Assembly (NCBI RefSeq): GCF_003428625.2
Contig: NZ_QVQT02000001.1
Location: 558,001 to 622,000 of the forward strand
Direction of reading: 5' to 3'
DNA: 64,000 nucleotides
From: Paracidobacterium acidisoli
Lineage (GTDB): Bacteria; Acidobacteriota; Terriglobia; Terriglobales; Acidobacteriaceae
Numbering within the stretch: position 1 is the first letter of the stretch; each line of letters starts with the position of its first letter. Of the stretch, positions 1-64,000 are shown piece by piece. The notes beneath the pieces are model-generated. The model was given only the letters and a program-made list of their open reading frames with translations. It was not told the DNA's origin and ran no database searches. The translations under genes were made by a program, and so were the position numbers.

Positions 1-2
1 AG

Positions 3-764
3 CTGCAGAAGACCGGCTACCCGGCCTACACCACTTCGGCGGGCTGGTTCGGCTTCAGCGATGAAAAGATCTCGATGCTCTGCGACCAGGCGCTTGCCGA
101 AGGATGGACGCACTTCAAGCTCAAGGTGGGCGGCAATCCGCCGGACGATCTGCGGCGGGCGCGGCTGATGCGCTCGAAGATCGGCCCGAACCGCAGGCTG
201 ATGATGGACGCGAACCAGAAATGGGGCATCGAAGAGGCGATTGTGCGCACGCGCGAGCTGGCCGAGGTGAATCCCTGGTGGATGGAAGAGCCGACCAGTC
301 CGGACGATGTGCTGGGCCATGCCCGCATCCGCCGCGAGGTTCCCGAGGTGCGGATCGCAACCGGCGAGCACTGCCAGAACCGCATCATGTTCAAGCAGTT
401 CATGCAGGCCGAGGCGCTGGACGTATGCCAGATCGACAGCTGCCGCCTGGCCGGAGTGAATGAAAACCTTGCCGTGATTCTGATGGCGGCGAAGTTCGGC
501 GTCCCCGTCTGCCCGCATGCCGGCGGCGTGGGGCTCTGCGAATATGTGCAGCACCTTTCGGCCTTCGACTACCTGCGGGCTTCGGCGACGCTCGAAAACC
601 GCGTGACTGAATTTGTGGATCACCTGCACGAGCATTTCATCGATCCGGTGCGCATTCGCAACGCCCACTATCTGCTGCCGGAACAGCCCGGATACAGCAG
701 TGAGATATATTCGAAGACGCTGCAGGATTACAGCTTTCCCGATGGACGGGTGTGGAGAAAGTAG
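3..764 (+). CDS. fucD: L-fuconate dehydratase, C-terminal part (enolase superfamily)
   Basis: The reading frame is open from the window edge to a TAG at 762-764, so only the last 253 residues of a protein of about 430 are visible. The fragment opens with a YPAYTTSAGW segment typical of L-fuconate dehydratases. Enolase-superfamily acid-sugar dehydratase landmarks follow in order: FKLK, MDANQKWG, EEPTSPDD, ATGEHCQNR and CPHAGGVGLCE, which carry the catalytic lysines, metal-binding acids and the general-acid/base histidine. The family converts L-fuconate to 2-keto-3-deoxy-L-fuconate in the cytoplasm. The next gene starts at the base after its stop, so the two are co-transcribed. A related acid-sugar specificity (galactarate, rhamnonate) is possible, but the fucose permease nearby favours fuconate. 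Confidence 0.88.
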   Translation: MQKTGYPAYTTSAGWFGFSDEKISMLCDQALAEGWTHFKLKVGGNPPDDLRRARLMRSKIGPNRRLMMDANQKWGIEEAIVRTRELAEVNPWWMEEPTSPDDVLGHARIRREVPEVRIATGEHCQNRIMFKQFMQAEALDVCQIDSCRLAGVNENLAVILMAAKFGVPVCPHAGGVGLCEYVQHLSAFDYLRASATLENRVTEFVDHLHEHFIDPVRIRNAHYLLPEQPGYSSEIYSKTLQDYSFPDGRVWRK

Positions 765-1610
765 ATGAAGTTCATTACCTTTCGTGAAGGCGGCCAGAAC
801 AGCCGCCCCGGCCTTTTGACGGATAAAGGCATTCTCGATCTCTCAGGCTTCGGCAGCCTCGCAGAGGTGATTCAGGGCGGAGCCGAGGCGCTGGCAAAGG
901 TGGAAAGCGCAGAGAAGGCCGCCGCGCACTGGATTCCGGCAGAGAGCGTCACGCTGCTGGCGCCGCTCCAGAGCCCTCCCCGCATCTTCTGCATCGGGCT
1001 GAACTATCGCGATCACGCGATCGAATCGAAGATGGAGATTCCGAAGCTTCCGACGGTCTTTCTCAAGCTCACGGCGGCCATTGCGAATCCCGGCGAGCCG
1101 ATTCGCCTTCCCTCGCTGTCGAAGCAGCCGGATTACGAAGCGGAGTTCGCGCTCGTCATCGGAAAGCGCGGCAAACATATTTCTCCGGACAAATGGCAGG
1201 ACCACGTATTCGGGTACACCATTCTGAATGACGTGAGCGCGCGCGACATTCAGCTTTCCACCTCGCAGTGGACGATGGGCAAGAGCTTCGACACCTTCTG
1301 CCCGATCGGCCCGGCGATTGTGACCAAAGACGAGATCGCCGATCCTCATGAGCTTTCCATCCAGCTCTCGATCGACGGAGAGACGCTGCAGAAATCGAAC
1401 ACGCGCGAGCTGATCTTCAAGGCTCCCGAGCTGATCGCGTATCTCTCCTCGATCACGGCGCTGGAGCCGGGAGATATCATCAGCACCGGCACGCCTGCGG
1501 GCGTGGGACTGGGACGCAACCCGCAGCGCTGGCTGCGCCCCGGCGAGACCGTCACCATTGAAATCGAAGGACTGGGAAAGCTGACGAACCCGGTCGTTGC
1601 CGGAGAGTAA
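765..1610 (+). CDS. Fumarylacetoacetate hydrolase-fold enzyme, probable 2,4-diketo-3-deoxy-L-fuconate hydrolase
   Basis: This is a 281-residue FAH-family protein. The core motifs are CIGLNYRDHA, the metal-binding PDYEAEFALVIG, GYTILNDVSARD, MGKSFDTFCPIGP and the C-terminal STGTPAGVGLG. The start ATG directly follows the dehydratase stop, with GGAGAAAG upstream. In the non-phosphorylated L-fucose route an FAH-fold hydrolase splits 2,4-diketo-3-deoxy-L-fuconate to pyruvate and L-lactate, and the position between a fuconate dehydratase and a fucose permease suggests that role. The 2-keto-3-deoxy-L-fuconate dehydrogenase needed in between is not in the window and may lie upstream. Other FAH substrates (acylpyruvates, ureidoglycolate) cannot be excluded from sequence. 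Confidence 0.85.
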   Translation: MKFITFREGGQNSRPGLLTDKGILDLSGFGSLAEVIQGGAEALAKVESAEKAAAHWIPAESVTLLAPLQSPPRIFCIGLNYRDHAIESKMEIPKLPTVFLKLTAAIANPGEPIRLPSLSKQPDYEAEFALVIGKRGKHISPDKWQDHVFGYTILNDVSARDIQLSTSQWTMGKSFDTFCPIGPAIVTKDEIADPHELSIQLSIDGETLQKSNTRELIFKAPELIAYLSSITALEPGDIISTGTPAGVGLGRNPQRWLRPGETVTIEIEGLGKLTNPVVAGE

Positions 1611-1617
1611 TTCCGCG

Positions 1618-2886
1618 ATGAGCATTTCTTCCGCCGCCCCTTCCGGGGGGAGAGCTTCCGTTCCGCTGACAGAGCGCCGGTATATCTGGCCGCTGGTGCT
1701 GGTAACGACTCTCTTCCTGCTGTGGGCGGTGGGAGTCAACCTGAACGACATTCTCATCCCTCACCTGAAGCGTGCCTTCAATCTTACGGACACGCAGTCT
1801 TCCTACATTCAGGTCGCCTTCTTCGGCGGTTACTTCCTCGCCGCATGGCCGGCGGGCCGGCTGATGGAGCGCATCGGCTATCAGCGCGGCATCGTTCTCG
1901 GCCTGCTGATCTGCGCAGCCGGAGCCTTCCTCTTCATTCCCGCTGCGTCGATTCACATCTATGCCGTCTTTCTGACCGGGCTGTTCATCATGGCCTGCGG
2001 CCAGTCGTTTCTCGAGGTCTCCGCGAATCCCTATGTCACGTTTCTGGGACCGCCGGAGTCCTCCGAGCAGCGGCTGAACCTGGCGCAGTCGTTTAATGCC
2101 GTGGGAGCGGTCATCACTCCTCTGGTTGGATCGGCGTTCATTCTCTCGCATTCGTCAGCCGCGGCGACGCATCCGCTCGCGGCAGCGACCGAGACCGATG
2201 CGGTACGCGGACCCTACATCGTCATCGTGGCCATCTTCGTGGTCATGGCGGTGCTCTTCTGCATCGCGCATCTGCCGAAGATCGCGGAAGAGAGGCCCGA
2301 GGACGGCTCGACCGAACCGAGCGTTCTGCATTTTCCGCATCTGTGGAAGGGCGTGGTCGCCCAGTTCTGCTATGTCGGCGCGCAGGAGTGCGTGCTGAGC
2401 TTCATCATTCGCTTCGTACAGTACACGCACCCCGGCACCTCGGACGCGAGCGCCTCGCATTATCTGACGCTTCACCTGGTAGGGTTCATGATCGGACGCT
2501 TCAGCGGCGCCGGACTGATGAAGCGGCTGCGGCCGGCCTCGATGCTGGCGGCGTATGCCGTGGGCTCGATCGCCATGGTCTCCCTGGTGCTCTTCCTGCA
2601 CGGGCCGCTGGCGCTGGCCGGGATCGTCCTGCTCGGCTTCTTCCACTCCATCATGTACCCGACCATCTTTGCGCTGAGCATCCGGCATCTGGGCGCGGCG
2701 ACCAAGCGCGGCTCGTCGATGCTGGTGATGTCCATTCTGGGCGGAGCGATCTGCCCGTTTCTGATGGGGCGCATCTCAGACGTGACGAACATCCGCGTCG
2801 CCTTCTTCGTGCCGCTGGCCTGCTACTTCTTCGTGCTGTACTTTGCCGTGCGCGGATATCACCCGAGAAAGACGCTGGCCGCGTAA
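1618..2886 (+). CDS. fucP: L-fucose:H+ symporter, MFS family
   Basis: This 422-residue integral membrane protein has about twelve hydrophobic segments and the FucP-type layout. It contains LLWAVGVNLNDILIPHLKR in TM1, QSSYIQVAFFGGYFLAAWPAG in TM2, a LEVSANPYV segment and AFNAVG-like QSFNAVGAVITPL. The asparagine and acidic residue in TM1-2 match the proton-coupled sugar site of the family. I chose the ATG at 1618 because GGAGAG at 1602-1607 is well spaced for it. A TTG at 1597 would add seven residues and overlap the previous gene. It is the last gene of the visible fuconate operon and presumably imports L-fucose or a related hexose across the inner membrane. Confidence 0.88.
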   Translation: MSISSAAPSGGRASVPLTERRYIWPLVLVTTLFLLWAVGVNLNDILIPHLKRAFNLTDTQSSYIQVAFFGGYFLAAWPAGRLMERIGYQRGIVLGLLICAAGAFLFIPAASIHIYAVFLTGLFIMACGQSFLEVSANPYVTFLGPPESSEQRLNLAQSFNAVGAVITPLVGSAFILSHSSAAATHPLAAATETDAVRGPYIVIVAIFVVMAVLFCIAHLPKIAEERPEDGSTEPSVLHFPHLWKGVVAQFCYVGAQECVLSFIIRFVQYTHPGTSDASASHYLTLHLVGFMIGRFSGAGLMKRLRPASMLAAYAVGSIAMVSLVLFLHGPLALAGIVLLGFFHSIMYPTIFALSIRHLGAATKRGSSMLVMSILGGAICPFLMGRISDVTNIRVAFFVPLACYFFVLYFAVRGYHPRKTLAA

Positions 2887-3052
2887 AAGCCCGGCCTGCA
2901 GGCGGGTCTCAGCGCTGCGCCGGAAGCAGGAAGCCTCTCCGCATCTTCGCAGCGGAAATCACTCTGAAGCAGAATGTCATCGCGCCGGCAATCCCCGCGG
3001 CAGGAGGTCTTTTGGCCTGTGCTCCATGCGTCTCTCCCTGAAAGACGGCCGC

Positions 3053-3082
3053 TTGACATGCGGGAACGGGATTCAGGAGAAT
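3053..3082 (+). promoter_or_regulatory. Candidate sigma-70 promoter for kdgK
   Basis: TTGACA at 3053-3058 is followed after 18 bases by GAGAAT at 3077-3082 (four of six matches to TATAAT). The predicted transcript would start near 3089, about 100 bases before kdgK and upstream of the palindromic operator at 3113. It was read by eye only. Confidence 0.35.
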
Positions 3083-3112
3083 CAACAACCGTGTCCCACA
3101 TAGAAGGCCATG

Positions 3113-3126
3113 CGTACCGCTATACG
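3113..3126. promoter_or_regulatory. Probable IclR-type operator upstream of kdgK
   Basis: CGTACCGCTATACG is a palindrome of the form CGTAY-N4-ATACG with one mismatched pair. Its reverse complement matches 13 of 14 bases of the palindrome at 5140-5153 before the IclR regulator gene. Finding the same element before the kinase gene and the regulator gene of one catabolic block suggests that the IclR protein binds both. It lies 60 bases upstream of the kdgK ATG, downstream of the candidate promoter. Confidence 0.55.
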
Positions 3127-3186
3127 AGATATCTCCCAGGCGGCGTATCCTTTGACTGACCCCTGCATCGACTGGAATAAAAACGA

Positions 3187-4284
3187 ATGAGCCAAGCAAT
3201 TGTGTTGAAGACCGAGCCGTACCGCTGGGACTGTATCAGCCTGGGCGAAGTGATGCTGCGACTCGATCCGGGTGAAGGCCGCATCCATACCGCGCGTGAA
3301 TTTCGCGTCTGGGAGGGCGGCGGAGAATACAACGTGGCCCGGGGTCTGCGGCGCTGCTTCGGCCTGCGAACCGCCATCGTCACCGCGCTTGCCGACAATC
3401 CGGTGGGCCGTCTGGTGGAAGACATGATGCTGCAGGGCGGCGTGGATACGTCGATGGTGCGCTGGGCGCCGTATGACGGCGTCGGCCGCACGGTCCGCAA
3501 CGGCCTCAACTTTACGGAGCGCGGATTTGGAGTGCGCGCCGCGGCCGGCTGCTCGGATCGCGGGCACACGGCGATCTCGCAGACAAAGAGCGGCGACTTC
3601 GACTGGGAAGAGATCTTCGGCGCGCAGGGAGCGCGCTGGTTTCATACCGGAGGCATCTATGCCGCGCTGTCGGAGACGACGCCCGGCGCAGCGGCCGAGG
3701 CTATGGACGCGGCGCGGAAGCACGGCACCATCGTCTCGTTCGATCTGAACTATCGCGACTCGCTGTGGAAGAGCATCGGCGGCAAGGCCAAGGCGCAGGA
3801 GGTCAACCGCGAGCTGGTGCGCAAGGTCGACGTGCTGTTCGGTAATGAAGAAGACTTCTCGGCCATGCTGGGCATCTCGCTCAAAGGCGTGAGCGAGGAC
3901 TTCACGGAGCTGCCTGTGGCCAGCTACGAGCAGATGCTGCGCGATGTGATGGAGGCGTACCCCAACCTGAAGCTGGTCGCCACCACGCTGCGCACGGCGC
4001 CCACCGCGACGAACAACGCATGGGGCGCGATGGCCGTCTATCAGAATCAGGTCGTCCACGTGCCGCAGAGGGATATCGAGATACTCGACAGAGTGGGCGG
4101 CGGCGACTCCTTCGCCTCCGGACTGATTTATGGAATGCTGAAGGAGAAGCCGGTAGAGTGGGCGGTGCAGTGCGGCGTTGCGCATGGCGCGCTGGCGATG
4201 ACCACTCCGGGCGACACCAGCATGGCCACGCTGCCAGAGGTGGAGCGTGTGATGAAGGGCGGCTCGGCGCGTATCGCCCGCTAG
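3187..4284 (+). CDS. kdgK: 2-keto-3-deoxygluconate kinase, PfkB family
   Basis: The 365-residue protein belongs to the ribokinase/PfkB sugar kinases. The N-terminal CISLGEVMLRLDPGEG, the substrate-side EGGGEYNVARGL and the C-terminal signature DRVGGGDSFASGL, whose aspartate is the catalytic base, are all visible. The family phosphorylates 2-keto-3-deoxygluconate to KDPG with ATP in the cytoplasm. The next gene is a KDPG aldolase, so together they feed 2-keto-3-deoxy sugars into pyruvate and glyceraldehyde 3-phosphate. A candidate IclR operator sits in the 300-base leader region. The natural substrate could be a 2-keto-3-deoxy acid other than the gluconate form. Confidence 0.85.
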   Translation: MSQAIVLKTEPYRWDCISLGEVMLRLDPGEGRIHTAREFRVWEGGGEYNVARGLRRCFGLRTAIVTALADNPVGRLVEDMMLQGGVDTSMVRWAPYDGVGRTVRNGLNFTERGFGVRAAAGCSDRGHTAISQTKSGDFDWEEIFGAQGARWFHTGGIYAALSETTPGAAAEAMDAARKHGTIVSFDLNYRDSLWKSIGGKAKAQEVNRELVRKVDVLFGNEEDFSAMLGISLKGVSEDFTELPVASYEQMLRDVMEAYPNLKLVATTLRTAPTATNNAWGAMAVYQNQVVHVPQRDIEILDRVGGGDSFASGLIYGMLKEKPVEWAVQCGVAHGALAMTTPGDTSMATLPEVERVMKGGSARIAR

Positions 4285-4377
4285 AAGCGGCACTCCGCAG
4301 AAAGCGCACAACCGGACCGAAGAACGCCTCCCTGGATCTTCTTACCTTTTTCAGAGACAACATTCAGAGACGAAACG

Positions 4378-5025
4378 ATGACAGAGAACATAAAGCAGCA
4401 GATTGAACAGGCCGGACTCATTCCGGTTCTGCGCGCGCCTTCAGCGGAGCTGGGACATGCGCTGGTGGATGCCATGGTTGCAGGCGGCGTAACGGTGATC
4501 GAAGTCACGATGACCGTGCCCGGAGCGGTTGATCTGCTCCGCGACCTGAAACAGAAATACGGAAGCAAAGTGCTGCTCGGCTCCGGCACGGTGACGGACG
4601 CGGCGCAGACGGAGGCGACCATTCACGCGGGAGCCGAATTTGTCGTCAGCCCGAGCCTGCACCCGGAGGTGGTGGCAAAGACGAAGGAGATGGGCAAGGT
4701 CTCCATTCCCGGCTCGCTGACGCCGACAGAAGTCATCACCGCGTGGAAAATGGGCGCGGATTACGTGAAGATCTTTCCCTGCTCCGCCATGGGAGGAGCT
4801 TCGTATCTCAGGGCGCTGCTTGCGCCCTTTCCCGAGCTGAAGCTGATTCCGACCGGCGGAGTGACCGTGCAGACGGCGCAGGATTTCCTGAAGGCCGGCG
4901 CGCGGGCGCTTGGCGTGGGCACCGATCTGGTGAATCCCGCAGCCATTGCCGAAGGGAAGCCGGAGGTCATTACCGAGACCGCGAGAAAATACCTGGAGAT
5001 TATCGCAGCCTGGAAGAAGCGTTAG
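4378..5025 (+). CDS. eda: 2-keto-3-deoxy-6-phosphogluconate/4-hydroxy-2-oxoglutarate aldolase
   Basis: A 215-residue class I aldolase of the KDPG/KHG family. It has IEVTMTVPGA with the catalytic glutamate, GSGTVTDAAQ, SPSLHPEVV, and DYVKIFPCS where the lysine forms the Schiff base. PTGGVTVQTAQDFLKAGA forms the phosphate-binding end. It splits KDPG to pyruvate and glyceraldehyde 3-phosphate in the cytoplasm. It lies 93 bases after kdgK on the same strand and is probably co-transcribed. Some homologues act on KDPGal or 2-keto-3-deoxy-L-sugars, so the exact sugar is inferred from context. Confidence 0.88.
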   Translation: MTENIKQQIEQAGLIPVLRAPSAELGHALVDAMVAGGVTVIEVTMTVPGAVDLLRDLKQKYGSKVLLGSGTVTDAAQTEATIHAGAEFVVSPSLHPEVVAKTKEMGKVSIPGSLTPTEVITAWKMGADYVKIFPCSAMGGASYLRALLAPFPELKLIPTGGVTVQTAQDFLKAGARALGVGTDLVNPAAIAEGKPEVITETARKYLEIIAAWKKR

Positions 5026-5095
5026 ATCGGCTGCGGCCTGCATACCGCAATGAGGGATGAAATGGCGATTTGTTGCGTGCTGCGGAACGCGCACG

Positions 5096-5125
5096 TTGAC
5101 AACCCATTCTTTCAGCGGGAAAAAT
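5096..5125 (+). promoter_or_regulatory. Weak candidate promoter before the IclR gene
   Basis: TTGACA at 5096-5101 is a perfect -35 hexamer. The best -10 is the poor AAAAAT at 5120-5125 after an 18-base spacer. The operator palindrome begins 14 bases further on, which would allow autorepression. Confidence 0.25.
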
Positions 5126-5139
5126 TCATTCCAATAGTT

Positions 5140-5162
5140 CGTATAGCGATACGGCGTACCGC
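5140..5162. promoter_or_regulatory. Overlapping palindromic operators before the IclR regulator gene
   Basis: CGTATAGCGATACG (5140-5153) is a perfect five-base inverted repeat around four bases. It overlaps a second inverted repeat at 5146-5162 (GCGATACG, one centre base, CGTACCGC, one mismatched pair). The first element recurs, inverted, at 3113-3126 before kdgK. Tandem sites upstream of its own gene suit autoregulation by an IclR-family dimer. Confidence 0.55.
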
Positions 5163-5253
5163 AAAGTGCCCCCTCCTGGTTGCGAAGCCATACGCGCCCG
5201 AACACTGGTTCTGGAAACAGGCACAGCAAATCCCGCGATCAGAGGACACTTCC

Positions 5254-6123
5254 ATGGCAACCGTGATCAGTTCGTCCACCGGCCTGCCGCTGCCGGCAGC
5301 GGTGGCAAAAACAGATGGCCCTTATCAGCTGCACAGTCTCGATCGCGCCGTTGCCGTGCTGGAGATGCTGGGCGAGAGCGATACCCCGCTGAGCCTGGCC
5401 GAGATCTGCCAGAAGATGCACCTGCACAAGAGCACGGCGCACCGCTCTCTGATGGTGCTGGAGCGCAGCGCGCTCATCGAGCGCACCCAGGAAAACCGCT
5501 TCCGGCTGGGACTGAAACTTTACGAGCTGGGAAACCGCGCCGTCGAGCAGATCGATCTGCGGGCGCGCGTCCATCCGTTCTTCCGCAAGCTCTCGTCGCA
5601 GGTGTCGGAGACGGTTCACCTGAGCGTGCTGCAGAAGACGAAGGTTGTGTATCTGGACAAGGTGGAACCGAACCGCCGCATCTGGATGGGCTCGAAGATC
5701 GGCGCCTCGAACCCCGTCTACTGCACCGCGATGGGCAAGGCGATGCTCGCCTTTCAGCCTCCGGAAGCGATCGAAGAGATCATTTCGAAGATCCGCTTTG
5801 TGCGCTACACGCCGAAGACGCTGGGGTCGAAGGAAGCGCTGCTGAAGTCTCTGGAGCGAGTGCGCCGCCGCGGCTACGCGATCGACGATGAGGAGATCGA
5901 GGTCGGCGTTCGCTGCGTGGGCGCTCCCATCTTCAACGAAAGCCGGTACCCGATTGCGGCGGTGAGCATCTCCGGACCGGCCTCGCGGATCACGGCGCAG
6001 AGCGTGCCGGAGATCGCGGAGCACCTGCTGCGCTGCTGCCGCGAAATCTCCGCCACGATCGGCCTGCGCGACCGGAAGCGATCTCCGGTCGTCTCGCCCT
6101 TCGCGCGCCACTACGGCGCATAG
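5254..6123 (+). CDS. IclR-family transcriptional regulator
   Basis: 289 residues from the ATG at 5254, chosen because AGAGGA precedes it. A longer frame from 5050 would run through the operator palindromes. An N-terminal winged helix-turn-helix (LSLAEICQKMHLHKSTAHRS) is followed by the IclR effector domain, with VSETVHLSVLQ, NPVYCTAMGKAMLAF and CVGAPIFNES. Such proteins usually bind a small acid or sugar acid. Its position after kdgK and eda and the shared operators suggest control of this block, like KdgR. It ends six bases from the convergent cupin gene. Confidence 0.85.
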   Translation: MATVISSSTGLPLPAAVAKTDGPYQLHSLDRAVAVLEMLGESDTPLSLAEICQKMHLHKSTAHRSLMVLERSALIERTQENRFRLGLKLYELGNRAVEQIDLRARVHPFFRKLSSQVSETVHLSVLQKTKVVYLDKVEPNRRIWMGSKIGASNPVYCTAMGKAMLAFQPPEAIEEIISKIRFVRYTPKTLGSKEALLKSLERVRRRGYAIDDEEIEVGVRCVGAPIFNESRYPIAAVSISGPASRITAQSVPEIAEHLLRCCREISATIGLRDRKRSPVVSPFARHYGA

Positions 6124-6129
6124 CTGCCG

Positions 6130-6600
6130 CTACTGACGCACCTTGATCACGATGGATGTATAGGTGGTTCCCGCGGGAACGAGCAGCTGATGCGGCACAC
6201 CGGCGGGGATCTGCAGGATATCGCCGACATGGACGACCTGCGATTTGCCTCCGGTAATGCTTTTGCCGCGCGTCTCGCCGTTGGCTCCGGGGTGAGGATC
6301 GACCACAGTACCGCCTGTGATCAGCGTGGCATGGCCTTCGGTCACGATCATCACATCGCTGTAGTGAGCGTGAATCTCCACCTGGCCATCCTTCGTGCGC
6401 ACCGAAAGCTGCACGATATGCGTGCCGTAATCTCCGAGAATGGTGCCGCTGATGCCCGCGGCTTTGGCCTTCGCAACCAGCCCTGTCAGCTGCTGGTTCA
6501 TGTCATGCGAGGTAAAGACCTGGGGCTGGGTAGAGGTTTGCGCGGAGCCCGGAAGGGCCAGAGCCAGGATGGCAGCAGCGGCGAGTACAAAACGTCTCAT
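6130..6600 (-). CDS. Secreted cupin-fold protein
   Basis: 156 residues beginning with a clear signal peptide (MRRFVLAAAAILALALPGSAQ, cleavage after the AQ). The mature part is a single cupin: HAHYSDVMIVTEGHA carries the histidines and glutamate of cupin motif 1, and GDILQIPAGVPHQL is motif 2. It is predicted to be a small periplasmic metal-binding beta-barrel. The molecule handled is not recognisable. The gene faces the IclR gene tail-to-tail and stands alone on its strand, 184 bases downstream (in its own sense) of the amidase stop. Confidence 0.78.
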   Translation of the reverse strand: MRRFVLAAAAILALALPGSAQTSTQPQVFTSHDMNQQLTGLVAKAKAAGISGTILGDYGTHIVQLSVRTKDGQVEIHAHYSDVMIVTEGHATLITGGTVVDPHPGANGETRGKSITGGKSQVVHVGDILQIPAGVPHQLLVPAGTTYTSIVIKVRQ

Positions 6601-6784
6601 TCTCGAAATCTCCTGAAGGGTGATGCGGGTTCGTGAAGCAATAAAGGTTTCTGCCGGAGCAGGATGATTTTACTGTCAGCGAAGGGCTCTTCGCAGGCAG
6701 AGATGGCCGTGCTGCATTGCGGTACGCTTCCGCCGGCATAGTTCCACATGGAAAGCGGCGGAAGATCACGCAACAGATGAGGAC

Positions 6785-8104
6785 TCAGCTCCCTTCGGCA
6801 GCAAGCCGTTCTCCGGCACGAGCGGCAAAGCGCAGCAGACGGCGATCGTCGTTGTGCGCAGCCAGAAGCTGCAGGCCGCTGTCAGACGATGGCAGAACAA
6901 CGGAGGGAAGTCCGGCGAGGCTGGCCGGCGTAGTGTGGCGGAGAATACGCGCACGGGCCTCCGACTGATCCCGGCCTGCGTCGAGCCGGCTGACCGGCGT
7001 TGCGGGTGCGAGCAGAAAGTCGAAGCGGTCGAAGAGCGCGGCCATTGCTGTACAGAAGGCCTGATGGCGCAGAGCGAATCCGCGTATTTCATCCTCGCGA
7101 AGCGAGGCTCCCCACGCAAGCCGCTCGGCGATAATCGGTTCGAAGTGGGCGTAAAAGCCCGCGTGCTGCTGCGCTGCCTCGGCAGCCTGCAATGGAGCGT
7201 AGATCTCCCGCGCATCGAGCCAGAATGCGGGGACAAATGGTTCGAGGCGCACCTTCGGCATCGAATCTTTGCCGCCGAATTCCACGAGCCGTTCCTGCCA
7301 GGCCCGGAAGGAGCGAAGAGCCGCGGAATCGCAGTCTTCGAGCAGAGGGCCATCGAGAACACCGATGACGATCTCTTCCCTTTCCTGTCTGGTCTGCGGC
7401 GGAAGATCGAAGAGCGCTTCAGCAAGAAGCGGCGCATCGCGAAGATCGCGGAAGAGCCAGCCGATGGTGTCGAAGACAGGAGCCAGGTGCGCACCGCCGC
7501 GCCAGTCGGCAACGCCCAGCGAAGAGCGATAGCCGGAGAGGCCGCAGAGCGCAGCGGGCACGCGGACGGAGCCGCCGGTATCGGTGCCGATGGCCGCCAG
7601 CGCCGAGCCCTCCTGAATGGAGGCTACGGCGCCGCTCGATGAGCCTCCGGTAAGAAGCGCGGGATCGGCCGGCTGAAGGCAGTTGCCGTAGTCGCGGTTT
7701 TCTCCGGTGATGCCGTAGGCAAGCTGGTGGAGATGCGTCTTGCCGGTGATGATGGCGCCCCGACGACGCAGACGGGCTGCGATGGCGGAGTCGGCCGATG
7801 CGGGGCGATTGTGCTCCGCGTAAAACTTCGAGCCGCTGCTGGTGACGAAGCCTTCGAGATCGAAACAGTCTTTGAGCGAGACGGGGAGCCCGTAAAGCGC
7901 GGGTTTGCTCTCCTGCGCGGCAAAACGCTGCTGCTGCCGCACGGCTTCGGCAAGCGTCCACGCAGGGTCGAGCACAATGTAGGTGTTTCGGCTGCGGTTT
8001 CCGTTGGCGCGGGAGAGAGCGGCGCGCATCTGCGCCACGAGGTCGAAGCCGGGCTGCTGCGCACGAGCAAGAAAATCCTGCACTGGACTCAGGTTGAGGT
8101 GCAT
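6785..8104 (-). CDS. Amidase signature family hydrolase
   Basis: 439 residues of the amidase signature family. The catalytic lysine lies in GLPVSLKDC (about residue 78), the serine-rich loop in LTGGSSSGAV (152-160), and the nucleophile in GTDTGGSVRVPA (Ser about 179). This completes the Ser-cisSer-Lys triad. Members hydrolyse carboxamides, allophanate or biuret. GatA is less likely because no gatB or gatC is nearby and the C-terminal half is divergent. It lies downstream of the large TonB receptor on the same strand but is separated from it by a hairpin terminator. Confidence 0.8.
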   Translation of the reverse strand: MHLNLSPVQDFLARAQQPGFDLVAQMRAALSRANGNRSRNTYIVLDPAWTLAEAVRQQQRFAAQESKPALYGLPVSLKDCFDLEGFVTSSGSKFYAEHNRPASADSAIAARLRRRGAIITGKTHLHQLAYGITGENRDYGNCLQPADPALLTGGSSSGAVASIQEGSALAAIGTDTGGSVRVPAALCGLSGYRSSLGVADWRGGAHLAPVFDTIGWLFRDLRDAPLLAEALFDLPPQTRQEREEIVIGVLDGPLLEDCDSAALRSFRAWQERLVEFGGKDSMPKVRLEPFVPAFWLDAREIYAPLQAAEAAQQHAGFYAHFEPIIAERLAWGASLREDEIRGFALRHQAFCTAMAALFDRFDFLLAPATPVSRLDAGRDQSEARARILRHTTPASLAGLPSVVLPSSDSGLQLLAAHNDDRRLLRFAARAGERLAAEGS

Positions 8105-8142
8105 GGAGTGATTGTATTCAGTGCACCGGCCGCAGTAAGCAA

Positions 8143-8165
8143 AGAGGCGGCTCAGGACCGCCTCT
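8143..8165 (-). terminator. Intrinsic terminator after TonB receptor 1
   Basis: AGAGGCGG and CCGCCTCT form a perfect eight-base stem with a seven-base loop, followed on the minus strand by a short T tract. It lies 23 bases past the receptor stop. Confidence 0.6.
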
Positions 8166-8188
8166 CCGGTGGATTTGCGATGACTCGA

Positions 8189-11100
8189 TCAGAAGCTGAG
8201 GTGCAGCGACATCTGAATCTGCCGCGGCGCGCCGATGGTGTGCTTCACGATGCCGAGGCCGGTGGGACAACTGTAGAAGTAATCGGAAGCATTAAAGCTG
8301 CCTGGGTTGGTGCAGGCTCCCTGTGGAGGAGCAGCGGCCTGATACGCATTCAGCGTCGGCACGTTGTTGTAGCCGGCATTCTGCGTGACGTCATCGCCGG
8401 GGATATCGAAGCTGCTGGTGTTGGTGAGGTTGTAGACGTCGAAGGTATACCGCAGTGCATAGCGGTCGCGAATGCGCAGCGTCTTCACCAGCGAGGCGTC
8501 GGCGCGCTTCTGGAAGGCCTGGCGGAAGATATTGCGCTGGCCGCTGGTGAAGCCGGTTTCGTAGATGTCGCCCGCAGGCACGCCATTCGAGCCGGAAGCC
8601 AGCAGAGGCAGTGTGAAGCACGAAGACTTCAGCGCGGCGCTGTTTGGATCGCTGTCCCTGTAGAACGCGCCGGAATGCCCGGTGAGCGCTGACTTCGCGG
8701 TGCAGCCGGGCGCGAGGGGAACGATGGGGTTGGTGATGCCGTTGAAGGTGCTGTAGTAGATGCTGCCCACCGCGCCCGAGTAATCGATCACGCTGTAGGG
8801 CTGGCCGCTCTGGATGATGGCCAGGCCGTTGAGCGACCAGTCGTTGATCAGCTTGCCCTGGAGCGTGCTTTCGCTGAAGAGCTTCGGGAGCGAGAAGCCG
8901 TAGGTGAAGTTGAGCACATGGGTGCGGTCGAAGTCCGCCGATCCATAGCCGCTGCGCAGGTTGAGCGGGTTGCTGCCGTTATAGAAGAGGCCAAGGGCGC
9001 TCTGCTCGTCGGTCGCGTGGGAATACGTATAGGAGACGCCTGCCTGGATGCCGTGGCTGAGCCGCTTTTCCACGTGCGCCTGCAGCGCGTGGTATGCGGA
9101 GATGCCGGCAGCGGTGTACGACTCGGACTCGGACGAATAGCCGATGTACGGAACGCGAAGATCGACGTTGCCGCCCTCATAGTTCTCCTGCATGGTGCCG
9201 TAGCTGCAGCTCGGATTGAGATTCACGCAGACCGGGAAGAAGGTATTCGGATCGAGCACGGTGTAGCCGTAGCTGAAGGACTGCTGCGCCACGCCGCCCG
9301 GATGGGTCGGATTCCCCGGAGCAGCGATGTGCGCCTGGTTGAAGGGCACAGGAATGACCTGGTGGCGTCCAAGATTGCCGACGTAGCCCAGCTCCACCAT
9401 CAGATCGTTGCGCGGCTGCCACTGCAGATCGAGCGTGAAGTTGATGGAGTAGGGCAGCTTGTTCGTGCGGTTGTAATTGCCGAGGGTAAAGGGCTCGGCA
9501 CCGGCGATGATGCCGGCGGCGTCCGGAAGATAGTTGATCAGATCCGAGGCCTTCGGATTGGAGGGCGGAGCCGAGCGCGTCATGCCCCACGGGTTCGACA
9601 GATTGTAGTCGAGCTGGCTGCCATCGACGGGCTTGAACGGAGTAAGACCGCAGATCGGAATGTAGTAGTTGTACAGAAAGCTCGTGTTGCCGTAGGGCGA
9701 GGCAGTGTACGGGCAGCCCTGTCCGGTGACAAACGGCGGCGTCTGGCTCACGCCGAAGGGACCGCCTGCGACCTCGCCGGCGGCGTATCCGGGCGAGAGA
9801 TAGGTGTAGAGCTCGCCGCGGTCGTAGTACATGCCGGTGCCGCCGCGAACGACGAGCTTGTTGTGGAGCATCGACGGCTGCCACGCGAAGCCAAGCCGCG
9901 GCGCAATGCCCCACTGGCGTCCGGTGAGCGTCGTGTTGCTTACCCCGGAGGTTCCGTTGCGATTGTTGCCGGCGATGATGAGGCCCGGTTTGGTGATCGC
10001 GTCGGAGCCCGCGTCGTAGCTGTACTGCGACGGATCGAAGTTAAACAGGTTGCCGTATTTTTCCGTCAGGCCGCCATTCCAGTCATAACGAATACCGGCA
10101 GTGATGCTGAGGTTCGGGCGAATCTGATACTTGTCCTGCAGATAGAGGCCGCTGGTGTTGGCGCGGTAGTAGCGGTTCGCGTTGCCCTGAAGAAAGGTCG
10201 TCGCGACAAATCCGTCGGTCGTGTACGGCGTCACCCAGTTCATGGCGTAGGTGGAGAGATCGGGCGTGGCTACCAGGCCCTTGCCCGTGCGCAGATCGCG
10301 AATGTTCAGCTGTGTGTACGACCAGCTTCCGCCGAAGGTAAGCGAGTGCGCGCCTTTGGTCCAGATCGCGTTGGCCGAGGGCTGAATACGGTTCTGAAAC
10401 ATGCCCGTGTAGGCGCTCTGATTGGTGGTGGAGGGTCCGATGCTGAGCGACTGCTGCGGCAGACCGAGGCTGGAGCCGTAAGCGCCCAGAATGTCGACGA
10501 TCGTGATGCCTGGGAAATAGGAGCCGAAGCTCGAGGTCATGTCGGCGGCTGGAGTGCCGGCCTGTCCCGGCGCCCAGAGCTGATCGTTGGTGCTGTATGC
10601 CTTCTCGCGAATGAAGCCCAGCGTCTCCGTCAGACTGAAGCTGGAGCTCAGCGTCTGAATGTTAGTAACGGAGAAGACCTGCGAGCCCGCGTCGAGATGC
10701 TCGGTGAATCCGGGCACATTGGACGTTGCATACGGAGTGCTGTTGGGATCGTGCTGATAGTAATATTTCAGACTGATCTGATCGGTCGCGGTGGTGTTCC
10801 AGTCAAGGTTGGCAATGGCCTGATCGACCGTGAAGTAGGAGGTTCCGGTCTCGAATGCATTCGACGGTGACAGCGCGTCGGGCACGTGGTGGTTATCGTT
10901 CGGGATGAGCCACTGGCCGTTGGGCAGCTTTGCCTGAAAGAGCGCAAGGCCCAGAGGGTTGTTGGACCAGTCGGCGGAGCTGACCGTAAAACCATTCGTG
11001 TTGTCGGTATCGCTCCAGTTGTTGTTCACCAGCGTGGCCAGTCCATCCGCCGTGCGGTTGGTATCGTTCAGGCCGGGAGGAACAGCGATGAGCGTGTCGC

Positions 11101-12181
11101 CCGTCTCCTGATCGGAGACATGCATGTGCTGGTAGGCGACGAAGCCGAAAAGTTTGTTGCGGATGATCGGACCGGAAAAGGTTCCGCCGGCGACGTAGCG
11201 ATGCAGCTGCGGATTTTTGTCTTCGTCGGGAATACCGGTATTGTTCTTGAAGAAGAAGGGCGCTGCGTTGAGCCAGCTTGTGCCGCGATGGCCATAGAGG
11301 CTGCCGTGCCAGTTGTTGCCGCCGGAGATCGTGCTCATGTCAATATGAGCGCCGCTGGCCGAGCCCTGCTGCGCGTCGTACATCGAAGCGTTGACGCGGA
11401 CCTCCTGCACTGTCTCCGGCGCGGGCGTGGGAATGGCGTTGCCGATGGAAAGATAGACCGAGGAGGCGCTCTGCTCGACGCCGGCGCTGGAGTTGCCGCT
11501 GCCGGTATCGAGAACGACGCGGGCCGACTGCACCTGGCTGGTGGTCTTTCCGTTGAAGAAGTTACTGGCGTCGACGCCATTGAGCAGAACGCTGTTCGAG
11601 GTATCGCGCTGGCCGTTGGCCCAGATGGGCGCGTTGCCGAGGCCGCTGTTCACGCCCGTGCCGCCGCCCAGCTCGGCGTTCACGCCGGGCGACAGAATCG
11701 CCAGCCCGGTAAAGCTGCCCGTCGCCAGCGGCACCGCGTCAATCTGCGCCTTGTCGAGCACATAGCCGTTGGTGGTATCGACGGCGTTGAGCAGCGGCGT
11801 AGCCTCCACCGTCACCGACGTGCTGACCTGCCCGACCCGAAGCGTGACATTGAGGGTCGCGGTTCGATCCGCCTGCACAAGCAGCGACGGAATCTGCTGC
11901 GTGTCAAAGCCATCGTGCACGAAGGTTACGGAGTAGGTGCCGATGGGCAGGTTCACGAACTCATACGTGCCGCTGGCATTCGACGTTGCTTTGCGGGTGA
12001 GCCGGGTCTGGTCGCTGACCGCTGTAACGGCTGTATCGGGCAGAGCTCCGCCGGTGGCGTCGGTCACCGCGCCGGTAATTCCGCCGAGAGTCTGCTGGGC
12101 AAATCCTGCCGGGCCGAACAGAATATGGATGCTGAAGAGAAAGGCTGCGCTGAAGAGAACTCGACTGAACCGCTGAAACAT
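8189..12181 (-). CDS. TonB-dependent receptor with carboxypeptidase-regulatory-like domain (receptor 1)
   Basis: 1330 residues from the ATG at 12181, which has GGAGG ten bases upstream. The frame runs open further upstream but without signal-sequence features. A signal peptide ending FGPAGFAQ is followed by a beta-sandwich regulatory domain (GGITGAVTDATGGALPDTAVT, YEFVNLPIGTYSVTF). A plug-like region and a long beta-barrel follow, ending in the terminal aromatic residue (QIQMSLHLSF). This Oar/Cna_B-plug type is abundant in Acidobacteria and sits in the outer membrane, probably taking up oligosaccharides or other large ligands. The ligand is unknown. A candidate promoter and a LacI-like operator lie upstream. 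Confidence 0.85.
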   Translation of the reverse strand: MFQRFSRVLFSAAFLFSIHILFGPAGFAQQTLGGITGAVTDATGGALPDTAVTAVSDQTRLTRKATSNASGTYEFVNLPIGTYSVTFVHDGFDTQQIPSLLVQADRTATLNVTLRVGQVSTSVTVEATPLLNAVDTTNGYVLDKAQIDAVPLATGSFTGLAILSPGVNAELGGGTGVNSGLGNAPIWANGQRDTSNSVLLNGVDASNFFNGKTTSQVQSARVVLDTGSGNSSAGVEQSASSVYLSIGNAIPTPAPETVQEVRVNASMYDAQQGSASGAHIDMSTISGGNNWHGSLYGHRGTSWLNAAPFFFKNNTGIPDEDKNPQLHRYVAGGTFSGPIIRNKLFGFVAYQHMHVSDQETGDTLIAVPPGLNDTNRTADGLATLVNNNWSDTDNTNGFTVSSADWSNNPLGLALFQAKLPNGQWLIPNDNHHVPDALSPSNAFETGTSYFTVDQAIANLDWNTTATDQISLKYYYQHDPNSTPYATSNVPGFTEHLDAGSQVFSVTNIQTLSSSFSLTETLGFIREKAYSTNDQLWAPGQAGTPAADMTSSFGSYFPGITIVDILGAYGSSLGLPQQSLSIGPSTTNQSAYTGMFQNRIQPSANAIWTKGAHSLTFGGSWSYTQLNIRDLRTGKGLVATPDLSTYAMNWVTPYTTDGFVATTFLQGNANRYYRANTSGLYLQDKYQIRPNLSITAGIRYDWNGGLTEKYGNLFNFDPSQYSYDAGSDAITKPGLIIAGNNRNGTSGVSNTTLTGRQWGIAPRLGFAWQPSMLHNKLVVRGGTGMYYDRGELYTYLSPGYAAGEVAGGPFGVSQTPPFVTGQGCPYTASPYGNTSFLYNYYIPICGLTPFKPVDGSQLDYNLSNPWGMTRSAPPSNPKASDLINYLPDAAGIIAGAEPFTLGNYNRTNKLPYSINFTLDLQWQPRNDLMVELGYVGNLGRHQVIPVPFNQAHIAAPGNPTHPGGVAQQSFSYGYTVLDPNTFFPVCVNLNPSCSYGTMQENYEGGNVDLRVPYIGYSSESESYTAAGISAYHALQAHVEKRLSHGIQAGVSYTYSHATDEQSALGLFYNGSNPLNLRSGYGSADFDRTHVLNFTYGFSLPKLFSESTLQGKLINDWSLNGLAIIQSGQPYSVIDYSGAVGSIYYSTFNGITNPIVPLAPGCTAKSALTGHSGAFYRDSDPNSAALKSSCFTLPLLASGSNGVPAGDIYETGFTSGQRNIFRQAFQKRADASLVKTLRIRDRYALRYTFDVYNLTNTSSFDIPGDDVTQNAGYNNVPTLNAYQAAAPPQGACTNPGSFNASDYFYSCPTGLGIVKHTIGAPRQIQMSLHLSF

Positions 12182-12594
12182 CTGTATCCGGCCTCCCTGC
12201 AGATCGGTGAAAAAAAAAGACGACTCTGCGTGCAGCGATAGAGATCCATGCTGCTGCATCTGCAGTCTGTGATTTTCAGTTCTGGAACAGCGCGGCTTCG
12301 GGAACGGAAAAGCCGGGTCGACGTGGACTATCAGCAGAGAATAGCGCAAACGCAGGCACATCCCAAGAAAAAAACACCGTTTTTGTGACGGCTGGAAGGA
12401 AGATTCTCTTCCGGAAAACCGGACGGTAGTGTGCAGCACCATCCGCGCACCGAAAGCGGGATACCGGGCTCATTTCTGTCGCTTTTGGCAGGGACGGAGG
12501 GTTACTCTGGCCAGGGCTGCGTCTGTTCTGAGACGTACGGGCTGCCGTGTGCCTGCCGCCATCACAAATTGTCTTCAGAGATCCAAAGAAAACG
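12182..12594. other. Divergent intergenic region between receptor 1 and the DUF2165 gene
   Basis: This 413-base gap holds the candidate receptor promoter (12338-12366). Next to it is an AAAACGGTGTTT-type element on the minus strand at 12372-12387, similar to the LacI-like sites near 33 kb. A perfect small inverted repeat lies at 12398-12412 (GGAAGA, 3 bases, TCTTCC). No further gene was recognised in it. Confidence 0.4.
12338..12366 (-). promoter_or_regulatory. Candidate sigma-70 promoter for TonB receptor 1
   Basis: On the minus strand TTGGGA (12366-12361) and TATTCT (12343-12338) are separated by 17 bases, each with four of six consensus matches. The predicted leader is about 150 bases. 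Confidence 0.35.
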
Positions 12595-13092
12595 ATGACC
12601 CTTCGCCTTGCCAAAGTGCTTCTGATCGCCGCCATCGGGCTCTTCTACACGCTGGTCGTCTTCAACAACCTGACCGACTACAGCTCGAATTACGAATTTG
12701 TGCATCACGTGCTGCTGATGGACTCGACCTTTCCCGGCAATCACGGCATGTGGCGCGCGATTCATCCGGTGCTGGCGCAGAAGATCTTCTATGACGGCAT
12801 CATCGCCTGGGAGATTCTGACGACCATCCTCTGCTGGGTGGGATACGTGCAGCTGCTGCGTGCGATTCGCAAGCCGAGCGAAGTCTTCGAGCGCGCCAAG
12901 CGCCCGGCCGTATGCGCTCTGACGCTGAGCCTGCTGATGTGGCTGGTCGCCTTTCTGACGGTGGGCGCGGAGTGGTTTCTGATGTGGCAGTCGAAGATCT
13001 GGAACGGCCAGGAGGCTGCATTCCGCATGTTCGCGGTCGTGGCGCTGATCCTGATTCTGCTGGCGCTGCCTGAGCGGGAGATGCAGCCATAG
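12595..13092 (+). CDS. DUF2165 small integral membrane protein
   Basis: 165 residues with four hydrophobic helices. The DUF2165 pattern is clear: an N-terminal helix with VVFNNLTDYSSNYEFVHHVL, DSTFPG, a second helix with ILTTILCWVGYVQL and the final AEWFLMWQSKIWNGQEAAFR. The start at 12595 gives the usual family N-terminus. The longer frame from 12547 has no such similarity. The function is unknown. It probably lies in the inner membrane. It is transcribed divergently from TonB receptor 1. Confidence 0.8.
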   Translation: MTLRLAKVLLIAAIGLFYTLVVFNNLTDYSSNYEFVHHVLLMDSTFPGNHGMWRAIHPVLAQKIFYDGIIAWEILTTILCWVGYVQLLRAIRKPSEVFERAKRPAVCALTLSLLMWLVAFLTVGAEWFLMWQSKIWNGQEAAFRMFAVVALILILLALPEREMQP

Positions 13093-13147
13093 CATTCAGC
13101 CGCAGAGCAATCCATCGCATGGCGAGGCCGCGATGGAGAGAGCAGCC

Positions 13148-13489
13148 TCAGTTCCCTCTGTACGTGGAGTAGCCGTGCGGCGTGATCTGCAGCGGCACAT
13201 GATAGTGCTCGCCGGCGCTGCGAATCTGAAAGGTGACATCGACGAAGGGGTGAAAGGTTTCGAGCCCTTTGCCGCGATAGTATCCGCTGGTTCCGAAGCG
13301 CAGCCGGTAGAAGCCTGGCTCGGGCGCTTCGCCTGCGGGCAGAAGGTCGGCAATGCGGCCCTCCTCATCGGTACGGCGAGCGGCCACGACGCGCCATCTG
13401 CCGCCGAGATAGCGGTGAAGGCGCACGGCAACATGCGCGGCGGGGCGTCCGCTGGTAAGGTCGAGAACGTGCGTCGTGATTCGGCTCAT
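13148..13489 (-). CDS. uraH: 5-hydroxyisourate hydrolase (transthyretin-like)
   Basis: 113 residues, matching the usual length. It begins MSRITTHVLDLTSGRPAAH, the N-terminal HIUase signature with an active-site histidine. It continues with FHPFVDVTFQI and GEHYHVPLQITPHGYSTYRG, where the C-terminal YRG is diagnostic (family YRGS, here YRGN). It hydrolyses 5-hydroxyisourate to OHCU in urate breakdown. No uricase or OHCU decarboxylase lies in the window. A guanine deaminase gene lies divergently next to it, consistent with purine catabolism. Confidence 0.9.
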   Translation of the reverse strand: MSRITTHVLDLTSGRPAAHVAVRLHRYLGGRWRVVAARRTDEEGRIADLLPAGEAPEPGFYRLRFGTSGYYRGKGLETFHPFVDVTFQIRSAGEHYHVPLQITPHGYSTYRGN

Positions 13490-13656
13490 GGTGCTCCGTG
13501 GTGATCGTTCCGGCGTCACCTTATTTTCGCAGGCCGATGCGCGAATGCGTCATGCACGGCAATCGCGCGCGTGTTCGCAGGCCGATGCTCTTTGCGCCGC
13601 GGATGCCTGTGCCATACTGTCGATGCTCTCACTTTTGCATCGAAAGAACAGACAGC

Positions 13657-14136
13657 ATGCCGCCGAAGGCCAATCCCGAACTGATGCGGCGCGCCATCGC
13701 GCTGGCTACGGAAAATGTGCGCTCCGGAGCAGGCGGTCCCTTTGCGGCGATCATTGTCAGGAACGGCGAGATCGTCGGCGAAGGCGTGAACACGGTAACG
13801 CGGACAAACGATCCGACGGCGCATGGCGAGGTGAATGCGATTCGCAACGCGTGCGCGGCGCTGCATGTGTTTCATCTGCAGGGCTGTGAGATTTACACGA
13901 GCTGTGAGCCCTGCCCGATGTGCCTTGGCGCGATTTACTGGGCGCGGCTCGACGCGATTTACTACGGCAACTCCTCCGAGGATGCGGCGCGCGCGGAGTT
14001 CCACGACGCCCTTCTGTATCGCGAGCTGAGGCTGCCCCCCGCGGCAAGACAGATTCCCTCCGAGCGCCTGCTGGGCGACGAGGCGTGGGAGAGCTTTCAG
14101 ACGTGGCTGGAGAGCCCGATAAAGATCGAGTACTGA
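13657..14136 (+). CDS. guaD: Guanine deaminase (cytidine-deaminase fold)
   Basis: 159 residues of the small, CDA-fold guanine deaminase type. The zinc and catalytic motif AHGEVNAIR (His and Glu) and the second motif TSCEPCPMCLGAIYWARLD are present. The C-terminal end in KIEY resembles the Bacillus-type enzyme that closes the active site. HGE replaces the more common HAE. It converts guanine to xanthine in the cytoplasm. The start at 13657 gives the normal N-terminus. A tRNA adenosine deaminase is less likely given the C-terminal extension. Confidence 0.85.
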   Translation: MPPKANPELMRRAIALATENVRSGAGGPFAAIIVRNGEIVGEGVNTVTRTNDPTAHGEVNAIRNACAALHVFHLQGCEIYTSCEPCPMCLGAIYWARLDAIYYGNSSEDAARAEFHDALLYRELRLPPAARQIPSERLLGDEAWESFQTWLESPIKIEY

Positions 14137-14182
14137 CGCAGCGGCGCTGTCCTGCGCCGGAAGTCCTCTCGCCTTAGCCTCT

Positions 14183-15550
14183 TTATCCCGCAACCGCCTC
14201 ATCGGCAATCGACAGCGAGGCATCGAGCACCTCGACGGCGAAGTCGAGATCGGCCTTCTCGACGATGAGCGGCGGCGCGATGACGAAGTGGCTGATCCAG
14301 GCGACGACGGAGACACCGCGCTTCATCATATCGGCGGCAACGCGATCGACGACCAGCGGTTTGCCGTCCATCTTCTCCTGCCGGGTGTTGAGCGGGGCTT
14401 TGCTGACGTGATCCTTCACCAGCTCGACGGCCCAGAAGAGGCCGAGGCCGCGCACTTCGCCGATGGAGGGATGCCTGTCCTTCAGCGCGCGAAGCTTCGG
14501 ACCCAGATATTCGCCCATGCTGCGGGCGCGGTTGACGAGATCGAGGCGCTGCATCTCCTGAATAGTGGCGATGGCGGGATAGAGCGTGATGGGATGCGCC
14601 TCATACGTGTGCCCATGCGCGAAGAGATGATCGTCGAAGTGCGCCGCGACTTTGGCGGTGGTGGCGCAGACGCCGAGCGGTACATAGGCTGACGTAATGC
14701 CCTTCGCGGTCACGAGAATATCGGGCTTCACGCCCCAGTTGTCGACGGCAAACCAGGAGCCGGTGCGTCCCCAGCCGCTCATCACCTCATCGGCGATGAG
14801 GAGCACGTTATGGCGTCTGCAGATTTCGAGCAGCTTTGGAAGATACTCGGCAGGAGGCACAAGAACGCCGTTAGTGCCGACGACGGGCTCAACGATGACC
14901 GCGGCAACGTCGCTCTCGTTCTCGATCATGTGCTCGAGATAGTCGGCGCAGGCGATGCCGCACTGAGGATACGTGTGTTTGATGGGGCACTTGTAGCAGT
15001 TCACCTCCGGCGCAAAAAGAAAGCCCTGGCCTTTCACCGACGGCTCGGCGGGCCAGCGGCGCGGATCTCCGGTCGCGCCCATTGAGGCCATCGTGGCGCC
15101 GTGATAGGAGCGGTAGCGCGAGATGATTTTGCTCTTGCCGGTCGACAGGCGCGCGATCTTGAAGGCCGCTTCATTGGCCTCGGTACCTGACGTGGCGAAG
15201 AAGAACTTCGTCAGACCCTCCGGCATCACATCGAGCAGCATGCGGCTGAGCTGGGCGCGCACTTCTGTCGTGTGGCCGGGAGCGATGTAAGGCAGGCGGC
15301 GGGCCTGCTCGGCAATCGATTCCACCACCACTGGATTTTTGTGGCCGAGGTTGACGCACATGAGCTGCGCCGAGAGGTCGAGATAGCGTTTGCCGTTGCC
15401 GTCGATGATGTAGCAACCCTCCGCATCGGCGATGTGCAGCGGGTTCCAGTCTCTTTGATAGCGCCAGGTGCCGTAGTTCAGCCTGCGGGTGAGGTCGACG
15501 ACCTCCTGGGTGCTCAGCGCGGGGTTGGGAGAAACGGAGATCTCGCTCAT
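14183..15550 (-). CDS. Class III PLP-dependent aminotransferase
   Basis: 455 residues from the ATG at 15550 (AGAGGAAACC upstream). The fold-type I, class III pattern is visible: FFATSGTEANEAAFKIAR, YRSYHGATMASMGATGD, VAAVIVEPVVGTNGV, LLIADEVMSGWGRTG and the PLP lysine in LVTAKGITSAYVPLG. Members use omega-amino donors such as taurine, beta-alanine or 4-aminobutyrate with pyruvate or 2-oxoglutarate. The CPIKHTYPQCG insert with cysteines is a feature I cannot link to one substrate. It is convergent with guaD and divergent from an aldo/keto reductase gene. Confidence 0.8.
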   Translation of the reverse strand: MSEISVSPNPALSTQEVVDLTRRLNYGTWRYQRDWNPLHIADAEGCYIIDGNGKRYLDLSAQLMCVNLGHKNPVVVESIAEQARRLPYIAPGHTTEVRAQLSRMLLDVMPEGLTKFFFATSGTEANEAAFKIARLSTGKSKIISRYRSYHGATMASMGATGDPRRWPAEPSVKGQGFLFAPEVNCYKCPIKHTYPQCGIACADYLEHMIENESDVAAVIVEPVVGTNGVLVPPAEYLPKLLEICRRHNVLLIADEVMSGWGRTGSWFAVDNWGVKPDILVTAKGITSAYVPLGVCATTAKVAAHFDDHLFAHGHTYEAHPITLYPAIATIQEMQRLDLVNRARSMGEYLGPKLRALKDRHPSIGEVRGLGLFWAVELVKDHVSKAPLNTRQEKMDGKPLVVDRVAADMMKRGVSVVAWISHFVIAPPLIVEKADLDFAVEVLDASLSIADEAVAG

Positions 15551-15731
15551 GGTTTCCTCTGCAAAGAATGTGACTGTCACTGTACAGGATGGAGCGCGGG
15601 GCCGCATTTGCCTGCAGAAAATCGCTTTCGTTTATGCTTTCTGTGCGGGCTGCGTGGAGAGGCCGCCGTGCAATCGCGCCTTTCCGCATGGTCGGATCGT
15701 CCAACAAATATCCGCAATCACCGGAGGAGCA

Positions 15732-16715
15732 ATGCAGTTCGTTAATCTCGGTTCGACTGGTCTGAAAGTCTCCCGCCTGTGCCTGGGCATGATGACCTAT
15801 GGCTCGAAGAAATGGCGCGAGTGGGTTCTGGAGGAAGAGGAGAGCAAACCGTTCATCCGGATGGCGCTGGATGCGGGCATCAATTTTTTCGACACGGCCG
15901 ATATCTACTCCGAGGGCGTGAGCGAGGAGATCCTGGGCCGCGCGCTGAAGGAGTTCGGCGTCGAGCGCAACCGCATCGTCGTTGCGACGAAGGTCTATCA
16001 GGCAATGGGGCCGGACCCGAACCAGCGCGGGCTTTCGCGCAAGCACATCCGGCATGCGATTGACGCGAGCCTGCGGCGCCTGGGCCTGGATTATGTCGAT
16101 CTCTATCAGATTCACCGCTTCGATACCACCACGCCGATCGAAGAGACGATGGAAGCGCTGGACGAAGTGGTGCGCGCCGGCAAGGCGCTCTATATCGGCG
16201 CATCCTCGATGTACGCCTGGCAGTTCCACAGCATGCTGCATGTTTCGGAGACGCGCGGACTGGCGCGCTTCGCGACCATGCAGAACCATTACAACCTGGT
16301 GTACCGCGAAGAAGAGCGGGAGATGATTCCGCTGTGCAAACAGGAGAAGATCGGGCTGATTCCGTGGAGCCCGCTGGCGCGGGGCTTTGTCGCCGGCAAC
16401 CGCTCACGGCAGGACCGCGGAGAAACTGTGCGCGCCAAAACCGATGACTTCGCGCAGGGCCTCTACTACCGCGACTCGGACTTCACGGTGGTGGAGCGGA
16501 TCACGGAGATCGCGAAGAAGCGCGGCGTGAGCAACGCGCAGGTGGCGCTGGCGTGGATGCTGGGCAAGCCTGAGATCACCTCGCCCATCATCGGCGCAAG
16601 CAAGCCGCACCATCTGGAAGACGCGCTGAAGTCGCTCGATCTGAAGCTGACGGAAGAGGAAGTGAAGACACTGGAAGAGCCCTACGAGCCGCATCCGATC
16701 CTGGGACACAATTGA
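15732..16715 (+). CDS. Aldo/keto reductase (YghZ/Tas-like)
   Basis: 327 residues, ATG at 15732 with GGAGGAGC upstream. The catalytic tetrad is complete: Asp54 and Tyr59 in FFDTADIYSEG, Lys87 in VVATKVYQ and His128 in LYQIHRFD. GLIPWSPLARGFVAG and ITSPIIGASKPHHLEDAL are the cofactor-binding end. It is a soluble NADPH-dependent carbonyl reductase of broad specificity, and the physiological substrate is unknown. It ends at a bidirectional terminator shared with hom. Confidence 0.85.
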   Translation: MQFVNLGSTGLKVSRLCLGMMTYGSKKWREWVLEEEESKPFIRMALDAGINFFDTADIYSEGVSEEILGRALKEFGVERNRIVVATKVYQAMGPDPNQRGLSRKHIRHAIDASLRRLGLDYVDLYQIHRFDTTTPIEETMEALDEVVRAGKALYIGASSMYAWQFHSMLHVSETRGLARFATMQNHYNLVYREEEREMIPLCKQEKIGLIPWSPLARGFVAGNRSRQDRGETVRAKTDDFAQGLYYRDSDFTVVERITEIAKKRGVSNAQVALAWMLGKPEITSPIIGASKPHHLEDALKSLDLKLTEEEVKTLEEPYEPHPILGHN

Positions 16716-16805
16716 AATAGGGCGCAGAGCGCAGAATTGGACGTACGCATCTGTGGATGGATGCGCGATCTTGTGATTTATTTTTGTGAACCGATACAAA
16801 AAGAG

Positions 16806-16840
16806 AAGCGCCACCTTCACGGGTGACGCTTTTGTTTTTC
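16806..16840. terminator. Bidirectional terminator between aldo/keto reductase and hom
   Basis: AAGCGCCACC (16806-16815) pairs with GGTGACGCTT (16822-16831) with one mismatch and a six-base loop. TTTTGTTTTT follows on + and a complementary T-rich tract follows on the minus strand. It therefore serves both convergent genes. Confidence 0.75.
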
Positions 16841-16882
16841 CTGTGCTCTGTGCCCTGAGTACTGCGCTCTGTTTCTGCGCCC

Positions 16883-18136
16883 TTACTTCAGAGGCTCTTC
16901 CGGCTCCAGAATCTGCAGGTCGAGCGGCGGCTCGGCCAGCCATTCGGCAGAGGAGATCTTCGCCAGAGCCCGCTTGAGCGCGGAGTTCGTGCAGGGCTCG
17001 ACGGTCACGACGAAGGGCAGGCTGTCTTTGCCGAAGCCGGGCCGCTGAAAGAGCGCGTGAATGTTGATCTGCTCGCCAGCCAGCGCTCCGGCTATCTCGC
17101 CGACGATGCCGGGGCGGTCCTTCACGACGAAACGGATGTAGTGGCGGAGCAGGAACTCGCCGCTCACCTCGGCTTTGCGGCTGGGCAGGTCGATGTTGCC
17201 CGATCCGTGCGCGAGCGTGATGAGATCGGAGACGACGGCAACTGCGGTGGGATGGCCGCCCGCGCCGTGCCCGGAGAAGACGACGTCGCCGCCGTATTTT
17301 CCGCCCACCAGAACCATGTTCTCCGTGCCGCGCGACCACGCCAGCGGAGAGTTTTTCGGCACCAGCATCGGCCCAACGGTCGCCAGCAGCGCGCCGCCGC
17401 GGGTTTCGGCGCGGGAGATCTGGCGGATGGTGCAGCTCAGCTCGCCGGCGTATTCAAAGTCGATGGCGGCGATGCTGGTGATGGTGCGAACTGGAATATC
17501 CTCGACGGCGAGATCGGCGCGCAGAGCGATGCGGGAAAGAATCACCAGCTTGGCCCGCGCATCGTAGCCGTCGACATCCTCGCTGGGATTGGCTTCGGCG
17601 TAACCGAGCGACTGCGCGTCCTTCAGAACGTCGGCAAACTGCGCGCCCTCTTCCATGCGGCTCAGAATGTAGTTGCAGGTTCCGTTGAGAATGCCCTCGA
17701 GGCGCGTCACCTGGTCGCCGGCCAGGCCATGCTGCAGGCCGGGAATAACGGGAATGCCTCCGGCCACGGCCGCGCCGTAGAAGAGGCTGGCACCGTGAGC
17801 GCGGGCGATGCGGTCCAGCTCCACCCCGTGCTGCGCAATGAGCTTCTTGTTGCCGGTGACGGCGGACTTCCCTGCTTCAAGGGCGCGGCGCACCCACTCT
17901 CCGGCAGGGTCGAGGCCGCCGACCAGCTCGACGATCACATTTGCGTCGGAGGCCAGCACTTCGTCAAAGCTCTCCGTCCAGGTCACCGTCGAAGGCACCC
18001 ACTCGGCACGCTTGCGCGCCACGGAGCGGTTAAAGATATGCGTCAGCTCGACGCCCTGCGGCTTCAGATCGCACAAGATGCGGGCCACGGAACTGCCGAC
18101 GGTCCCGAATCCCAGAATCGCTACTTTGATCGACAA
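16883..18136 (-). CDS. hom: Homoserine dehydrogenase with C-terminal ACT domain
   Basis: 417 residues. The Rossmann motif VAILGFGTVGSSVARIL opens the protein. SAVTGNKKLIA, the active-site region GGIPVIPGLQHGLAGDQV and ILNGTCNYILSRMEEG follow. An ACT regulatory domain covers about residues 335-400 (RFVVKDRPGIVGEIAGALAG). It reduces aspartate semialdehyde to homoserine for threonine and methionine synthesis, and the ACT domain suggests feedback control by threonine. It lies 64 bases downstream of the histidine kinase gene on the same strand, so partial co-transcription is possible. Confidence 0.92.
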   Translation of the reverse strand: MSIKVAILGFGTVGSSVARILCDLKPQGVELTHIFNRSVARKRAEWVPSTVTWTESFDEVLASDANVIVELVGGLDPAGEWVRRALEAGKSAVTGNKKLIAQHGVELDRIARAHGASLFYGAAVAGGIPVIPGLQHGLAGDQVTRLEGILNGTCNYILSRMEEGAQFADVLKDAQSLGYAEANPSEDVDGYDARAKLVILSRIALRADLAVEDIPVRTITSIAAIDFEYAGELSCTIRQISRAETRGGALLATVGPMLVPKNSPLAWSRGTENMVLVGGKYGGDVVFSGHGAGGHPTAVAVVSDLITLAHGSGNIDLPSRKAEVSGEFLLRHYIRFVVKDRPGIVGEIAGALAGEQINIHALFQRPGFGKDSLPFVVTVEPCTNSALKRALAKISSAEWLAEPPLDLQILEPEEPLK

Positions 18137-18200
18137 GCTTTCTGCTCCCTGTTGGCTCTGTGTTCTGAGGGCTGTTCCTTCATCCTAAAGCAGAGCGGCG

Positions 18201-19661
18201 TCAGGGTGTTCGCGCCGGCTCAAACGAACGTACCGAAGACGGCTGTAAAGACGGCTCAAAAGGCTGGGAGGCGACGGGAATGCGCACTTCGGCCTGGCAG
18301 CCGGGCGCGTCGGTGCGGTTGCGCAGCACCAGCGTGCCGCCGTGGGCCTCGGCGATCTGACGGGCCAGCGCCAGACCTACGCCGGTGCCGGATTTTTTCG
18401 TAGTGTAGAAGGGCACGAAGAGATTCGCGGGATTGGCGAGTCCCGGGCCGTTGTCCTCAATGAGGATCGAAGCGAAATCTCCCTGCTGCATACTGCGCAT
18501 GCGCACCTTCGGAGCATGCGCGGCCGCTGACGGCGATGGCTCGTCGGCCTCGTGCATGGCGGCTTCCACGGCGTTCTTGACCAGATTGATGAGCAGCTGC
18601 TCCAGCTGATCGGCATCGGCAAACAGGCTGACCGGCGGCGAGGGCAGCAGCTCGACGTCAAGCCGCGTCTCCAGCCGGGCCACGCGCTCCAGCAGCGGAG
18701 CCAGCGGCACCTGGCGGATGACCGGCGAGGGCAGCTGCGCAAGCTGACGATAGGCCTGCACGAAGCGGTTGAGCGATTCGGCGCGGCTCTCGATGACGCT
18801 GAGGCCGCGGGCGAGATCGGCGGAGACCGGACCGGCCGATGGGGAGTCGAGACGGTAGAGCAGGCTGCCGGCGATGGATTTGATCGGGGTGAGCGAATTG
18901 CTGATCTCGTGGCCGATGACGCGGATCAGACGCCGCCACGCCAGCCGCTCCTCTTCGCGCAGGGCGGCGCTGACATCGGAGAGCAGCAGCAGAATGTGCG
19001 GCATGCCGCGCTGGCGAAAGGCGCTGCGGCGGATCATCCAGCGGCCCGTCTGCCCCTGCGACTCGAGCTGCAGAACGCCTTCGTCGGGCTGTTCCAGCAG
19101 TCGCGAGAGGCCCAGCTCGTCGGCGCGGCGGCCAAGATCGCGGGCGGAGATGAGCGCAAAGACGCGCTCCGCGGCCGGATTCAGCAGACGCAGCCGGCAG
19201 CCCTGATCGAAGGCCAGCACCGGCGCGTCCAGCTCGGCGATGACGCGGCGGAAGAGCGTGGCGGCCTCAAGGCCGCTGAGGCGCTGGGCCTGCAGGGCGT
19301 CGGCCAGCACGTTGACCTCGCTCGACAGCTCGCCGAGAGCGTCTTCGCGGCCGGCTCCGCGCGCGCGGAAGGAGTAATCGCCCTCGCGCAGCGAGGCGAC
19401 GACGTTGGCCAGCGTCTGCAGGGGCCGGACGGTCTGCTCCATGAACGAAGAGAGCGCAAGCAGAAGGGCCAGCAGCAGAATGATCAGGATGGCGACCATC
19501 GGGCCGGTGGAGACGTGCAGCAGAACCAGCAGAGCCGCGGTGAGGCCGAAGATGGGCAGAGCCAGCAGCGTGCACAGAACGCGGAACCTGGCCTCGAAGG
19601 AGAGGCTTTCACCGGCGCGTTTCCGATTCCCTTTGCCGCTGGCCGTCGGCCTAGATGCCAT
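18201..19661 (-). CDS. NtrY-like membrane sensor histidine kinase
   Basis: 486 residues. Two adjacent transmembrane helices (about 28-70) lead into a HAMP-like segment (TVRPLQTLANVVASLREGDYSFRA) and a PAS domain (about 135-235). The HisKA box RVIGHEISNSLTPIKS and a HATPase_c domain with LINLVKNAVEAA, EDNGPGLANP and SGTGVGLALARQIAEAHGG follow. It lacks a large periplasmic sensor domain, so it probably senses membrane or cytoplasmic cues. It overlaps the upstream sigma-54 response regulator gene by 11 bases, which marks the pair as cognate. Confidence 0.9.
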   Translation of the reverse strand: MASRPTASGKGNRKRAGESLSFEARFRVLCTLLALPIFGLTAALLVLLHVSTGPMVAILIILLLALLLALSSFMEQTVRPLQTLANVVASLREGDYSFRARGAGREDALGELSSEVNVLADALQAQRLSGLEAATLFRRVIAELDAPVLAFDQGCRLRLLNPAAERVFALISARDLGRRADELGLSRLLEQPDEGVLQLESQGQTGRWMIRRSAFRQRGMPHILLLLSDVSAALREEERLAWRRLIRVIGHEISNSLTPIKSIAGSLLYRLDSPSAGPVSADLARGLSVIESRAESLNRFVQAYRQLAQLPSPVIRQVPLAPLLERVARLETRLDVELLPSPPVSLFADADQLEQLLINLVKNAVEAAMHEADEPSPSAAAHAPKVRMRSMQQGDFASILIEDNGPGLANPANLFVPFYTTKKSGTGVGLALARQIAEAHGGTLVLRNRTDAPGCQAEVRIPVASQPFEPSLQPSSVRSFEPARTP

Positions 19662-21078
19662 ATTTTTCCATCCGCCGGTAGAGGGCGCCCCGGCTTAAAC
19701 CGAGGGCCTCGGCCGCCTGACTCACGTTGCCGTTGCAGCGCGTCAGGGCCTTGCGGATGAGGATACTCTCAACGGATTCAAGGCTCATCTCCTCGAGCCC
19801 CGGACCGGTTCCTGTGCCTCCGGCCGGGCCGAAGGCGCGAGTCTGGCTGAGGCCGAGATCCGCCACCTCGATCTGGCTGGAGCGGGCCATGAGCACGGCG
19901 CGCTCGATGGTGTGGTCGAGCTCGCGGACATTGCCCGGCCAGGAGTGCTGCAGCATAGCGTGAATGGCTCCGGTCTCGATGCCCTGCACCGGTTTGCGGT
20001 AGCGCTGCGCATACCGCGAGAGAAAGTGCGCGGCCAGGGCCGGAATATCTTCGCGGCGCTCGCGCAGCGGCGGCAGATGGATCTCGACGGTATTGAGCCG
20101 GAAGAGAAGATCGGCGCGAAAGCGCTGCGCCTCGACCTCGGAGCGGAGGTCGGCATTGGTGGCCGAGAGCACGCGCACATCGACGCGGCGGGTTTTGGAG
20201 GAGCCGACGCGCTCCATCTCGCCGGATTCAAGCACGCGCAGCAGCCGGGCCTGCTGGCGCGGAGGAACGTTGGCGATCTCGTCGAGAAAGAGCGTGCCGC
20301 CGTCGGCCAGCTCGAAGCGCCCGATGCGCTCGGTGCGAGCGTCGGTGAAGGCGCCTTTCACATGGCCGAAGAGCTCGCTCTCGAAGGTACCCTCCGGCAG
20401 CGCGCCGGTGTTGACGGCGACCAGCGACCGCGAGGCGCGCGAAGAGAGCGCATGCAGCGTCTGCGCCACCACTTCCTTGCCGGTTCCATGCTCGCCGGTG
20501 ATCAGCACGTTGGCGTCGGAGGGTCCGATGCGCGCGATGGTGGCCAGCACCGGCTGCATGGCGGCCGCGCTGGCGATCATCTCGGGCAGCCCTTCGGCGC
20601 GCAGCAGGCGGTTTTCCGCCTCCAGCCGCTGCGCCCGCCGCACGGCGTGGTACAGGTCGACCTGCGTGCGCAGGATGGTCAGCAGCCGGGCATTGTCCCA
20701 GGGCTTCTGGATAAAGTCGCGGGCGCCGCGGCGCATCGCCTCGACGGCCAGCTCGACATTGGCCCACGCGGTCATCACGATCACCGGCACCTGGCTGTCG
20801 AGAGACTTGATCTGGCTGAGCAGATCGAGGCCCTCCTGGCCCGAGGTGGTGTCGCGGGTGTAGTTAAGGTCGATGAGCAGAGCATCGTAGAAGCCCGACT
20901 TCATCGCCTCCAGCACCATGAACGGCGACCGCGCCTTTTCGATGCGGTATCCCTGCGGCTCGAGCAGCAGCTCGAGCGCATCGAGGATCGGCGGCTGATC
21001 GTCGGCGATGAGGATGCAGGGCGCGGGACGAAACTCGGCCGCGGCGGCGGCGCTTCCGGTTTGTGAGGCAGTGGCCAT
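19651..21078 (-). CDS. NtrC-family sigma-54-dependent response regulator
   Basis: 475 residues. A receiver domain with the phospho-aspartate in ALLIDLNYT is followed by an AAA+ domain: Walker A TGEHGTGKEVVAQ, the sigma-54 contact loop written GAFTDA, GGTLFLDEIANVPPRQQARLL and RRDIPALA-like RREDIPALAAHFL. A C-terminal Fis-type helix-turn-helix follows (VSQAAEALGLSRGALYRRMEKYGI region). The consensus contact loop is GAFTGA, and aspartate at position five is the one departure. It should activate sigma-54 promoters, plausibly that of the efflux operon whose genes precede it. Confidence 0.92.
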   Translation of the reverse strand: MATASQTGSAAAAAEFRPAPCILIADDQPPILDALELLLEPQGYRIEKARSPFMVLEAMKSGFYDALLIDLNYTRDTTSGQEGLDLLSQIKSLDSQVPVIVMTAWANVELAVEAMRRGARDFIQKPWDNARLLTILRTQVDLYHAVRRAQRLEAENRLLRAEGLPEMIASAAAMQPVLATIARIGPSDANVLITGEHGTGKEVVAQTLHALSSRASRSLVAVNTGALPEGTFESELFGHVKGAFTDARTERIGRFELADGGTLFLDEIANVPPRQQARLLRVLESGEMERVGSSKTRRVDVRVLSATNADLRSEVEAQRFRADLLFRLNTVEIHLPPLRERREDIPALAAHFLSRYAQRYRKPVQGIETGAIHAMLQHSWPGNVRELDHTIERAVLMARSSQIEVADLGLSQTRAFGPAGGTGTGPGLEEMSLESVESILIRKALTRCNGNVSQAAEALGLSRGALYRRMEKYGI

Positions 21079-21095
21079 AGGCTATACCTCGAATT

Positions 21096-23084
21096 CTACG
21101 GTTGAAGATGCGTTACGACGCCCGATTTTGCGTCGTCGATGGAGATGCCCATGCGGTCGAGCGTCTCGCCCGTGGCGCGGTCGATGTCGACCTTGGCCTT
21201 CTCAAAGGCGCTCTGCGCGACAAAGACAGCGGACTCCGCAATGGCGAGGGCCTGCTCGGAGGTCAGCGTGTCGTAGCTGGACATGGCTCCGAGCTTCTGC
21301 TCCTGTTTGGAGATGTCGAAGGTCTTCTGGGCAAGATCGCGGGCCTGCTCCGCCGCGGTAACACGGGCCTGCGCCTGCTGCAGCGCGTACTGCGAGTTGC
21401 GGACATCGAGCAGAATGCTCTTCTTCTGCTGCTCGAAGGTCAGCTCCTTCTGGCGGTAGTCGAGCACGGCGCGGAACTGGTCGGCCTTGGCGACGCGGTT
21501 GCGCAGAGTCACGTTCAGCGAGAAGCCGACCTGATACTCGGGCGAGGAGTAGTTAAAAGTATTCTGGAAGGCTCCGGAAAAACCCGAGGGGAGGGTCGTG
21601 GTGCACTCCGTATTCAGCGCGCAGACCGGGTTGAGCTGGCCGCCGAAGCCGGCACCGATAAACTGCCCGTAGAGTGAAAGGCGCGGCAGCAGCTCGTTCT
21701 TGATCGTCCTCAGGTTGTCCTGCGCAATCTGCATGGCGATCTGGTCTTCGGAGACGTCGGGGCGATTCTTCTCCGCGTCCGTAATAAGCACGTTGACCGG
21801 CTTGTCGGCATTGGGATCGGAAGCGCCGGTAAGGTCGAGCGGAACGACCGGCATCTCCGCGAGGGCAGGATCTTCGATGGTCTTGGTGAGCGCGTTCTTG
21901 ATGAGCAGCTCGTTGAGCCGGAGCGTGGCCCGGGCGACGGTCAGGTCGCCTTCGCTGGTGGCGACGGCAGCCTGATCCTTCATCACCTGCATGGCCGGAA
22001 CATTCTGTAACTGAAACTGTTTCTGATCGTCGGAGAGCGTCTCGTTGGCGTAGGCCAGCGAGCGCTCCTTGATCTGGGCGTCCTGATAAGCGTTCACGAG
22101 ATCCCAGTAGATGTTCTCCACCTGGGTGATGGTGGCGATCACCTGCGCCTTGAAGCCGAGATCGGTGAGCTGAATGTTCTTTTTGGCGATGTGCATGAAG
22201 CGCTCGTTGGTGCCGAGGCCGAAGCCCTGCAGCAGCGGCTGATTGATGGTGAGGTTGAAGTTGGTCGTGAGCTCCGGGCTGAGGATGTTGTAGATGCTGT
22301 TCGTGGTCTGGCGAACGCCGTAGTCGGTCACATTGAAGCTGGTGCCGAGCGAGAAGGCCTGCGAGTAGCTGGAGGCCAGCTCGATGGTGTTCTGCTTCAG
22401 AATCGGCACGCCGTACTGAATCGTATTCACCTGGGTCAGCGTGGTGTGATCGACGAAGCCCTGCACGGAGAGCTGCGGATCGAAGGAATTGATAGGCGCG
22501 CCATTGCCGAGGGTCGAGGTGACGAGGCCTCCGGCGCCGGCCGCGGTCACGCCGCTGCTCGAGCCGCCGCCGCTGCCGGTTCCCGAAGAGCTGAAACCGC
22601 CCTGCGTGCCCTGCGCAATGCTGGTGTTGACACCGTTGGCGGCGCCGCCGGCTTTGGTGCGCAGCAGATCGGTCTGGGCGATGGGCAGGTTGTAGCGGAA
22701 GTAGGCGAGGTCGAGATTGTTCTCAAGCGCCAGCGCAATGGCATCGCGCAGCGAAAGGTAAAGCTTTCCGTCCCGTATCAGACCCTGCAGACGCGGCGAA
22801 TTCGTCAGATCCAGCGGCGGCACGGTGCTGGGCATATACGCCGCAAACGGATTGCGCGAATGGGGCAAAGCGATCTGAAACTGCTGATGCGCTCCCAGAG
22901 AGAACTGCTGCTCCTGCTGGGCCTGCTGCGCGATGGTGGGAGCCGTCTGCGTCTGCTCCGGAGCCGGCGCGCTGGGGGAAGGAGTATTGTTCGCAGGCTG
23001 CTGCGTCTGTCCAAAACCATACGGGGCAAGCAATCCGCAAAGGACCGCGGCGCAGAGGCGCTCATGGATACGGAAGGAGCTCAC
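21096..23084 (-). CDS. TolC-like outer membrane efflux protein
   Basis: 662 residues with a GTG start at 23084 that overlaps the preceding ABC ATPase stop by four bases (GTGA). A strong GGAGGTGA Shine-Dalgarno sequence lies inside the upstream gene. A signal peptide (to about FGQTQ) and a proline/glutamine-rich N-terminal linker precede two OEP repeats with long helices, for example IAMQIAQDNLRTIKNELLP and ALQQAQARVTAAEQARDLAQ. It should form the trimeric outer-membrane duct for the adaptor and ATPases upstream. It is longer than TolC (about 470) because of the linker and a Gly/Ser-rich insert near residues 165-190. Confidence 0.88.
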   Translation of the reverse strand: MSSFRIHERLCAAVLCGLLAPYGFGQTQQPANNTPSPSAPAPEQTQTAPTIAQQAQQEQQFSLGAHQQFQIALPHSRNPFAAYMPSTVPPLDLTNSPRLQGLIRDGKLYLSLRDAIALALENNLDLAYFRYNLPIAQTDLLRTKAGGAANGVNTSIAQGTQGGFSSSGTGSGGGSSSGVTAAGAGGLVTSTLGNGAPINSFDPQLSVQGFVDHTTLTQVNTIQYGVPILKQNTIELASSYSQAFSLGTSFNVTDYGVRQTTNSIYNILSPELTTNFNLTINQPLLQGFGLGTNERFMHIAKKNIQLTDLGFKAQVIATITQVENIYWDLVNAYQDAQIKERSLAYANETLSDDQKQFQLQNVPAMQVMKDQAAVATSEGDLTVARATLRLNELLIKNALTKTIEDPALAEMPVVPLDLTGASDPNADKPVNVLITDAEKNRPDVSEDQIAMQIAQDNLRTIKNELLPRLSLYGQFIGAGFGGQLNPVCALNTECTTTLPSGFSGAFQNTFNYSSPEYQVGFSLNVTLRNRVAKADQFRAVLDYRQKELTFEQQKKSILLDVRNSQYALQQAQARVTAAEQARDLAQKTFDISKQEQKLGAMSSYDTLTSEQALAIAESAVFVAQSAFEKAKVDIDRATGETLDRMGISIDDAKSGVVTHLQP

Positions 23085-23791
23085 GATGCACTCACCTCCG
23101 GCCCGACGCTGAGCTCCGGATTGGCCGTATCGCTGACCATCCAGCCGTCGCGAACCTCGATGACACGGCTGCTGTAGGCGGCATTCGTGTCGGAGTGAGT
23201 CACCTGAACAATGGTCGTGCCCTGCTGGTTGAGTTCGCGGAACAACTCCATGATCTCCTTTGCCTGAGAGGAATGCAGATTGCCGGTGGGCTCGTCGGCG
23301 AGCAGCAGCAGCGGCTTGTGGATGACGGCGCGGGCAATGCCGACAAGCTGCTGTTGTCCGCCGGAGAGCTGCGAGGGGTAGAGATCCTTCTTGCCGACGA
23401 TGTTGAAGCGGTCGAGCGTATCGGCGACCAGGCCCTGACGCTCGGAGCGCGGCATATTTTTATAGGAGAGCGGCAGGTCGATATTCTCCTGCACGGTCAG
23501 GTCGTCGAGCAGGTGATAGCTCTGAAAGACCATGCCGACATTGCGCTTGGCCAGCTCGGCGCGCTGTTTACGGTTCATGCGGTGCACGGCTTCGTCTTTG
23601 AACCAGTACTCGCCGAGCCACTGATCGTCGAGCAGAGCCAGCACATTCAGCAGCGACGACTTCCCCGCCCCCGACGGACCCATGATGGTGAGAAAGTCTC
23701 CATCACGGATATCCAGGTGAATGCGGCGCAGCACCCAGGTCTGTCCCGCTCCCGTTTTGTAGCTGCGTTCGACGCTTCGTAACTGAATCAT
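23081..23791 (-). CDS. ABC transporter ATP-binding protein (MacB/LolD type), second copy
   Basis: 236 residues. Walker A is MGPSGAGKSS, the Q-loop FQSYHLLDDLT, the signature LSGGQQQLVGIARAV, Walker B LLLLADEPTGNL and the H-loop VTHSD. Two positions differ from the consensus: leucine replaces the arginine after LSGGQQQ, and the D-loop reads GNLHSS rather than GNLDS. It belongs to the MacB/LolD-like subfamily that drives FtsX-type permeases, yet no such permease lies in the operon. It sits between ATPase 1 and the TolC gene and overlaps the latter. Confidence 0.88.
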   Translation of the reverse strand: MIQLRSVERSYKTGAGQTWVLRRIHLDIRDGDFLTIMGPSGAGKSSLLNVLALLDDQWLGEYWFKDEAVHRMNRKQRAELAKRNVGMVFQSYHLLDDLTVQENIDLPLSYKNMPRSERQGLVADTLDRFNIVGKKDLYPSQLSGGQQQLVGIARAVIHKPLLLLADEPTGNLHSSQAKEIMELFRELNQQGTTIVQVTHSDTNAAYSSRVIEVRDGWMVSDTANPELSVGPEVSAS

Positions 23792-23967
23792 CGCCTTTTT
23801 CCTGCTTCCTGATGCTGCCGGTGCACAGTCTTCCGCGCGGGCGGAAGAGGCTGCGCTCCTCCGTCAGTCCTGACCGCTGTTTCCCGTTTTTCCCACCCTG
23901 TTCGATACCAGGCAACGCGAGAGAGCAGGAATGGCGCAAAGCGCGTATGTCCGGACGACCAGTCCCC

Positions 23968-24690
23968 TTAGCGGGCTTCGAGAACCTGGGCCATCTCCTC
24001 GCCCTCGGCGACCACTTTGCCGTCGAAGAGGTGGACATTGCGCTCGGCGTGCCGCGCAAAGCGGGGATCGTGCGTCACCATGCAGATGGTCGCGCCGTCG
24101 CGGTGCAGATTCTGCAGCAGCTCCATGACAGCTTCGCCGTTGCGCGAATCGAGGTTACCGGTCGGCTCGTCGGCCAGCAGGATCGAGGGCGATCCGGCCA
24201 GGGCGCGGGCCACGGCCACACGCTGCTGCTGACCGCCGGAGAGCTGTGAGGGATAGTGCTTCATGCGGTGCGCCATGCTGACCCGCTCGAGCGACTCCTG
24301 CACGCGGCGGCGGCGTTCGGCAGCCGTCATGCCGCTGCGGTAGGTCAGCGGCAGCTCGACATTCTCATACACGGTGAGATCGCCGATCAGGTTGAAGCTC
24401 TGGAAGATGAAGCCGATCTCCTGATTGCGGATGCGCGAGCGCTGCGAGAAGTTCAGGTTCTCGACCGGATGGCCGTTGAGCTGATAGCGTCCGCCGGTCG
24501 GGGTATCGAGCAGGCCGATGATCGAGAGCAGCGTCGATTTGCCGCAGCCCGACGGGCCCGACATCGCGACGTACTCTCCTTTATTGATGGTCAGGTGAAT
24601 CCCGGAAAGCGCGTGTGTTTCGATCTCGTCGGTGTAGAAGACCTTGGTGAGGCCTTCAATTTCGATCAGTGGCTGTGCATTGTCGACCAT
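23968..24690 (-). CDS. ABC transporter ATP-binding protein (MacB/LolD type), first copy
   Basis: 240 residues with a fully canonical motif set: Walker A SGPSGCGKST, Q-loop FQSFNLIGDLTV, signature LSGGQQQRVAVARAL, Walker B ILLADEPTGNLDS and H-loop VTHDPRFA. It follows the adaptor gene by 33 bases and is followed after 176 bases by ATPase 2. It should energise an FtsX/MacB-type permease for export of a lipoprotein, peptide or drug. The permease must be encoded elsewhere. Confidence 0.9.
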   Translation of the reverse strand: MVDNAQPLIEIEGLTKVFYTDEIETHALSGIHLTINKGEYVAMSGPSGCGKSTLLSIIGLLDTPTGGRYQLNGHPVENLNFSQRSRIRNQEIGFIFQSFNLIGDLTVYENVELPLTYRSGMTAAERRRRVQESLERVSMAHRMKHYPSQLSGGQQQRVAVARALAGSPSILLADEPTGNLDSRNGEAVMELLQNLHRDGATICMVTHDPRFARHAERNVHLFDGKVVAEGEEMAQVLEAR

Positions 24691-24723
24691 GCTCTCTGCT
24701 CCTCACTTCGGTGCGGCCGCTGT

Positions 24724-25989
24724 TCAGTCGAGCCGAACCTTGTCCGTGTTGTCATATCGCGACATGTCCGAAAGGATGACGCGGTCGCCTTCCTTCAGGC
24801 CGTCCAGAATCTGAATCTGCGTTACCGACGCCTTGCCCACCTTCACCTGCACACGGGTCGCAGTTTTTCCGTCCGGATCGATCCGGAAGAGGCTGATCGT
24901 GCTGTCCGGATTTCCGAAGGCCGGACGCCCGACATACAGAACATTCTGCAGCCGCTCCTGATCGACCGTTCCATCCACACTCAGCTGCGGCACCGCTCCG
25001 GGAGGCAAGGGTCCATCCAGTGTTACGTCAACGGTGCGCGTTCCGTTCACAACCGCGGGATCAATTCTGGTCACATGTCCGGGAACGATGCCGTTGTGGG
25101 TGTCAACCTCCGCCGGCTGGCCAAGCTGAATATCGTGCGCCTGGGTCTCGGCGATCTGCAGAGCGGCCTTCAGCTTGTCGAGCTGGATCACCTCGGCCAC
25201 GGAGGTTCCCGCCGTGACGTGCTGGCCCACCTGCACCGGCGTGGTCAGCGGCGCCAGCGCTCCGGAGATGCCGGCTCGCACCTGCAGCGCCTGCGACTGC
25301 TTCTCATAGAGTGCAAGCTGCGCCTTGGCCTGATCGATCTTGGCCTGCTGCGAGGCAAGCTGCACCTCGATCGCCCTCTGATTCACGTCAAGCTGCTGCT
25401 GGCTGATCTGGTGCTGGGTGGTCAACTGCTCGGCCGTGCTCTTGGACTGGCTGTACACGAGACCGGAGATCACGCCTAGATCATAGAGCTGCTTATTGGT
25501 CTGTGCCTGCAACTGGTCCTGGGTGTAATTGGCGGTGACGGCGGCATCTGCCGCCTTCTTGTCCATCAGCGTGCTTTGCAGCGTGGCCTGCAGGCTCTTG
25601 TAATCGGCCTCCGCGCCCTTCAGCGCAAGCTGCGCGCTGAGCAGCTCCTGCTCAAGCTGCGGATCGGTCAGATCCATCAGGATCGTATCCGGCGTCACCT
25701 TTGTGCCCGGCAGCACGCGAATGCGCACGACGGTCGCATCGGTCTGCGCAGGAATGAGCTCGATACTGTCTTCGCGCGGAACCAGCGTTCCCAGGCCGCG
25801 CACCTGCACGACCAGCGGGCCGCGCCTGACCGTGTCGGGCCAGATGGTGCTCGAGTCAACGCTGGGGGCGGCGGGCTTGAGCCGCAGAACCGCGGCGGCG
25901 GCGGCAGCCACCACCAGCACCGCGACAACGCCGATCACGATCTGGCGGCGAAGCTTCTTCTTCTTAATATCAGGCCGGGAGATATCCAT
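24724..25989 (-). CDS. Periplasmic adaptor (HlyD/RND membrane fusion protein)
   Basis: 421 residues from the ATG at 25989, with AGGAGA directly upstream. A cytoplasmic lysine-rich tip (DIKKKKLRRQ) and one transmembrane anchor (about 17-39) are followed by a barrel-sandwich half. A long helical hairpin (about 110-230, rich in Gln, Ala and Lys) and the C-terminal barrel with VQVKVGKASVTQIQILDGLKEGD complete it. It links inner-membrane ATPase complexes to the TolC-like duct. It is the first gene of the six-gene operon that ends with the histidine kinase. Confidence 0.88.
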   Translation of the reverse strand: MDISRPDIKKKKLRRQIVIGVVAVLVVAAAAAAVLRLKPAAPSVDSSTIWPDTVRRGPLVVQVRGLGTLVPREDSIELIPAQTDATVVRIRVLPGTKVTPDTILMDLTDPQLEQELLSAQLALKGAEADYKSLQATLQSTLMDKKAADAAVTANYTQDQLQAQTNKQLYDLGVISGLVYSQSKSTAEQLTTQHQISQQQLDVNQRAIEVQLASQQAKIDQAKAQLALYEKQSQALQVRAGISGALAPLTTPVQVGQHVTAGTSVAEVIQLDKLKAALQIAETQAHDIQLGQPAEVDTHNGIVPGHVTRIDPAVVNGTRTVDVTLDGPLPPGAVPQLSVDGTVDQERLQNVLYVGRPAFGNPDSTISLFRIDPDGKTATRVQVKVGKASVTQIQILDGLKEGDRVILSDMSRYDNTDKVRLD

Positions 25990-26002
25990 CGCTGTCTCCT
26001 GT

Positions 26003-26018
26003 TGCAAACGGCGAGCCA
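26003..26018 (-). promoter_or_regulatory. Candidate sigma-54 (-24/-12) element upstream of the efflux operon
   Basis: On the minus strand the bases read TGGCTCGCCGTTTGCA, one mismatch from the TGGCACG-N4-TTGCA consensus. The predicted start would fall near 25992, inside the Shine-Dalgarno region, so the message would be almost leaderless. This counts against it. A weaker GG-N10-GC match at 26058-26071 would leave a normal leader. Confidence 0.35.
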
Positions 26019-26111
26019 AATCTGACACGCCGCAAAGTATTGAGTACGCACAGGATTGCATCCAGGTTCCCGGCAGAGAAAGGGCCTGCCCTGGCCATTT
26101 GCGGAATGCGG

Positions 26112-26151
26112 TGTCCGTTTATGGACAGACCCACGGTTACGGACAGGTCCG
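26112..26151. promoter_or_regulatory. Paired palindromes, possible enhancer site for the sigma-54 regulator
   Basis: TGTCC-N6-GGACA (26112-26127) is a perfect inverted repeat, and CGGAC-AG-GTCCG (26140-26151) is a second one 12 bases on. They lie about 100 bases upstream of the -24/-12 candidate, the normal distance for an NtrC-type upstream activating sequence. Confidence 0.45.
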
Positions 26152-26186
26152 GCACTGAGAGGCGCGGTCGTTTGGACGGGGGGTCT

Positions 26187-27371
26187 TTACTGCTGCGGCT
26201 GGGGAGGAGGCGCGGCGTGGCCGCCGCTCATCCGGCGAACCAGCCCTTCATCTGTCTCCTCGTGCAGCTTTCTGGCCTTCGCAAATTCGGCCTGAGCTTC
26301 GGCCTTTTTGCCCATCGACTGATAAAGGCGCGCCAGACGCCAGTGCGCGTCCACCTCGCTCGGATCCATCTCGATGGCGTGAAGGAAATCGGCCACAGCT
26401 TCGTCGTTCTGCTGATCGGCGGCATGAAGAATGCCGAGATCAAGCCAGACGATGCGAACCGTGTCCGGAAGCTTCACAGCCTTTTCGAGAGTGGCGCGGG
26501 CGGCGTCATTCTCGCCGAGCCTGATCTGCGCATCCCCAAGGTAGGCCATCGCCTGGGCATGCGTCGGATCGTTCTCCAGCTCCTGCTGGAACTGCTGCGC
26601 CGCCTCCTCATAATGACGCTGGGTCCAGAGAAGGTATCCCAGGCCAAAGTGGACATTCGGCTCTTTGGGCGAGGCCTTTACCGCCTGCTCGAACTCGGAG
26701 ATGGCTTCGAGGGTGCGGTGAAGGCCGTCAAACGCCTCGCCGGCGAGCATGTGCGCCTGCACCGAATCAGGGTCGACGGTGATGATCTGCTTATATTGTT
26801 CGAGCGTACAGTCGTACTGCTTGTCATAAAGGCAGCTCTGCGCCAGCACGCCGCGGAGCTGCAGATTCTCCGGCGACGCCTTCACCGACGCCTGCAGATA
26901 AGGAACCGCCTCGCGGTACTGCGCCGATCCGAAATAGCTCATGCCCAGCAGAGTCTTCAGACCGGCATCATCCGGCTTTTCAGTAGCGGCGGCCCGAAGA
27001 GGAAGGACGGCTTCGCGGAATTTCCCGGTTTTGAAGTAAGCCAGTCCCAGATCGAGCTGCAGGCCCGGCAGCTTCGGATCGAGCTTCAGAGCGTGTTCGT
27101 AGGCCGGGATCGCAGAGGGATACTCCTCGAGACGCGCGCGAACCAGTCCCAGCTGCGCCCAGGCCTGCACGCTGCGCGGATTCTGCACAGTGATCTGCTG
27201 CCACGCCTGCTCCGCTTCGGCAAAGCGCCCCTGCTGCTCCAGCTGCAGCGCCTGCAGGCTCTCACGGCTCTGCGCCTGATTCCGAGCCGGACCCTGAGCA
27301 TGAAGGAAAGAAAGACCGGCAGCCATCCACACAAACGACAGGAGCAGCCCTGCCCGGCAAAACAACCTCAC
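26187..27371 (-). CDS. Secreted tetratricopeptide-repeat protein
   Basis: 394 residues with a signal peptide (to about FLHAQ), then roughly nine TPR units from residue 40 to 375. Examples are AWAQLGLVRARLEEYPSAI, LQLDLGLAYFKTGKFREAV, VHFGLGYLLWTQRHYEEAA and AHWRLARLYQSMGKKAEAQ. The tail is rich in proline and glutamine. It is predicted to be a periplasmic protein-protein scaffold. It follows the multihaem cytochrome gene by 115 bases on the same strand, a pairing that suggests a role in assembling or partnering that cytochrome. No enzymatic domain was seen. Confidence 0.82.
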   Translation of the reverse strand: MRLFCRAGLLLSFVWMAAGLSFLHAQGPARNQAQSRESLQALQLEQQGRFAEAEQAWQQITVQNPRSVQAWAQLGLVRARLEEYPSAIPAYEHALKLDPKLPGLQLDLGLAYFKTGKFREAVLPLRAAATEKPDDAGLKTLLGMSYFGSAQYREAVPYLQASVKASPENLQLRGVLAQSCLYDKQYDCTLEQYKQIITVDPDSVQAHMLAGEAFDGLHRTLEAISEFEQAVKASPKEPNVHFGLGYLLWTQRHYEEAAQQFQQELENDPTHAQAMAYLGDAQIRLGENDAARATLEKAVKLPDTVRIVWLDLGILHAADQQNDEAVADFLHAIEMDPSEVDAHWRLARLYQSMGKKAEAQAEFAKARKLHEETDEGLVRRMSGGHAAPPPQPQQ

Positions 27372-27486
27372 GTATTCCTCCCCTTCGGCGGATGGATGGC
27401 TTTACTGCCTACGGTAGATGCGTCGACGAATCCGTGGCAAGCGGCCATCCGGAGATCTTTTAAGGCAGCGGACGAAGCCCTGTCCA

Positions 27487-28749
27487 TCATGGATGCTCCG
27501 TTCCGGAATACACGCGTATCCAGTGGTTTCGCATGATCCCGCGAACCACTCTGCCGGCGGTCTCTGACGCGATAGCCGCGGTCGGCTCGAGAGGCATATG
27601 GCAGTCGATACAGTTGTCCGTAATTTTGTGCCCCAGCTTTGTGGACATGCGGCAGCTCTTCCATTGGTGGCAGGTCAGGCACCGGCTGGAGTAGGATGCG
27701 GCAGCCCGCTCCGGCGCATGCTCGTCATGACAGGTGGAACAGGTCATGCCGGGCGACGAGAGATAACATTTGCTTCGCTTCAGCAGGCCCGCCTGATTGC
27801 CGTGCACATCCGGGTGCTCCGCCGCCGGAGCCGCCAGTTGCTGGAAGTAACGGTCGAGGGGCTGCCCAGGCACATAGGAAAATGCCGGCGCGAGCTCGTT
27901 GCGCGCCAGGCCGCTGTGACACAGAGAGCACAGATCGACCTGGCGATCGCGGGAAAACTTCGCCGGGTTGAGAATCGCCGGCCCTTCCCTGCGCGCCGAG
28001 CCCGCGACCTCGCGCCGAATATGCTCGACGCCCGGACCATGGCAGCTCTCGCAGGAAATGCCCGGCTCGAAGCTCGCCGGATCGAAGCGATTGGTCCAGA
28101 GGCTGGGCGTCAGAGCGCGAATATAGGATGCATGGCACTCCAGACAGCCCTGCAAAATGGGCCGCGAGTAATCGGCAGATCCGTCCCTGTATCCGGGACT
28201 GTTGATCCACTGGTGCCCGTTCGTCCAGTAGCTGATCGGCAGCTCAAACAACTCGTCGCCTCTCCAGTACAGATAGGTCTGCCCGCGCACTCCCGAACCG
28301 GTCACGATGCCGATCTTCTCGCTGCGCGTCTTTGTGCCGGAAGTGAAGATGCCGGTCGCCGTTTCGTAATAGCCGTCGTCCTTCTTTTCCATCGTGAAGT
28401 ACAGACCCTCATGATTCGCACTGCTCGCAGCATCGACGATGGTCAGAACATTCGAGCCGGGCGTGAACGATCCGGGAAGGGATTCGGCATTCGGCAGCTG
28501 CGAAGTGAGGTGGTGCGCGGTATGCAGATAAGACAGACTCTGGTCTCTATGGCAGGAAGCGCAGGCAGCGTCTCCGGCATATCCTGGACGAAGATCTGGA
28601 CGAAGTCCGGCCTGGTTCTGACCGCCGGAGCGCTGAACGTCGGTTGGTGTCTGCGCTGCGGCGTTATCAGATGGCTGCAGAGGAAGCCCCGGGATGAGCA
28701 GGAACAGACAGAAGAGAACGGGAATACAGATCGCCCTGGCTCGGCTCAT
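27487..28749 (-). CDS. Seven-haem periplasmic cytochrome c
   Basis: 420 residues from the ATG at 28749, with a signal peptide. Seven CXXCH haem sites are visible in order: CASCH, CLECH, CESCH, CSLCH, CSTCH, CLTCH and CIDCH. The layout, with GYAGDAACASCHRDQ near the mature N-terminus and a GISCESCHGPG site, resembles the cytochrome c554/multihaem family. It probably carries electrons in the periplasm. Whether it is a reductase is not evident, since no CX2CK active-site haem was found. It lies between TonB receptor 2 and the TPR gene on the same strand. Confidence 0.85.
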   Translation of the reverse strand: MSRARAICIPVLFCLFLLIPGLPLQPSDNAAAQTPTDVQRSGGQNQAGLRPDLRPGYAGDAACASCHRDQSLSYLHTAHHLTSQLPNAESLPGSFTPGSNVLTIVDAASSANHEGLYFTMEKKDDGYYETATGIFTSGTKTRSEKIGIVTGSGVRGQTYLYWRGDELFELPISYWTNGHQWINSPGYRDGSADYSRPILQGCLECHASYIRALTPSLWTNRFDPASFEPGISCESCHGPGVEHIRREVAGSARREGPAILNPAKFSRDRQVDLCSLCHSGLARNELAPAFSYVPGQPLDRYFQQLAAPAAEHPDVHGNQAGLLKRSKCYLSSPGMTCSTCHDEHAPERAAASYSSRCLTCHQWKSCRMSTKLGHKITDNCIDCHMPLEPTAAIASETAGRVVRGIMRNHWIRVYSGTEHP

Positions 28750-28857
28750 GAAGCAGATCCCTGCGGCGCGGCGATGACGGGTTGTTTGGCGGGTGCCGCA
28801 CCCAACATGCAATGTACCTGAAGATCGTGCCGGCCCGAAGCCAAAGCAAAAAGAAAA

Positions 28858-28886
28858 CAGCGCGGCAGGATACACCCACCGCGCTG
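28858..28886 (-). terminator. Intrinsic terminator after TonB receptor 2
   Basis: CAGCGCGG and CCGCGCTG form a perfect eight-base stem with a 13-base loop. On the minus strand TTTTCTTTTT follows (28847-28857). It separates the receptor from the cytochrome gene. Confidence 0.8.
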
Positions 28887-28902
28887 CTGGTTTGCGCTGC
28901 GT

Positions 28903-31900
28903 TTAGAAGAGGAACTTTCCACCGAACTGCAGAGTACGCGCATCGTAAGCGCTCGTAACCTGCCCGAAGTTGGCATCGTGGCTTGCCAGATCCAGATTCT
29001 GAAACTGGGTATGGTTGAAGGTGTTGAAGGATTCAACGCGAATCTCGATCCGCGGCCCTTCATGGGAGGTCAGCGCGAAGGATTTGAAGACGCTGACATT
29101 CCAGTTGAAGAGACCAGGACCGACAACGTTATCCTTGCCGGCGTTTCCAAAACCGTTGTTCGGACCGCCGGACCAGGGGGCGACAGGATCTGCATACGCA
29201 GCCGTGTTAAACCATGCTTTCTGCGTCTTCGGTCCTGAAACCCCTGCGACCAGATTCGGACGGTTGGTGGTTCCACCGCCCAGACCCAGTGTGTCCGATC
29301 CGTTGTAGGTAATGGTCTGGGGCACGCCGGACTGTGCCGTCGTGACACCGGAGAGCTCCCATCCACCGAGGAAGGTGTGCTCAAATGCATTGCTTGCATG
29401 CATAAAGAACGGCACCTTATAGACATAATTGGCACTGAAGATATTGCGCCGATCAAGCGTGCCTGATCCACGGTCATATCTCAGATCGAAGGGGTTCGAT
29501 ACCGTGCCGTTGAGGTCGTCGCTGCGGATATCGATCTCATGCGACCAGGTATAGGAGAGCTGCAGTGTCAGGCCATGCTTGTTTTCCATACGCAAAGCGG
29601 TCTGCAGCGAGTTGTAGCTGAAATTTGTGGCATTCTCATCCGTCTGAATGCTCGCAAAGCCGCGGAAGATTCGATACAGGTTGGCATTCGCGCCGCCCTG
29701 CACAGCCTGACGGTCAGCATATGGAGTAGAGGTGCCATTGGTCAGCGGCAGCGTGTTGATCTGACGCTGATCGTCCTGGTTCCAGCCGCTCGTACCCACG
29801 TACTGGAACAGAGCGACCACCGAAGGAGCCAGCTGGTGCTGGACACCGAGGCTGTACTGCACCGTTCCCGGATTCGGGTAGTAATACGCAAGAGCATTGA
29901 TACTTGCCGGCAGGATCGGCGTTGCGGCCGCCGCGCCGGTTGCAAGGCTTGTGCTCGGGTTCGAGAAATATATGGCATTCGACGTGGGCTGATAGGCATA
30001 CGGCGGGTTTGTGTCGGAGCCGTATACATCATTGCCCTGAACACGCTCGAAGAACATTCCGAAGCCGCCGCGAACGACCGTTTTGCCTGTTCCGAAAAGG
30101 TCAAGCGCAAAGCCAATGCGAGGCTGGATCGTGTTGTAAGAGTTTTTCACGAGCCCGCGATCGAACCCGTTCTTGCCGGGAAGCTGTATGCCATTCAGAT
30201 AGAACGGTTGCGGAGCATTGGTTGGATTACCGAGCCCAGGGCTGGTGGCAAGTATGGCACCGCTGGGATCCAGAGCCGCTGTGTCGGCTGAATTATAGGT
30301 TGAAGGAACAAAGTTGGCCGTGCGATTGAATTTCTCGTACACGTGCGGCAGACCGTCGTAACGCACGCCGAGGTTCAGCGTCAGACGAGGCGTGACGTGC
30401 CAGTTATCCATTCCGTAGAAGGAATAAGTATTGTTCAGCCAGTGGTCTGTATCCAGTATCTGAAGCTGCTGAAACTTGTCTGCAAATCCAAGCAGGAAGT
30501 TCAGATAAGAATCGCCGGTGTAATCGGTGCCGAAGGTATAGTCTCCCTGCGTATCCGCCTGCTGCTGCTGGTTTTTGTCGTCGCGCATATAAGAGAAGCC
30601 AAACTTGAAGGCGTGCTTTCCCTTATTCCACGAAACATCATCGCGAAGCTGATAATTCAGGAAAGAGTTATGCCAGGGCCAGTAATTGATCGTCCAGTTG
30701 GTGCCGAGCGGCGCACCGAGGTCGATCGAGGGCATGCGGGTATCCGTATTGTTAGCCCCCGGGAAAAAGCCCTGCTGTGACCAGCCGGAAGGCTGCTGAT
30801 AGATACCGGTCGGGGTAATACCGATCGTGTTGCCGTTCACATTAAGAGCGGTTTCATTCAGCAGAGTGGGTGACAGTGCCTGCGTCAGCTTGATGACCGA
30901 GCCCCATGACGGGTTGGCAAAGACGTCTCCGGTGGTTACATAACTGTCGTTGCCCCACATATCCGGATAGTAGGTCTGCGACATCTGATCGTGAATCCAG
31001 TGGCCCATCAAGTGCATTTTTTCGTTGATGTTATGGTCGATGCGGACAACGTCCTCACGCACGTAGGTAGGCTGCTTGGGCGATGCGATATACGAGGCGA
31101 TTCCTGAATTCGGTTTTGGAATCGCACCGGTTCCCATGAAGAGAATTGCATTCGAATCAATGAATTTGTTGTTAATTAGATTGCCTGGAAAAGGTTCTCC
31201 AGGGGTAAGCCCCATATTTTCGAACTTCATTATCTGGTCGTGATTCACTAATCTCGTGCCGTTGGGAGCGAACTCTTTCGGAACGCAGGGCGGCGCAGCC
31301 ACATCTGCATTACAAATCGTTCCGATCTGTGACGGTGAAAATGGCTTGTCGTTATATGCCGAATAGGCAAGATCTGTCCCGGAGACCGGGAAATCACCGG
31401 CCGGAACGGTGCTGGTCACAGTCGGGTTCGCACCCTGAATGTACTTGCGCCACTCTTCGCTCCAGAAGAAGAAGGTCTTTTTGCGGTCGCTGTTGTAGAC
31501 GTGAGGAATCCAGACCGGACCACCGATCTCGCCGCCGAAGATGTTGAGACGTAGTTCCGGTGTTGCCTGGTGGTTCAGGTTCGTAAAGTAGGCGTTCGCG
31601 TCGAAGGCGTCGTTACGGTTGAACTCCCAGAGGCCGCCGTGAAAATCATGCGAGCCGGACTTGAGCACCATGGTGACCGTGCCGCCGGAGGAGATGCCGT
31701 AGTCCGGTGCGTAGTTGCTGTCCAGTGTCTGGAATTCAGCCAGCACATCCGGTGAAGGCATCACATCGACTTTGCCGCCGCTGCCGCGGTCGTACACTTC
31801 GCCGCCGTCGATCAGCCAGTTGTTATGGCCCGGACGCATGCCGTTAAAGCTGATGCTGAAAGTGCTGCCCTGCGCCGTAACCCCGTTGAATGATGGCAGC

Positions 31901-32400
31901 ATCGCGGAAACACCCGTGCCCAGCGTCGTGAGCGACACCATGTTGCGGCCGTTGGTCGCAAGGTCGGTCATCTGCTGGCCGGTGATCAGCGTGCTGACTT
32001 CGTTAGTCTCCGATTGCAGGTGCAGCGCTTCGGCCTGAACGGTCACGGTGGTGCCGGCAGCGCCCACGGTCAGGGTTACGTCTTCGCGCACCGTCGCCGC
32101 CACGTTCATCACGATGCCGGTTTTGGTGTAGTTTTCAAAGCCCGGGGCTGCGACCTGAAGATCATAGGAACCGATGTGCAGCGCCGGAAAATCATAAAGG
32201 CCGGCGTTATTGGTCAACGCGGTACGGGCCTCGCCCGTGCTGGGGTTGGTGAGCGTCACCTTTGCACCGGGCACCACGGCGCCGGTGGGATCGCTGACCG
32301 CGCCTGACAGTTCCGCGTTCTCCTGCGCTCGGGCCATCGTGCCGGTCAGGCACAACAGAGCGACCAGGATCGCGCCAAATGCGTATCTGGCAAGTCTCAT
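28903..32400 (-). CDS. TonB-dependent receptor with carboxypeptidase-regulatory-like domain (receptor 2)
   Basis: 1165 residues from the ATG at 32400, with AAGGAGAGG upstream. A signal peptide ending TMARAQ leads to the regulatory beta-sandwich (ELSGAVSDPTGAVVPGAKVTL, YDFPALHIGSYDLQVAAPGF). A plug region follows (FNGMRPGHNNWLIDGGEVYD, LDSNYAPDYGISSGGTV), then the long barrel ending LQFGGKFLF. The type takes up large substrates through the outer membrane. The adjacent divergent LacI regulator and MFS transporter suggest a sugar ligand. Its leader is long and lower in G+C than the gene. Confidence 0.87.
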   Translation of the reverse strand: MRLARYAFGAILVALLCLTGTMARAQENAELSGAVSDPTGAVVPGAKVTLTNPSTGEARTALTNNAGLYDFPALHIGSYDLQVAAPGFENYTKTGIVMNVAATVREDVTLTVGAAGTTVTVQAEALHLQSETNEVSTLITGQQMTDLATNGRNMVSLTTLGTGVSAMLPSFNGVTAQGSTFSISFNGMRPGHNNWLIDGGEVYDRGSGGKVDVMPSPDVLAEFQTLDSNYAPDYGISSGGTVTMVLKSGSHDFHGGLWEFNRNDAFDANAYFTNLNHQATPELRLNIFGGEIGGPVWIPHVYNSDRKKTFFFWSEEWRKYIQGANPTVTSTVPAGDFPVSGTDLAYSAYNDKPFSPSQIGTICNADVAAPPCVPKEFAPNGTRLVNHDQIMKFENMGLTPGEPFPGNLINNKFIDSNAILFMGTGAIPKPNSGIASYIASPKQPTYVREDVVRIDHNINEKMHLMGHWIHDQMSQTYYPDMWGNDSYVTTGDVFANPSWGSVIKLTQALSPTLLNETALNVNGNTIGITPTGIYQQPSGWSQQGFFPGANNTDTRMPSIDLGAPLGTNWTINYWPWHNSFLNYQLRDDVSWNKGKHAFKFGFSYMRDDKNQQQQADTQGDYTFGTDYTGDSYLNFLLGFADKFQQLQILDTDHWLNNTYSFYGMDNWHVTPRLTLNLGVRYDGLPHVYEKFNRTANFVPSTYNSADTAALDPSGAILATSPGLGNPTNAPQPFYLNGIQLPGKNGFDRGLVKNSYNTIQPRIGFALDLFGTGKTVVRGGFGMFFERVQGNDVYGSDTNPPYAYQPTSNAIYFSNPSTSLATGAAAATPILPASINALAYYYPNPGTVQYSLGVQHQLAPSVVALFQYVGTSGWNQDDQRQINTLPLTNGTSTPYADRQAVQGGANANLYRIFRGFASIQTDENATNFSYNSLQTALRMENKHGLTLQLSYTWSHEIDIRSDDLNGTVSNPFDLRYDRGSGTLDRRNIFSANYVYKVPFFMHASNAFEHTFLGGWELSGVTTAQSGVPQTITYNGSDTLGLGGGTTNRPNLVAGVSGPKTQKAWFNTAAYADPVAPWSGGPNNGFGNAGKDNVVGPGLFNWNVSVFKSFALTSHEGPRIEIRVESFNTFNHTQFQNLDLASHDANFGQVTSAYDARTLQFGGKFLF

Positions 32401-32977
32401 AGAGCCTCTCCTTAGAAAGAACAACTTTGTCCCACCTTTGCCGGCCTGAGCCTTCCTCACTCGCAATTTGTCCGGTACATGAACGAAATGCGGAACGAAC
32501 AGCGCATGCCGGTTGACGTCGCCGGAATCAACAAACAGCTTCCGCCACAATCGCCGGTGGTTCGATCGAACAGCTCATGCCAGGGGCACGAAGCTGCCGA
32601 AATACAATGTGATTTGGGAAACGAGCCGCATACCCTGTCCCGGGGAAGTGAGACAGGAAGGAAGTACCGCGGGAAACAACTCCGGCGATGCCACTGTATG
32701 CCAGCTTCGCCTGACGGCGAAGCGGAACACAGCACAAAAGGAGGGAACTCCCTAAGGCTGTACTGATCAAATGCGTCTCCTTAAAAAACTACTTACCGCT
32801 TCCACCGCATGCGGAATCCTCTTTCCGGGATACCTGCTGCGACAAAGCTTTCCGCGCGGCAAAAAGACCGCGCAGTTGCCAGATCCTCTGTCGATCCGGC
32901 ATAGTGCAGATGCGGCGTTTTCTGCCGCAAAGCATCTGAAGAAAAACCAGTTATACGAAGCTTTTTATAGGTGCTTC

Positions 32978-32989
32978 GCTAAAACGTTT
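32978..32989. promoter_or_regulatory. LacI-like operator 1
   Basis: GCTAAAACGTTT contains the perfect eight-base palindrome AAACGTTT with the central CG typical of LacI/GalR sites. A near copy lies inverted at 33077-33092. The two sites flank the candidate receptor promoter. Confidence 0.4.
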
Positions 32990-33029
32990 GATTAGGTAAC
33001 ACGCGCAGTCATTTCGGACTGCGGTTGTC

Positions 33030-33059
33030 ATTTAGCAACACGGAGTTTTGGATTGTCAA
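33030..33059 (-). promoter_or_regulatory. Candidate promoter for TonB receptor 2
   Basis: On the minus strand a perfect TTGACA (33059-33054) is followed after 18 bases by CTAAAT (33035-33030), within a TTGCTAAAT string. The transcript would have a leader of about 620 bases, unusually long. Confidence 0.35.
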
Positions 33060-33076
33060 GTGGTTTTTTCAGAGAG

Positions 33077-33092
33077 AAAAACCGTTTTAGCA
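33077..33092. promoter_or_regulatory. LacI-like operator 2
   Basis: The minus strand reads GCTAAAACGGTTTTT, sharing GCTAAAACG and TTT with operator 1. It lies 18 bases upstream of the candidate receptor -35 box and about 115 bases before the lacI start. Confidence 0.4.
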
Positions 33093-33208
33093 GCAGCCCG
33101 GTATACCCAATGCTATGAAGAAATCCGAATTATCAACCCTGGTTATAAAGTGGATACCGGTCCGGATGACCTGGTATCTCCGCACTGCCTCCACCGGAAG
33201 ATCGGGCT

Positions 33209-34294
33209 ATGCCAGCTAAGCGCAAAGATTCTGCGAGGGATAGCAGCGGGAAGGATATCTTCCTTCCCGGCCGTCCGATTAGTCTCAAAACGCTGGGCGA
33301 CTACCTCGATCTCTCTCCCGCGACTATCTCCCTGGTGCTGAACAACGCGCCCGGAGTGCGATCGATTCCGCAGGAGACGCGGGATCGCGTTTTGGCGGCG
33401 GCAAAAAAATTCGACTACCGTCCCAGTTTCTATGCGCGCTCACTGCGCCGTCGGCAGAGCTTTTCGATCGGCGTGCTGGTTCCCGAGCTGAGCGACGGCT
33501 ATTCCGTGCTGGTGATGAACGGCATCGAGGAAGTGCTGATCGAGGAAGGTTACTTTTATTTCACTGCCAGCCATCGCCGCAAGGCGGACCTGATCGAGGA
33601 GTATCCGCGCATGCTGATGGACCGCTCGGTCGAGGGCTTTATCGCGATCGACACGGCGCTGCAGCATGCTCTGCCGCTGCCGGTCGTAGCGGTTGCAGGC
33701 CACAGAAAGATCGAAGGCGTCACCAACATCGTTCTCGATCACCGCCGCGCCGCAGAGCTCGCTCTGCGCCATCTGTGGCAGCTCGGTCACCGGCAGATCG
33801 CGTTCATGCGCGGGCAGACCTTCAGCTCCGACTCCGACGACCGGTGGAAGAGCCTGATGGCGGTGGCAAAGGAGCTGGAGCTGGAGGTGCATCCGGATCT
33901 GGTGATTCGCCTCGAAGTGAACGTCTCCTCGCCGGAGCTCGGCTACCCGGTGATTCAGCAACTGCTGAACCATAAGCGTTCGTTCACCGCGCTGGTTTCG
34001 TTCAACGATATCGCGGCTATCGGCGCAATTCGCGCACTGCGCGATCACGGCCTGCGCGTGCCGGAGGATATTTCGATCGTCGGCTTCGATGACATTCAGG
34101 GCGCGGCGTATCACAATCCCAGCCTGACCACGATCCGTCAGCCGCTGAACAGCATGGGCAATACCGCGACGCGCATTCTGTTGCAGCGGCTGCGCGGGCA
34201 GAAGGATTATCCGGAGCAGATTGCCATTGTTCCCGAGCTCATCATTCGCGAATCGACGATACCGCCGAATGTCAAACGCATGCGGCAAAGGTAG
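33209..34294 (+). CDS. LacI/GalR-family transcriptional regulator
   Basis: 361 residues. The N-terminal helix-turn-helix with hinge helix is ISLKTLGDYLDLSPATISLVLNNAPGV, and YRPSFYARSLRRRQSFSIGVLVPEL leads into the periplasmic-binding-protein-like effector domain (about 75-345). VSFNDIAAIGAIRALRDHGLRVPEDISIVGFDD is characteristic. GGAAGA precedes the ATG. It should bind a sugar and repress nearby promoters, and the LacI-like palindromes in the divergent region are its probable targets. The MFS gene follows by 99 bases. Confidence 0.9.
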   Translation: MPAKRKDSARDSSGKDIFLPGRPISLKTLGDYLDLSPATISLVLNNAPGVRSIPQETRDRVLAAAKKFDYRPSFYARSLRRRQSFSIGVLVPELSDGYSVLVMNGIEEVLIEEGYFYFTASHRRKADLIEEYPRMLMDRSVEGFIAIDTALQHALPLPVVAVAGHRKIEGVTNIVLDHRRAAELALRHLWQLGHRQIAFMRGQTFSSDSDDRWKSLMAVAKELELEVHPDLVIRLEVNVSSPELGYPVIQQLLNHKRSFTALVSFNDIAAIGAIRALRDHGLRVPEDISIVGFDDIQGAAYHNPSLTTIRQPLNSMGNTATRILLQRLRGQKDYPEQIAIVPELIIRESTIPPNVKRMRQR

Positions 34295-34393
34295 AGGGCG
34301 CGCGATTGCTGCTTCTCCGGCACAGGCGGAGCCGAAGCCCTGCACCGGAAGACGCCCGCACGGCGAAGCGACAGAGGAGAGGCGCCGATTTCT

Positions 34394-35563
34394 GTGACTG
34401 CAGATCGTTCCCGGCCCATGGATCTTCCCCTCGTCACCATGTTTGGCGGATTCGCGCTCACCGGTCTTGTGACCGTTCTGCTGGGGCCGGCGCTTCCGGG
34501 CATGAGCGAGCGGTGGCACATCGCCGACTCTCAGGCGGGCCTGCTCTTCGCCGCGCAGTTTTTCGGAACGACGCTGACTTCCATCGTCACGCCCTGGCGC
34601 GTACGCCTCAGCCTCGTGGCCGGCTATGCACTGGTGGCAGCGGGGATGGCGACACTGGCCTTTGCCGGCTACGCCGTCGCGATCGCTGCCTTTGCGTTGC
34701 TCGGCATGGGGCTGGGCCTGTCGCTTACAGCGACCAATCTGCTTGTCGGTTCGACGGACGCAGACCGGCGCGGCAGACTGCTGACCCGCGCGAATTTTTT
34801 CTGGGCCGTGGGAGCCGTCGTCTGCCCTCCACTGATCGGGTTAGCCGAGCGCCTGCAGCAGATGCGCCCGCTTCTGTTGTTCCTTGCAGTCATGCTGGCA
34901 TTCGTCAGCGTCCGCTTACTTCCTTTGCTACGCATGAAGGAAGCGGAGCCGAACGTATCGGCCGATGCAGAGCAGCATCAGACCGGCAAACAGGCTGAGC
35001 CGCCGATTTACTTCTTTCTGATCTTCGCCGTCATTCTGTTTTTGTACGTCGGCACAGAAAACAGCATTGGCGGCTGGATCACCGAATACTCGCACCGGTT
35101 TCTCGGCATCCCCGCTGCGCGCGCCAGCCTTGCCGCGCTGACCTTCTGGCTGATGCTGGTCGCCAGCCGCGGAATCGCCTCCGAGCTGCTGCGGAAGGTC
35201 TCCGAAGCCGCCATTCTGCTGCCCGCAACCATGCTCGCTGCCGCCGGAACGCTTCTGTTGCTGCTGCGTCACGGCACAGCGGTCGTCTTTGTCGCGGTCG
35301 CCGTGGCCGGGCTCGGCTGCGGCCCTGTCTTTCCGCTGCTGACATCGCGCCTGTTCGCCCGCTCCGGCTCATCCCGGCACGTGGGATGGGTCTTTGCCGC
35401 ATGCGGATGCGGTGGCGCCATTCTGCCGTGGACCATGGGCCTGGTCTCCACCGGCACAGGCTCTCTGCGAACGGCCTTCGCTGTGCCGCTTGCGGCGCTG
35501 GCGATGATTCTGCTCTTCATTCTCAGCGGAAGCAGGCACGGAAGGGCCGCTTCGGAAACGTAA
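34394..35563 (+). CDS. MFS transporter, probably sugar permease
   Basis: 389 residues with about twelve membrane segments and a polar central loop near residues 175-200. The GTG at 34394 is used because AGAGGAGAG lies upstream. An ATG at 34418 would shorten it by eight residues. ALLGMGLGLSLTATNLL and GTENSIGGWITEYS resemble FucP/GlpT-like or YfkF-type MFS sugar permeases. Its position just after a LacI regulator and opposite a TonB receptor suggests that the three form one uptake locus. Substrate unknown. Confidence 0.82.
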   Translation: MTADRSRPMDLPLVTMFGGFALTGLVTVLLGPALPGMSERWHIADSQAGLLFAAQFFGTTLTSIVTPWRVRLSLVAGYALVAAGMATLAFAGYAVAIAAFALLGMGLGLSLTATNLLVGSTDADRRGRLLTRANFFWAVGAVVCPPLIGLAERLQQMRPLLLFLAVMLAFVSVRLLPLLRMKEAEPNVSADAEQHQTGKQAEPPIYFFLIFAVILFLYVGTENSIGGWITEYSHRFLGIPAARASLAALTFWLMLVASRGIASELLRKVSEAAILLPATMLAAAGTLLLLLRHGTAVVFVAVAVAGLGCGPVFPLLTSRLFARSGSSRHVGWVFAACGCGGAILPWTMGLVSTGTGSLRTAFAVPLAALAMILLFILSGSRHGRAASET

Positions 35564-35721
35564 GCTCTGCCCTTCGCTGCACAGTTTTACTTCGCGCGGA
35601 AGAACGAGACGATGCCGGGGCATCTTCCCGCTTTGCAATGATTCTGCGTCCGCCTCCTGAGCGCCCGCGCTGCCGCGAAGCTGTATACTGCGAGGCGTTG
35701 TTCTGAACGGGGAAAAAACCT

Positions 35722-36252
35722 ATGCAAGAGATGCTGCGCCGCCGTACCGTGCTTTTCGTCCTTCTCGCCGCGCTGTTTGCCAGCGTGCTGCCGCTGTCTG
35801 CACAGTCTTCATCCGGAACGATTCTGTCGGTCATGGAAACAACGAAGCTGCTGCCCGATGCGGTCTTCTTCGCCGGGCAATCGGCCTCGACGCAGCTGCG
35901 CAACTCCGGCGGCGTGCATTATGCCGACAATCTCTACACGCTTGTAACGCTCGTGGATAACTCCGGTTATTCGAGCGGCGTGAAAGAAAAGTATCAGGCA
36001 TACTTCATCACCGAAGCGCCGCTGAGCATCGGCGGCCATCCGCTGCCGGCCGGCATCTACGGTGTGGGATTCCTCACGGGCAACAGGTTCAATGTGATGG
36101 ATGTGGGTGCGCACGATCTGCTCACCACCCCATCGACGCACGACGATCAGATGAAGCGGCCTCGCCCGCTGCTGATTCTTCCCACTGCGGCGCCGGGAAC
36201 ATACCGCCTCTGCTCCGGACGCGACTGCGTGGAGTTTAAACGGGCAAAATAG
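35722..36252 (+). CDS. Secreted hypothetical protein
   Basis: 176 residues with a signal peptide (hydrophobic stretch VLFVLLAALFASVLPLSAQ). The mature part is beta-rich, with KYQAYFITEAPLSIGGHPL, AGIYGVGFL and PRPLLILPTAAPGTYRLCSGRDCVEF. The two cysteines near the end could form a disulphide. I do not recognise the family. It is a type of small exported protein frequent in Acidobacteria. It lies four bases before cutC and is probably co-transcribed with it. Confidence 0.65.
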   Translation: MQEMLRRRTVLFVLLAALFASVLPLSAQSSSGTILSVMETTKLLPDAVFFAGQSASTQLRNSGGVHYADNLYTLVTLVDNSGYSSGVKEKYQAYFITEAPLSIGGHPLPAGIYGVGFLTGNRFNVMDVGAHDLLTTPSTHDDQMKRPRPLLILPTAAPGTYRLCSGRDCVEFKRAK

Positions 36253-36256
36253 AAGC

Positions 36257-37024
36257 ATGTCTTCTCTTCCTCTGCTTGAAATCTGTCTGGAGTCGGTCGA
36301 ATCCGCCGTGGCTGCCGAGCGCGGCGGCGCGCAGCGCGTGGAGCTGTGCGCCAATCTGCTGGAGGGCGGCACCACGCCCAGCGCAGGAACCATTCGCGCC
36401 GCACGCGAACGCCTGACCATCGGAATCAGCGTGATGGTCCGTCCACGCGGCGGCGATTTTCTTTACTCCGATGCCGAGTTCGACGCGATGCGGCACGATA
36501 TCACTATGGCAAAAGAGCTCGGCGCCGACGGCATCGTTCTGGGTCTGCTGAAGCCCGACGGCACAGTCGATGTGAAGCGCACGCGGGTGCTGGCCGCGCT
36601 CGCCGCGCCGCTGCCCGTGACCTTTCATCGCGCCATCGATGTCACGCGCGATTTGCCGGAGGCGCTGGAGGCCGTCATCGCGGCCGGTGCGGCACGCGTG
36701 CTGACCTCAGGCGGAAAATCCTCCGTCGCTGATGCCATCCCCGTGGTGCGCAGCATGACAGAGCAGGCCGGAGACCGCATCCGCGTAATGCCGGGCTGCG
36801 GCATCACTCTCGCGAATATTCTCGATATCGCCCGCGGCACCGGAGCGCAGGAGCTGCACATCGCGCTGGATGAGCCGGTCGAAAGCGGAATGAATTATCG
36901 CAAGCCGGGGATTCCCATGGGCGGCGTAGCCGACCGCGAATTCGTCACCTTCACCACAGCGGAAGCATCCGTTCGCGATGTGATGAAGCGCCTCGAAACA
37001 TTGCGCAGCAGCGTCGCCGTCTGA
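36257..37024 (+). CDS. cutC: CutC family protein (copper homeostasis)
   Basis: 255 residues, a complete TIM-barrel CutC. It has LLEICLESVESAVAAERGGAQRVELC, LEGGTTPSAGTIR, the catalytic-mouth SVMVRPRGGDFLYSDAEF, GADGIVLGLLKPDGTVD and VTFHRAIDV, then LTSGGKSSVADAI. The family is linked to copper tolerance, although its biochemical role is disputed. It starts four bases after the secreted protein gene and ends tail-to-tail with fahA. It may be one of several metal-related genes in this window. Confidence 0.88.
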   Translation: MSSLPLLEICLESVESAVAAERGGAQRVELCANLLEGGTTPSAGTIRAARERLTIGISVMVRPRGGDFLYSDAEFDAMRHDITMAKELGADGIVLGLLKPDGTVDVKRTRVLAALAAPLPVTFHRAIDVTRDLPEALEAVIAAGAARVLTSGGKSSVADAIPVVRSMTEQAGDRIRVMPGCGITLANILDIARGTGAQELHIALDEPVESGMNYRKPGIPMGGVADREFVTFTTAEASVRDVMKRLETLRSSVAV

Positions 37025-37039
37025 CGCCTCTGCACTTCT

Positions 37040-38335
37040 TCAGCGGGCGGGCAGAATCCGCCCGCGGCACTCGCCGAAGCCGATGCGGCGAAGGCCTTCG
37101 CGCTCGCACCAGCCGCGCAGAATCACCTCATCTCCATCTTCGAGAAATGCGCGGCTTTCGCCATCGGGAAGCTGCAGCGGCTCCGCGCCGCGGCGTGTAA
37201 TCTCAAGCAGGCTGCCGAGCGCCTCGGGCTCCGGCCCCGAGACGGTTCCGGTTGCGAGCAGGTCGCCGGAGCGCAGATTGCACCCGTTGCTGGTGTGGTG
37301 CGCGAGCATCTGCGCAGGCGTCCAGTAAAGGTCGCGGAGATGGCTGCGGCTGAGACGCACTCCGGTGTGCCCTTCTCTTCGCATCCTCTCCGTCTGCAGA
37401 AAGACTTCGAGATGAAGATCGATCGCGCCGGAGACCTGGTTCCCTGCTGCCACAAGATATGGCAGCGGCTCGGGATCGCCTTTGGGCCTGGGAGCCGGTG
37501 GGAGACGGAAGGGCTGAAGCGCGTCGAGAGTGACCACCCAGGGCGAGATCGTCGTGGCGAAGCTCTTCGCAAGAAACGGGCCGAGCGGCTGATACTCCCA
37601 TGACTGCATATCCCGTGCCGACCAGTCGTTCAGCAGGCAGAAGCCGAAGATATGATCTTCCGCCTGCGCAAGAGGAACCGGCTCGCCAAGCACATTGCCC
37701 GCGCCGATAAAGAAACCGGCCTCCAGCTCGTAGTCGAGCATGGAGGTGGGCCCAAAGACTAGACCATCGACCGGAGCATCACAGTCGGCAGACTTTCTCT
37801 GGCCATGCGGACGCTGCACCGGCGTTCCGCTGACCACGATCGACGAGGCGCGACCGTGATAGCCGATGGGCAGATGTTTGTAATTCGGCAGCAGCGGATC
37901 GTCGGCGCGAAAGAGGCGGCCCACGTTCGTCGCGTGGTGAATGGATGCGTAAAAGTCCGTATAGTCGCCGATGGACGCGGGCAGCAGCATCTCGATGCCG
38001 CTCTGCGGCAGAAGCAGCGGCTCGATCTTCGCCCGGTCGCGGCTTTTCTCTGCAAGAAGCTCCGTGAGACGGCGGCGCAGCGCGGAAGCGGCGGCGCGCC
38101 CCTGCTCCATGAGCGGATTGAGCACCGGAGCCCGGCAGGCATCGGTCAGCCGCGGCGGCAGACCATCCAGCAGGCCTGCACCGGCGGCGGCGCGCAGATC
38201 GAGAACGCAGTCGCCGATGGCCACACCGATGCGCGGTCCAGCTTCGGCGCGAAAGACACCGAAGGGCAGATTCTCCAGCGGAAAATCCGTGGAGGGATCG
38301 TTGGCGGAGTCCACCCAGCTTATTTGTATCTGCAT
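37040..38335 (-). CDS. fahA: Fumarylacetoacetase
   Basis: 431 residues from the ATG at 38335. A TTG at 38344 would add three. The N-terminal SH3-like domain (ENLPFGVFRAE) and the catalytic FAH domain are both present. YTDFYASIHHATNVGRLFR, YKHLPIGYHGRASSIVVSGT, DYELEAGFFIGAGN, FGFCLLNDWSARDMQSWEYQ and LLATGTVSGPEP include the metal-binding acids and the His/Arg dyad. It hydrolyses fumarylacetoacetate to fumarate and acetoacetate, the last step of tyrosine breakdown. It follows hmgA by about 10 bases on the same strand. Confidence 0.95.
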   Translation of the reverse strand: MQIQISWVDSANDPSTDFPLENLPFGVFRAEAGPRIGVAIGDCVLDLRAAAGAGLLDGLPPRLTDACRAPVLNPLMEQGRAAASALRRRLTELLAEKSRDRAKIEPLLLPQSGIEMLLPASIGDYTDFYASIHHATNVGRLFRADDPLLPNYKHLPIGYHGRASSIVVSGTPVQRPHGQRKSADCDAPVDGLVFGPTSMLDYELEAGFFIGAGNVLGEPVPLAQAEDHIFGFCLLNDWSARDMQSWEYQPLGPFLAKSFATTISPWVVTLDALQPFRLPPAPRPKGDPEPLPYLVAAGNQVSGAIDLHLEVFLQTERMRREGHTGVRLSRSHLRDLYWTPAQMLAHHTSNGCNLRSGDLLATGTVSGPEPEALGSLLEITRRGAEPLQLPDGESRAFLEDGDEVILRGWCEREGLRRIGFGECRGRILPAR

Positions 38336-38345
38336 CGGTTGCAAA

Positions 38346-39647
38346 TTATTGCGGCGCTTTAAAGTGCTTTTTCAGCCCCTGCCAGCACTCGTAGTATTCA
38401 TGCTGCAGGATTTTGGTTTCGAGCGCGAATTTCGTGGGACGCACGGCGAGCTGAGTCTCGAACATAAAAGCCAGCGTATCGCTCAGATACTGCGGCTTCA
38501 GCTCGGCGTGGCTGGCCCGCTCCCATGTCTCCGCATCGGGCCCGTGGCCGGACATGCAGTTGTGCAGGCTGGCGCCGCCTGGCACAAAGCCTTCGGCCTT
38601 GGCGTCGTACTGGCCGAAGATAAGCCCCATGAACTCATTCATCATGTTGCGGTGAAACCACGGCGGGCGGAAGGTATGCTCGGCGACGAGCCAGCGCGGC
38701 GGAAAGATCACAAAGTCCACGTTGGCGGTGCCGGCAACGGCGGAAGGCGCAGTCAGCACGGTGTAGATCGAGGGATCGGGATGATCGAAGCTGACCGAGT
38801 TGATGCAGTTGAAGCTCTTCAGATCGTATTTGTACGGCGCATAGTTGCCGTGCCAGGCGACGACATCGAGCGGTGAGTGGTCGATCTCCGCTGACCAGAG
38901 TCTGCCGAGAAATTTTCCTATGATGCGAAAGCCCCCGTCGCGGTCTTCATACGCGGCAACGGGCGCAAGAAAGTCTCGCGCATTGGCCAGCCCGTTCGCG
39001 CCGATCGGCCCCAGATCAGGCAGGCGAAACGGCAGGCCATAATTTTCGCAGATGTATCCGCGAGCGTATGGCGTGTCGATCTCCACGCGCATCTTTATGC
39101 CGCGCGGAATCACGACGATTTCCCCCGGCGCAGCGACCAGAACGCCGAGCTCCGTGTGCAGCGTGAGCGCGCCGTCCTGCGGAACGATCAGCATCTCGCC
39201 GTCAGCGTTATAAAAACAGCGGTTGCGCATGGAAGCGTTGCAGGCATAAACATGAATGCCCACGCCGGTCTGCAGCGCCGGATCGCCGCCGCCGCCGAGG
39301 GTCACGATGCCGTCGATGAAATCGGCCGGCTCAGAGGGAATGGGGATGGGGTCCCAGCGCATCTGGTTGGGCGGCGTGGGCGCTTCGGTAAACGGGCCGC
39401 TGCGCATCAGCTTCGCGGGAATCTCCTCGAAGGGCCTGTGCGTCACAGAGGGGCGAATGCGATACGTCCAGGTGCGCCGGTTCACCGGGCGCGGCGCGGT
39501 AAAGGGCGATCCGCTGATCTGCTCGGTATACAGGCTGAGCGGCGATCGCTGCGGCGCGTTCTGTCCGTGCGGCAGCGCACCGGCCACAGCTTCGGTGGCG
39601 AACTCGTTTCCAAAACCCGACTGATACTGCAGACCGGAGAGCGGCAT
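38346..39647 (-). CDS. hmgA: Homogentisate 1,2-dioxygenase
   Basis: 433 residues, the standard length. [15 protein letters not shown] opens the protein. [13 protein letters not shown], the iron-ligand region [34 protein letters not shown] and [14 protein letters not shown] with the second histidine are all diagnostic. AGGAGG lies upstream of the ATG. It opens the ring of homogentisate to maleylacetoacetate with Fe(II) and O2. It forms an operon with fahA. The maleylacetoacetate isomerase and HppD genes are not in the window. Confidence 0.96.
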
Positions 39648-39715
39648 CGGACCTCCTGCTCGACAAAACTCTCTACACTACCGAGCAGATGCCGGAATTG
39701 GCAAGCGGGCGATCT

Positions 39716-40696
39716 CTACAAAAACTCGACTTCCTTGGGCAGAGTGTGATTGCAGGTGTAGCGGCGAAGAGGATCGTTCTGCGAAGCGCGGGTTTCGTAA
39801 AGATCGACGGCCAGCTCGGGGAGCTTGATCTTCAACGAGGTTTTCTCGAAAATGCAGGCGCCGGTCTTTTTATACACTTTCATGGTCACACCTTTGATGT
39901 TGCTGGCCCAGCGGGCAAAGGCCGTAGTACGCCGCGCATCATGACCCTCCGCATGCTCCATCGCGATCTCGATGTGAACGGCGGTACAGAAGAGCAATCC
40001 TCCTACCTTCAGAAGCTGGAGATAGCGCGTCAGATCCTCTTCAAAGGTCTTGGTGTAATACAGCACGCCGTTCAGATCGGTAATCAGATCGAACTCTCCA
40101 TCTCCCGCGCCAAGCTCTCTGTCCGTGATGTCGGAAAAATATTTTCCCCGGACGTAATGAAACTGCCCCTCATACTCCTCCTCCGCATCACGTACTGCGA
40201 CCCGGGCCTGAGAAGGAATTTCATATCCGGTGGCGACGCATGAGCCGCGGCCGCCACCTTCCAGATACTCGATCATGGCCTTCGCTTCGCCTGACCCTCC
40301 ATCGAGCCAGATATCGCCCCGGCCCAGATCACGCAGCTTTCCGGTGAAGAGCTCGCCGAAGGATTTGGTGTACTCGCTGAGGCCTGAATTTACACGAAAG
40401 GTATTTTCCGACAGGCGCTCCAGCAGCTCATGATCCTGCGCAATGATCTTCTCAGCCTGCAGCGTGGTCTGAAGCCGCGCCAGAGCGGCTGCATACTGCG
40501 TCTGCTTCGCCCCGGGAATCTGCCCGATGCAGGTTTCGATGTAATTGAAGTTCGCCAGGGTAGGCGTGCGATTGTAAGCCTCAATCGCGCTGAGCGTGTG
40601 ACGCAGAGAGCTGCGGCTGCGTGTCCAGCCGGTATTTCCGGTATTGTCGCGGCGCACCAGCGTCATAAAAGCATTGATTTCCGTCTGCGCAATCAT
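39716..40696 (-). CDS. Unrecognised protein with methyltransferase-like core
   Basis: 326 residues from the ATG at 40696, with GGAGAGA upstream. The first 100 residues are helical. Then DIWLDGGSGEAKAMIEYL resembles SAM-binding motif I, and FDLITDLNGVLYYTKTFEEDLTRYLQLLKVGGLLFC resembles motifs II-III of a class I methyltransferase. I do not recognise the family or a substrate. Two sampled 60-base lines each contain 31 G+C, against 39 in a line of hmgA, so its composition differs from its neighbours. It stands alone between hmgA and the sirtuin gene. Confidence 0.6.
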   Translation of the reverse strand: MIAQTEINAFMTLVRRDNTGNTGWTRSRSSLRHTLSAIEAYNRTPTLANFNYIETCIGQIPGAKQTQYAAALARLQTTLQAEKIIAQDHELLERLSENTFRVNSGLSEYTKSFGELFTGKLRDLGRGDIWLDGGSGEAKAMIEYLEGGGRGSCVATGYEIPSQARVAVRDAEEEYEGQFHYVRGKYFSDITDRELGAGDGEFDLITDLNGVLYYTKTFEEDLTRYLQLLKVGGLLFCTAVHIEIAMEHAEGHDARRTTAFARWASNIKGVTMKVYKKTGACIFEKTSLKIKLPELAVDLYETRASQNDPLRRYTCNHTLPKEVEFL

Positions 40697-40909
40697 TCTG
40701 ATCTCTCCGGCAGATGCGTGCCCGCAGTACACCTTTACTCACAACAAAATGCGGCGCTCGCAGTTTATCCGAGACGGCCTGTGGAGGACTGCAGCACCGG
40801 AAAATCCACGGTAATAAACCACAACGAATAAAGATGAAACGAAACCGGCGTGAAAAGCACTGCGATGCGACGGGCGCAATCCGAGCCGGAAACAGCCGGA
40901 CGGACCGGG

Positions 40910-41698
40910 CTACTCTGTCAGACGAAAGATTCCCGGCAGCACCTCGCCGGCCTTGCCCAATACCACCCGCGTGAATGCGGGAGCGTTCAGCGGAGCCTCC
41001 GGGCCGATGTAATACGCTCGCACGCTGCCCGGTGCAGCCGTGTTGCGCCTCGCCGCCCAGTGAACGAAATTTGCGGCGGGATAGACATTCCCCGACGTGC
41101 CGACGACCAGCATCACGGTGCAGCGGTCGATCTCCGCGGTGATGCGGTCCATCTCCAGCGGAACCTCGCCGAACCAGACGATATGCGGGCGGATGCGTCC
41201 GCCGCAGGCGCAGCGGGCAAAGGACGCTGCGGACTCGTACAGCGTTTCGTCGGCAAAGGGAGGCTGCGCGCAGGAGAACCCTGCCGATCCCTGCACCGGA
41301 TCGTGAAACTCGCAGCGCGAGCGGAAGAGCTCGCCGTGCATGTGCAGCAGCCGCTCCGAACCGGCACGCTCATGCAGGTTGTCGACGTTCTGCGTGCAGA
41401 GAAAAAAGCGATCGCCGATCGCATGCTCCAGCTCCGCGAGAGCGCGATGCGCGGGATTCGGCTGTGCGGCCTGAGCATCGCGGCGGCGCATGCTGTAAAA
41501 GTGCCACACGCGTTCCGCGTCTTCTTCCCACGCCTCGGGCGTTGCCACCTCTTCCACGCGATAGCCATGCCAGAGTCCGCCATTGTCGCGAAAGGTGGGA
41601 ATGCCGCTCTCCGCGCTCACGCCCGCGCCGGTGAGCACAAAGACGCGGTCTGTGGGATGAATTGAAATCAGCTCGCCGGTCGTCCGGTTTTCAGGCAT
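40910..41698 (-). CDS. cobB: NAD-dependent protein deacylase, sirtuin (class III-like)
   Basis: 262 residues. The NAD-binding motif VFVLTGAGVSAESGIPTFRD, the TQNVDNLHERAG helix, the catalytic histidine in LHMHGELF and a split zinc site (SRCEFH, GFSC, FARCACGG) are all present. RPHIVWFGEVP and MLVVGTSGNVYPAA complete the fold. FYSMRRR fits the YXXR pattern of class III sirtuins, which favours removal of succinyl or malonyl groups. The start overlaps the end of the multicopper oxidase gene by eight bases, so translation is probably coupled. That pairing is unusual. Confidence 0.9.
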   Translation of the reverse strand: MPENRTTGELISIHPTDRVFVLTGAGVSAESGIPTFRDNGGLWHGYRVEEVATPEAWEEDAERVWHFYSMRRRDAQAAQPNPAHRALAELEHAIGDRFFLCTQNVDNLHERAGSERLLHMHGELFRSRCEFHDPVQGSAGFSCAQPPFADETLYESAASFARCACGGRIRPHIVWFGEVPLEMDRITAEIDRCTVMLVVGTSGNVYPAANFVHWAARRNTAAPGSVRAYYIGPEAPLNAPAFTRVVLGKAGEVLPGIFRLTE

Positions 41699-43055
41699 AA
41701 CGAAATAACATCATGAATCCGAAATCCATGTGCGTCTGCTGATGGCAATGAAAGAGCGTCGGCCCCGGATGCGAGGCCGTGAAGTCGATCTCTGCCGTCG
41801 TATTGGCATCGACCACTACCACATCCTTGCGCAGTCCTGAGAGCGGTTTGCCGCCGAGACCGGCCACTTCGAAGGTGTGACGATGCAGGTGCACCGGGTG
41901 GTCGTCGGTGCTCTTGTTCGTCATCACCAGACGGTAGCGTTTGCCGGTCACGAGCGTCACCGCATCCGTCTTCGGCCACGATTTGCCGTTGATCGTCCAC
42001 GCGTCGAATTCACCGTGACCCTCAAACTTCGACTCGAAGAGAAGCGGGATGCGCTCGTCGGGAGTCACTGAGGACGCGGAAGGCATGGCAAAGCGCCGAT
42101 AGTCCCACTCGGTCTCCGGAGGCTCGATCCAGCGCGGCACGCCCTGCTGCCCTTCGTACTCGATGACGATGCCCATGCCGGCTTTGCGGATTTCGCTGCG
42201 CGTCTCGCCGAAGATCCAGACGCCGGGGCGGTTCATCGTGACAAGAATATCCAGCCGCTCGGCGGGAGCAAGACGCACCGCGGGCATCGTTGCCGGACGC
42301 GGCACAGCATTGCCGTCCGCTGCAATCACCGTGCACGCATGCCCCGCGAGCGCAAGCCAGTGTGTCACCGTGGCGCTGGCATTCAGCACGTGAAACAGCA
42401 CGCGCTGGCCCGCGCGCACGCGGATCGGATCGCCGTGGCCGAGCATGCGGTCATTGATGGTGGAGTAGTCGTAGGCCGCATCCATCGATGCGTCCGCGCC
42501 TCCGCCCATGTATGCGTTCCAGTCGTGCAGGGTAAGAAAGATCTCCTGATCGTATGCGCCCGGATTCTCCCGCGGCTCGACATAAAAGCAGCCGAACTGG
42601 CCGCTGTACAGACCCTTCTTCAGATCGTGTCCGGCATAGGTATGCGTGTGATACCAGCGGAAGCCGGCCGGCTGCGGCGTGAACGCATAGCGCAGCGTCG
42701 CGCCGGCAGCGATCATCGGCGAGCCCTCTTCCATGGCGCCGTCCATCTGCGATGTAAGCCACTGGCCATGCCAGTGCACGATCTCCGGCGAATCGCTGCG
42801 ATTGGTCACGTCGACAGCGATGGGCTTGCCCTCGGGCCAGCGAATCAGCGGCCCAGGCACGCGGCCGTTGTAGGCGACGGTATGCACCACTTTGCCGGGA
42901 GCGATCTCCAGCGCCAGCGGCGCAATCTCAAGATGAAGATCGGCAGGCGCATTGGCCACGTCTACGGCAGGACGATCTGCCGCAACTGCGGGCACGGCAA
43001 AACGGTCCGCGGCCAGCGCGGCTCCGGCAAGCTGAAGGAAACGGCGGCGATTCAT
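41691..43055 (-). CDS. Tat-exported multicopper oxidase
   Basis: 454 residues from the ATG at 43055, with GAGGATGACAGG upstream. The N-terminus MNRRRFLQLAGAALA is a twin-arginine signal. The copper ligands appear in order: IVHWHGQ, WYHTHTY, DHPVHLHRHTF and the type 1/3 site LFHCHQQTHMDFGFM. This is a three-cupredoxin laccase/CueO-like enzyme of the periplasm, which oxidises Cu(I) or phenols and reduces oxygen to water. It lies between an outer-membrane protein gene and the sirtuin gene, all in one operon. The methionine-rich insert of CueO was not seen, so the substrate is open. Confidence 0.9.
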   Translation of the reverse strand: MNRRRFLQLAGAALAADRFAVPAVAADRPAVDVANAPADLHLEIAPLALEIAPGKVVHTVAYNGRVPGPLIRWPEGKPIAVDVTNRSDSPEIVHWHGQWLTSQMDGAMEEGSPMIAAGATLRYAFTPQPAGFRWYHTHTYAGHDLKKGLYSGQFGCFYVEPRENPGAYDQEIFLTLHDWNAYMGGGADASMDAAYDYSTINDRMLGHGDPIRVRAGQRVLFHVLNASATVTHWLALAGHACTVIAADGNAVPRPATMPAVRLAPAERLDILVTMNRPGVWIFGETRSEIRKAGMGIVIEYEGQQGVPRWIEPPETEWDYRRFAMPSASSVTPDERIPLLFESKFEGHGEFDAWTINGKSWPKTDAVTLVTGKRYRLVMTNKSTDDHPVHLHRHTFEVAGLGGKPLSGLRKDVVVVDANTTAEIDFTASHPGPTLFHCHQQTHMDFGFMMLFRYA

Positions 43056-43065
43056 CCTGTCATCC

Positions 43066-43965
43066 TCACATGCTGTCGGAGCTGCCGGCGCGATGGTGCG
43101 TCCAGTCGAAGCGGCGTCCCAGAATCCCTTTGACGATGAAGTGATCGGTACCCGCGGTGGGACCGACGCCCACGCCGAAGTTGATCTCCCACTTCGGCGA
43201 AACATTCAGGTCGATCGCCGGAAAAAACTGCTGCTGCTGATTGTGCAGCGTGTCGGGATCGAAGAGCTTTCCGTAATCCGCATAATACTCAAGGCCGCCG
43301 GAGATGTACTTGTTGAAGTCGTAGCTGACCTTGGCATTCGGCGCGAAGGTCACGCCCTGGTTTACGCTCTGCCCGTGAAAGGACCGGTCGAGCGCCGGAT
43401 TGAATGCCAGATACCAGCGCCCGATCTGCTTGTCGACGATGGGGCGAATCTCCAGCGTCCAGGTATCGGTCGCAAAGACGCGCCGCTGGTAGCCGAACTC
43501 GATCGAGAGGCTTGCGCCCACCGGCCAGTGCCAGCTGTCAGGAGCGCGCACGCGCGGACGGATGTGATCGCCCACCCACTGCAACCCCTGGCCGCTGCGC
43601 TCGCTGGTAAAGATGTAGAAGCCCACCTCTGACCAGTTGTTGATGCCGTTGGTAATTTCGATGGTTTCATGCTCGGCATGGTTCGTGGGATAGAGCCGGT
43701 CGGCCGCATAGATCGAGCCGGGCAGAGGCTTTGAGCCATCCGCGGTGAAGTTGCTGTGCAGCTCGACCATCGTGCTCTTCGGAGCGACCGTATCGGCGCC
43801 GTAGACCTGAATCTCGTAGTTATCCTGGGCTGAGGCAAACTGCCGCGCAAAGATCAGCACCAGCAGGATCAGAAGACTTCTCCAGACGATCCGCTGCAAA
43901 TCCAAACGGTAAACTCCCTGACTGAATTCAGATACGAGAAACGTTTCCGGCCGTAAGGCAAGCAT
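43066..43965 (-). CDS. Outer-membrane beta-barrel-like protein
   Basis: 299 residues as written from the ATG at 43965. A TTG at 43905 with GGGAG eight bases upstream would give a cleaner signal peptide (hydrophobic RSLLILLVLIFARQFASAQ). The mature sequence is aromatic-rich and alternating, for example NNWSEVGFYIFTSE, SLSIEFGYQRR, TWTLEIRPIVD, SYDFNKYISGGLEYYADYG and WEINFGVGVGP, as in small porin-like barrels. No specific family is recognised. Ten bases separate it from the multicopper oxidase gene, so it may form a passage or sensor for the same stress. Confidence 0.65.
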   Translation of the reverse strand: MLALRPETFLVSEFSQGVYRLDLQRIVWRSLLILLVLIFARQFASAQDNYEIQVYGADTVAPKSTMVELHSNFTADGSKPLPGSIYAADRLYPTNHAEHETIEITNGINNWSEVGFYIFTSERSGQGLQWVGDHIRPRVRAPDSWHWPVGASLSIEFGYQRRVFATDTWTLEIRPIVDKQIGRWYLAFNPALDRSFHGQSVNQGVTFAPNAKVSYDFNKYISGGLEYYADYGKLFDPDTLHNQQQQFFPAIDLNVSPKWEINFGVGVGPTAGTDHFIVKGILGRRFDWTHHRAGSSDSM

Positions 43966-44044
43966 AGCGCCGGCAAATTACGCCCTATTCATGTACTCCC
44001 TGTGCCCTCTGCGCACCGCGATCCGCTTCGTTATCCTTGGAGAC

Positions 44045-44635
44045 ATGCTTCCTTCAGAAGACCGCCGGCTGGTGCAGATTGTGGACGCGGCCGCAGCCGA
44101 TGCGGCGCGCCGGGCCGGGCACTGGCTGAAGTGCCGTCCCGGATGCACGCAGTGCTGTGTCGGCGTCTTCGCCATCAGCCGGCTTGATGCGGCGCGTCTG
44201 CGGCAGGGACTGTCCGAACTTGAACACTCCGATTCGGAGCGGGCAAACGCCGTGCGGCTTCGCGCTCGGGATTTCGTCAGGCGTTACACCTCGTCGTTTC
44301 CAGGAGATGCGAAGTCCGGCATTCTTGACGAGGCGCGTGCGGAAGAGTTCGAGGACTTTGCGAATGACGAGCCCTGCGCGGCGCTCGATCCGGCGACAGG
44401 ATTATGCGATCTGTATGCGGCGCGGCCGGTCACGTGCCGTGTCTTTGGCCCGGCGCTTCGCACCGCAGAGGGCATTGGCGTGTGCGAGCTGTGCTTTACG
44501 GGAGCAACGGACGCGGAGATTGCCGCCTGCGAAGTGCATCTGGACTGCGATGATCTCGAATCGCGGCTGAACGGGCAGGTGGAAGCAGCGGAAGATGTTA
44601 CAGGCAACACGCTCGTGGCGTTTGCGCTGATTTAA
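44045..44635 (+). CDS. YkgJ-family cysteine-cluster protein
   Basis: 196 residues from the ATG at 44045 with GGAGAC just upstream. CRPGCTQCCVGVFAIS carries the CXXXCXXCC cluster. DEPCAALDPATGLCDLYAARPVTCRVFGP supplies the further cysteines that, in this family, bind zinc or an iron-sulphur cluster. Members are soluble and of unclear function, with some linked to metal or flagellin modification. It lies upstream of the bufferin-like operon on the same strand, separated from it by 322 bases. Confidence 0.82.
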   Translation: MLPSEDRRLVQIVDAAAADAARRAGHWLKCRPGCTQCCVGVFAISRLDAARLRQGLSELEHSDSERANAVRLRARDFVRRYTSSFPGDAKSGILDEARAEEFEDFANDEPCAALDPATGLCDLYAARPVTCRVFGPALRTAEGIGVCELCFTGATDAEIAACEVHLDCDDLESRLNGQVEAAEDVTGNTLVAFALI

Positions 44636-44957
44636 AAGCGGACACTGTCTGAAATCGGACAGCGCGTGGCGATGCGCAATCAAAAAAAGGGCGGAACAGC
44701 AGGGGGCTGCTCCGCCAGCTACCAGTCAATTGCGTACACCGGGTTGAAGGTAGGTACGCCTTCTCAAGAACGGCTGCAACCGCCTTTCGGATCTGTTCAG
44801 TATGCGAAAAAAATCTCTTGTACAGCGGGCGAAATTTGCGCCGGGTCTGCTGTAACCTTATCTGCGCTGCTGCACTCTGATGCAGTAGACGCAGGTCTCC
44901 CGCCGGGCGCGAGAGCGCATGGTTCTGGATCTGCAAATACATGGAGGAATGACCAAC
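44636..44957. other. Leader and promoter region of the metallophore operon
   Basis: This gap holds a minus-strand terminator (44681-44716), a small hairpin (CTGTC/GACAG near 44645-44662) and a TGTAACC element at 44851-44857. The last could be the -35 of an ECF promoter, but no convincing -10 follows at 16-17 bases. GGAGGA at 44943 is the Shine-Dalgarno sequence for the precursor gene. No other gene was recognised. Confidence 0.4.
44681..44716 (-). terminator. Orphan intrinsic terminator on the minus strand
   Basis: GGCGGA-CAGC and GCTG-TCCGCC form a ten-pair stem with one unpaired base on each side and a short G-rich loop. On the minus strand it is followed by CTTTTTTTG. No minus-strand gene ends here. 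Confidence 0.65.
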
Positions 44958-45254
44958 ATGAAATATTCGATGAAGACCCTGATGGTTGCCGCAGCGGTAT
45001 CTGGTCTGTTCAGTGGCGTGACCATGACCCAGGCAGCAACCACCTCCGCCAGCACCACCACGGCGGTCACGGCGGGCAAAGCGTCGTTCGGCAGCGCTTC
45101 GCTCATGGCCAAGAAAGCCAAGCATGCCTGTAAAGGCCAAAACGATTGCAAAGGCCAGGGCGGCTGCAAGAGCAGTGACAATGGCTGCAAGGGCAAGAAC
45201 AGCTGCAAGGGCAAGGGCGGCTGCGCCACTGACGGCTCCAAGATGCCTTCGTAG
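44958..45254 (+). CDS. Bufferin/HvfA-like RiPP metallophore precursor
   Basis: 98 residues from the ATG at 44958. A signal peptide ends near TMTQA (residue 26), then comes a Ser/Thr/Ala linker (27-52) and a basic cysteine-rich tail. Six cysteines at 58, 64, 70, 77, 83 and 89 are spaced 6-6-7-6-6, mostly as CKGxxx. The tail is a tandem duplication: ACKGQNDCKGQGGC matches GCKGKNSCKGKGGC. The next two genes are the MNIO enzyme and DUF2063 partner that modify cysteines in such precursors, so this is the likely substrate, acting in the periplasm to bind copper or another soft metal. The canonical EGKCG and DUF2282 motifs are absent. Confidence 0.78.
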   Translation: MKYSMKTLMVAAAVSGLFSGVTMTQAATTSASTTTAVTAGKASFGSASLMAKKAKHACKGQNDCKGQGGCKSSDNGCKGKNSCKGKGGCATDGSKMPS

Positions 45255-45284
45255 TTCGGATGTTCCTGTAGTTCACTCCTTTCA

Positions 45285-45314
45285 GAAAGGGTCACAGCCC
45301 ATCGTGGCCCTTTC
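45285..45314 (+). other. Intergenic hairpin between precursor and MNIO genes
   Basis: GAAAGGGTCAC and GTGGCCCTTTC pair over eleven positions (one U-G) with an eight-base loop. No T run follows. It probably protects or trims the precursor message, or lowers read-through, so that precursor is made in excess of enzyme. Confidence 0.5.
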
Positions 45315-45337
45315 GAATCCCGCCTGCGAGGTCTGCT

Positions 45338-46225
45338 GTGCCTGCAAATCGCTTCAACGGTTTTACCGAGTACGGTGTCGGAATCGGTCTTCGCGTTCCA
45401 CACTATCAGCACATTCTCTCGAGAAAGCCGGTCGTGGACTGGTTTGAGATCATCTCGGAAAACTACATGATCGATGGCGGACGGCCGCTCGAAATACTCG
45501 ACAGGATTCTTGAGCAGTATCGCGTCGTGCAGCACGGCGTCTCGATGTACTTCGGCTCCGCCGATCCGCTGAACCGCGAACACCTGAAGCGCCTGAAGCA
45601 GCTTGTGCGGCGCACGAAGACGCCGTGGCTGAGCGACCATCTCTGCTGGGGATCGGTCGACGGACGCTACACGCACGACCTTCTGCCCATGCCCTATACA
45701 TGGGAGGCGGTGAAGGTGACGGCAGAGAAGATCCGCCAGGTGCAGGATTTCACCGAAGTTCCGGTCGTCGTCGAGAATGTCTCCAGCTACGCCGAGTTTC
45801 ATGTCTCAGAGATGACGGAGTGGGAGTTTCTGACCGAAGTGGTTGAGGCCGCCGACTGCGGCATCCTGCTCGACGTGAACAACATCTACGTCTCCTCGCA
45901 GAATCACAGCTTCGATCCGTTCACGTATGTGAACCACGTTCCGGCCGAGCGCGTCGCGCAGATTCACATCGCCGGACACAGCAAATTCGAGAAGTACATC
46001 CTCGACACGCACGATCATCCCGTGCTGCCTGCGGTGTGGAAGCTCTATGCCCGCGCCATCGAGCGCTGCGGCCCGACCGCCACTCTGCTCGAGTGGGACG
46101 ACAGGATTCCCAGCTTTGACGAAGTACATGACGAAGCGCTGAAGGCGAATGAATTTCTGCAGGCCGTCACTCCGAAAGCAAAGGCCGATGCGGCGCAGCC
46201 TGAGCTGCAGGGAGCCGCGCGATGA
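45338..46225 (+). CDS. bufB: MNIO-family RiPP-modifying enzyme (DUF692)
   Basis: 295 residues with a GTG start preceded by GAGGT. It is a TIM-barrel multinuclear non-haem iron oxygenase. Likely metal ligands are His66 in VVQHGVS, His101 in LSDHLCWGS, Glu146 in VVENVSSY, Asp179 in LLDVNNIYV, His210 and His214 in QIHIAGH, Asp223/His225 in DTHDHP and Glu252 in LLEWDD. Members turn precursor cysteines into oxazolone/thioamide or thiooxazole groups. It lies 83 bases after the precursor gene and overlaps the partner gene by four bases (ATGA), so the two are translated together. Confidence 0.92.
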   Translation: MPANRFNGFTEYGVGIGLRVPHYQHILSRKPVVDWFEIISENYMIDGGRPLEILDRILEQYRVVQHGVSMYFGSADPLNREHLKRLKQLVRRTKTPWLSDHLCWGSVDGRYTHDLLPMPYTWEAVKVTAEKIRQVQDFTEVPVVVENVSSYAEFHVSEMTEWEFLTEVVEAADCGILLDVNNIYVSSQNHSFDPFTYVNHVPAERVAQIHIAGHSKFEKYILDTHDHPVLPAVWKLYARAIERCGPTATLLEWDDRIPSFDEVHDEALKANEFLQAVTPKAKADAAQPELQGAAR

Positions 46226-47097
46226 GCCAGCTGCTCGATATTCAGCGCCGCATGGCCGCGGCGGTGATGCACCCTCTGACCAAAGCCGAAACGATGCCGC
46301 GCCGCCGGAGCGACGGTAAACTCAACAACGCTGAAGCCGAGAGCTTCATTAAGCCGAATGACCGGCTCACCTCCTTCGAGCGGCTGGAGATTTACAACCG
46401 CCAGTACTGGTTCCGGCTCTACGACTCCTTCGAGGACGACTTCCCCGGCCTGCTCGCCATCGTGGGCCGAGCGAAGTTCGATGCGCTGATGCGCGCTTAC
46501 CTCACCGAGCGTCCTTCGGAGTCCTTCACGCTGCGCAACCTCGGATCGCACCTCGAAGCCTGGCTCGGCGCTCATCCGGAGATGACCGCGCCGCACACCG
46601 TGCTCGCGCTCGACATGGCGCGGCTGGAGTGGGCGCACATCGAGGCCTTCGACTCGGCGGCCGATCCATTGCTGAACGAAGATGAGCTGATCGCGATCAA
46701 CGAAAACTCGCAGCTCCGCCTGCAGCCGTATCTGCGCCTGCTTTCTCTGCAGTATCCGGTGGACGATCTGCTGATCGATCTGCGCAATGAAGACGGCAGC
46801 AGCGACTCATCGAGCAACAACGCCAGCATTGCGCGCAGACGGAAGCACGTCCGGCGTGTGGCGGCCGTGGCTCCGGAACAGATCTGGCTGGCCGTTCATC
46901 GTCATCAGAACTCCGTGTATTACAAGCGGCTGCAGCGGGAGGAGTATCGCCTGCTCGAATCGCTGCTGAACGGCAGACCGCTCGGCGAAGCGCTCGACTA
47001 CGCCTTCACGGGCAGCGAGATTCCCGAAGAGGAGCGCAGCTCCTTCCTGCAGCAGGCCTTTTCCACCTGGGCCGTGCTCGGCTGGTTTACAAAATAA
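46222..47097 (+). CDS. bufC: DUF2063 partner protein of the MNIO enzyme
   Basis: 291 residues. The N-terminal DUF2063 domain (about 8-110) contains LTSFERLEIYNRQYWFRLYDSFEDDFPGL and the acidic FDALMRAYLTERPSESFTLRNLG. The C-terminal domain resembles the helper domain of MbnC/BufC proteins. In known systems it delivers the precursor to the MNIO enzyme in the cytoplasm. It overlaps bufB by four bases. A Ser/Asn-rich loop (EDGSSDSSSNNAS) near residue 195 looks like a flexible insertion. Confidence 0.9.
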   Translation: MSQLLDIQRRMAAAVMHPLTKAETMPRRRSDGKLNNAEAESFIKPNDRLTSFERLEIYNRQYWFRLYDSFEDDFPGLLAIVGRAKFDALMRAYLTERPSESFTLRNLGSHLEAWLGAHPEMTAPHTVLALDMARLEWAHIEAFDSAADPLLNEDELIAINENSQLRLQPYLRLLSLQYPVDDLLIDLRNEDGSSDSSSNNASIARRRKHVRRVAAVAPEQIWLAVHRHQNSVYYKRLQREEYRLLESLLNGRPLGEALDYAFTGSEIPEEERSSFLQQAFSTWAVLGWFTK

Positions 47098-47134
47098 GCG
47101 GCGCCTCTTCGCGAAGCAGAGAAAGGTACGTCTC

Positions 47135-47641
47135 ATGGGCAGTTCGTCTTCCTCCACAGCCGCATCGGACCGTTCGGGATTTGCCGGCAAAATCTCGTGC
47201 TGGTACTGCAGCTTCCTCAGCGCAACGGCGAAGCTGCGCTCTCCGTTTCTGCTCTTTGTGCGCCTTTACTGGGGATGGCAGTTCATTCAGACCGGCATCG
47301 GGCACCTGGGACACCTGACGCGCGTCACCAGCTTCTTCGCGAGCCTGGGACTTCCCTTCCCGCACTTCACCGCGGCCTTTGTCGGCACCATCGAGCTGGC
47401 GGGCGGCATTCTGCTGGTGCTTGGGCTGCTCACCCGCGTGACCGGTCTGGTGCTGACCGTCAATATGGTGATGGCCTATCTCACGGCGGACCGCGACGCC
47501 CTGCTCAGCTTTCTGAGCGATCCCGGCAAGTTCTACGAGGCCGATCCGTTTACCTTTCTGTTTGCGGCGCTGATCGTGCTGATCTTTGGCGCCGGCTTCT
47601 TCTCGCTCGACTACTGGCTCGCACACAGGAGCAGAAACTGA
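47135..47641 (+). CDS. DoxX-family membrane protein
   Basis: 168 residues with four hydrophobic helices and the DoxX pattern LFVRLYWGWQFIQTGIGHL, PFPHFTAAFVGTIELAGGILLVLGLLTRV. WYCS near the N-terminus adds two cysteines. DoxX proteins frequently accompany bufferin-type clusters, where the role is unproven, possibly redox or quinone-linked handling at the inner membrane. It lies 37 bases after bufC and just before the sigma factor gene. Confidence 0.87.
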   Translation: MGSSSSSTAASDRSGFAGKISCWYCSFLSATAKLRSPFLLFVRLYWGWQFIQTGIGHLGHLTRVTSFFASLGLPFPHFTAAFVGTIELAGGILLVLGLLTRVTGLVLTVNMVMAYLTADRDALLSFLSDPGKFYEADPFTFLFAALIVLIFGAGFFSLDYWLAHRSRN

Positions 47642-47684
47642 CAGCGCCGAAGGGAGATTCTCCCGTCGTGCTGCTGTCTCTTCG

Positions 47685-48338
47685 ATGATGATGACTGATT
47701 CCAGCATGGGGCTGGTCGCGGGCCATCCTGAGACGGAGCTGATCGCCTCCATCCTTGCCGGCGAGCGCGACAGGTTTCACGATCTGATCCGCCCCTATGA
47801 GCGGCGGATTTATCTGACGGCGTTTTCCGTCGTGAAGAACGAGGCGGAGGCGGAAGACATTGTGCAGGAGGCCGTCCTGCGCGCCTATCGCAAGCTGGCC
47901 AGCTTTCGCGGCGAATCGAAGTTCGGCACCTGGCTTACCGCCATCACGCTGAATGAGGCCCGGCTGCGGCTGCGCAGAAGCAAAAGCGCGCTCACCGACT
48001 CGCTCGACGAAAGAACAGAAGACGGCGCGGAGGTGACGCCCGCCGTTCTGACCGACTGGCGCGAGGTGCCGCTGGCTGCGCTGGAGCGCGGCGAGATTCG
48101 CCTGCTGCTGCAGGAGGCCATCGCCTCGCTGCCCGAGACCTTTCGCGAGGTCGTGATCCTCCGCGATATGGAAGAGATGAACGTCAGCGAAACGGCGCAG
48201 GCTCTGGGGATCTCCATCTCCCTGGTCAAGGTTCGCCTGCACCGCGCAAGGCTGATGCTGCAGAAGATTCTCGTTCCAAAGCTGCGCGCAGCCATCAAAC
48301 CGGAGCGACGCTCGCGCTGGAGGTGGCCATGGTCCTGA
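47685..48338 (+). CDS. ECF-type RNA polymerase sigma factor
   Basis: 217 residues from the ATG at 47685, one of three adjacent ATG choices. Region 2 is VKNEAEAEDIVQEAVLRAYRKLASFRGESKFGTWL. Region 4 is LPETFREVVILRDMEEMNVSETAQALGISISLVKVRLHRARLML. There is a long linker with acidic residues in between. It probably directs transcription of the metallophore operon, as ECF factors do in related clusters of Proteobacteria. It overlaps the anti-sigma gene by 10 bases. Confidence 0.9.
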   Translation: MMMTDSSMGLVAGHPETELIASILAGERDRFHDLIRPYERRIYLTAFSVVKNEAEAEDIVQEAVLRAYRKLASFRGESKFGTWLTAITLNEARLRLRRSKSALTDSLDERTEDGAEVTPAVLTDWREVPLAALERGEIRLLLQEAIASLPETFREVVILRDMEEMNVSETAQALGISISLVKVRLHRARLMLQKILVPKLRAAIKPERRSRWRWPWS

Positions 48339-48592
48339 ACTGCAGGCACGTGTGGGACCGCATCTCCGAATACATCGACGGCTCGCTCTCTCCCGAGGTG
48401 CGCGCCGACGTGGAGCACCACCTCGAAACCTGCGAGATCTGCTCGGCCGTGCTCGACTCGACGCGCAACGTGATCATCCTGATGGCCGACGATCGCGTCT
48501 TCGAGCTGCCGGTGGATTTCAGCCGCCGTCTGCATGCGCGTCTCGCTCTGGCCATCGCTGAAGAAGCTCCGGAGCAGCCCGCAGACGGCTGA
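48329..48592 (+). CDS. Zinc-finger (zf-HC2) anti-sigma factor
   Basis: 87 residues from the ATG at 48329 with GGAGG upstream. A GTG at 48323 would add two residues. The zf-HC2 motif is CRHVWDRISEYIDGSLSPEV, with HHLETCEIC supplying His31, Cys35 and Cys38. There is no transmembrane helix, so it is a soluble anti-sigma. The HX3CX2C site lets such proteins release the sigma factor on metal or thiol oxidation. Its position after the ECF gene makes it the cognate inhibitor. Confidence 0.87.
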   Translation: MVLNCRHVWDRISEYIDGSLSPEVRADVEHHLETCEICSAVLDSTRNVIILMADDRVFELPVDFSRRLHARLALAIAEEAPEQPADG

Positions 48593-48691
48593 TTCCGCCC
48601 GGCTTCGAATCGCGACTCCAGGAAGCTGTCCCGAAAGCATCGCAACCCCGGTCCGGAATGCGTGTTCACTTTCCCGTACCCTGGCATCCCA

Positions 48692-48697
48692 TACAAT
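48692..48697 (+). promoter_or_regulatory. Candidate -10 box before the YXWGXW gene
   Basis: TACAAT (five of six matches) lies 51 bases before the ATG. The -35 is poor (CTTTCC at 17 bases), so the call is tentative. Confidence 0.25.
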
Positions 48698-48747
48698 GTG
48701 GTGCCGGGAAAATTCGGGTCTGTTGTATGCGAAAGGAGCTTCAACAT

Positions 48748-49038
48748 ATGAAGAAATTTCTGCTGATGACCGTCGCTGCTGCTGTTCTCAGCACAAGCGC
48801 GGCATTTGCTCAGATCATCGTCAGGGTCGCGCCTCCCCCGCCGATCGTGGAGCATCACGAACATGAGCGGCGCGGCTATGTCTGGATTGACGGCTATCAC
48901 CGCTGGGATGGTCATCGGTATACCTGGGTTCACGGACGCTGGGATCGGCCGCCCCGTCCGGGCGCTGTCTGGATTCCCGGCCACTGGGATGCACGGCCCG
49001 GCGGCTATGCCTGGATTCCCGGACGCTGGCGCTACTAA
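48748..49038 (+). CDS. Secreted YXWGXW-repeat protein
   Basis: 96 residues with a signal peptide (MKKFLLMTVAAAVLSTSAAFAQ) and a mature part of repeated W-x-x-G-x-W units: YVWIDGYHRW, YTWVHGRW, AVWIPGHW and YAWIPGRW. The sequence is histidine- and arginine-rich and would bind metals or cell-wall components. AAAGGAG precedes the ATG. The family is common in Acidobacteria and its function is unknown. It follows the anti-sigma gene on the same strand and ends at a strong hairpin terminator. Confidence 0.85.
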   Translation: MKKFLLMTVAAAVLSTSAAFAQIIVRVAPPPPIVEHHEHERRGYVWIDGYHRWDGHRYTWVHGRWDRPPRPGAVWIPGHWDARPGGYAWIPGRWRY

Positions 49039-49111
49039 AGCAGTTCTCCTGATGCTGCAGAGTGACAGAACGGCTACTAACCCGCTCCGCAGATATGCCC
49101 ACGCATGAAAA

Positions 49112-49142
49112 GAGCCGCTCTCCCCGGATGGAAGAGCGGCTC
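49112..49142. terminator. Bidirectional terminator between YXWGXW and zinc-ribbon genes
   Basis: GAGCCGCTCT and AGAGCGGCTC form a perfect ten-base stem with an 11-base loop. CTCTGTTTTAT follows on + and a T-rich complement on the minus strand (AAAA at 49108-49111). It serves two convergent genes. Confidence 0.75.
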
Positions 49143-49216
49143 CTCTGTTTTATCTCCAGTCTGGCCTGTCTCTGCCTCCGTGCGCATCGAAGGCAGCCTG
49201 CTTTACAGAGCTGTCG

Positions 49217-49429
49217 TCAGTTCTTCTCCGTCAGCTCTTCTTTCTTCGAGCGGGTGCGCCGGTAACTTTTCCCACGGGCTTTCATGAGAAATACCTGCCT
49301 GCATTGCCCGCACTCCCAGGGAAAAAGTCCGAAACGGGGATAAATGAATTCCTGAAGGAATCCCCGACGCGCTACCCTGGTCAGTTCCACTTCTTCACAT
49401 TTGGGACACTGCAGCTTCTTTTGAGTCAT
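49217..49429 (-). CDS. Small zinc-ribbon protein
   Basis: 70 residues. CPKCEEVELTRVARRG and CGQCRQVF give a CX2C-CX2C ribbon, with an aromatic stretch FIYPRFGLFPWE between and a strongly basic C-terminus (RGKSYRRTRSKK). It is probably a small nucleic-acid- or protein-binding regulator. No specific family is recognised. It faces the YXWGXW gene tail-to-tail. Confidence 0.68.
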   Translation of the reverse strand: MTQKKLQCPKCEEVELTRVARRGFLQEFIYPRFGLFPWECGQCRQVFLMKARGKSYRRTRSKKEELTEKN

Positions 49430-49725
49430 TCTTCCTGATCAATATGTCCGCGCCTGAGGAAACAAGGATCTTCCCTGGGGGAGGACGCCTCTCTGGATTT
49501 CCACGGATGCCTGGCCCAAAGAAATGCTTCAATAACAGATGCGCTTACTCTGATTTGGACACTGTCTCGACAATTTTTTCCATTGCCGGATGCAGTCTTG
49601 CTTCCGTTTTATTGTGAATTTCACCCTGCTGCAAAGAAGGCAGAAACCGTGACCGCAGAGAGTCTCTGCCGGTTCACGCAACCCATCAGGAAAATTAGTC
49701 TCTCAAACGTTACACTGTCCGTAGC
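49430..49725. other. Intergenic region upstream of mtnA
   Basis: No gene is seen in this A+T-richer gap. The main structure is an imperfect hairpin at 49649-49677 in which GTGA-CCG-CAGAG pairs with its partner across an AGT loop, with two single-base bulges. It lies about 50 bases before the mtnA ATG. Confidence 0.4.
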
Positions 49726-50784
49726 ATGATTCCAACCCTGAAATGGACAGATGAGGGAGTGAGCTTCGTCGATCAGACGCGGCTGCCGCTCGAAGAAGAG
49801 TATGTGCTGGCTGCGACCTATCGTGATGTCGCCGATGTGATCACCACGATGGTGGTGCGCGGCGCTCCGGCCATCGGCGTTTCCGCCGCTATGGGCCTCG
49901 CACTGGGCGTAAAGAAGAGCACTGCCGCTACAATCGCCGCATTATCCGACGAGTTCGACATCATGTGCGATGTCATGGCGAACACGCGCCCCACTGCAGT
50001 GAATCTTTTCTGGGCGATTGATCGCATGAAAACGACTTTTTCCCGGCTCGCGGCCCGGCCCGGCATTACGCTCGACGGCATTCGCTCGGCGCTGATCGAG
50101 GAAGCGCAGCGGATGTATGACGAGGATATCGCCGCATGCCGCGCCATGGGCGCGCACGGCGCCGATCTGCTGCCCCAAAGCGGCGGCGTGCTGACGCACT
50201 GCAATGCGGGCGCGCTGGCCACCTGCGGCTATGGCACCGCGCTCGGCGTCATTCGCGCGGCCGTGGAGCGCGGACACGATATTCATGTCTATGCCGATGA
50301 GACGCGGCCCTTTCTGCAGGGAGCGCGCCTCACCGCATGGGAGCTGATGCATGACGGCATCCCCACTACGGTGCTCTGCGACAACATGGCCGCCAGCCTG
50401 ATGCGTCAGGGAAAGATCGGCGCCGTGATCGTTGGAGCCGACCGGATCGCCGCCAACGGCGATGTGGCCAACAAGATCGGAACCTACGGCGTAGCGGTGC
50501 TCGCGAAGGAGCACCGCATTCCGTTTTATGTTGCGGCCCCGCTGTCGACGATCGACCTCGATACTCCGCATGGAGACGATATTCCGATTGAAGAGCGGCC
50601 GCACACCGAGGTCACCCACCATGCCGGACGCCAGCTCACGCCTCATGGCGTCGGCATCGTCAATCCGGCCTTCGACGTGACTCCGGCAAAATATGTCACG
50701 GCGATCATCACAGAATTCGGCATTCTGCGGCAGCCCTATGAGGAATCGCTCGCGCGTCTGCAGGCGGCAGCGGTCAACGGCTGA
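49726..50784 (+). CDS. mtnA: S-methyl-5-thioribose-1-phosphate isomerase
   Basis: 352 residues, the normal length. [32 protein letters not shown], the catalytic cysteine in [37 protein letters not shown], the catalytic aspartate in [19 protein letters not shown] and [10 protein letters not shown] are all present. It isomerises 5-methylthioribose 1-phosphate to the ribulose form in methionine salvage. No other salvage gene lies in the window. It ends two bases before a convergent membrane-protein gene. Confidence 0.94.
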
Positions 50785-50786
50785 GG

Positions 50787-51110
50787 CTACGTTCTCTCCA
50801 GCCAGCCGGCATACGGGTACAGCAGCAGAAAGAGGATCATGACGATGGCCATGACGTCCATGTAAAGCAGCAGCATCACTCCTCCGTGATAGAAGCTCCA
50901 GCGCAGGCGCAGGCACCGCGCAGTCTCCCAGGTGCCGTAAAAGACCAGCACTGTGGGGATCAGAAGCAGGAGCGAGGGGTGAATGTTGGGAAATCCGGAG
51001 AAGAGGAAGGCCATCGTTATGCTGGCAATGACCACACCCGTTGCCCGTACCAGTGATTTTCTCCGTATATTGAAAACTGCAAAGGGCATGGGGGTGAGCG
51101 GAAATGACAA
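50787..51110 (-). CDS. Small hypothetical membrane protein
   Basis: 107 residues with about three hydrophobic helices ([51 protein letters not shown]). No family is recognised. It is convergent with mtnA and its start overlaps the divergent scoB start by seven bases, so the two genes share a very compact promoter region. Hydrophobicity and the clean gene-to-gene fit support it as real. Confidence 0.6.
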
Positions 51111-51826
51111 CTTCCACTGTATCCAATTCGGGGCAGGATGCTGAAGCCCGGGCGGCCGCGAAGCAGCGTGATGCCGAAAAACGCGAGCGGATTGTGCGGC
51201 GCGTGGCCCGCGAGCTGCGCGACGGCTATTACGTCAATCTCGGCATCGGCATGCCGACACTGGTAGCCAACCATGTCCCTCCCGGCATCGAGGTCGTGCT
51301 GCAGTCGGAGAACGGCATGCTCGGCGTGGGGCCCTATCCCGAGGCGGGAACGGAAGATCCGGACCTGATCAATGCCGGCAAGGAGACGGTCTCCGAGCTC
51401 CCCGGAACCTCCTGCTTCTCCAGCGCCGATTCATTTGGCATGATCCGCGGCGGCCACATCGATCTGAGCATTCTGGGAGCGATGGAAGTCGACGAGGAAG
51501 GCAACCTCTCCAACTGGATGATCCCCGGAAAGATGGTCAAGGGCATGGGCGGCGCCATGGACCTGGTGGCGTCAGCACGACGCGTGATCGTCGCGATGGA
51601 GCACACCACGAAAGACGGCAGCCCGAAGATTCTGAAGCACTGTTCACTGCCCTTCACCGGCCTGCGCGTCGTGGATACGATTGCGACCGAGCTGGCGTGG
51701 ATCAAAGTCACGCCGCAGGGCCTGGTGCTCGAAGAGATCACTCCCGGCATAACCGTGGAACAGGTGCAGCGCGCAACCGAAGCTGCGCTGAAGATCAGTC
51801 CTGGCCTGAAAGAAATGGCAGGATAG
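51104..51826 (+). CDS. scoB: 3-oxoacid CoA-transferase subunit B
   Basis: 240 residues. [18 protein letters not shown], the catalytic glutamate loop [35 protein letters not shown] and [13 protein letters not shown] identify the beta subunit of succinyl-CoA:acetoacetate CoA-transferase. It moves CoA between succinyl-CoA and acetoacetate, linking to the acetoacetate released by FahA. The alpha subunit is encoded about 400 bases on, on the other strand, whereas the two are normally in one operon. The N-terminus is longer than usual by about 20 charged residues. Confidence 0.92.
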
Positions 51827-51833
51827 CCGCCGC

Positions 51834-52172
51834 ATGTTCGGACTTCCTCCCCGTATTCTCAGCACCGCCGCGGTCGCTCTCGGCCTGCCCATTGCCTCGG
51901 GCTGGATCATGCTGCACTCCAAAGGGGTCGACTGCACCCGCCTGGCGCCGCTGACCATCCTCGCCACCCTCGCCGCCTTTCTCATCTCCATCTGCTTCCG
52001 GCAGATGAATAAGTTCAAGGCATCGCGGCAGCGGTGGTTTCTCTTTGCCTGCATCCTGGTGGCGGGCGCAACGCTGTTCGCCGACTTCCGCTTCGTCCGC
52101 CGCTATCGCGACCTGTGCGACCAGATGCAGCAGCAGATCCGGCAGCAGATGAACACGCCGAACCAGCACTGA
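51834..52172 (+). CDS. Small hypothetical membrane protein
   Basis: 112 residues with about three hydrophobic segments (STAAVALGLPIASGWIMLH, TILATLAAFLISICF, WFLFACILVAGATLF) and a C-terminal Gln-rich, helical tail. It lies seven bases after scoB on the same strand, so it is co-transcribed. I do not recognise the family. It separates the two CoA-transferase subunit genes. Confidence 0.55.
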   Translation: MFGLPPRILSTAAVALGLPIASGWIMLHSKGVDCTRLAPLTILATLAAFLISICFRQMNKFKASRQRWFLFACILVAGATLFADFRFVRRYRDLCDQMQQQIRQQMNTPNQH

Positions 52173-52199
52173 GCCCAATCGGCCTGCGTTGTCCCGGCC

Positions 52200-52904
52200 T
52201 CAGCCTGCTGCCGCGGATCGTACCGTGCGGCGCTCGATGCGCTTCAGATACGTCTCCCCGCGAAGGATGCGCTGGACGTATATTCCCGGCGTAATCACGT
52301 GATCGGGATCGATCTCGCCCGGCGCGACGATCTCTTCCACCTCAGCAATCGTGATCTTCGCCGCCGTCGCCATCATCGGGTTAAAGTTACGCGCCGTCCG
52401 GCGGTAGATGAGGTTGCCGGCCGTATCTCCCTTCCAGGCTTTGATCAGGGCAAAGTCGGCGCGCAGCCAGCGCTCCATCAGATAGGGATGCCCGTCGAAC
52501 TCGCGCGTCTCCTTCCCGTCGGCGACCAGGGTTCCGACCCCGGCCGGCGTGTAAAAGGCCGGAATGCCGGCGCCGCCCGCGCGGATGCGCTCGGCCAGAG
52601 TGCCCTGCGGAATCAGCGTCAGGTCGATCTTTCCCTGAATCACCATCTCTTCCAGCCGCTTGTTTTCGCCCACGTAGCTGCCGGTGTGCGCGGCGATCAT
52701 GCCGGCCTCCAGCATCAGGCCCATGCCGAAGCCGTCCACGCCCATGTTGTTGCTGATGGTGCGCAGCCCTTTGACGCCGCGGCGCACCAGGGCGGCGATC
52801 AGGTTCTCAGGAATACCGCACAGGCCGAAGCCGCCCAGCATAAGGGTCGCGCCGTCGGGAATATCGGCGACTGCCGCATCTGCATTTTCAAAAACCTTCT
52901 TCAC
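52200..52904 (-). CDS. scoA: 3-oxoacid CoA-transferase subunit A
   Basis: 234 residues from a GTG at 52904, chosen because GGAGG lies six bases upstream and the family begins with MKKVFENADAAVADI. A longer frame to 53009 has unrelated sequence. ATLMLGGFGLCGIPENLI, TISNNMGVDGFGMGLML, GTLAERIRAGGAGIPAFYTP and ADFALIKAWKGDTAGNLIYR identify the alpha subunit. It partners with the scoB product, whose gene faces it on the other strand with a membrane-protein gene in between. Confidence 0.92.
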   Translation of the reverse strand: MKKVFENADAAVADIPDGATLMLGGFGLCGIPENLIAALVRRGVKGLRTISNNMGVDGFGMGLMLEAGMIAAHTGSYVGENKRLEEMVIQGKIDLTLIPQGTLAERIRAGGAGIPAFYTPAGVGTLVADGKETREFDGHPYLMERWLRADFALIKAWKGDTAGNLIYRRTARNFNPMMATAAKITIAEVEEIVAPGEIDPDHVITPGIYVQRILRGETYLKRIERRTVRSAAAG

Positions 52905-53110
52905 TGCCGCCTCCGGACGAAGGATACCCAACGGCCAGGATTTGCGCCAGGCGGCGAAAAGACGGCGGCTGGCCATCTCCTCAGCCCAGGGATGGATCAA
53001 AGAGCGCAAGGCGGCAGGGGCAAAACCAGGTTAGGATGAGCCAGACCGGATTGGGCAGGAAGCGGCAGCCCTGCTCTTACGGCGATTTTGTCACAGGAAG
53101 GGAGATTTGC

Positions 53111-53512
53111 ATGCTAAAGGGGTTTCGCGATTTTATTCTCCGTGGCAACGTAGTGGACCTTGCAGTAGCCGTGGTGATTGGAGCCGCCTTCGGCGCCATC
53201 GTTACCGCGCTGGTGGCCGACATCATCACTCCGCTGATTGCAGCCATCGTGCAGAAGCCTGATTTTTCGTATCTGGTGCTCACCGTTCACGGCGGCAAAA
53301 TCAAATACGGCGATTTCCTGAATGCGCTCATTTCGTTCCTGCTTATCGCCGCAACCGTATACTTCTTCGTCGTTTTGCCGCTGAACGCGCTGCTGCGCAG
53401 GTTCCGCCCCTCGCAGGCCGCTCCGCCGACCACGAAGTCGTGCCCGGAGTGCCTCAGCGATATTCCCGTGGCTGCGAAGCGCTGCTCCCACTGCACGCAG
53501 CCCGTCGTCTGA
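53111..53512 (+). CDS. mscL: Large-conductance mechanosensitive channel with zinc-ribbon tail
   Basis: 133 residues from the ATG at 53111, with GGAGATT upstream. The N-terminal amphipathic helix and pore helix read LKGFRDFILRGNVVDLAVAV and VIGAAFGAIVTALVADIITP. The second helix is FLNALISFLLIAATVYFFVV. The protein opens under membrane tension to release solutes on osmotic downshock. Its C-terminus ends in a CPECLSDIPVAAKRCSHC ribbon in place of the usual short helix bundle. Channel assignment is firm. Confidence 0.93.
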   Translation: MLKGFRDFILRGNVVDLAVAVVIGAAFGAIVTALVADIITPLIAAIVQKPDFSYLVLTVHGGKIKYGDFLNALISFLLIAATVYFFVVLPLNALLRRFRPSQAAPPTTKSCPECLSDIPVAAKRCSHCTQPVV

Positions 53513-53657
53513 TCAGGATTCGCCGTTCCGGCGCAGACAGACTCCCCCCGGTCTGCTGCGCCCTTTTCTCGTTCCCCCTTTACCGCCCTCGGATTACGTC
53601 TCTGTTAATCTGGCTTCTTCACGAAGTCGTACTCGTTTCTCTTCGAGGAGCGGTCCT

Positions 53658-55814
53658 TTGATCCTGAATCGCGTTCCTGTGCTGTGCGCATCTTTCGCGC
53701 TTGCCGCCGTTCTGCTGCCCGCGCAAACCGCCACCATGCCGTCCAGCCTTCCCGGCTACCGGAATTTCGCGCGGCAGGCAAAGATCGACCAGAGCTTCCT
53801 GGCCATTCCGGATGCAAAGCTGGCCGGTGAAGAGCTGAAAACCCTGACCGCCGAGCCGCACATTGCGGCCTCGCCCGAAGACTACAAAACAGCGGAGTAC
53901 GTGGCGGGCAAATTCAAAGCAGCCGGCCTCGAAACCAGCATCGTTCCCTATAAGGCGTGGCTGAATATGCCAATTTCGGTCAGCGTAGAGGCCTTCGGCT
54001 CCAATGGCGCTGAGCTGATGAAGGGTCCCGTGCCGGAGCACGTGGACGACGATCCTTATCAGAGCGATTCGCGTGTCACGCCCGCCTTCAACGGCTCGTC
54101 TCCGTCGGGAGATGTCACGGCGGAGGTGGTCTACGCGAACTATGGACGCCCCGAAGACTTTAAAAAACTCACCGACATGGGCATCGATGTGCGCGGCAAG
54201 ATCGTTCTGGTGCGCTATGGCGCCAACTTTCGCGGCGTAAAGGTCTACATCGCGCAGCAGTATGGCGCCGCCGGAGTTCTCATCTACTCCGACCCCGCCG
54301 ACGACGGCTACTTCCGCGGCGATATGTATCCGCATGGACCGTACCGTCCGGCCACCTCGGTGCAGCGCGGCGCGGTGCAGTATCTCTTTAAGTATCCCGG
54401 CGATGCGCTCACCCCCGGGGTAGCCTCGCGGCCTGATCTGCCGGCCTCCGAGCGGCTTTCTCCGCAGAATGCACCGAACCTTCCGAAGATCCCCTCTGAG
54501 CCGCTTTCCTACCACGATGCGGCGCCGATTCTCGAACACCTGACCGGCCCCGATGTGCCTCATGGCTGGCAGGGCGCTCTGCCCTTCACCTATCACGTCG
54601 GCCCCGGCGTGAAGGTACACATGGTGCTCAAAATGGATTACAAATACCGCACTATCTGGGACGTGATCGGCAGAGTCAAAGGCACGGAATTTCCCGATGA
54701 GTGGGTGATCGCGGGCAATCATCGCGACGCGTGGGTCTATGGCGCGGTCGATCCCAACAGCGGCACGGCGGCCATGCTCGAGGCCGTGCACGGACTGGGA
54801 GCGCTGCTGCAGCAGGGCTGGAAGCCCAAGCGCAGCATTCTCTTCTGCAGCTGGGACGCTGAGGAAGAAGGGCTGATCGGCTCGACCGAATGGGCCGAAG
54901 ACCACGCGAAGGAGCTGGAGCACGCCGTGGCGTACTTCAATACCGATGTCGGTGTCGCCGGACCGAACTTCGAGGCTGCGGCCGTGCCTTCGCTGAAGGA
55001 GTTTATCCGCAATGTCACGAAGGAGGTGCCGAGCCCGAAGGGCGGCACGGTCTACGACGCGTGGAAGAAGTCAGACGAGAACGAAGAGCACCACAGAAGC
55101 GGCAACGGAAGCTCCACGCACAGCAACAACGGCGCTGCCGCAGGCGCGGCAGGCGATGTCGAGGTGGGCGATCTCGGCAGCGGCTCCGACTACACGCCCT
55201 TCATTCAGCACCTCGGCGTGCCTTCGACCGACGTGGGATCGAGCGGGCCCTACGGCGTCTATCACTCCGTCTTCGATGACTTTGCCTGGTTCACGTTGAA
55301 CGCCGACCCCACCTTCGTTTACGAGCAGGAGATGGCGCGTGTCTTCGGACTCGAAGTGCTGCACATGGCCGACGCCGACGTGCTGCCTTACGACTACGTG
55401 ACTTACGGAAAAGAGATCGCCGACTACCTGGACGCGGCGCAGAAATCGGCCGCAAACAATAATGTCGCCGGACTCGACTTCAGCGCCGCCGGGGCCGCCG
55501 TGCAGCAGTTCATCGCCGCCGCCGGTCTGGTGAGGCAGAAGCAGGACCATCCCGGCGCGGATATGGCTGCATTCAACGCAAAGCTTCGTCAGGTGGAGGG
55601 GGATTTTCTCTCCGAGCAGGGGCTGCCGAACCGTCCGTGGTACAAACACACGATCTACGCTCCGGGTGAGTACACGGGCTATGCCGCCGTCGTGATTCCC
55701 GGAGTGAACGAGGCGATTGACGCGAAGGACAGCGCGCGGGCAGCGGCGCAGCTCGCCGTGCTGACCCAGGCCATTCAGCGCGCGACGGCTACGCTCCAGG
55801 CCGCGGCGCAGTAG
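53658..55814 (+). CDS. M28-family metallopeptidase (glutamate carboxypeptidase II-like), secreted
   Basis: 718 residues from a TTG at 53658 with GAGGAG upstream. A signal peptide (to about LLPAQ) is followed by an apical PA domain (about 110-300). The M28 catalytic domain has His in AGNHRDAWVYGAVDPNSGT (which also supplies an Asp), the glutamates in CSWDAEEEGLIGS, Asp in AYFNTDVGVAG and His in YGVYHSVFDD. A C-terminal dimerisation domain completes it. It should bind two zinc ions and trim C-terminal Glu or Asp from peptides. A Ser/Asn/His-rich insertion near residue 475 is a low-complexity feature. Confidence 0.9.
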   Translation: MILNRVPVLCASFALAAVLLPAQTATMPSSLPGYRNFARQAKIDQSFLAIPDAKLAGEELKTLTAEPHIAASPEDYKTAEYVAGKFKAAGLETSIVPYKAWLNMPISVSVEAFGSNGAELMKGPVPEHVDDDPYQSDSRVTPAFNGSSPSGDVTAEVVYANYGRPEDFKKLTDMGIDVRGKIVLVRYGANFRGVKVYIAQQYGAAGVLIYSDPADDGYFRGDMYPHGPYRPATSVQRGAVQYLFKYPGDALTPGVASRPDLPASERLSPQNAPNLPKIPSEPLSYHDAAPILEHLTGPDVPHGWQGALPFTYHVGPGVKVHMVLKMDYKYRTIWDVIGRVKGTEFPDEWVIAGNHRDAWVYGAVDPNSGTAAMLEAVHGLGALLQQGWKPKRSILFCSWDAEEEGLIGSTEWAEDHAKELEHAVAYFNTDVGVAGPNFEAAAVPSLKEFIRNVTKEVPSPKGGTVYDAWKKSDENEEHHRSGNGSSTHSNNGAAAGAAGDVEVGDLGSGSDYTPFIQHLGVPSTDVGSSGPYGVYHSVFDDFAWFTLNADPTFVYEQEMARVFGLEVLHMADADVLPYDYVTYGKEIADYLDAAQKSAANNNVAGLDFSAAGAAVQQFIAAAGLVRQKQDHPGADMAAFNAKLRQVEGDFLSEQGLPNRPWYKHTIYAPGEYTGYAAVVIPGVNEAIDAKDSARAAAQLAVLTQAIQRATATLQAAAQ

Positions 55815-55823
55815 TTCTTTGGA

Positions 55824-56252
55824 TCAGGCCCTGCTGCGCAGTGCAGCGGGGCTCTGCGTTTTGCGGACGCGCTTTGCGTCGAGCGAATACGCGCCGGCTC
55901 CGCTGAAGAGCAGAAAGAGCAGGCCGAGCAGCATGCTGAAGTCTGTGCGCGCCTCATGCAGCATGGGCCAGATGCCCTGATGCACCAGCATGGGAATCTT
56001 CGTGGTCGCGATCGCCGTCAGAATGACGACCAGCAGCGGAATCGCGGCGAGTCGCGTGAAGAGGCCGATCAGAACCAGCACGCCAAAGACAATTTCGACG
56101 ATGCCGACAAAGGGCGCGGTGAAGTGCGGCGCAGGAATACCGATCTTTGCAAAGCGGCCCGCTCCGAGCGTCTGCGGAAAAAGCAGCTTCTGCACGCCTT
56201 CTGCAACGAAGACCCAGCCCACCAGAATGCGAATGAGAATGACGGCCCGCAC
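55824..56252 (-). CDS. DoxX-family membrane protein (second copy)
   Basis: 142 residues from a GTG at 56252, supported by GGAGGG upstream. A GTG at 56279 would be less well placed. The DoxX pattern is clear: LIRILVGWVFVAEGVQKLLFP, PAPHFTAPFVGIVEIVFGVLVLIGLFTR and four helices. It shares the PHFT-AFVG-IE core with the copy in the metallophore operon, but has no neighbouring RiPP genes. It faces the M28 gene tail-to-tail. Function is unknown. Confidence 0.82.
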   Translation of the reverse strand: MRAVILIRILVGWVFVAEGVQKLLFPQTLGAGRFAKIGIPAPHFTAPFVGIVEIVFGVLVLIGLFTRLAAIPLLVVILTAIATTKIPMLVHQGIWPMLHEARTDFSMLLGLLFLLFSGAGAYSLDAKRVRKTQSPAALRSRA

Positions 56253-56375
56253 GCACAGCCCTCCTGCGGCTCTGGCCACATCTTAGAGCGGAAGCGCGCT
56301 TCGCTTCGTGTCGGCGGCGGTAAAGATCGATCTCTTCATGCGGGCGTCATGCAAAGAAGCGCAGCCGCCGCGCCG

Positions 56376-58259
56376 TTACTTTGCCGTCTCTTCGACCGTA
56401 TCGCCCTCGCCGGGAGCGAGGAAGAGATTCGTCTCCAGCCCATGCTGGCGCGTGTAGAGATCGTAATAGCGGCCGCCCAGCGCGTAGAGGCTTTCGTGCG
56501 TGCCGCGCTCCATGATGCGCCCGCCTTCGATCACCAGAATCTGATCGGCGCGGCGAATCGTCGAGAGGCGGTGCGCGATCACGAAGGTGGTGCGGCCCTG
56601 CATCAGGTAGCTGAGCCCCTGCTGAATCATCGCCTCCGATTCGGAGTCGAGCGATGAGGTGGCCTCGTCGAGGATGAGGATGCGCGGATCGGCAAGAATG
56701 GCGCGGGCGATCGAAAGCCGCTGGCGCTGCCCGCCGGAAAGCTTTACGCCGCGCTCGCCGACGATCGTGTCATAGCCTTCCGGAAAACGCTCGGCGAACT
56801 CATCGACACGCGCGATCTGGCAGGCGGAGAGAAACTGCTCTTCGGTCGCATCGGGAAGCGAAAACATCACGTTCTCGCGGATCGTGCCGTCGAAGAGGAA
56901 CGACTCCTGCAGCACCACGCCAAGCTGGCTGCGATAGCTGTCGAGCTGCACCGTGGCCAAGTCGATGCCGTCGACCAGCACGCGGCCCGGGTCGGGCGTG
57001 TGAAAGGCGCAGATGAGGCTGATAATCGTCGATTTGCCCGAGCCCGATGAGCCCACCAGCGCCGTCACCGTGCCGGGACGCGCCTCGAACGAGATGCCGT
57101 GCAGCACCGGCTTGTCCGGCTCGTAGGCAAAGTGCACATCCTCGAAGCGCACTTCGCCGTGAATCTCGCGCAGCACGTTGACGCGCGCCGGATCGCCGAA
57201 CTCGTCCTTCTCGCTCAGAATCTCCATCGTGCGGTCCAGGCCCGCGACGGCTTCGGTAAGCTGCGTGCCGATGTTCACGATCTGGAAGACCGGCGCGATC
57301 ATGTAGGCCAGCAGCATCGTGTACTGAAAGTAGCCGCCCGTCGTCATGCGGTGCCCGATGACCTCGTGCCCGCCGATCAGCATGACCAGGCCGCCGACGA
57401 TGCCCAGCACCGTGGTCGCGGCCAGCGACATCAGGCTGGTTGCGGTGAGCGAGCGCATCACGTTGTCCAGCAGCCGGTGCACTCCGCCCGCAAAGACACC
57501 CGCCTCGCGATGCTCCGCGTGATAGCCCTTGACGACGCGCACGCCGCCGAGCGATTCCGTCAGACGGCCCGTAACCTCGGCCGTGATCTTTCCACGCTCG
57601 CGGAAGATGGGGCGGATGGTCTTGAAGGCTTTCTGCAGAATGAAGACAAAGGCCGCGATGACGGAGAAGACGATCAGCGTCATATTGCGGCTGCTGTGCA
57701 GCAGAAAGAAGAAGGCCAGCACGGCCGTCAGCAGCCCGCCTACAAACTCCACCAGTCCGGTCCCGATCAGGTTCCGCACGCCTTCCACATCGCTCATGAT
57801 CCGCGAGACGAGCACGCCGGTACGGTTGGCGTCGTAAAAGCTGACCGCCAGCCTGCCTATGTGCTGCTGCACCTGCTTGCGCAGATCGGCGATCATGCGC
57901 TGCGCCTCCTTCGAGAGCAGCTGCGTGAGCGAGAACGAAGTGACGGCCTGCACCGCGGTCGCCGAGAATACGACGATTACCAGCCTGATCAGCAGGCCGG
58001 GGGTGCCATGCGGGCCGAGCACGCGGTCGATCAGAAATTTGGTGGAGAGCGGCAGAATGAGCCCGGCGCCGCGATTGATCGCCATCAGCGCCAGTCCGAA
58101 GAGCAGCAGCCAGCGGCGTGGACGAATCAGCCGCCAGATCTCGGGCATCACCTTGCGGAGATCCGGCTTCTTCTTCGGCGTGTCTCCGGCCGCGGCGCGA
58201 ATAGCTCCGCGGGAAGACGTGGAGCGCTCTGACTTCGCCGACATCGTGCTCATCCGCAT
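56376..58259 (-). CDS. MsbA-like ABC exporter (fused membrane and ATPase domains)
   Basis: 627 residues from the ATG at 58259. Six transmembrane helices lie in the first half, with LPLSTKFLIDRVLGPHGTPG and EAQRMIADLRKQVQQHIGRL coupling regions. The C-terminal nucleotide-binding domain has Walker A LVGSSGSGKSTI, Q-loop VLQESFLFDGTI, signature LSGGQRQRLSIARAI, Walker B ILILDEATSSLDSESE and H-loop IAHRLSTIRRAD. It is a homodimeric type IV exporter, for lipids or drugs. It follows a small membrane-protein gene by 14 bases on the same strand. The frame runs further upstream without support. Confidence 0.9.
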   Translation of the reverse strand: MRMSTMSAKSERSTSSRGAIRAAAGDTPKKKPDLRKVMPEIWRLIRPRRWLLLFGLALMAINRGAGLILPLSTKFLIDRVLGPHGTPGLLIRLVIVVFSATAVQAVTSFSLTQLLSKEAQRMIADLRKQVQQHIGRLAVSFYDANRTGVLVSRIMSDVEGVRNLIGTGLVEFVGGLLTAVLAFFFLLHSSRNMTLIVFSVIAAFVFILQKAFKTIRPIFRERGKITAEVTGRLTESLGGVRVVKGYHAEHREAGVFAGGVHRLLDNVMRSLTATSLMSLAATTVLGIVGGLVMLIGGHEVIGHRMTTGGYFQYTMLLAYMIAPVFQIVNIGTQLTEAVAGLDRTMEILSEKDEFGDPARVNVLREIHGEVRFEDVHFAYEPDKPVLHGISFEARPGTVTALVGSSGSGKSTIISLICAFHTPDPGRVLVDGIDLATVQLDSYRSQLGVVLQESFLFDGTIRENVMFSLPDATEEQFLSACQIARVDEFAERFPEGYDTIVGERGVKLSGGQRQRLSIARAILADPRILILDEATSSLDSESEAMIQQGLSYLMQGRTTFVIAHRLSTIRRADQILVIEGGRIMERGTHESLYALGGRYYDLYTRQHGLETNLFLAPGEGDTVEETAK

Positions 58260-58272
58260 GGCTGGCTCTGGC

Positions 58273-58650
58273 CTATGCCCTCGCCCGGCGCGCCTGAATA
58301 AACGAGCGGACGCACAGCAGCACATACAGCAGCAGAATGACGGCCATCGCCGTCTTCGCCTCGACCGCAGCGGGAAAAGGAAACTCCACATGCTCGACCG
58401 TCATGCGGAAGTAGTCGTAAATGCTCTTTGCCGTGCCCAGAAAGCCGAGCAGGCCGATGGTGACGGCGATGTGCATGATCAGCATGCGCCGCTTTGCGTT
58501 ATTTGTGATCGCCAGACCGCCGAGAATACCCAGAGCGATGCCGAAGTAGGCCGGAATCAGCGCCGTGGGGTGCTGGCTGCCCGTGCCCACGTAGCCGAAA
58601 ATACCAAGGAGAATCAGAATCAGACCAAAGACGATCGTCAGTTTTGCCAT
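58273..58650 (-). CDS. Hypothetical four-helix membrane protein
   Basis: 125 residues with four hydrophobic segments: VFGLILILLGIFGYVG, IPAYFGIALGILGGLAI, MHIAVTIGLLGFLGTA and TAMAVILLLYVLLCV. I do not recognise a named family. It lies 14 bases before the ABC exporter gene and is probably in its operon. Confidence 0.7.
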   Translation of the reverse strand: MAKLTIVFGLILILLGIFGYVGTGSQHPTALIPAYFGIALGILGGLAITNNAKRRMLIMHIAVTIGLLGFLGTAKSIYDYFRMTVEHVEFPFPAAVEAKTAMAVILLLYVLLCVRSFIQARRARA

Positions 58651-58749
58651 GCAGAATGTGCCTCGTTAACAGAATAGGGCATAAGCAGTACGGTCAATAC
58701 CGCAGCATTCAAAGTGCGATCCATACCGGACCCGCAAAACAATGGTCCG

Positions 58750-59250
58750 TCAGTGCTTTGCCGCCTCGATCCGGCTCAGAATCTCCCGCGCCAGCTCCTC
58801 GGGCGTATGCGTCGCATTGACGCGGATCGCGTCCTTTGGCTCTTCCAGCGTATCGAGCTGGCTCTGCAGCAGTCCGGGATTCATATAGTGCCCTTTCCGG
58901 TTGGCCAGGTGTTCCTCCAGAACCGCAACCGGCGCCTCCAGCAGCACGAAGTGATACGAACCCTGCGGAAGCCCGGCAGAGAGCGTGTCGCGGTACGACT
59001 GCTTCAGCGCGGAGCAGGTCATGACTCCGCTTTCGCCCTTTTGATGCCAGCCCAGCAGCACCTGATGCAAACTTTCGAGCCACGGCTCGCGGTCCTCGTC
59101 ATTGAGCGGAATGCCGGCATGCATCTTCTTCTTGTTGGCTTCGCTGTGAAAGTCATCTCCCTCGGCGAAGTGCCAGCCCGTCAGCGCCACCAGCGCGTTG
59201 GCCACTGTGGTCTTCCCCGATCCCGTTACACCCATCACTATCGCAATCAT
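58750..59250 (-). CDS. gntK: Gluconokinase (thermoresistant, GntK type)
   Basis: 166 residues from the ATG at 59250, overlapping the preceding SCO1-like gene by four bases (ATGA). The P-loop GVTGSGKTTVANAL, the family motif FAEGDDFHSEANKKKM, GIPLNDEDREPWLESL and CSALKQSYRDTL are complete. It phosphorylates gluconate to 6-phosphogluconate. The product can enter the Entner-Doudoroff route with the KDPG aldolase encoded near 4.4 kb. Coupling to a copper-type lipoprotein gene is unexpected. Confidence 0.92.
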   Translation of the reverse strand: MIAIVMGVTGSGKTTVANALVALTGWHFAEGDDFHSEANKKKMHAGIPLNDEDREPWLESLHQVLLGWHQKGESGVMTCSALKQSYRDTLSAGLPQGSYHFVLLEAPVAVLEEHLANRKGHYMNPGLLQSQLDTLEEPKDAIRVNATHTPEELAREILSRIEAAKH

Positions 59251-60176
59251 CCGTGAGCCTGTCCTGATATGAGTTGTCTGACGTCGCCGAGCACCTGGTC
59301 CGGCGTCCAGTCGTTGGTTGGATACCACTTGTAGACTTTTCCATCCGGCGCAATCACCACCGTCGAAAGCGAATGCGTGATGGTGTGATCCTTCTCCGGC
59401 GTTACGCCTACATCGAAAAACTGCAGCACCTTCGCCAGCTCCGGCTGCGGCGGAGCGGCAAAGTCCCAGTGCCGGAAGGCCTTTTCCGCATCGCTGCCGA
59501 TATATCCGCTGCCATAGCTGCGCAGCACCTTCGGCGTGTCGTTCTCCGGATCGAAGCTCACGCTCAGCAGATGCGTACCCGCATACAGCTTCGGATCGGC
59601 GGCGAGCGCCTTGTCGATCTGCGCGAAGTTGCGGCTCATGCGGATGCAGTATGCCGGCAGCGGGCAGCGCGTGTAGATGAAGGTCACCAGCAGCACCTTG
59701 CCGTGAAACTCGCCGAGATGGATAGTGCGGCCATTCTGGTTGAGCAGTTTAAAATCCGGAACCGCATCGCCCGCATTGAGCGGATGAAACTGCGCCGCCG
59801 GTTTGTAATCCGGCTGCCGCTGCGCGATCACGTCGATCTCGTCGAGCAGCGCCTCCTGGTTCGAGGCTGGATCGGAGGGAACCAGCAGCGTCGCCGTCAG
59901 CGTGTCTCCCGGATGCAGCTCGCTGAGCACGTCCGGCTGCCTCAGCTTGTACGGCATCGTCATCGCTTCCATAAAGCCGGGGATCGCATCGGTATCGAGC
60001 ATCACCTCGCCCGTCGACGGATCGGTCGAGACGACAATGCCGCGCACGTGATACTGCTTCATGCCGGAGACGGACTGCGCGCTCTGCGGCGCGGAAGAAG
60101 AATGACGGCAACCCGCAAGAAGCAGCGGGAAACTCAGGGCGCATGCGGCCAGCAGCCGTACCGGATAGGATGCCAC
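59247..60176 (-). CDS. Lipoprotein fusion of CusF-like domain and SCO1/SenC thioredoxin fold
   Basis: 309 residues. A lipobox LLLAGC (about residue 22) is followed by a CusF-like copper-binding domain (about 40-110, HVRGIVVSTDP, AIPGFMEAMTMPYKL) and an SCO1 domain (about 135-305). The latter has VLLVTFIYTRCPLPAYC with two cysteines six positions apart, and HTITHSLSTVVI supplying the copper-ligand histidine. SCO1 proteins deliver copper to cytochrome oxidase CuA or act as thiol reductases. The CusF-like part would collect periplasmic copper. It is first in a two-gene unit with gntK and divergent from a nuclease gene. Confidence 0.88.
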   Translation of the reverse strand: MASYPVRLLAACALSFPLLLAGCRHSSSAPQSAQSVSGMKQYHVRGIVVSTDPSTGEVMLDTDAIPGFMEAMTMPYKLRQPDVLSELHPGDTLTATLLVPSDPASNQEALLDEIDVIAQRQPDYKPAAQFHPLNAGDAVPDFKLLNQNGRTIHLGEFHGKVLLVTFIYTRCPLPAYCIRMSRNFAQIDKALAADPKLYAGTHLLSVSFDPENDTPKVLRSYGSGYIGSDAEKAFRHWDFAAPPQPELAKVLQFFDVGVTPEKDHTITHSLSTVVIAPDGKVYKWYPTNDWTPDQVLGDVRQLISGQAHG

Positions 60177-60208
60177 CTGTCAGTTTACACTTGAGGATAT
60201 CGACTCCC

Positions 60209-62944
60209 ATGCAGATGCCCGCGGTCATCCTCGATGCGCTGGAACGGGGTGCCGCGGTCATCGCCGCCGGCCCGCGCGCGGCCCGCGCACTGCATCTGGA
60301 CTTTGCCGAAGAGCAGCATGCCCGCGGACGCGATGCCTGGCCGACGCCCGCCATCTTCGACTGGAAGACGTGGCTGCGCCACCTGTGGCGCGAGTACAGC
60401 TTTCTGCATCCGGAGGCTCCGCTGCTGCTCTCTGCCCTGCAGGAAAACATGCTGTGGAAGCGCATGCAGGGCGAGGACGCCGCGCTGGTCGTCTCGCCGG
60501 AGAGCATGGCGGCGCTGGCGCAGCAGGCCTGGCAGCTGCTGGGCCAGTACGAGGCGCACCGCAGCCGGAACACCGCCTGGGAACAGGCCGACGCCGAACA
60601 CTTCCGCCTGTGGGCAGCGGCCTTCGACGACGAATGCCGCAGGCGGAGCTGGATCAGTGAGAGCCATCTGGAATCGCGCCTCGCCGCTGCGCTCGACGGA
60701 CTGCCGCTTCCCGAAGAGATCGTGCTGGCCGGCTTCGACCGCATGCGGCCCGCCCGGCAGCGGCTGCTGACGGCGCTCACCGCGCGCGGCCTTCGCGTGC
60801 GGGAGCTCGCGCCTGAATCCCCGGCCACGCGGCAGTTGTGGGTCACCGCCGCAGACCGGCGCAGCGAAATCCACGCCTGTGCGCAGTGGACGCGCGATCT
60901 GCTGCAGACGGCCGGGCGGACGCCGCGCATCGGCATCATCGTCACCAGCATCGACGCGGTGCGCGGCGAGATGGAGCGCATCTTTCGCCACATGCTGATG
61001 CCGCAGAGCGAAGACATCCTCGCCGATCCGGCGGCGATGCCCTTCGAGTTCTCGCTCGGACGCCCTCTGGCGCAGACTCCCGTCATCCGCGCCGCATCGC
61101 TGCTGCTGCACTGGGCCGCCGGTCCGCTGCGCGAAGAAGAGATCTCCTGGCTGATGCTCTCAGGGTTCGTGGCCGAGGAGACAGCGCTGCTTTCGCTGGC
61201 GCGCTTCGATGCGGAGCTGCGCAACTCGCCTCTGCCCTCGCCGGAGCTTTCGCTCGAACGGTACGCGCGCATGCTTCCCCTGGCGAAGTATCCGGCGCTC
61301 GCTCCTGTTCGCACGCGGCTGAACGAGCTTGTCCAGGCCGCGGCGGCGAACCAGCTGCAAAGCCAGGAGCGCGCTCCCGCCACGTGGACGGAGCTGGCGC
61401 AGCATCTGCTGCGCACTGCGGGCTGGCCCGGCCCGCGCCCGGCCGACTCCGTGCAGTTCCAGGCGCTGAAGCGCTGGGAGCATCTGCTCGATGAGGTCGC
61501 TCTGCTCGACTACGACGGCACACGCATGCGCTGTGACGCGTTTCTGCGGCTGCTCGGCCGCCAGGCAGAGGAGACCATCTTCGCGCCCGAGTCGCGCAAT
61601 GCTCCGGTGCAGATCATGGGGCCGCTCGAGGCTTCAGGACAGCAGTTCGACGCCGTCTGGTTTCTGGGCGCCGACGAGAGCAGCTGGCCGATGCGCGGAC
61701 GCCCGCATCCGCTTCTGCCCCTCGCCGTGCAGCGGCAGTACGGCATGCCGCACGCCGCGCCGGAGACCGATCCGGAGCTGGCGCAGATCATCACCCGCCG
61801 CTTGCTGGCCAGCGCCGCGCAGATCGTCTTCAGCTATCCGCAGCGCGACAAAGACGGCGACCTGCGCCCCTCGCCGGTGATTGCCGCGCTCTTTGCTCCC
61901 GGAACCATGCCGCTGTTTGCCGCCGATCTGTGGCCGGCGGAAGAGGTGCACCATGCCGCCGCGCTCGAAGAGATCGCGGACACCTCCGGCACGCTTCCCT
62001 GGCCGCAGGAGAAGACCGCCGGCGGCTCCGAGGTGCTGCGCAGCCAGGCCGCATGCCCCTTCCAGGCATTTGCCACCAAACGCCTGCGCGCCGAGGCATG
62101 GAAGAGCCACGAGTGGGGCCTGTCCGCAGCACAGCGCGGCAATCTGCTGCACGATGTGATGCGCCGCCTCTGGTCCGGCTCGGAGCCGGATTCCCTGCGC
62201 ACCCACGACGATCTGCTCGCCGCTTTCGCACAGAACCGCCTCGACGCAATACTCGACCTCCACATCGCTGCCGCCTTTGCTCCTCTGGTCAGCAGTGCCT
62301 CCGATGACTCATGGATGCAGGCCTACCTCATCTCAGAGCAGCAGCGCCTGCACATGCGTCTTGAGGAGTGGCTGCAGATCGAAGCGCGGCGTCAGCCTTT
62401 TACCGTGGAAGCCTGCGAGCAGAAGCTGCATGACGTGCATGTGGGCGATCTGCGGCTTAACCTGCGCGCGGACCGCATCGACCGCCTGCCCGACGACAGC
62501 CGGCTGCTGATCGACTACAAGACCGGCGAGGTCTCCGCGGCTGCGTGGCGCGGCGAGCGGCCCGAAGAGCCGCAGCTGCCTCTTTATGCCGTCTACGGTA
62601 ATGTGCCGCACGTCAGCGGCCTGCTCTTCGCTCAGATCCGCGCCGGCAAAACCGGCTTTCAGGGGCGCGTGCGCAACGCAGCCGAACGCCTCGATGCAAC
62701 GCTGAAAGCCACCTCCACCATGATGAAGGAGCCGTATACCGAGGCCATGCGCGACGGCTGGGAAGAGGCGCTGCGCCATCTGGCCGAAGACTTTCTGCGC
62801 GGAGAAGCCTCGGTCGATCCGCGCGACAGCAAAGTGTGCCTGTACTGTCCGCTGCCCGGACTCTGCCGCATCGCCGAATCGGAGCGCGACCCCGGCGAAG
62901 ATGAGGACGGCGAGGAAGTGGAGGACCGCGATGAGAATGCCTGA
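60209..62944 (+). CDS. PD-(D/E)XK nuclease / AddB-like DNA repair protein
   Basis: 911 residues from the ATG at 60209, with GAGG upstream. The N-terminal half resembles the inactive helicase part of the AddB family (FLGADESSWPMRGRPHPLLP, FSYPQRDKDGDLRPSP). The C-terminal nuclease has LNLRADRIDRL and LLIDYKTGEV carrying the catalytic Asp and Lys. Cysteines in ACPFQAFA and CLYCPLPGLC match the Fe-S staple of such nucleases. It pairs with the UvrD-type helicase gene that overlaps its end by 14 bases. Together they probably process double-strand breaks for recombination. Confidence 0.87.
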   Translation: MQMPAVILDALERGAAVIAAGPRAARALHLDFAEEQHARGRDAWPTPAIFDWKTWLRHLWREYSFLHPEAPLLLSALQENMLWKRMQGEDAALVVSPESMAALAQQAWQLLGQYEAHRSRNTAWEQADAEHFRLWAAAFDDECRRRSWISESHLESRLAAALDGLPLPEEIVLAGFDRMRPARQRLLTALTARGLRVRELAPESPATRQLWVTAADRRSEIHACAQWTRDLLQTAGRTPRIGIIVTSIDAVRGEMERIFRHMLMPQSEDILADPAAMPFEFSLGRPLAQTPVIRAASLLLHWAAGPLREEEISWLMLSGFVAEETALLSLARFDAELRNSPLPSPELSLERYARMLPLAKYPALAPVRTRLNELVQAAAANQLQSQERAPATWTELAQHLLRTAGWPGPRPADSVQFQALKRWEHLLDEVALLDYDGTRMRCDAFLRLLGRQAEETIFAPESRNAPVQIMGPLEASGQQFDAVWFLGADESSWPMRGRPHPLLPLAVQRQYGMPHAAPETDPELAQIITRRLLASAAQIVFSYPQRDKDGDLRPSPVIAALFAPGTMPLFAADLWPAEEVHHAAALEEIADTSGTLPWPQEKTAGGSEVLRSQAACPFQAFATKRLRAEAWKSHEWGLSAAQRGNLLHDVMRRLWSGSEPDSLRTHDDLLAAFAQNRLDAILDLHIAAAFAPLVSSASDDSWMQAYLISEQQRLHMRLEEWLQIEARRQPFTVEACEQKLHDVHVGDLRLNLRADRIDRLPDDSRLLIDYKTGEVSAAAWRGERPEEPQLPLYAVYGNVPHVSGLLFAQIRAGKTGFQGRVRNAAERLDATLKATSTMMKEPYTEAMRDGWEEALRHLAEDFLRGEASVDPRDSKVCLYCPLPGLCRIAESERDPGEDEDGEEVEDRDENA

Positions 62945-64000
62945 CCTCTTCTCTTCTCTGCCCGCCGATCAGGACCAGCGCGACACGGCGCTCGACATCG
63001 CGAAATCGGTCATCGTGCAGGCTCCCGCCGGCTCCGGCAAAACCGATCTGCTCACGCGGCGCTTCCTCAGACTTCTGGCCGTCGTGAATGAGCCGGAGGA
63101 GATTCTCGCCATCACCTTTACCCGCGCGGCCACCGCCGAGATGCGCTCGCGCATTCTCTCCGATCTGGAAACCGCCGCCGGTCTGCGCAGCGGCAGACCC
63201 GAAGATGCGGAACGCATCGATCTGGCGCGGGCCGCGCTCGACCACGCCTGCCGCCGTGGCTGGCGGATTCTCGAACAGCCGCATCGCCTCATCATCGAGA
63301 CCATCGATTCGCTCTGTCTGCGCATCGCGCACGATCAGCCGCTGCTGGCGCGGCTGGGCGGCCATCTGCAGCCCACCGAAGACTCCGGTCCTCTCTATGC
63401 TCTGGCGGCGCGGCGAACCCTCGGGCGCCTGGGCGGAGACAACGCCGCGCTCAGCGAAGCCGTCGCTCATCTGCTGCGCCTTCGCGACAACAATCTGGCT
63501 GATTGCGAGCGGCTGCTTGCCGATATGCTGGCGCAGCGCGACCAGTGGCAGCACGCCTTTCCGCTGGCGGGGGAGATCGACTGGGATTTCGTCCGCTCTC
63601 ATCTCGAGCTTCCCTTTCGCCGTGAGGTCAACCGCGTTCTCAGCAGAGCGCATGAGCTGCTGACCTCCGATGCCTTCCTCGTGCGCGAGCTGCTCGATCT
63701 GGCGCGCTACGCATGCGAAAACCAGAACGAGCGCGTCGCTCTGCTGGCCGAGCTGAAAACGCTGCCCGCAGCGGAAGCGCTTCCCGTCGACCACTGGCTC
63801 TGCATCTGCAACTTCCTGCTGACGGAAAGCGATCAGTGGAGAAAGCGCGTGCAGGCGCCGGAGGGCTTTCCTCCGGGAGCCGCGGGCTCGGAAAAAAAGC
63901 AGCGCAAGGAAGCCATGACGTTCCTCCTCGGCCGCCTCGCACAGATGCCCGATCTGCTCGACGCGCTGCGCGCCGTCCGCAGGCTTCCTCCCGCGCGTTA
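62931..64000 (+). CDS. UvrD/RecB-type helicase, N-terminal part (AddA-like)
   Basis: The frame is open from the ATG at 62931 (GGAGG upstream) to the window end, giving about 356 residues of a protein usually above 1000. Walker A is VQAPAGSGKTDLLTRRFL, followed by motif Ia EEILAITFTRAATAEMRSR and IETIDSLCLRIAHDQPLL, typical of the RecB/AddA-like superfamily 1A. It overlaps the PD-(D/E)XK partner gene by 14 bases, so translation is coupled. The nuclease and later helicase motifs lie beyond the window. Confidence 0.9.
   Translation, partial: MRMPDLFSSLPADQDQRDTALDIAKSVIVQAPAGSGKTDLLTRRFLRLLAVVNEPEEILAITFTRAATAEMRSRILSDLETAAGLRSGRPEDAERIDLARAALDHACRRGWRILEQPHRLIIETIDSLCLRIAHDQPLLARLGGHLQPTEDSGPLYALAARRTLGRLGGDNAALSEAVAHLLRLRDNNLADCERLLADMLAQRDQWQHAFPLAGEIDWDFVRSHLELPFRREVNRVLSRAHELLTSDAFLVRELLDLARYACENQNERVALLAELKTLPAAEALPVDHWLCICNFLLTESDQWRKRVQAPEGFPPGAAGSEKKQRKEAMTFLLGRLAQMPDLLDALRAVRRLPPAR

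Follow-up and report, generated by a model that had tools for sequence, protein, structure and literature searches.

ECF sigma factors lying beside, or controlling, operons for MNIO, DUF2063 and DoxX proteins have been described in Caulobacter, where sigF-nrsF goes with Buf1 (PMC3511200), and in Cupriavidus as gigPABT-rpoQ-rsqA, though by the part of that account available to us control of gig by RpoQ was not demonstrated (PMC10304878). The Caulobacter precursors belong to DUF2282, and the anti-sigma factor NrsF is a membrane protein with six transmembrane segments and periplasmic cysteines (PMC3511200); RsqA of Cupriavidus is likewise predicted to be membrane-bound (PMC10304878). Buf1 bufferins bind copper via thiooxazoles derived from cysteine, and the published literature consulted gives no identification of Buf2 bufferin chemistry. 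In the sections available to us, a survey of these clusters (Antoine et al. 2025, PMC12452194) reports genes for sigma factors and NrsF in the Buf1 class and none in the Buf2 class. The nearest regulatory analogue we found is the hypochlorite-responsive RpoE2/HrsE pair of Haemophilus, which, with the SigE regulon of Neisseria, combines a small cytoplasmic zinc anti-sigma factor (ECF13-type) with an ECF sigma factor controlling an operon for DoxX, a periplasmic protein, MNIO and DUF2063; in the part of the paper seen, control is in trans, with the sigma gene near msrAB (PMC7907618).

At the locus from Paracidobacterium acidisoli described here, sigma and anti-sigma genes stand in the operon itself, together with a Buf2-like precursor. 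A zinc anti-sigma factor over an MNIO/DoxX operon is thus already known from Haemophilus, with another precursor, and what is new is a Buf2-like operon with its own ECF sigma and zinc anti-sigma. The Haemophilus/Neisseria precursor is presumably of the EGKCG/oxazolin (HvfA) type. We put at about two in three the probability that this is a bufferin operon of Buf2-like type that carries the stress switch controlling it, in which a thiol-reactive trigger would act through the anti-sigma/ECF pair to call up a modified, metal-buffering peptide. The published survey, in its available part, ties sigma genes to Buf1 clusters only (PMC12452194); this locus adds a Buf2-like case with a predicted promoter and a predicted sensor site.

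Operon layout and encoded proteins

The window, a stretch of 64,000 nucleotides, carries at 44958-48592 six genes in series, all on the plus strand and in the order the preliminary description had given, with domains identified by Pfam and NCBIfam:

44851..44881, +, probable ECF-type promoter: -35 TGTAACC (44851-44857), 18-base spacer, -10 TCTGAT (44876-44881)
44958..45254, +, bufA: Buf2-like precursor, 98 aa, six Cys (NF050166, 35 bits)
45281..45317, +, stem-loop in the bufA-bufB spacer (dinucleotide z -1.83), possible attenuator or mRNA-stability element
45338..46225, +, bufB: MNIO (DUF692) maturase, 295 aa, GTG start (NF050167)
46222..47097, +, bufC: DUF2063 partner protein, 291 aa (PF09836, E 5e-14)
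47135..47641, +, doxX: DoxX-family membrane protein, 168 aa (PF07681, E 3e-17)
47706..48338, +, ecf: ECF sigma factor, about 210 aa; likeliest start 47706, with 47685-47691 possible
48329..48592, +, zas: putative CHCC zinc-binding anti-sigma factor (zf-HC2), 87 aa; Cys5, His31, Cys35, Cys38

The ATGA overlap claimed for bufB and bufC is present (46222-46225); that of ten bases between the sigma and anti-sigma genes holds if zas starts at ATG 48329, and becomes 16 bases from GTG 48323. Pfam scores are above cut-off for BufB (PF05114, 361 bits), DUF2063 (52.8), DoxX (63.6), zf-HC2 (45.7) and both regions of the ecf product (sigma-70 r2 56.8, r4 51.9).

BufB exceeds the cut-off of the bufferin-type MNIO model (NF050167; 353 bits against 310), and its sequence matches in the PDB are 3bww (E 1e-48), a DUF692 family protein (8hci/8hi7/8hi8), which we take to be TglH, and MbnB (7dz9). 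BufC passes PF09836 but falls under the HvfC model NF050145 (46 bits against 142) and, in its C-terminal domain, under PF22106 (16.4 against 27); a PDB sequence search with it gave no match. DoxX likewise stays under the HvfX model NF050144 (58 against 80). The precursor had no Pfam match, and its sole NCBIfam match at E 1 or better is NF050166 (BufA2), at 35.3 bits against a cut-off of 60, so we call it only Buf2-like and leave strict membership aside. Judged by its pattern, CKGxxxCKGxGGCKxxDNGCKGKNSCKGKGGC, with six cysteines and conserved in many relatives, it is nonetheless of the known Buf2 (6-Cys) kind, and its hydrophobic N-terminus looks Sec-type by inspection. The locus had been described as bufferin/HvfA-like, with a precursor unlike the best studied; the bufferin half is supported, whereas HvfA/EGKCG oxazolin membership was rejected since the motif is CKGxxxCKGxGGC, not EGKCG repeats. 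The precursor does differ from HvfA/EGKCG but matches a kind already known.

The order bufABC and the DUF2063-RRE partner are as in Buf2 clusters. As described in the sections available, those clusters (Buf_6/12Cys, BufA2) share with this locus gene order, MNIO, DUF2063 partner, DoxX and a Sec-type six-cysteine precursor with CKG repeats (PMC12452194); unlike the Buf2 clusters surveyed there, the operon here includes an ECF sigma factor and a soluble-looking zinc anti-sigma factor. That three biosynthetic parts (BufA, BufC, DoxX) score under NCBIfam equivalog cut-offs might suggest a decayed or non-functional copy, a reading made barely credible by six of six open frames, the BufB score, the retention of all six precursor cysteines and the conserved orthologues in many relatives.

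The predicted promoter motif and its likely sigma factor

A predicted ECF promoter, TGTAACC-N18-TCTGAT, lies 107 bases upstream of bufA; the one sigma-70-like match in 44600-49100 falls inside bufB, not upstream of bufA. When relatives were compared using a relaxed pattern (spacer 13-18, refined on overlapping genomes), the motif preceded bufA in 81 of 93 loci whose genome has an ECF orthologue, compared to 4 of 32 whose genome has none, with the reversed pattern giving 2/93 and 0/32. The association has a Fisher p of 2e-14, a value that ignores descent, and counted by genus it is 17/18 with sigma against 1/10 without, two genera being counted on both sides. Among matches to a tighter form the spacer is 17 bases in 46 sites and 18 in 11. 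Five of 130 loci were dropped from the count, either because the script found no bufA (L015, L198, L261) or for short upstream sequence (L029, L237), and two genomes (G223, G374) contribute two loci each. Sigma was scored on seven candidates per genome, with "absent" genomes rechecked on all candidates, and the limit for "present" (E 1e-57 or better, plus G095, G098, G245 and G209) was chosen with the data in view. In seven loci the ECF match is weak (about 1e-51 to 1e-56); these were counted as sigma-absent, and none has the motif. One of the seven is L202, whose weak ECF is some 3 kb away from bufA. Also counted as absent are L189 and L213, with a distant ECF-ZAS pair beside buf.

The motif is likewise found where the genes have separated. 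Of 37 divergent loci, 30 have it ahead of doxX-ecf (reversed control 2); of 20 loci in which ecf lies elsewhere in the genome or lacks a close BufB, 17 have it ahead of ecf (reversed control 0). The comparison supports the self-control that had been claimed, an operon that would be driven by its own ECF sigma factor. The ten g34 loci that entered the motif count, whose BufB proteins are among the nearest relatives, have neither a sigma orthologue genome-wide nor the motif; related genomes with the same core operon but lacking both offer a natural contrast.

The pair could instead be passengers, an unrelated envelope-stress pair that chance placed downstream while bufA uses another promoter. 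The ecf orthologues are 52-69% identical; of the 78 named loci in which bufA was matched, 30 have such an orthologue next to a ZAS gene, and the other 48 lack the pair (ECF at least 50%, ZAS at least 54% identity) in their flanks, some of which are short, and 12 of the 93 sigma-bearing loci lack the motif. We regard this as very improbable, as the linkage is kept through several layouts (downstream, divergent, and upstream in L098) and the motif, common to bufA and ecf promoters, is in most cases absent from loci whose genome has no such sigma.

A similar element is found in Sinorhizobium, where mapped promoters of RpoE7 (ECF16), including a DUF692/DUF2063 operon, carry TGTAAC, read as -35, though their -10 is read as GCGAAT, unlike here (PMC6180224).

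In the operon's own genome the strict motif gave 0 matches (3 reversed), and a relaxed form (spacer 15-17), which cannot match the window's own 18-base-spacer site, gave 6 against 4 reversed, a chance level. Over 47 genomes the strict motif showed no enrichment, with 40 matches against 33 reversed in the 29 genomes with sigma and 7 against 12 in the 18 without. The strict motif not being enriched genome-wide, only a small local regulon is supported, not a large one. Near the solo ecf-zas loci L305 and L306 the motif stands ahead of genes of redox type, for AhpC/TSA, for DUF1223, and for cytochrome b561 together with a molybdopterin oxidoreductase (Pfam on L305 only). The last, near the motif in L305, resembles the small Caulobacter regulon with its YedY-type molybdoenzyme (PMC3511200).

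The zinc anti-sigma factor and the predicted trigger

The zas product carries the motif Cys-x25-His-x3-Cys-x2-Cys, which all of the 80 orthologues selected at 52% identity or above keep with the same spacing, and Cys5, His31, Cys35 and Cys38 are all invariant in 31 of 31. The window's protein lacks a hydrophobic stretch (best 19-residue hydropathy mean 1.19), and from its sequence looks like a soluble, CHCC zinc-binding protein devoid of a transmembrane segment. This spacing, the apparent absence of a membrane segment and the position beside its ECF are shared with RsrA/SigR of Streptomyces, whose targets differ from those here; redox release by zas is predicted by this likeness. The RsrA ligands are Cys11, His37, Cys41 and Cys44, Cys11 being required for redox sensing, according to the part of the paper available (PMC4960319). 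As zas scores 34.9 bits against a cut-off of 62.5 on the RsrA equivalog model (TIGR03988), we do not call it an RsrA orthologue. Its AlphaFold model is all-helical and of modest quality (pLDDT 74, pTM 0.45), with weak best Foldseek matches to RsiW (E 0.02) and RslA (E 0.6), and RsiW is also the nearest solved anti-sigma by sequence (E 5e-4) and profile (E 0.012). RsiW is described as having HHCC ligands and as not responding to disulfide stress (PMC4960319), and zinc motifs of anti-sigma factors can be purely structural (PMC7406223).

Control of the NrsF (DUF1109) type, in ECF16/Buf1 style, was rejected: the anti-sigma is zf-HC2, of 87 aa, with no hydrophobic stretch, and the precursor's lack of a Pfam match leaves DUF2282 absent. 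In place of Buf1's membrane NrsF, the regulator is by its sequence a zinc anti-sigma of CHCC type that looks soluble and shares the ligand spacing of RsrA, and NrsF and RsqA both differ from it in being membrane proteins, RsqA by prediction. Such spacing makes cytoplasmic thiol stress, from oxidants or thiol-reactive metals, a likelier trigger than Caulobacter's membrane route. An analogy to the copper and gold responses of proteobacterial ECF factors had been drawn, and because the regulator differs from membrane NrsF it does not carry over directly.

A copper-specific switch, in which zas would sense Cu(I) directly in the cytoplasm, copper displacing its zinc, and the operon would be a dedicated copper-resistance loop, draws on general chemistry, by which a Cys3His site could bind Cu(I). 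It further agrees with the protection against copper given by characterised bufferins and with the response of gig operons to copper and gold, as reported for Cupriavidus (PMC10304878; see also PMC5413113). We consider it unlikely, since the features examined include none specific to copper, the spacing is of general redox type, and the motif near L305/L306 precedes redox-type genes.

Somewhat more plausible, though still doubtful, is an oxidant (disulfide or hypochlorite) switch in which metals play no primary part, the sigma being an envelope-damage regulator like Haemophilus RpoE2 and the bufferin one repair or scavenging output. Hypochlorous acid induces the DoxX/MNIO/DUF2063 operon of H. 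influenzae through RpoE2 and the small zinc anti-sigma HrsE, as far as the available text shows (PMC7907618), and the CHCC motif and the redox-type second targets agree with it. These targets, however, come from a few relatives, other motif matches in the own genome are at chance, and relatives of the peptide bind copper.

In the self-switched bufferin operon that we prefer, zas would at rest hold the ECF sigma factor, as its family suggests. Cytoplasmic thiol-reactive stress, whether caused by oxidants or by thiophilic metals like copper, may oxidise or displace its Cys/His zinc site, and the freed sigma would transcribe bufABC-doxX-ecf-zas from the predicted TGTAACC-N17/18-TCtaAc promoter, to which comparison and linkage point. 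With ecf and zas in the transcribed unit, the loop would also make its own sigma and inhibitor. By analogy with characterised family members, BufB with BufC would convert precursor cysteines, most likely to 5-thiooxazoles, and the peptide, exported through its Sec signal, would buffer copper or similar metals in the periplasm; we infer both its copper binding and its cysteine modification from such relatives. The signal is directly testable, as relatives include named strains (Silvibacterium bohemicum, Edaphobacter aggregans and E. modestus).

Distribution and layouts in the family

Of the family's 398 genomes, 157 contain a BufB match with an E-value of 0.001 or lower, a count that takes in distant MNIOs. 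In 74 of the 130 loci from the family, bufB has a linked ECF orthologue (15/29 by coordinates and 59/101 by sequence, two of the latter not assessable). The locus set leaves out BufB places in G182:C2, G292, G196, G002, G121, G130, G037 and G101, plus partial or distant matches at the end of the list. Given this spread and linkage, the six-gene grouping is no chance arrangement. Outside the family, a selected set of 40 loci in 37 acidobacterial genomes, some of them truncated at contig ends, had no ECF+ZAS pair within 6 kb of bufB; three of these loci (L175-L177) have a weak ECF match without ZAS.

In the divergent layout doxX mostly stays beside ecf, and many such relatives have precursors with four cysteines only. 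A broader picture, which we offer tentatively and at somewhat under even odds, is that in Acidobacteriaceae a Buf2-like bufferin came independently under the control of a thiol sensor, cytoplasmic and of CHCC type, within a single self-amplifying operon. The metallophore would then be produced as part of a general response to thiol stress, from oxidants or thiophilic metals, and not in answer to copper sensed in the periplasm. The sigma and its promoter would have stayed with the operon as it split and became divergent, lineages of that layout coming to have a four-cysteine precursor.

Rfam searched over 44600-49100 gave no match at gathering score. The window's own bufA-bufB spacer is at z -1.83 on the dinucleotide shuffle; of 19 chosen bufA-bufB spacers 14 reach z -2 or lower, and 108 of 126 fall below z -2 against a simpler mononucleotide shuffle.

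The six-gene unit and its neighbours

The preliminary description placed six genes in a row on one strand between 44958 and 48592, and the gene coordinates bear this order out:

44958-45254, +, bufA, six-cysteine precursor
45281-45317, stem-loop in the bufA-bufB spacer
45338-46225, +, bufB, MNIO (DUF692) maturase
46222-47097, +, bufC, DUF2063 partner
47135-47641, +, doxX, membrane protein
47706-48338, +, ecf, ECF sigma factor
48329-48592, +, zas, zinc-binding zf-HC2 anti-sigma factor (ZAS)

The ATGA overlap of bufB and bufC and the 10-base overlap of ecf and zas, counted from the zas start ATG at 48329, were likewise confirmed. BufB is the only one of the four biosynthetic parts above its NCBIfam equivalog cut-off (353 versus 310), and solved DUF692 proteins that align with it are 3bww, 8hci and MbnB (7dz9). 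The single NCBIfam match of the precursor is to BufA2, and since its 35 bits fall below the cut-off of 60 we call it Buf2-like, after one of the bufferin cluster types.

We compared flanks in the best 80 of at least 575 named relatives, 78 of which, in addition to the window, have a bufA match. The downstream WXXGXW gene had no match in the available flanks of these 80 and the upstream CxxCxxCC gene had one in three (L041, L046 and L050), so neither looks like part of the unit. A multicopper oxidase gene lies on the opposite strand at 41691-43205, about 1.75 kb upstream of bufA.

Most relatives have a strong predicted stem-loop in the bufA-bufB spacer, with a sequence that differs between clades. 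By mononucleotide shuffling 108 of 126 spacers lie below a z of -2, and by dinucleotide shuffling 14 of 19 chosen spacers reach -2 or lower. Such spacers occur at L190, L020, L008, L014, L194, L195, L196 and other loci.

A promoter motif associated with the sigma factor

Among the window and the 78 named loci with bufA (from the best 80 of at least 575), the ecf-zas pair is on the same strand in 18, window included, on the opposite strand in 13, and absent from the available flanks in 48, at calling thresholds of 50% (ECF) and 54% (ZAS) identity. The divergent unit is usually doxX-ecf-zas; in L098, a same-strand case, the pair lies upstream of buf. In the whole-genome collection, an orthologous ECF is linked in 74 of 130 family loci, window included.

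Within 350 bases upstream of bufA, the commonest 7-mers in both linked groups are CTGTAAC (11/18 same-strand, 11/13 other-strand loci) and TGTAACC (10/18 and 10/13); where the pair is lacking other 7-mers rank first, with CTGTAACC in 9 of 47. The window's own element, a candidate ECF-type promoter, is TGTAACC-N18-TCTGAT (44851-44881); sites fitting the tighter form have spacers of 17 bases in 46 cases and 18 in 11.

Across 125 usable family loci, the relaxed motif precedes bufA in 81 of the 93 loci from genomes with an ECF orthologue and in 4 of the 32 from genomes lacking one (Fisher p = 2e-14, uncorrected for descent), the main weakness being that motif pattern and sigma-presence threshold were both set on overlapping data. 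The reversed pattern, used as a control, gives 2/93 and 0/32, and block shuffles less than 1%. By genus, the motif is present in at least half of the loci for 17 of the 18 genera with the sigma factor, and in most loci for 1 of the 10 genera lacking it; two of the genera count on both sides. Twelve loci have the sigma factor and no motif; L238, L264, L267 and L269 have the motif with no sigma orthologue found. Ten loci of one group in the table (g34), among the closest BufB relatives, have neither.

The window has no motif copy before doxX or ecf, so a single predicted promoter upstream of bufA would drive all six genes, from bufA to zas. In most divergent loci the same element, TGTAAC[CT]-N-TCTAAC/T, stands before doxX, and 30 of 37 such loci have the motif no more than 800 bases ahead of ecf (reversed pattern, 2). 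The motif is likewise present within 700 bases before ecf in 17 of 20 further loci (reversed, 0), namely 14 with ecf away from buf, some on separate draft-genome contigs, and 6 in genomes without a BufB match.

The strict motif is not enriched elsewhere in the genomes, which argues for a small regulon. Near an ecf-zas pair away from buf, the motif at L305 precedes genes for DUF1223, AhpC/TSA, and cytochrome b561 with a molybdopterin oxidoreductase (Pfam, applied to L305 only), and at L306 it precedes look-alikes of these; DUF1223 look-alikes follow it at L295, L297 and L307. These extra genes are in line with redox stress. L057, L059, L066 and L072 (L057, L066 and L072 also being numbered L189, L202 and L213) carry another, more distant ECF-ZAS pair (40-46% and 37-43% identical) close to buf, placed divergently in three of the four. 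These loci lack the motif, and the pairing is possibly independent.

The anti-sigma factor as a candidate sensor

By analogy the anti-sigma factor would bind the sigma factor, and thiol stress may release it. Passages of PMC4960319 give Cys11, His37, Cys41 and Cys44 as the zinc ligands of RsrA, whose redox sensing requires Cys11, and Cys-x25-His-x3-Cys-x2-Cys is present with identical spacing in all 80 anti-sigma orthologues examined (identity at least 52%); from these together we infer thiol sensing. Against it count that the nearest solved protein by sequence is RsiW, and that anti-sigma zinc motifs may be structural, as stated in passages of PMC7406223. The AlphaFold model is all-helical and of modest quality, its best matches, RsiW and RslA, both being weak. 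By hydropathy, the window's protein has no stretch hydrophobic enough for a membrane helix.

Published systems and spread among relatives

The closest regulatory precedent found is in Haemophilus, where, according to passages of PMC7907618, a small zinc-motif anti-sigma/ECF pair controls a DoxX/MNIO/DUF2063 operon on hypochlorite. Excerpts of PMC3511200, PMC6180224 and PMC10304878 link proteobacterial MNIO/DUF2063 operons to ECF factors, and those of PMC8692599 describe six-Cys DUF692/DUF2063 clusters from Antarctic soil proteobacteria. In titles, abstracts and passages of the open-licence literature searched for one, we recognised no acidobacterial or sigma/zinc-anti-sigma case. The survey in PMC12452194 reports sigma and NrsF genes for Buf1 clusters and none for Buf2 clusters; its figure depicts the main layouts and may omit uncommon ones.

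The precursor would, by analogy, acquire thiooxazoles and bind metal in the periplasm. Passages of PMC13097082 report 5-thiooxazole in all characterised MNIO-PME1 products and propose the name captophorins; those of PMC12452194 state that the Buf2 modification is not identified and that preliminary data resemble Buf1. That paper gives 6 or 12 cysteines for Buf2. A six-Cys precursor is found in 22 of 24 same-strand loci and a four-Cys one in 31 of 37 divergent loci, examples being L064, L073, L074, L076, L079, L082, L083, L091, L099, L101, L103 and similar loci.

Within the family, 157 of 398 genomes encode a protein matching BufB at E ≤0.001, distant MNIOs counted in. At L005:577-1500 and L040, two of the closest relatives among the matches listed, bufB is preceded by a bufA match at a distance of 0.9-1.3 kb. 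Among the same matches, BufB proteins 78-83% identical to the window's lie on contigs labelled Verrucomicrobia, Spartobacteria, Opitutae, Methylacidimicrobium or Betaproteobacteria (L065, L084, L085, L105, L106 and L110; also L100), reflecting either transfer or mislabelled or mis-binned contigs.
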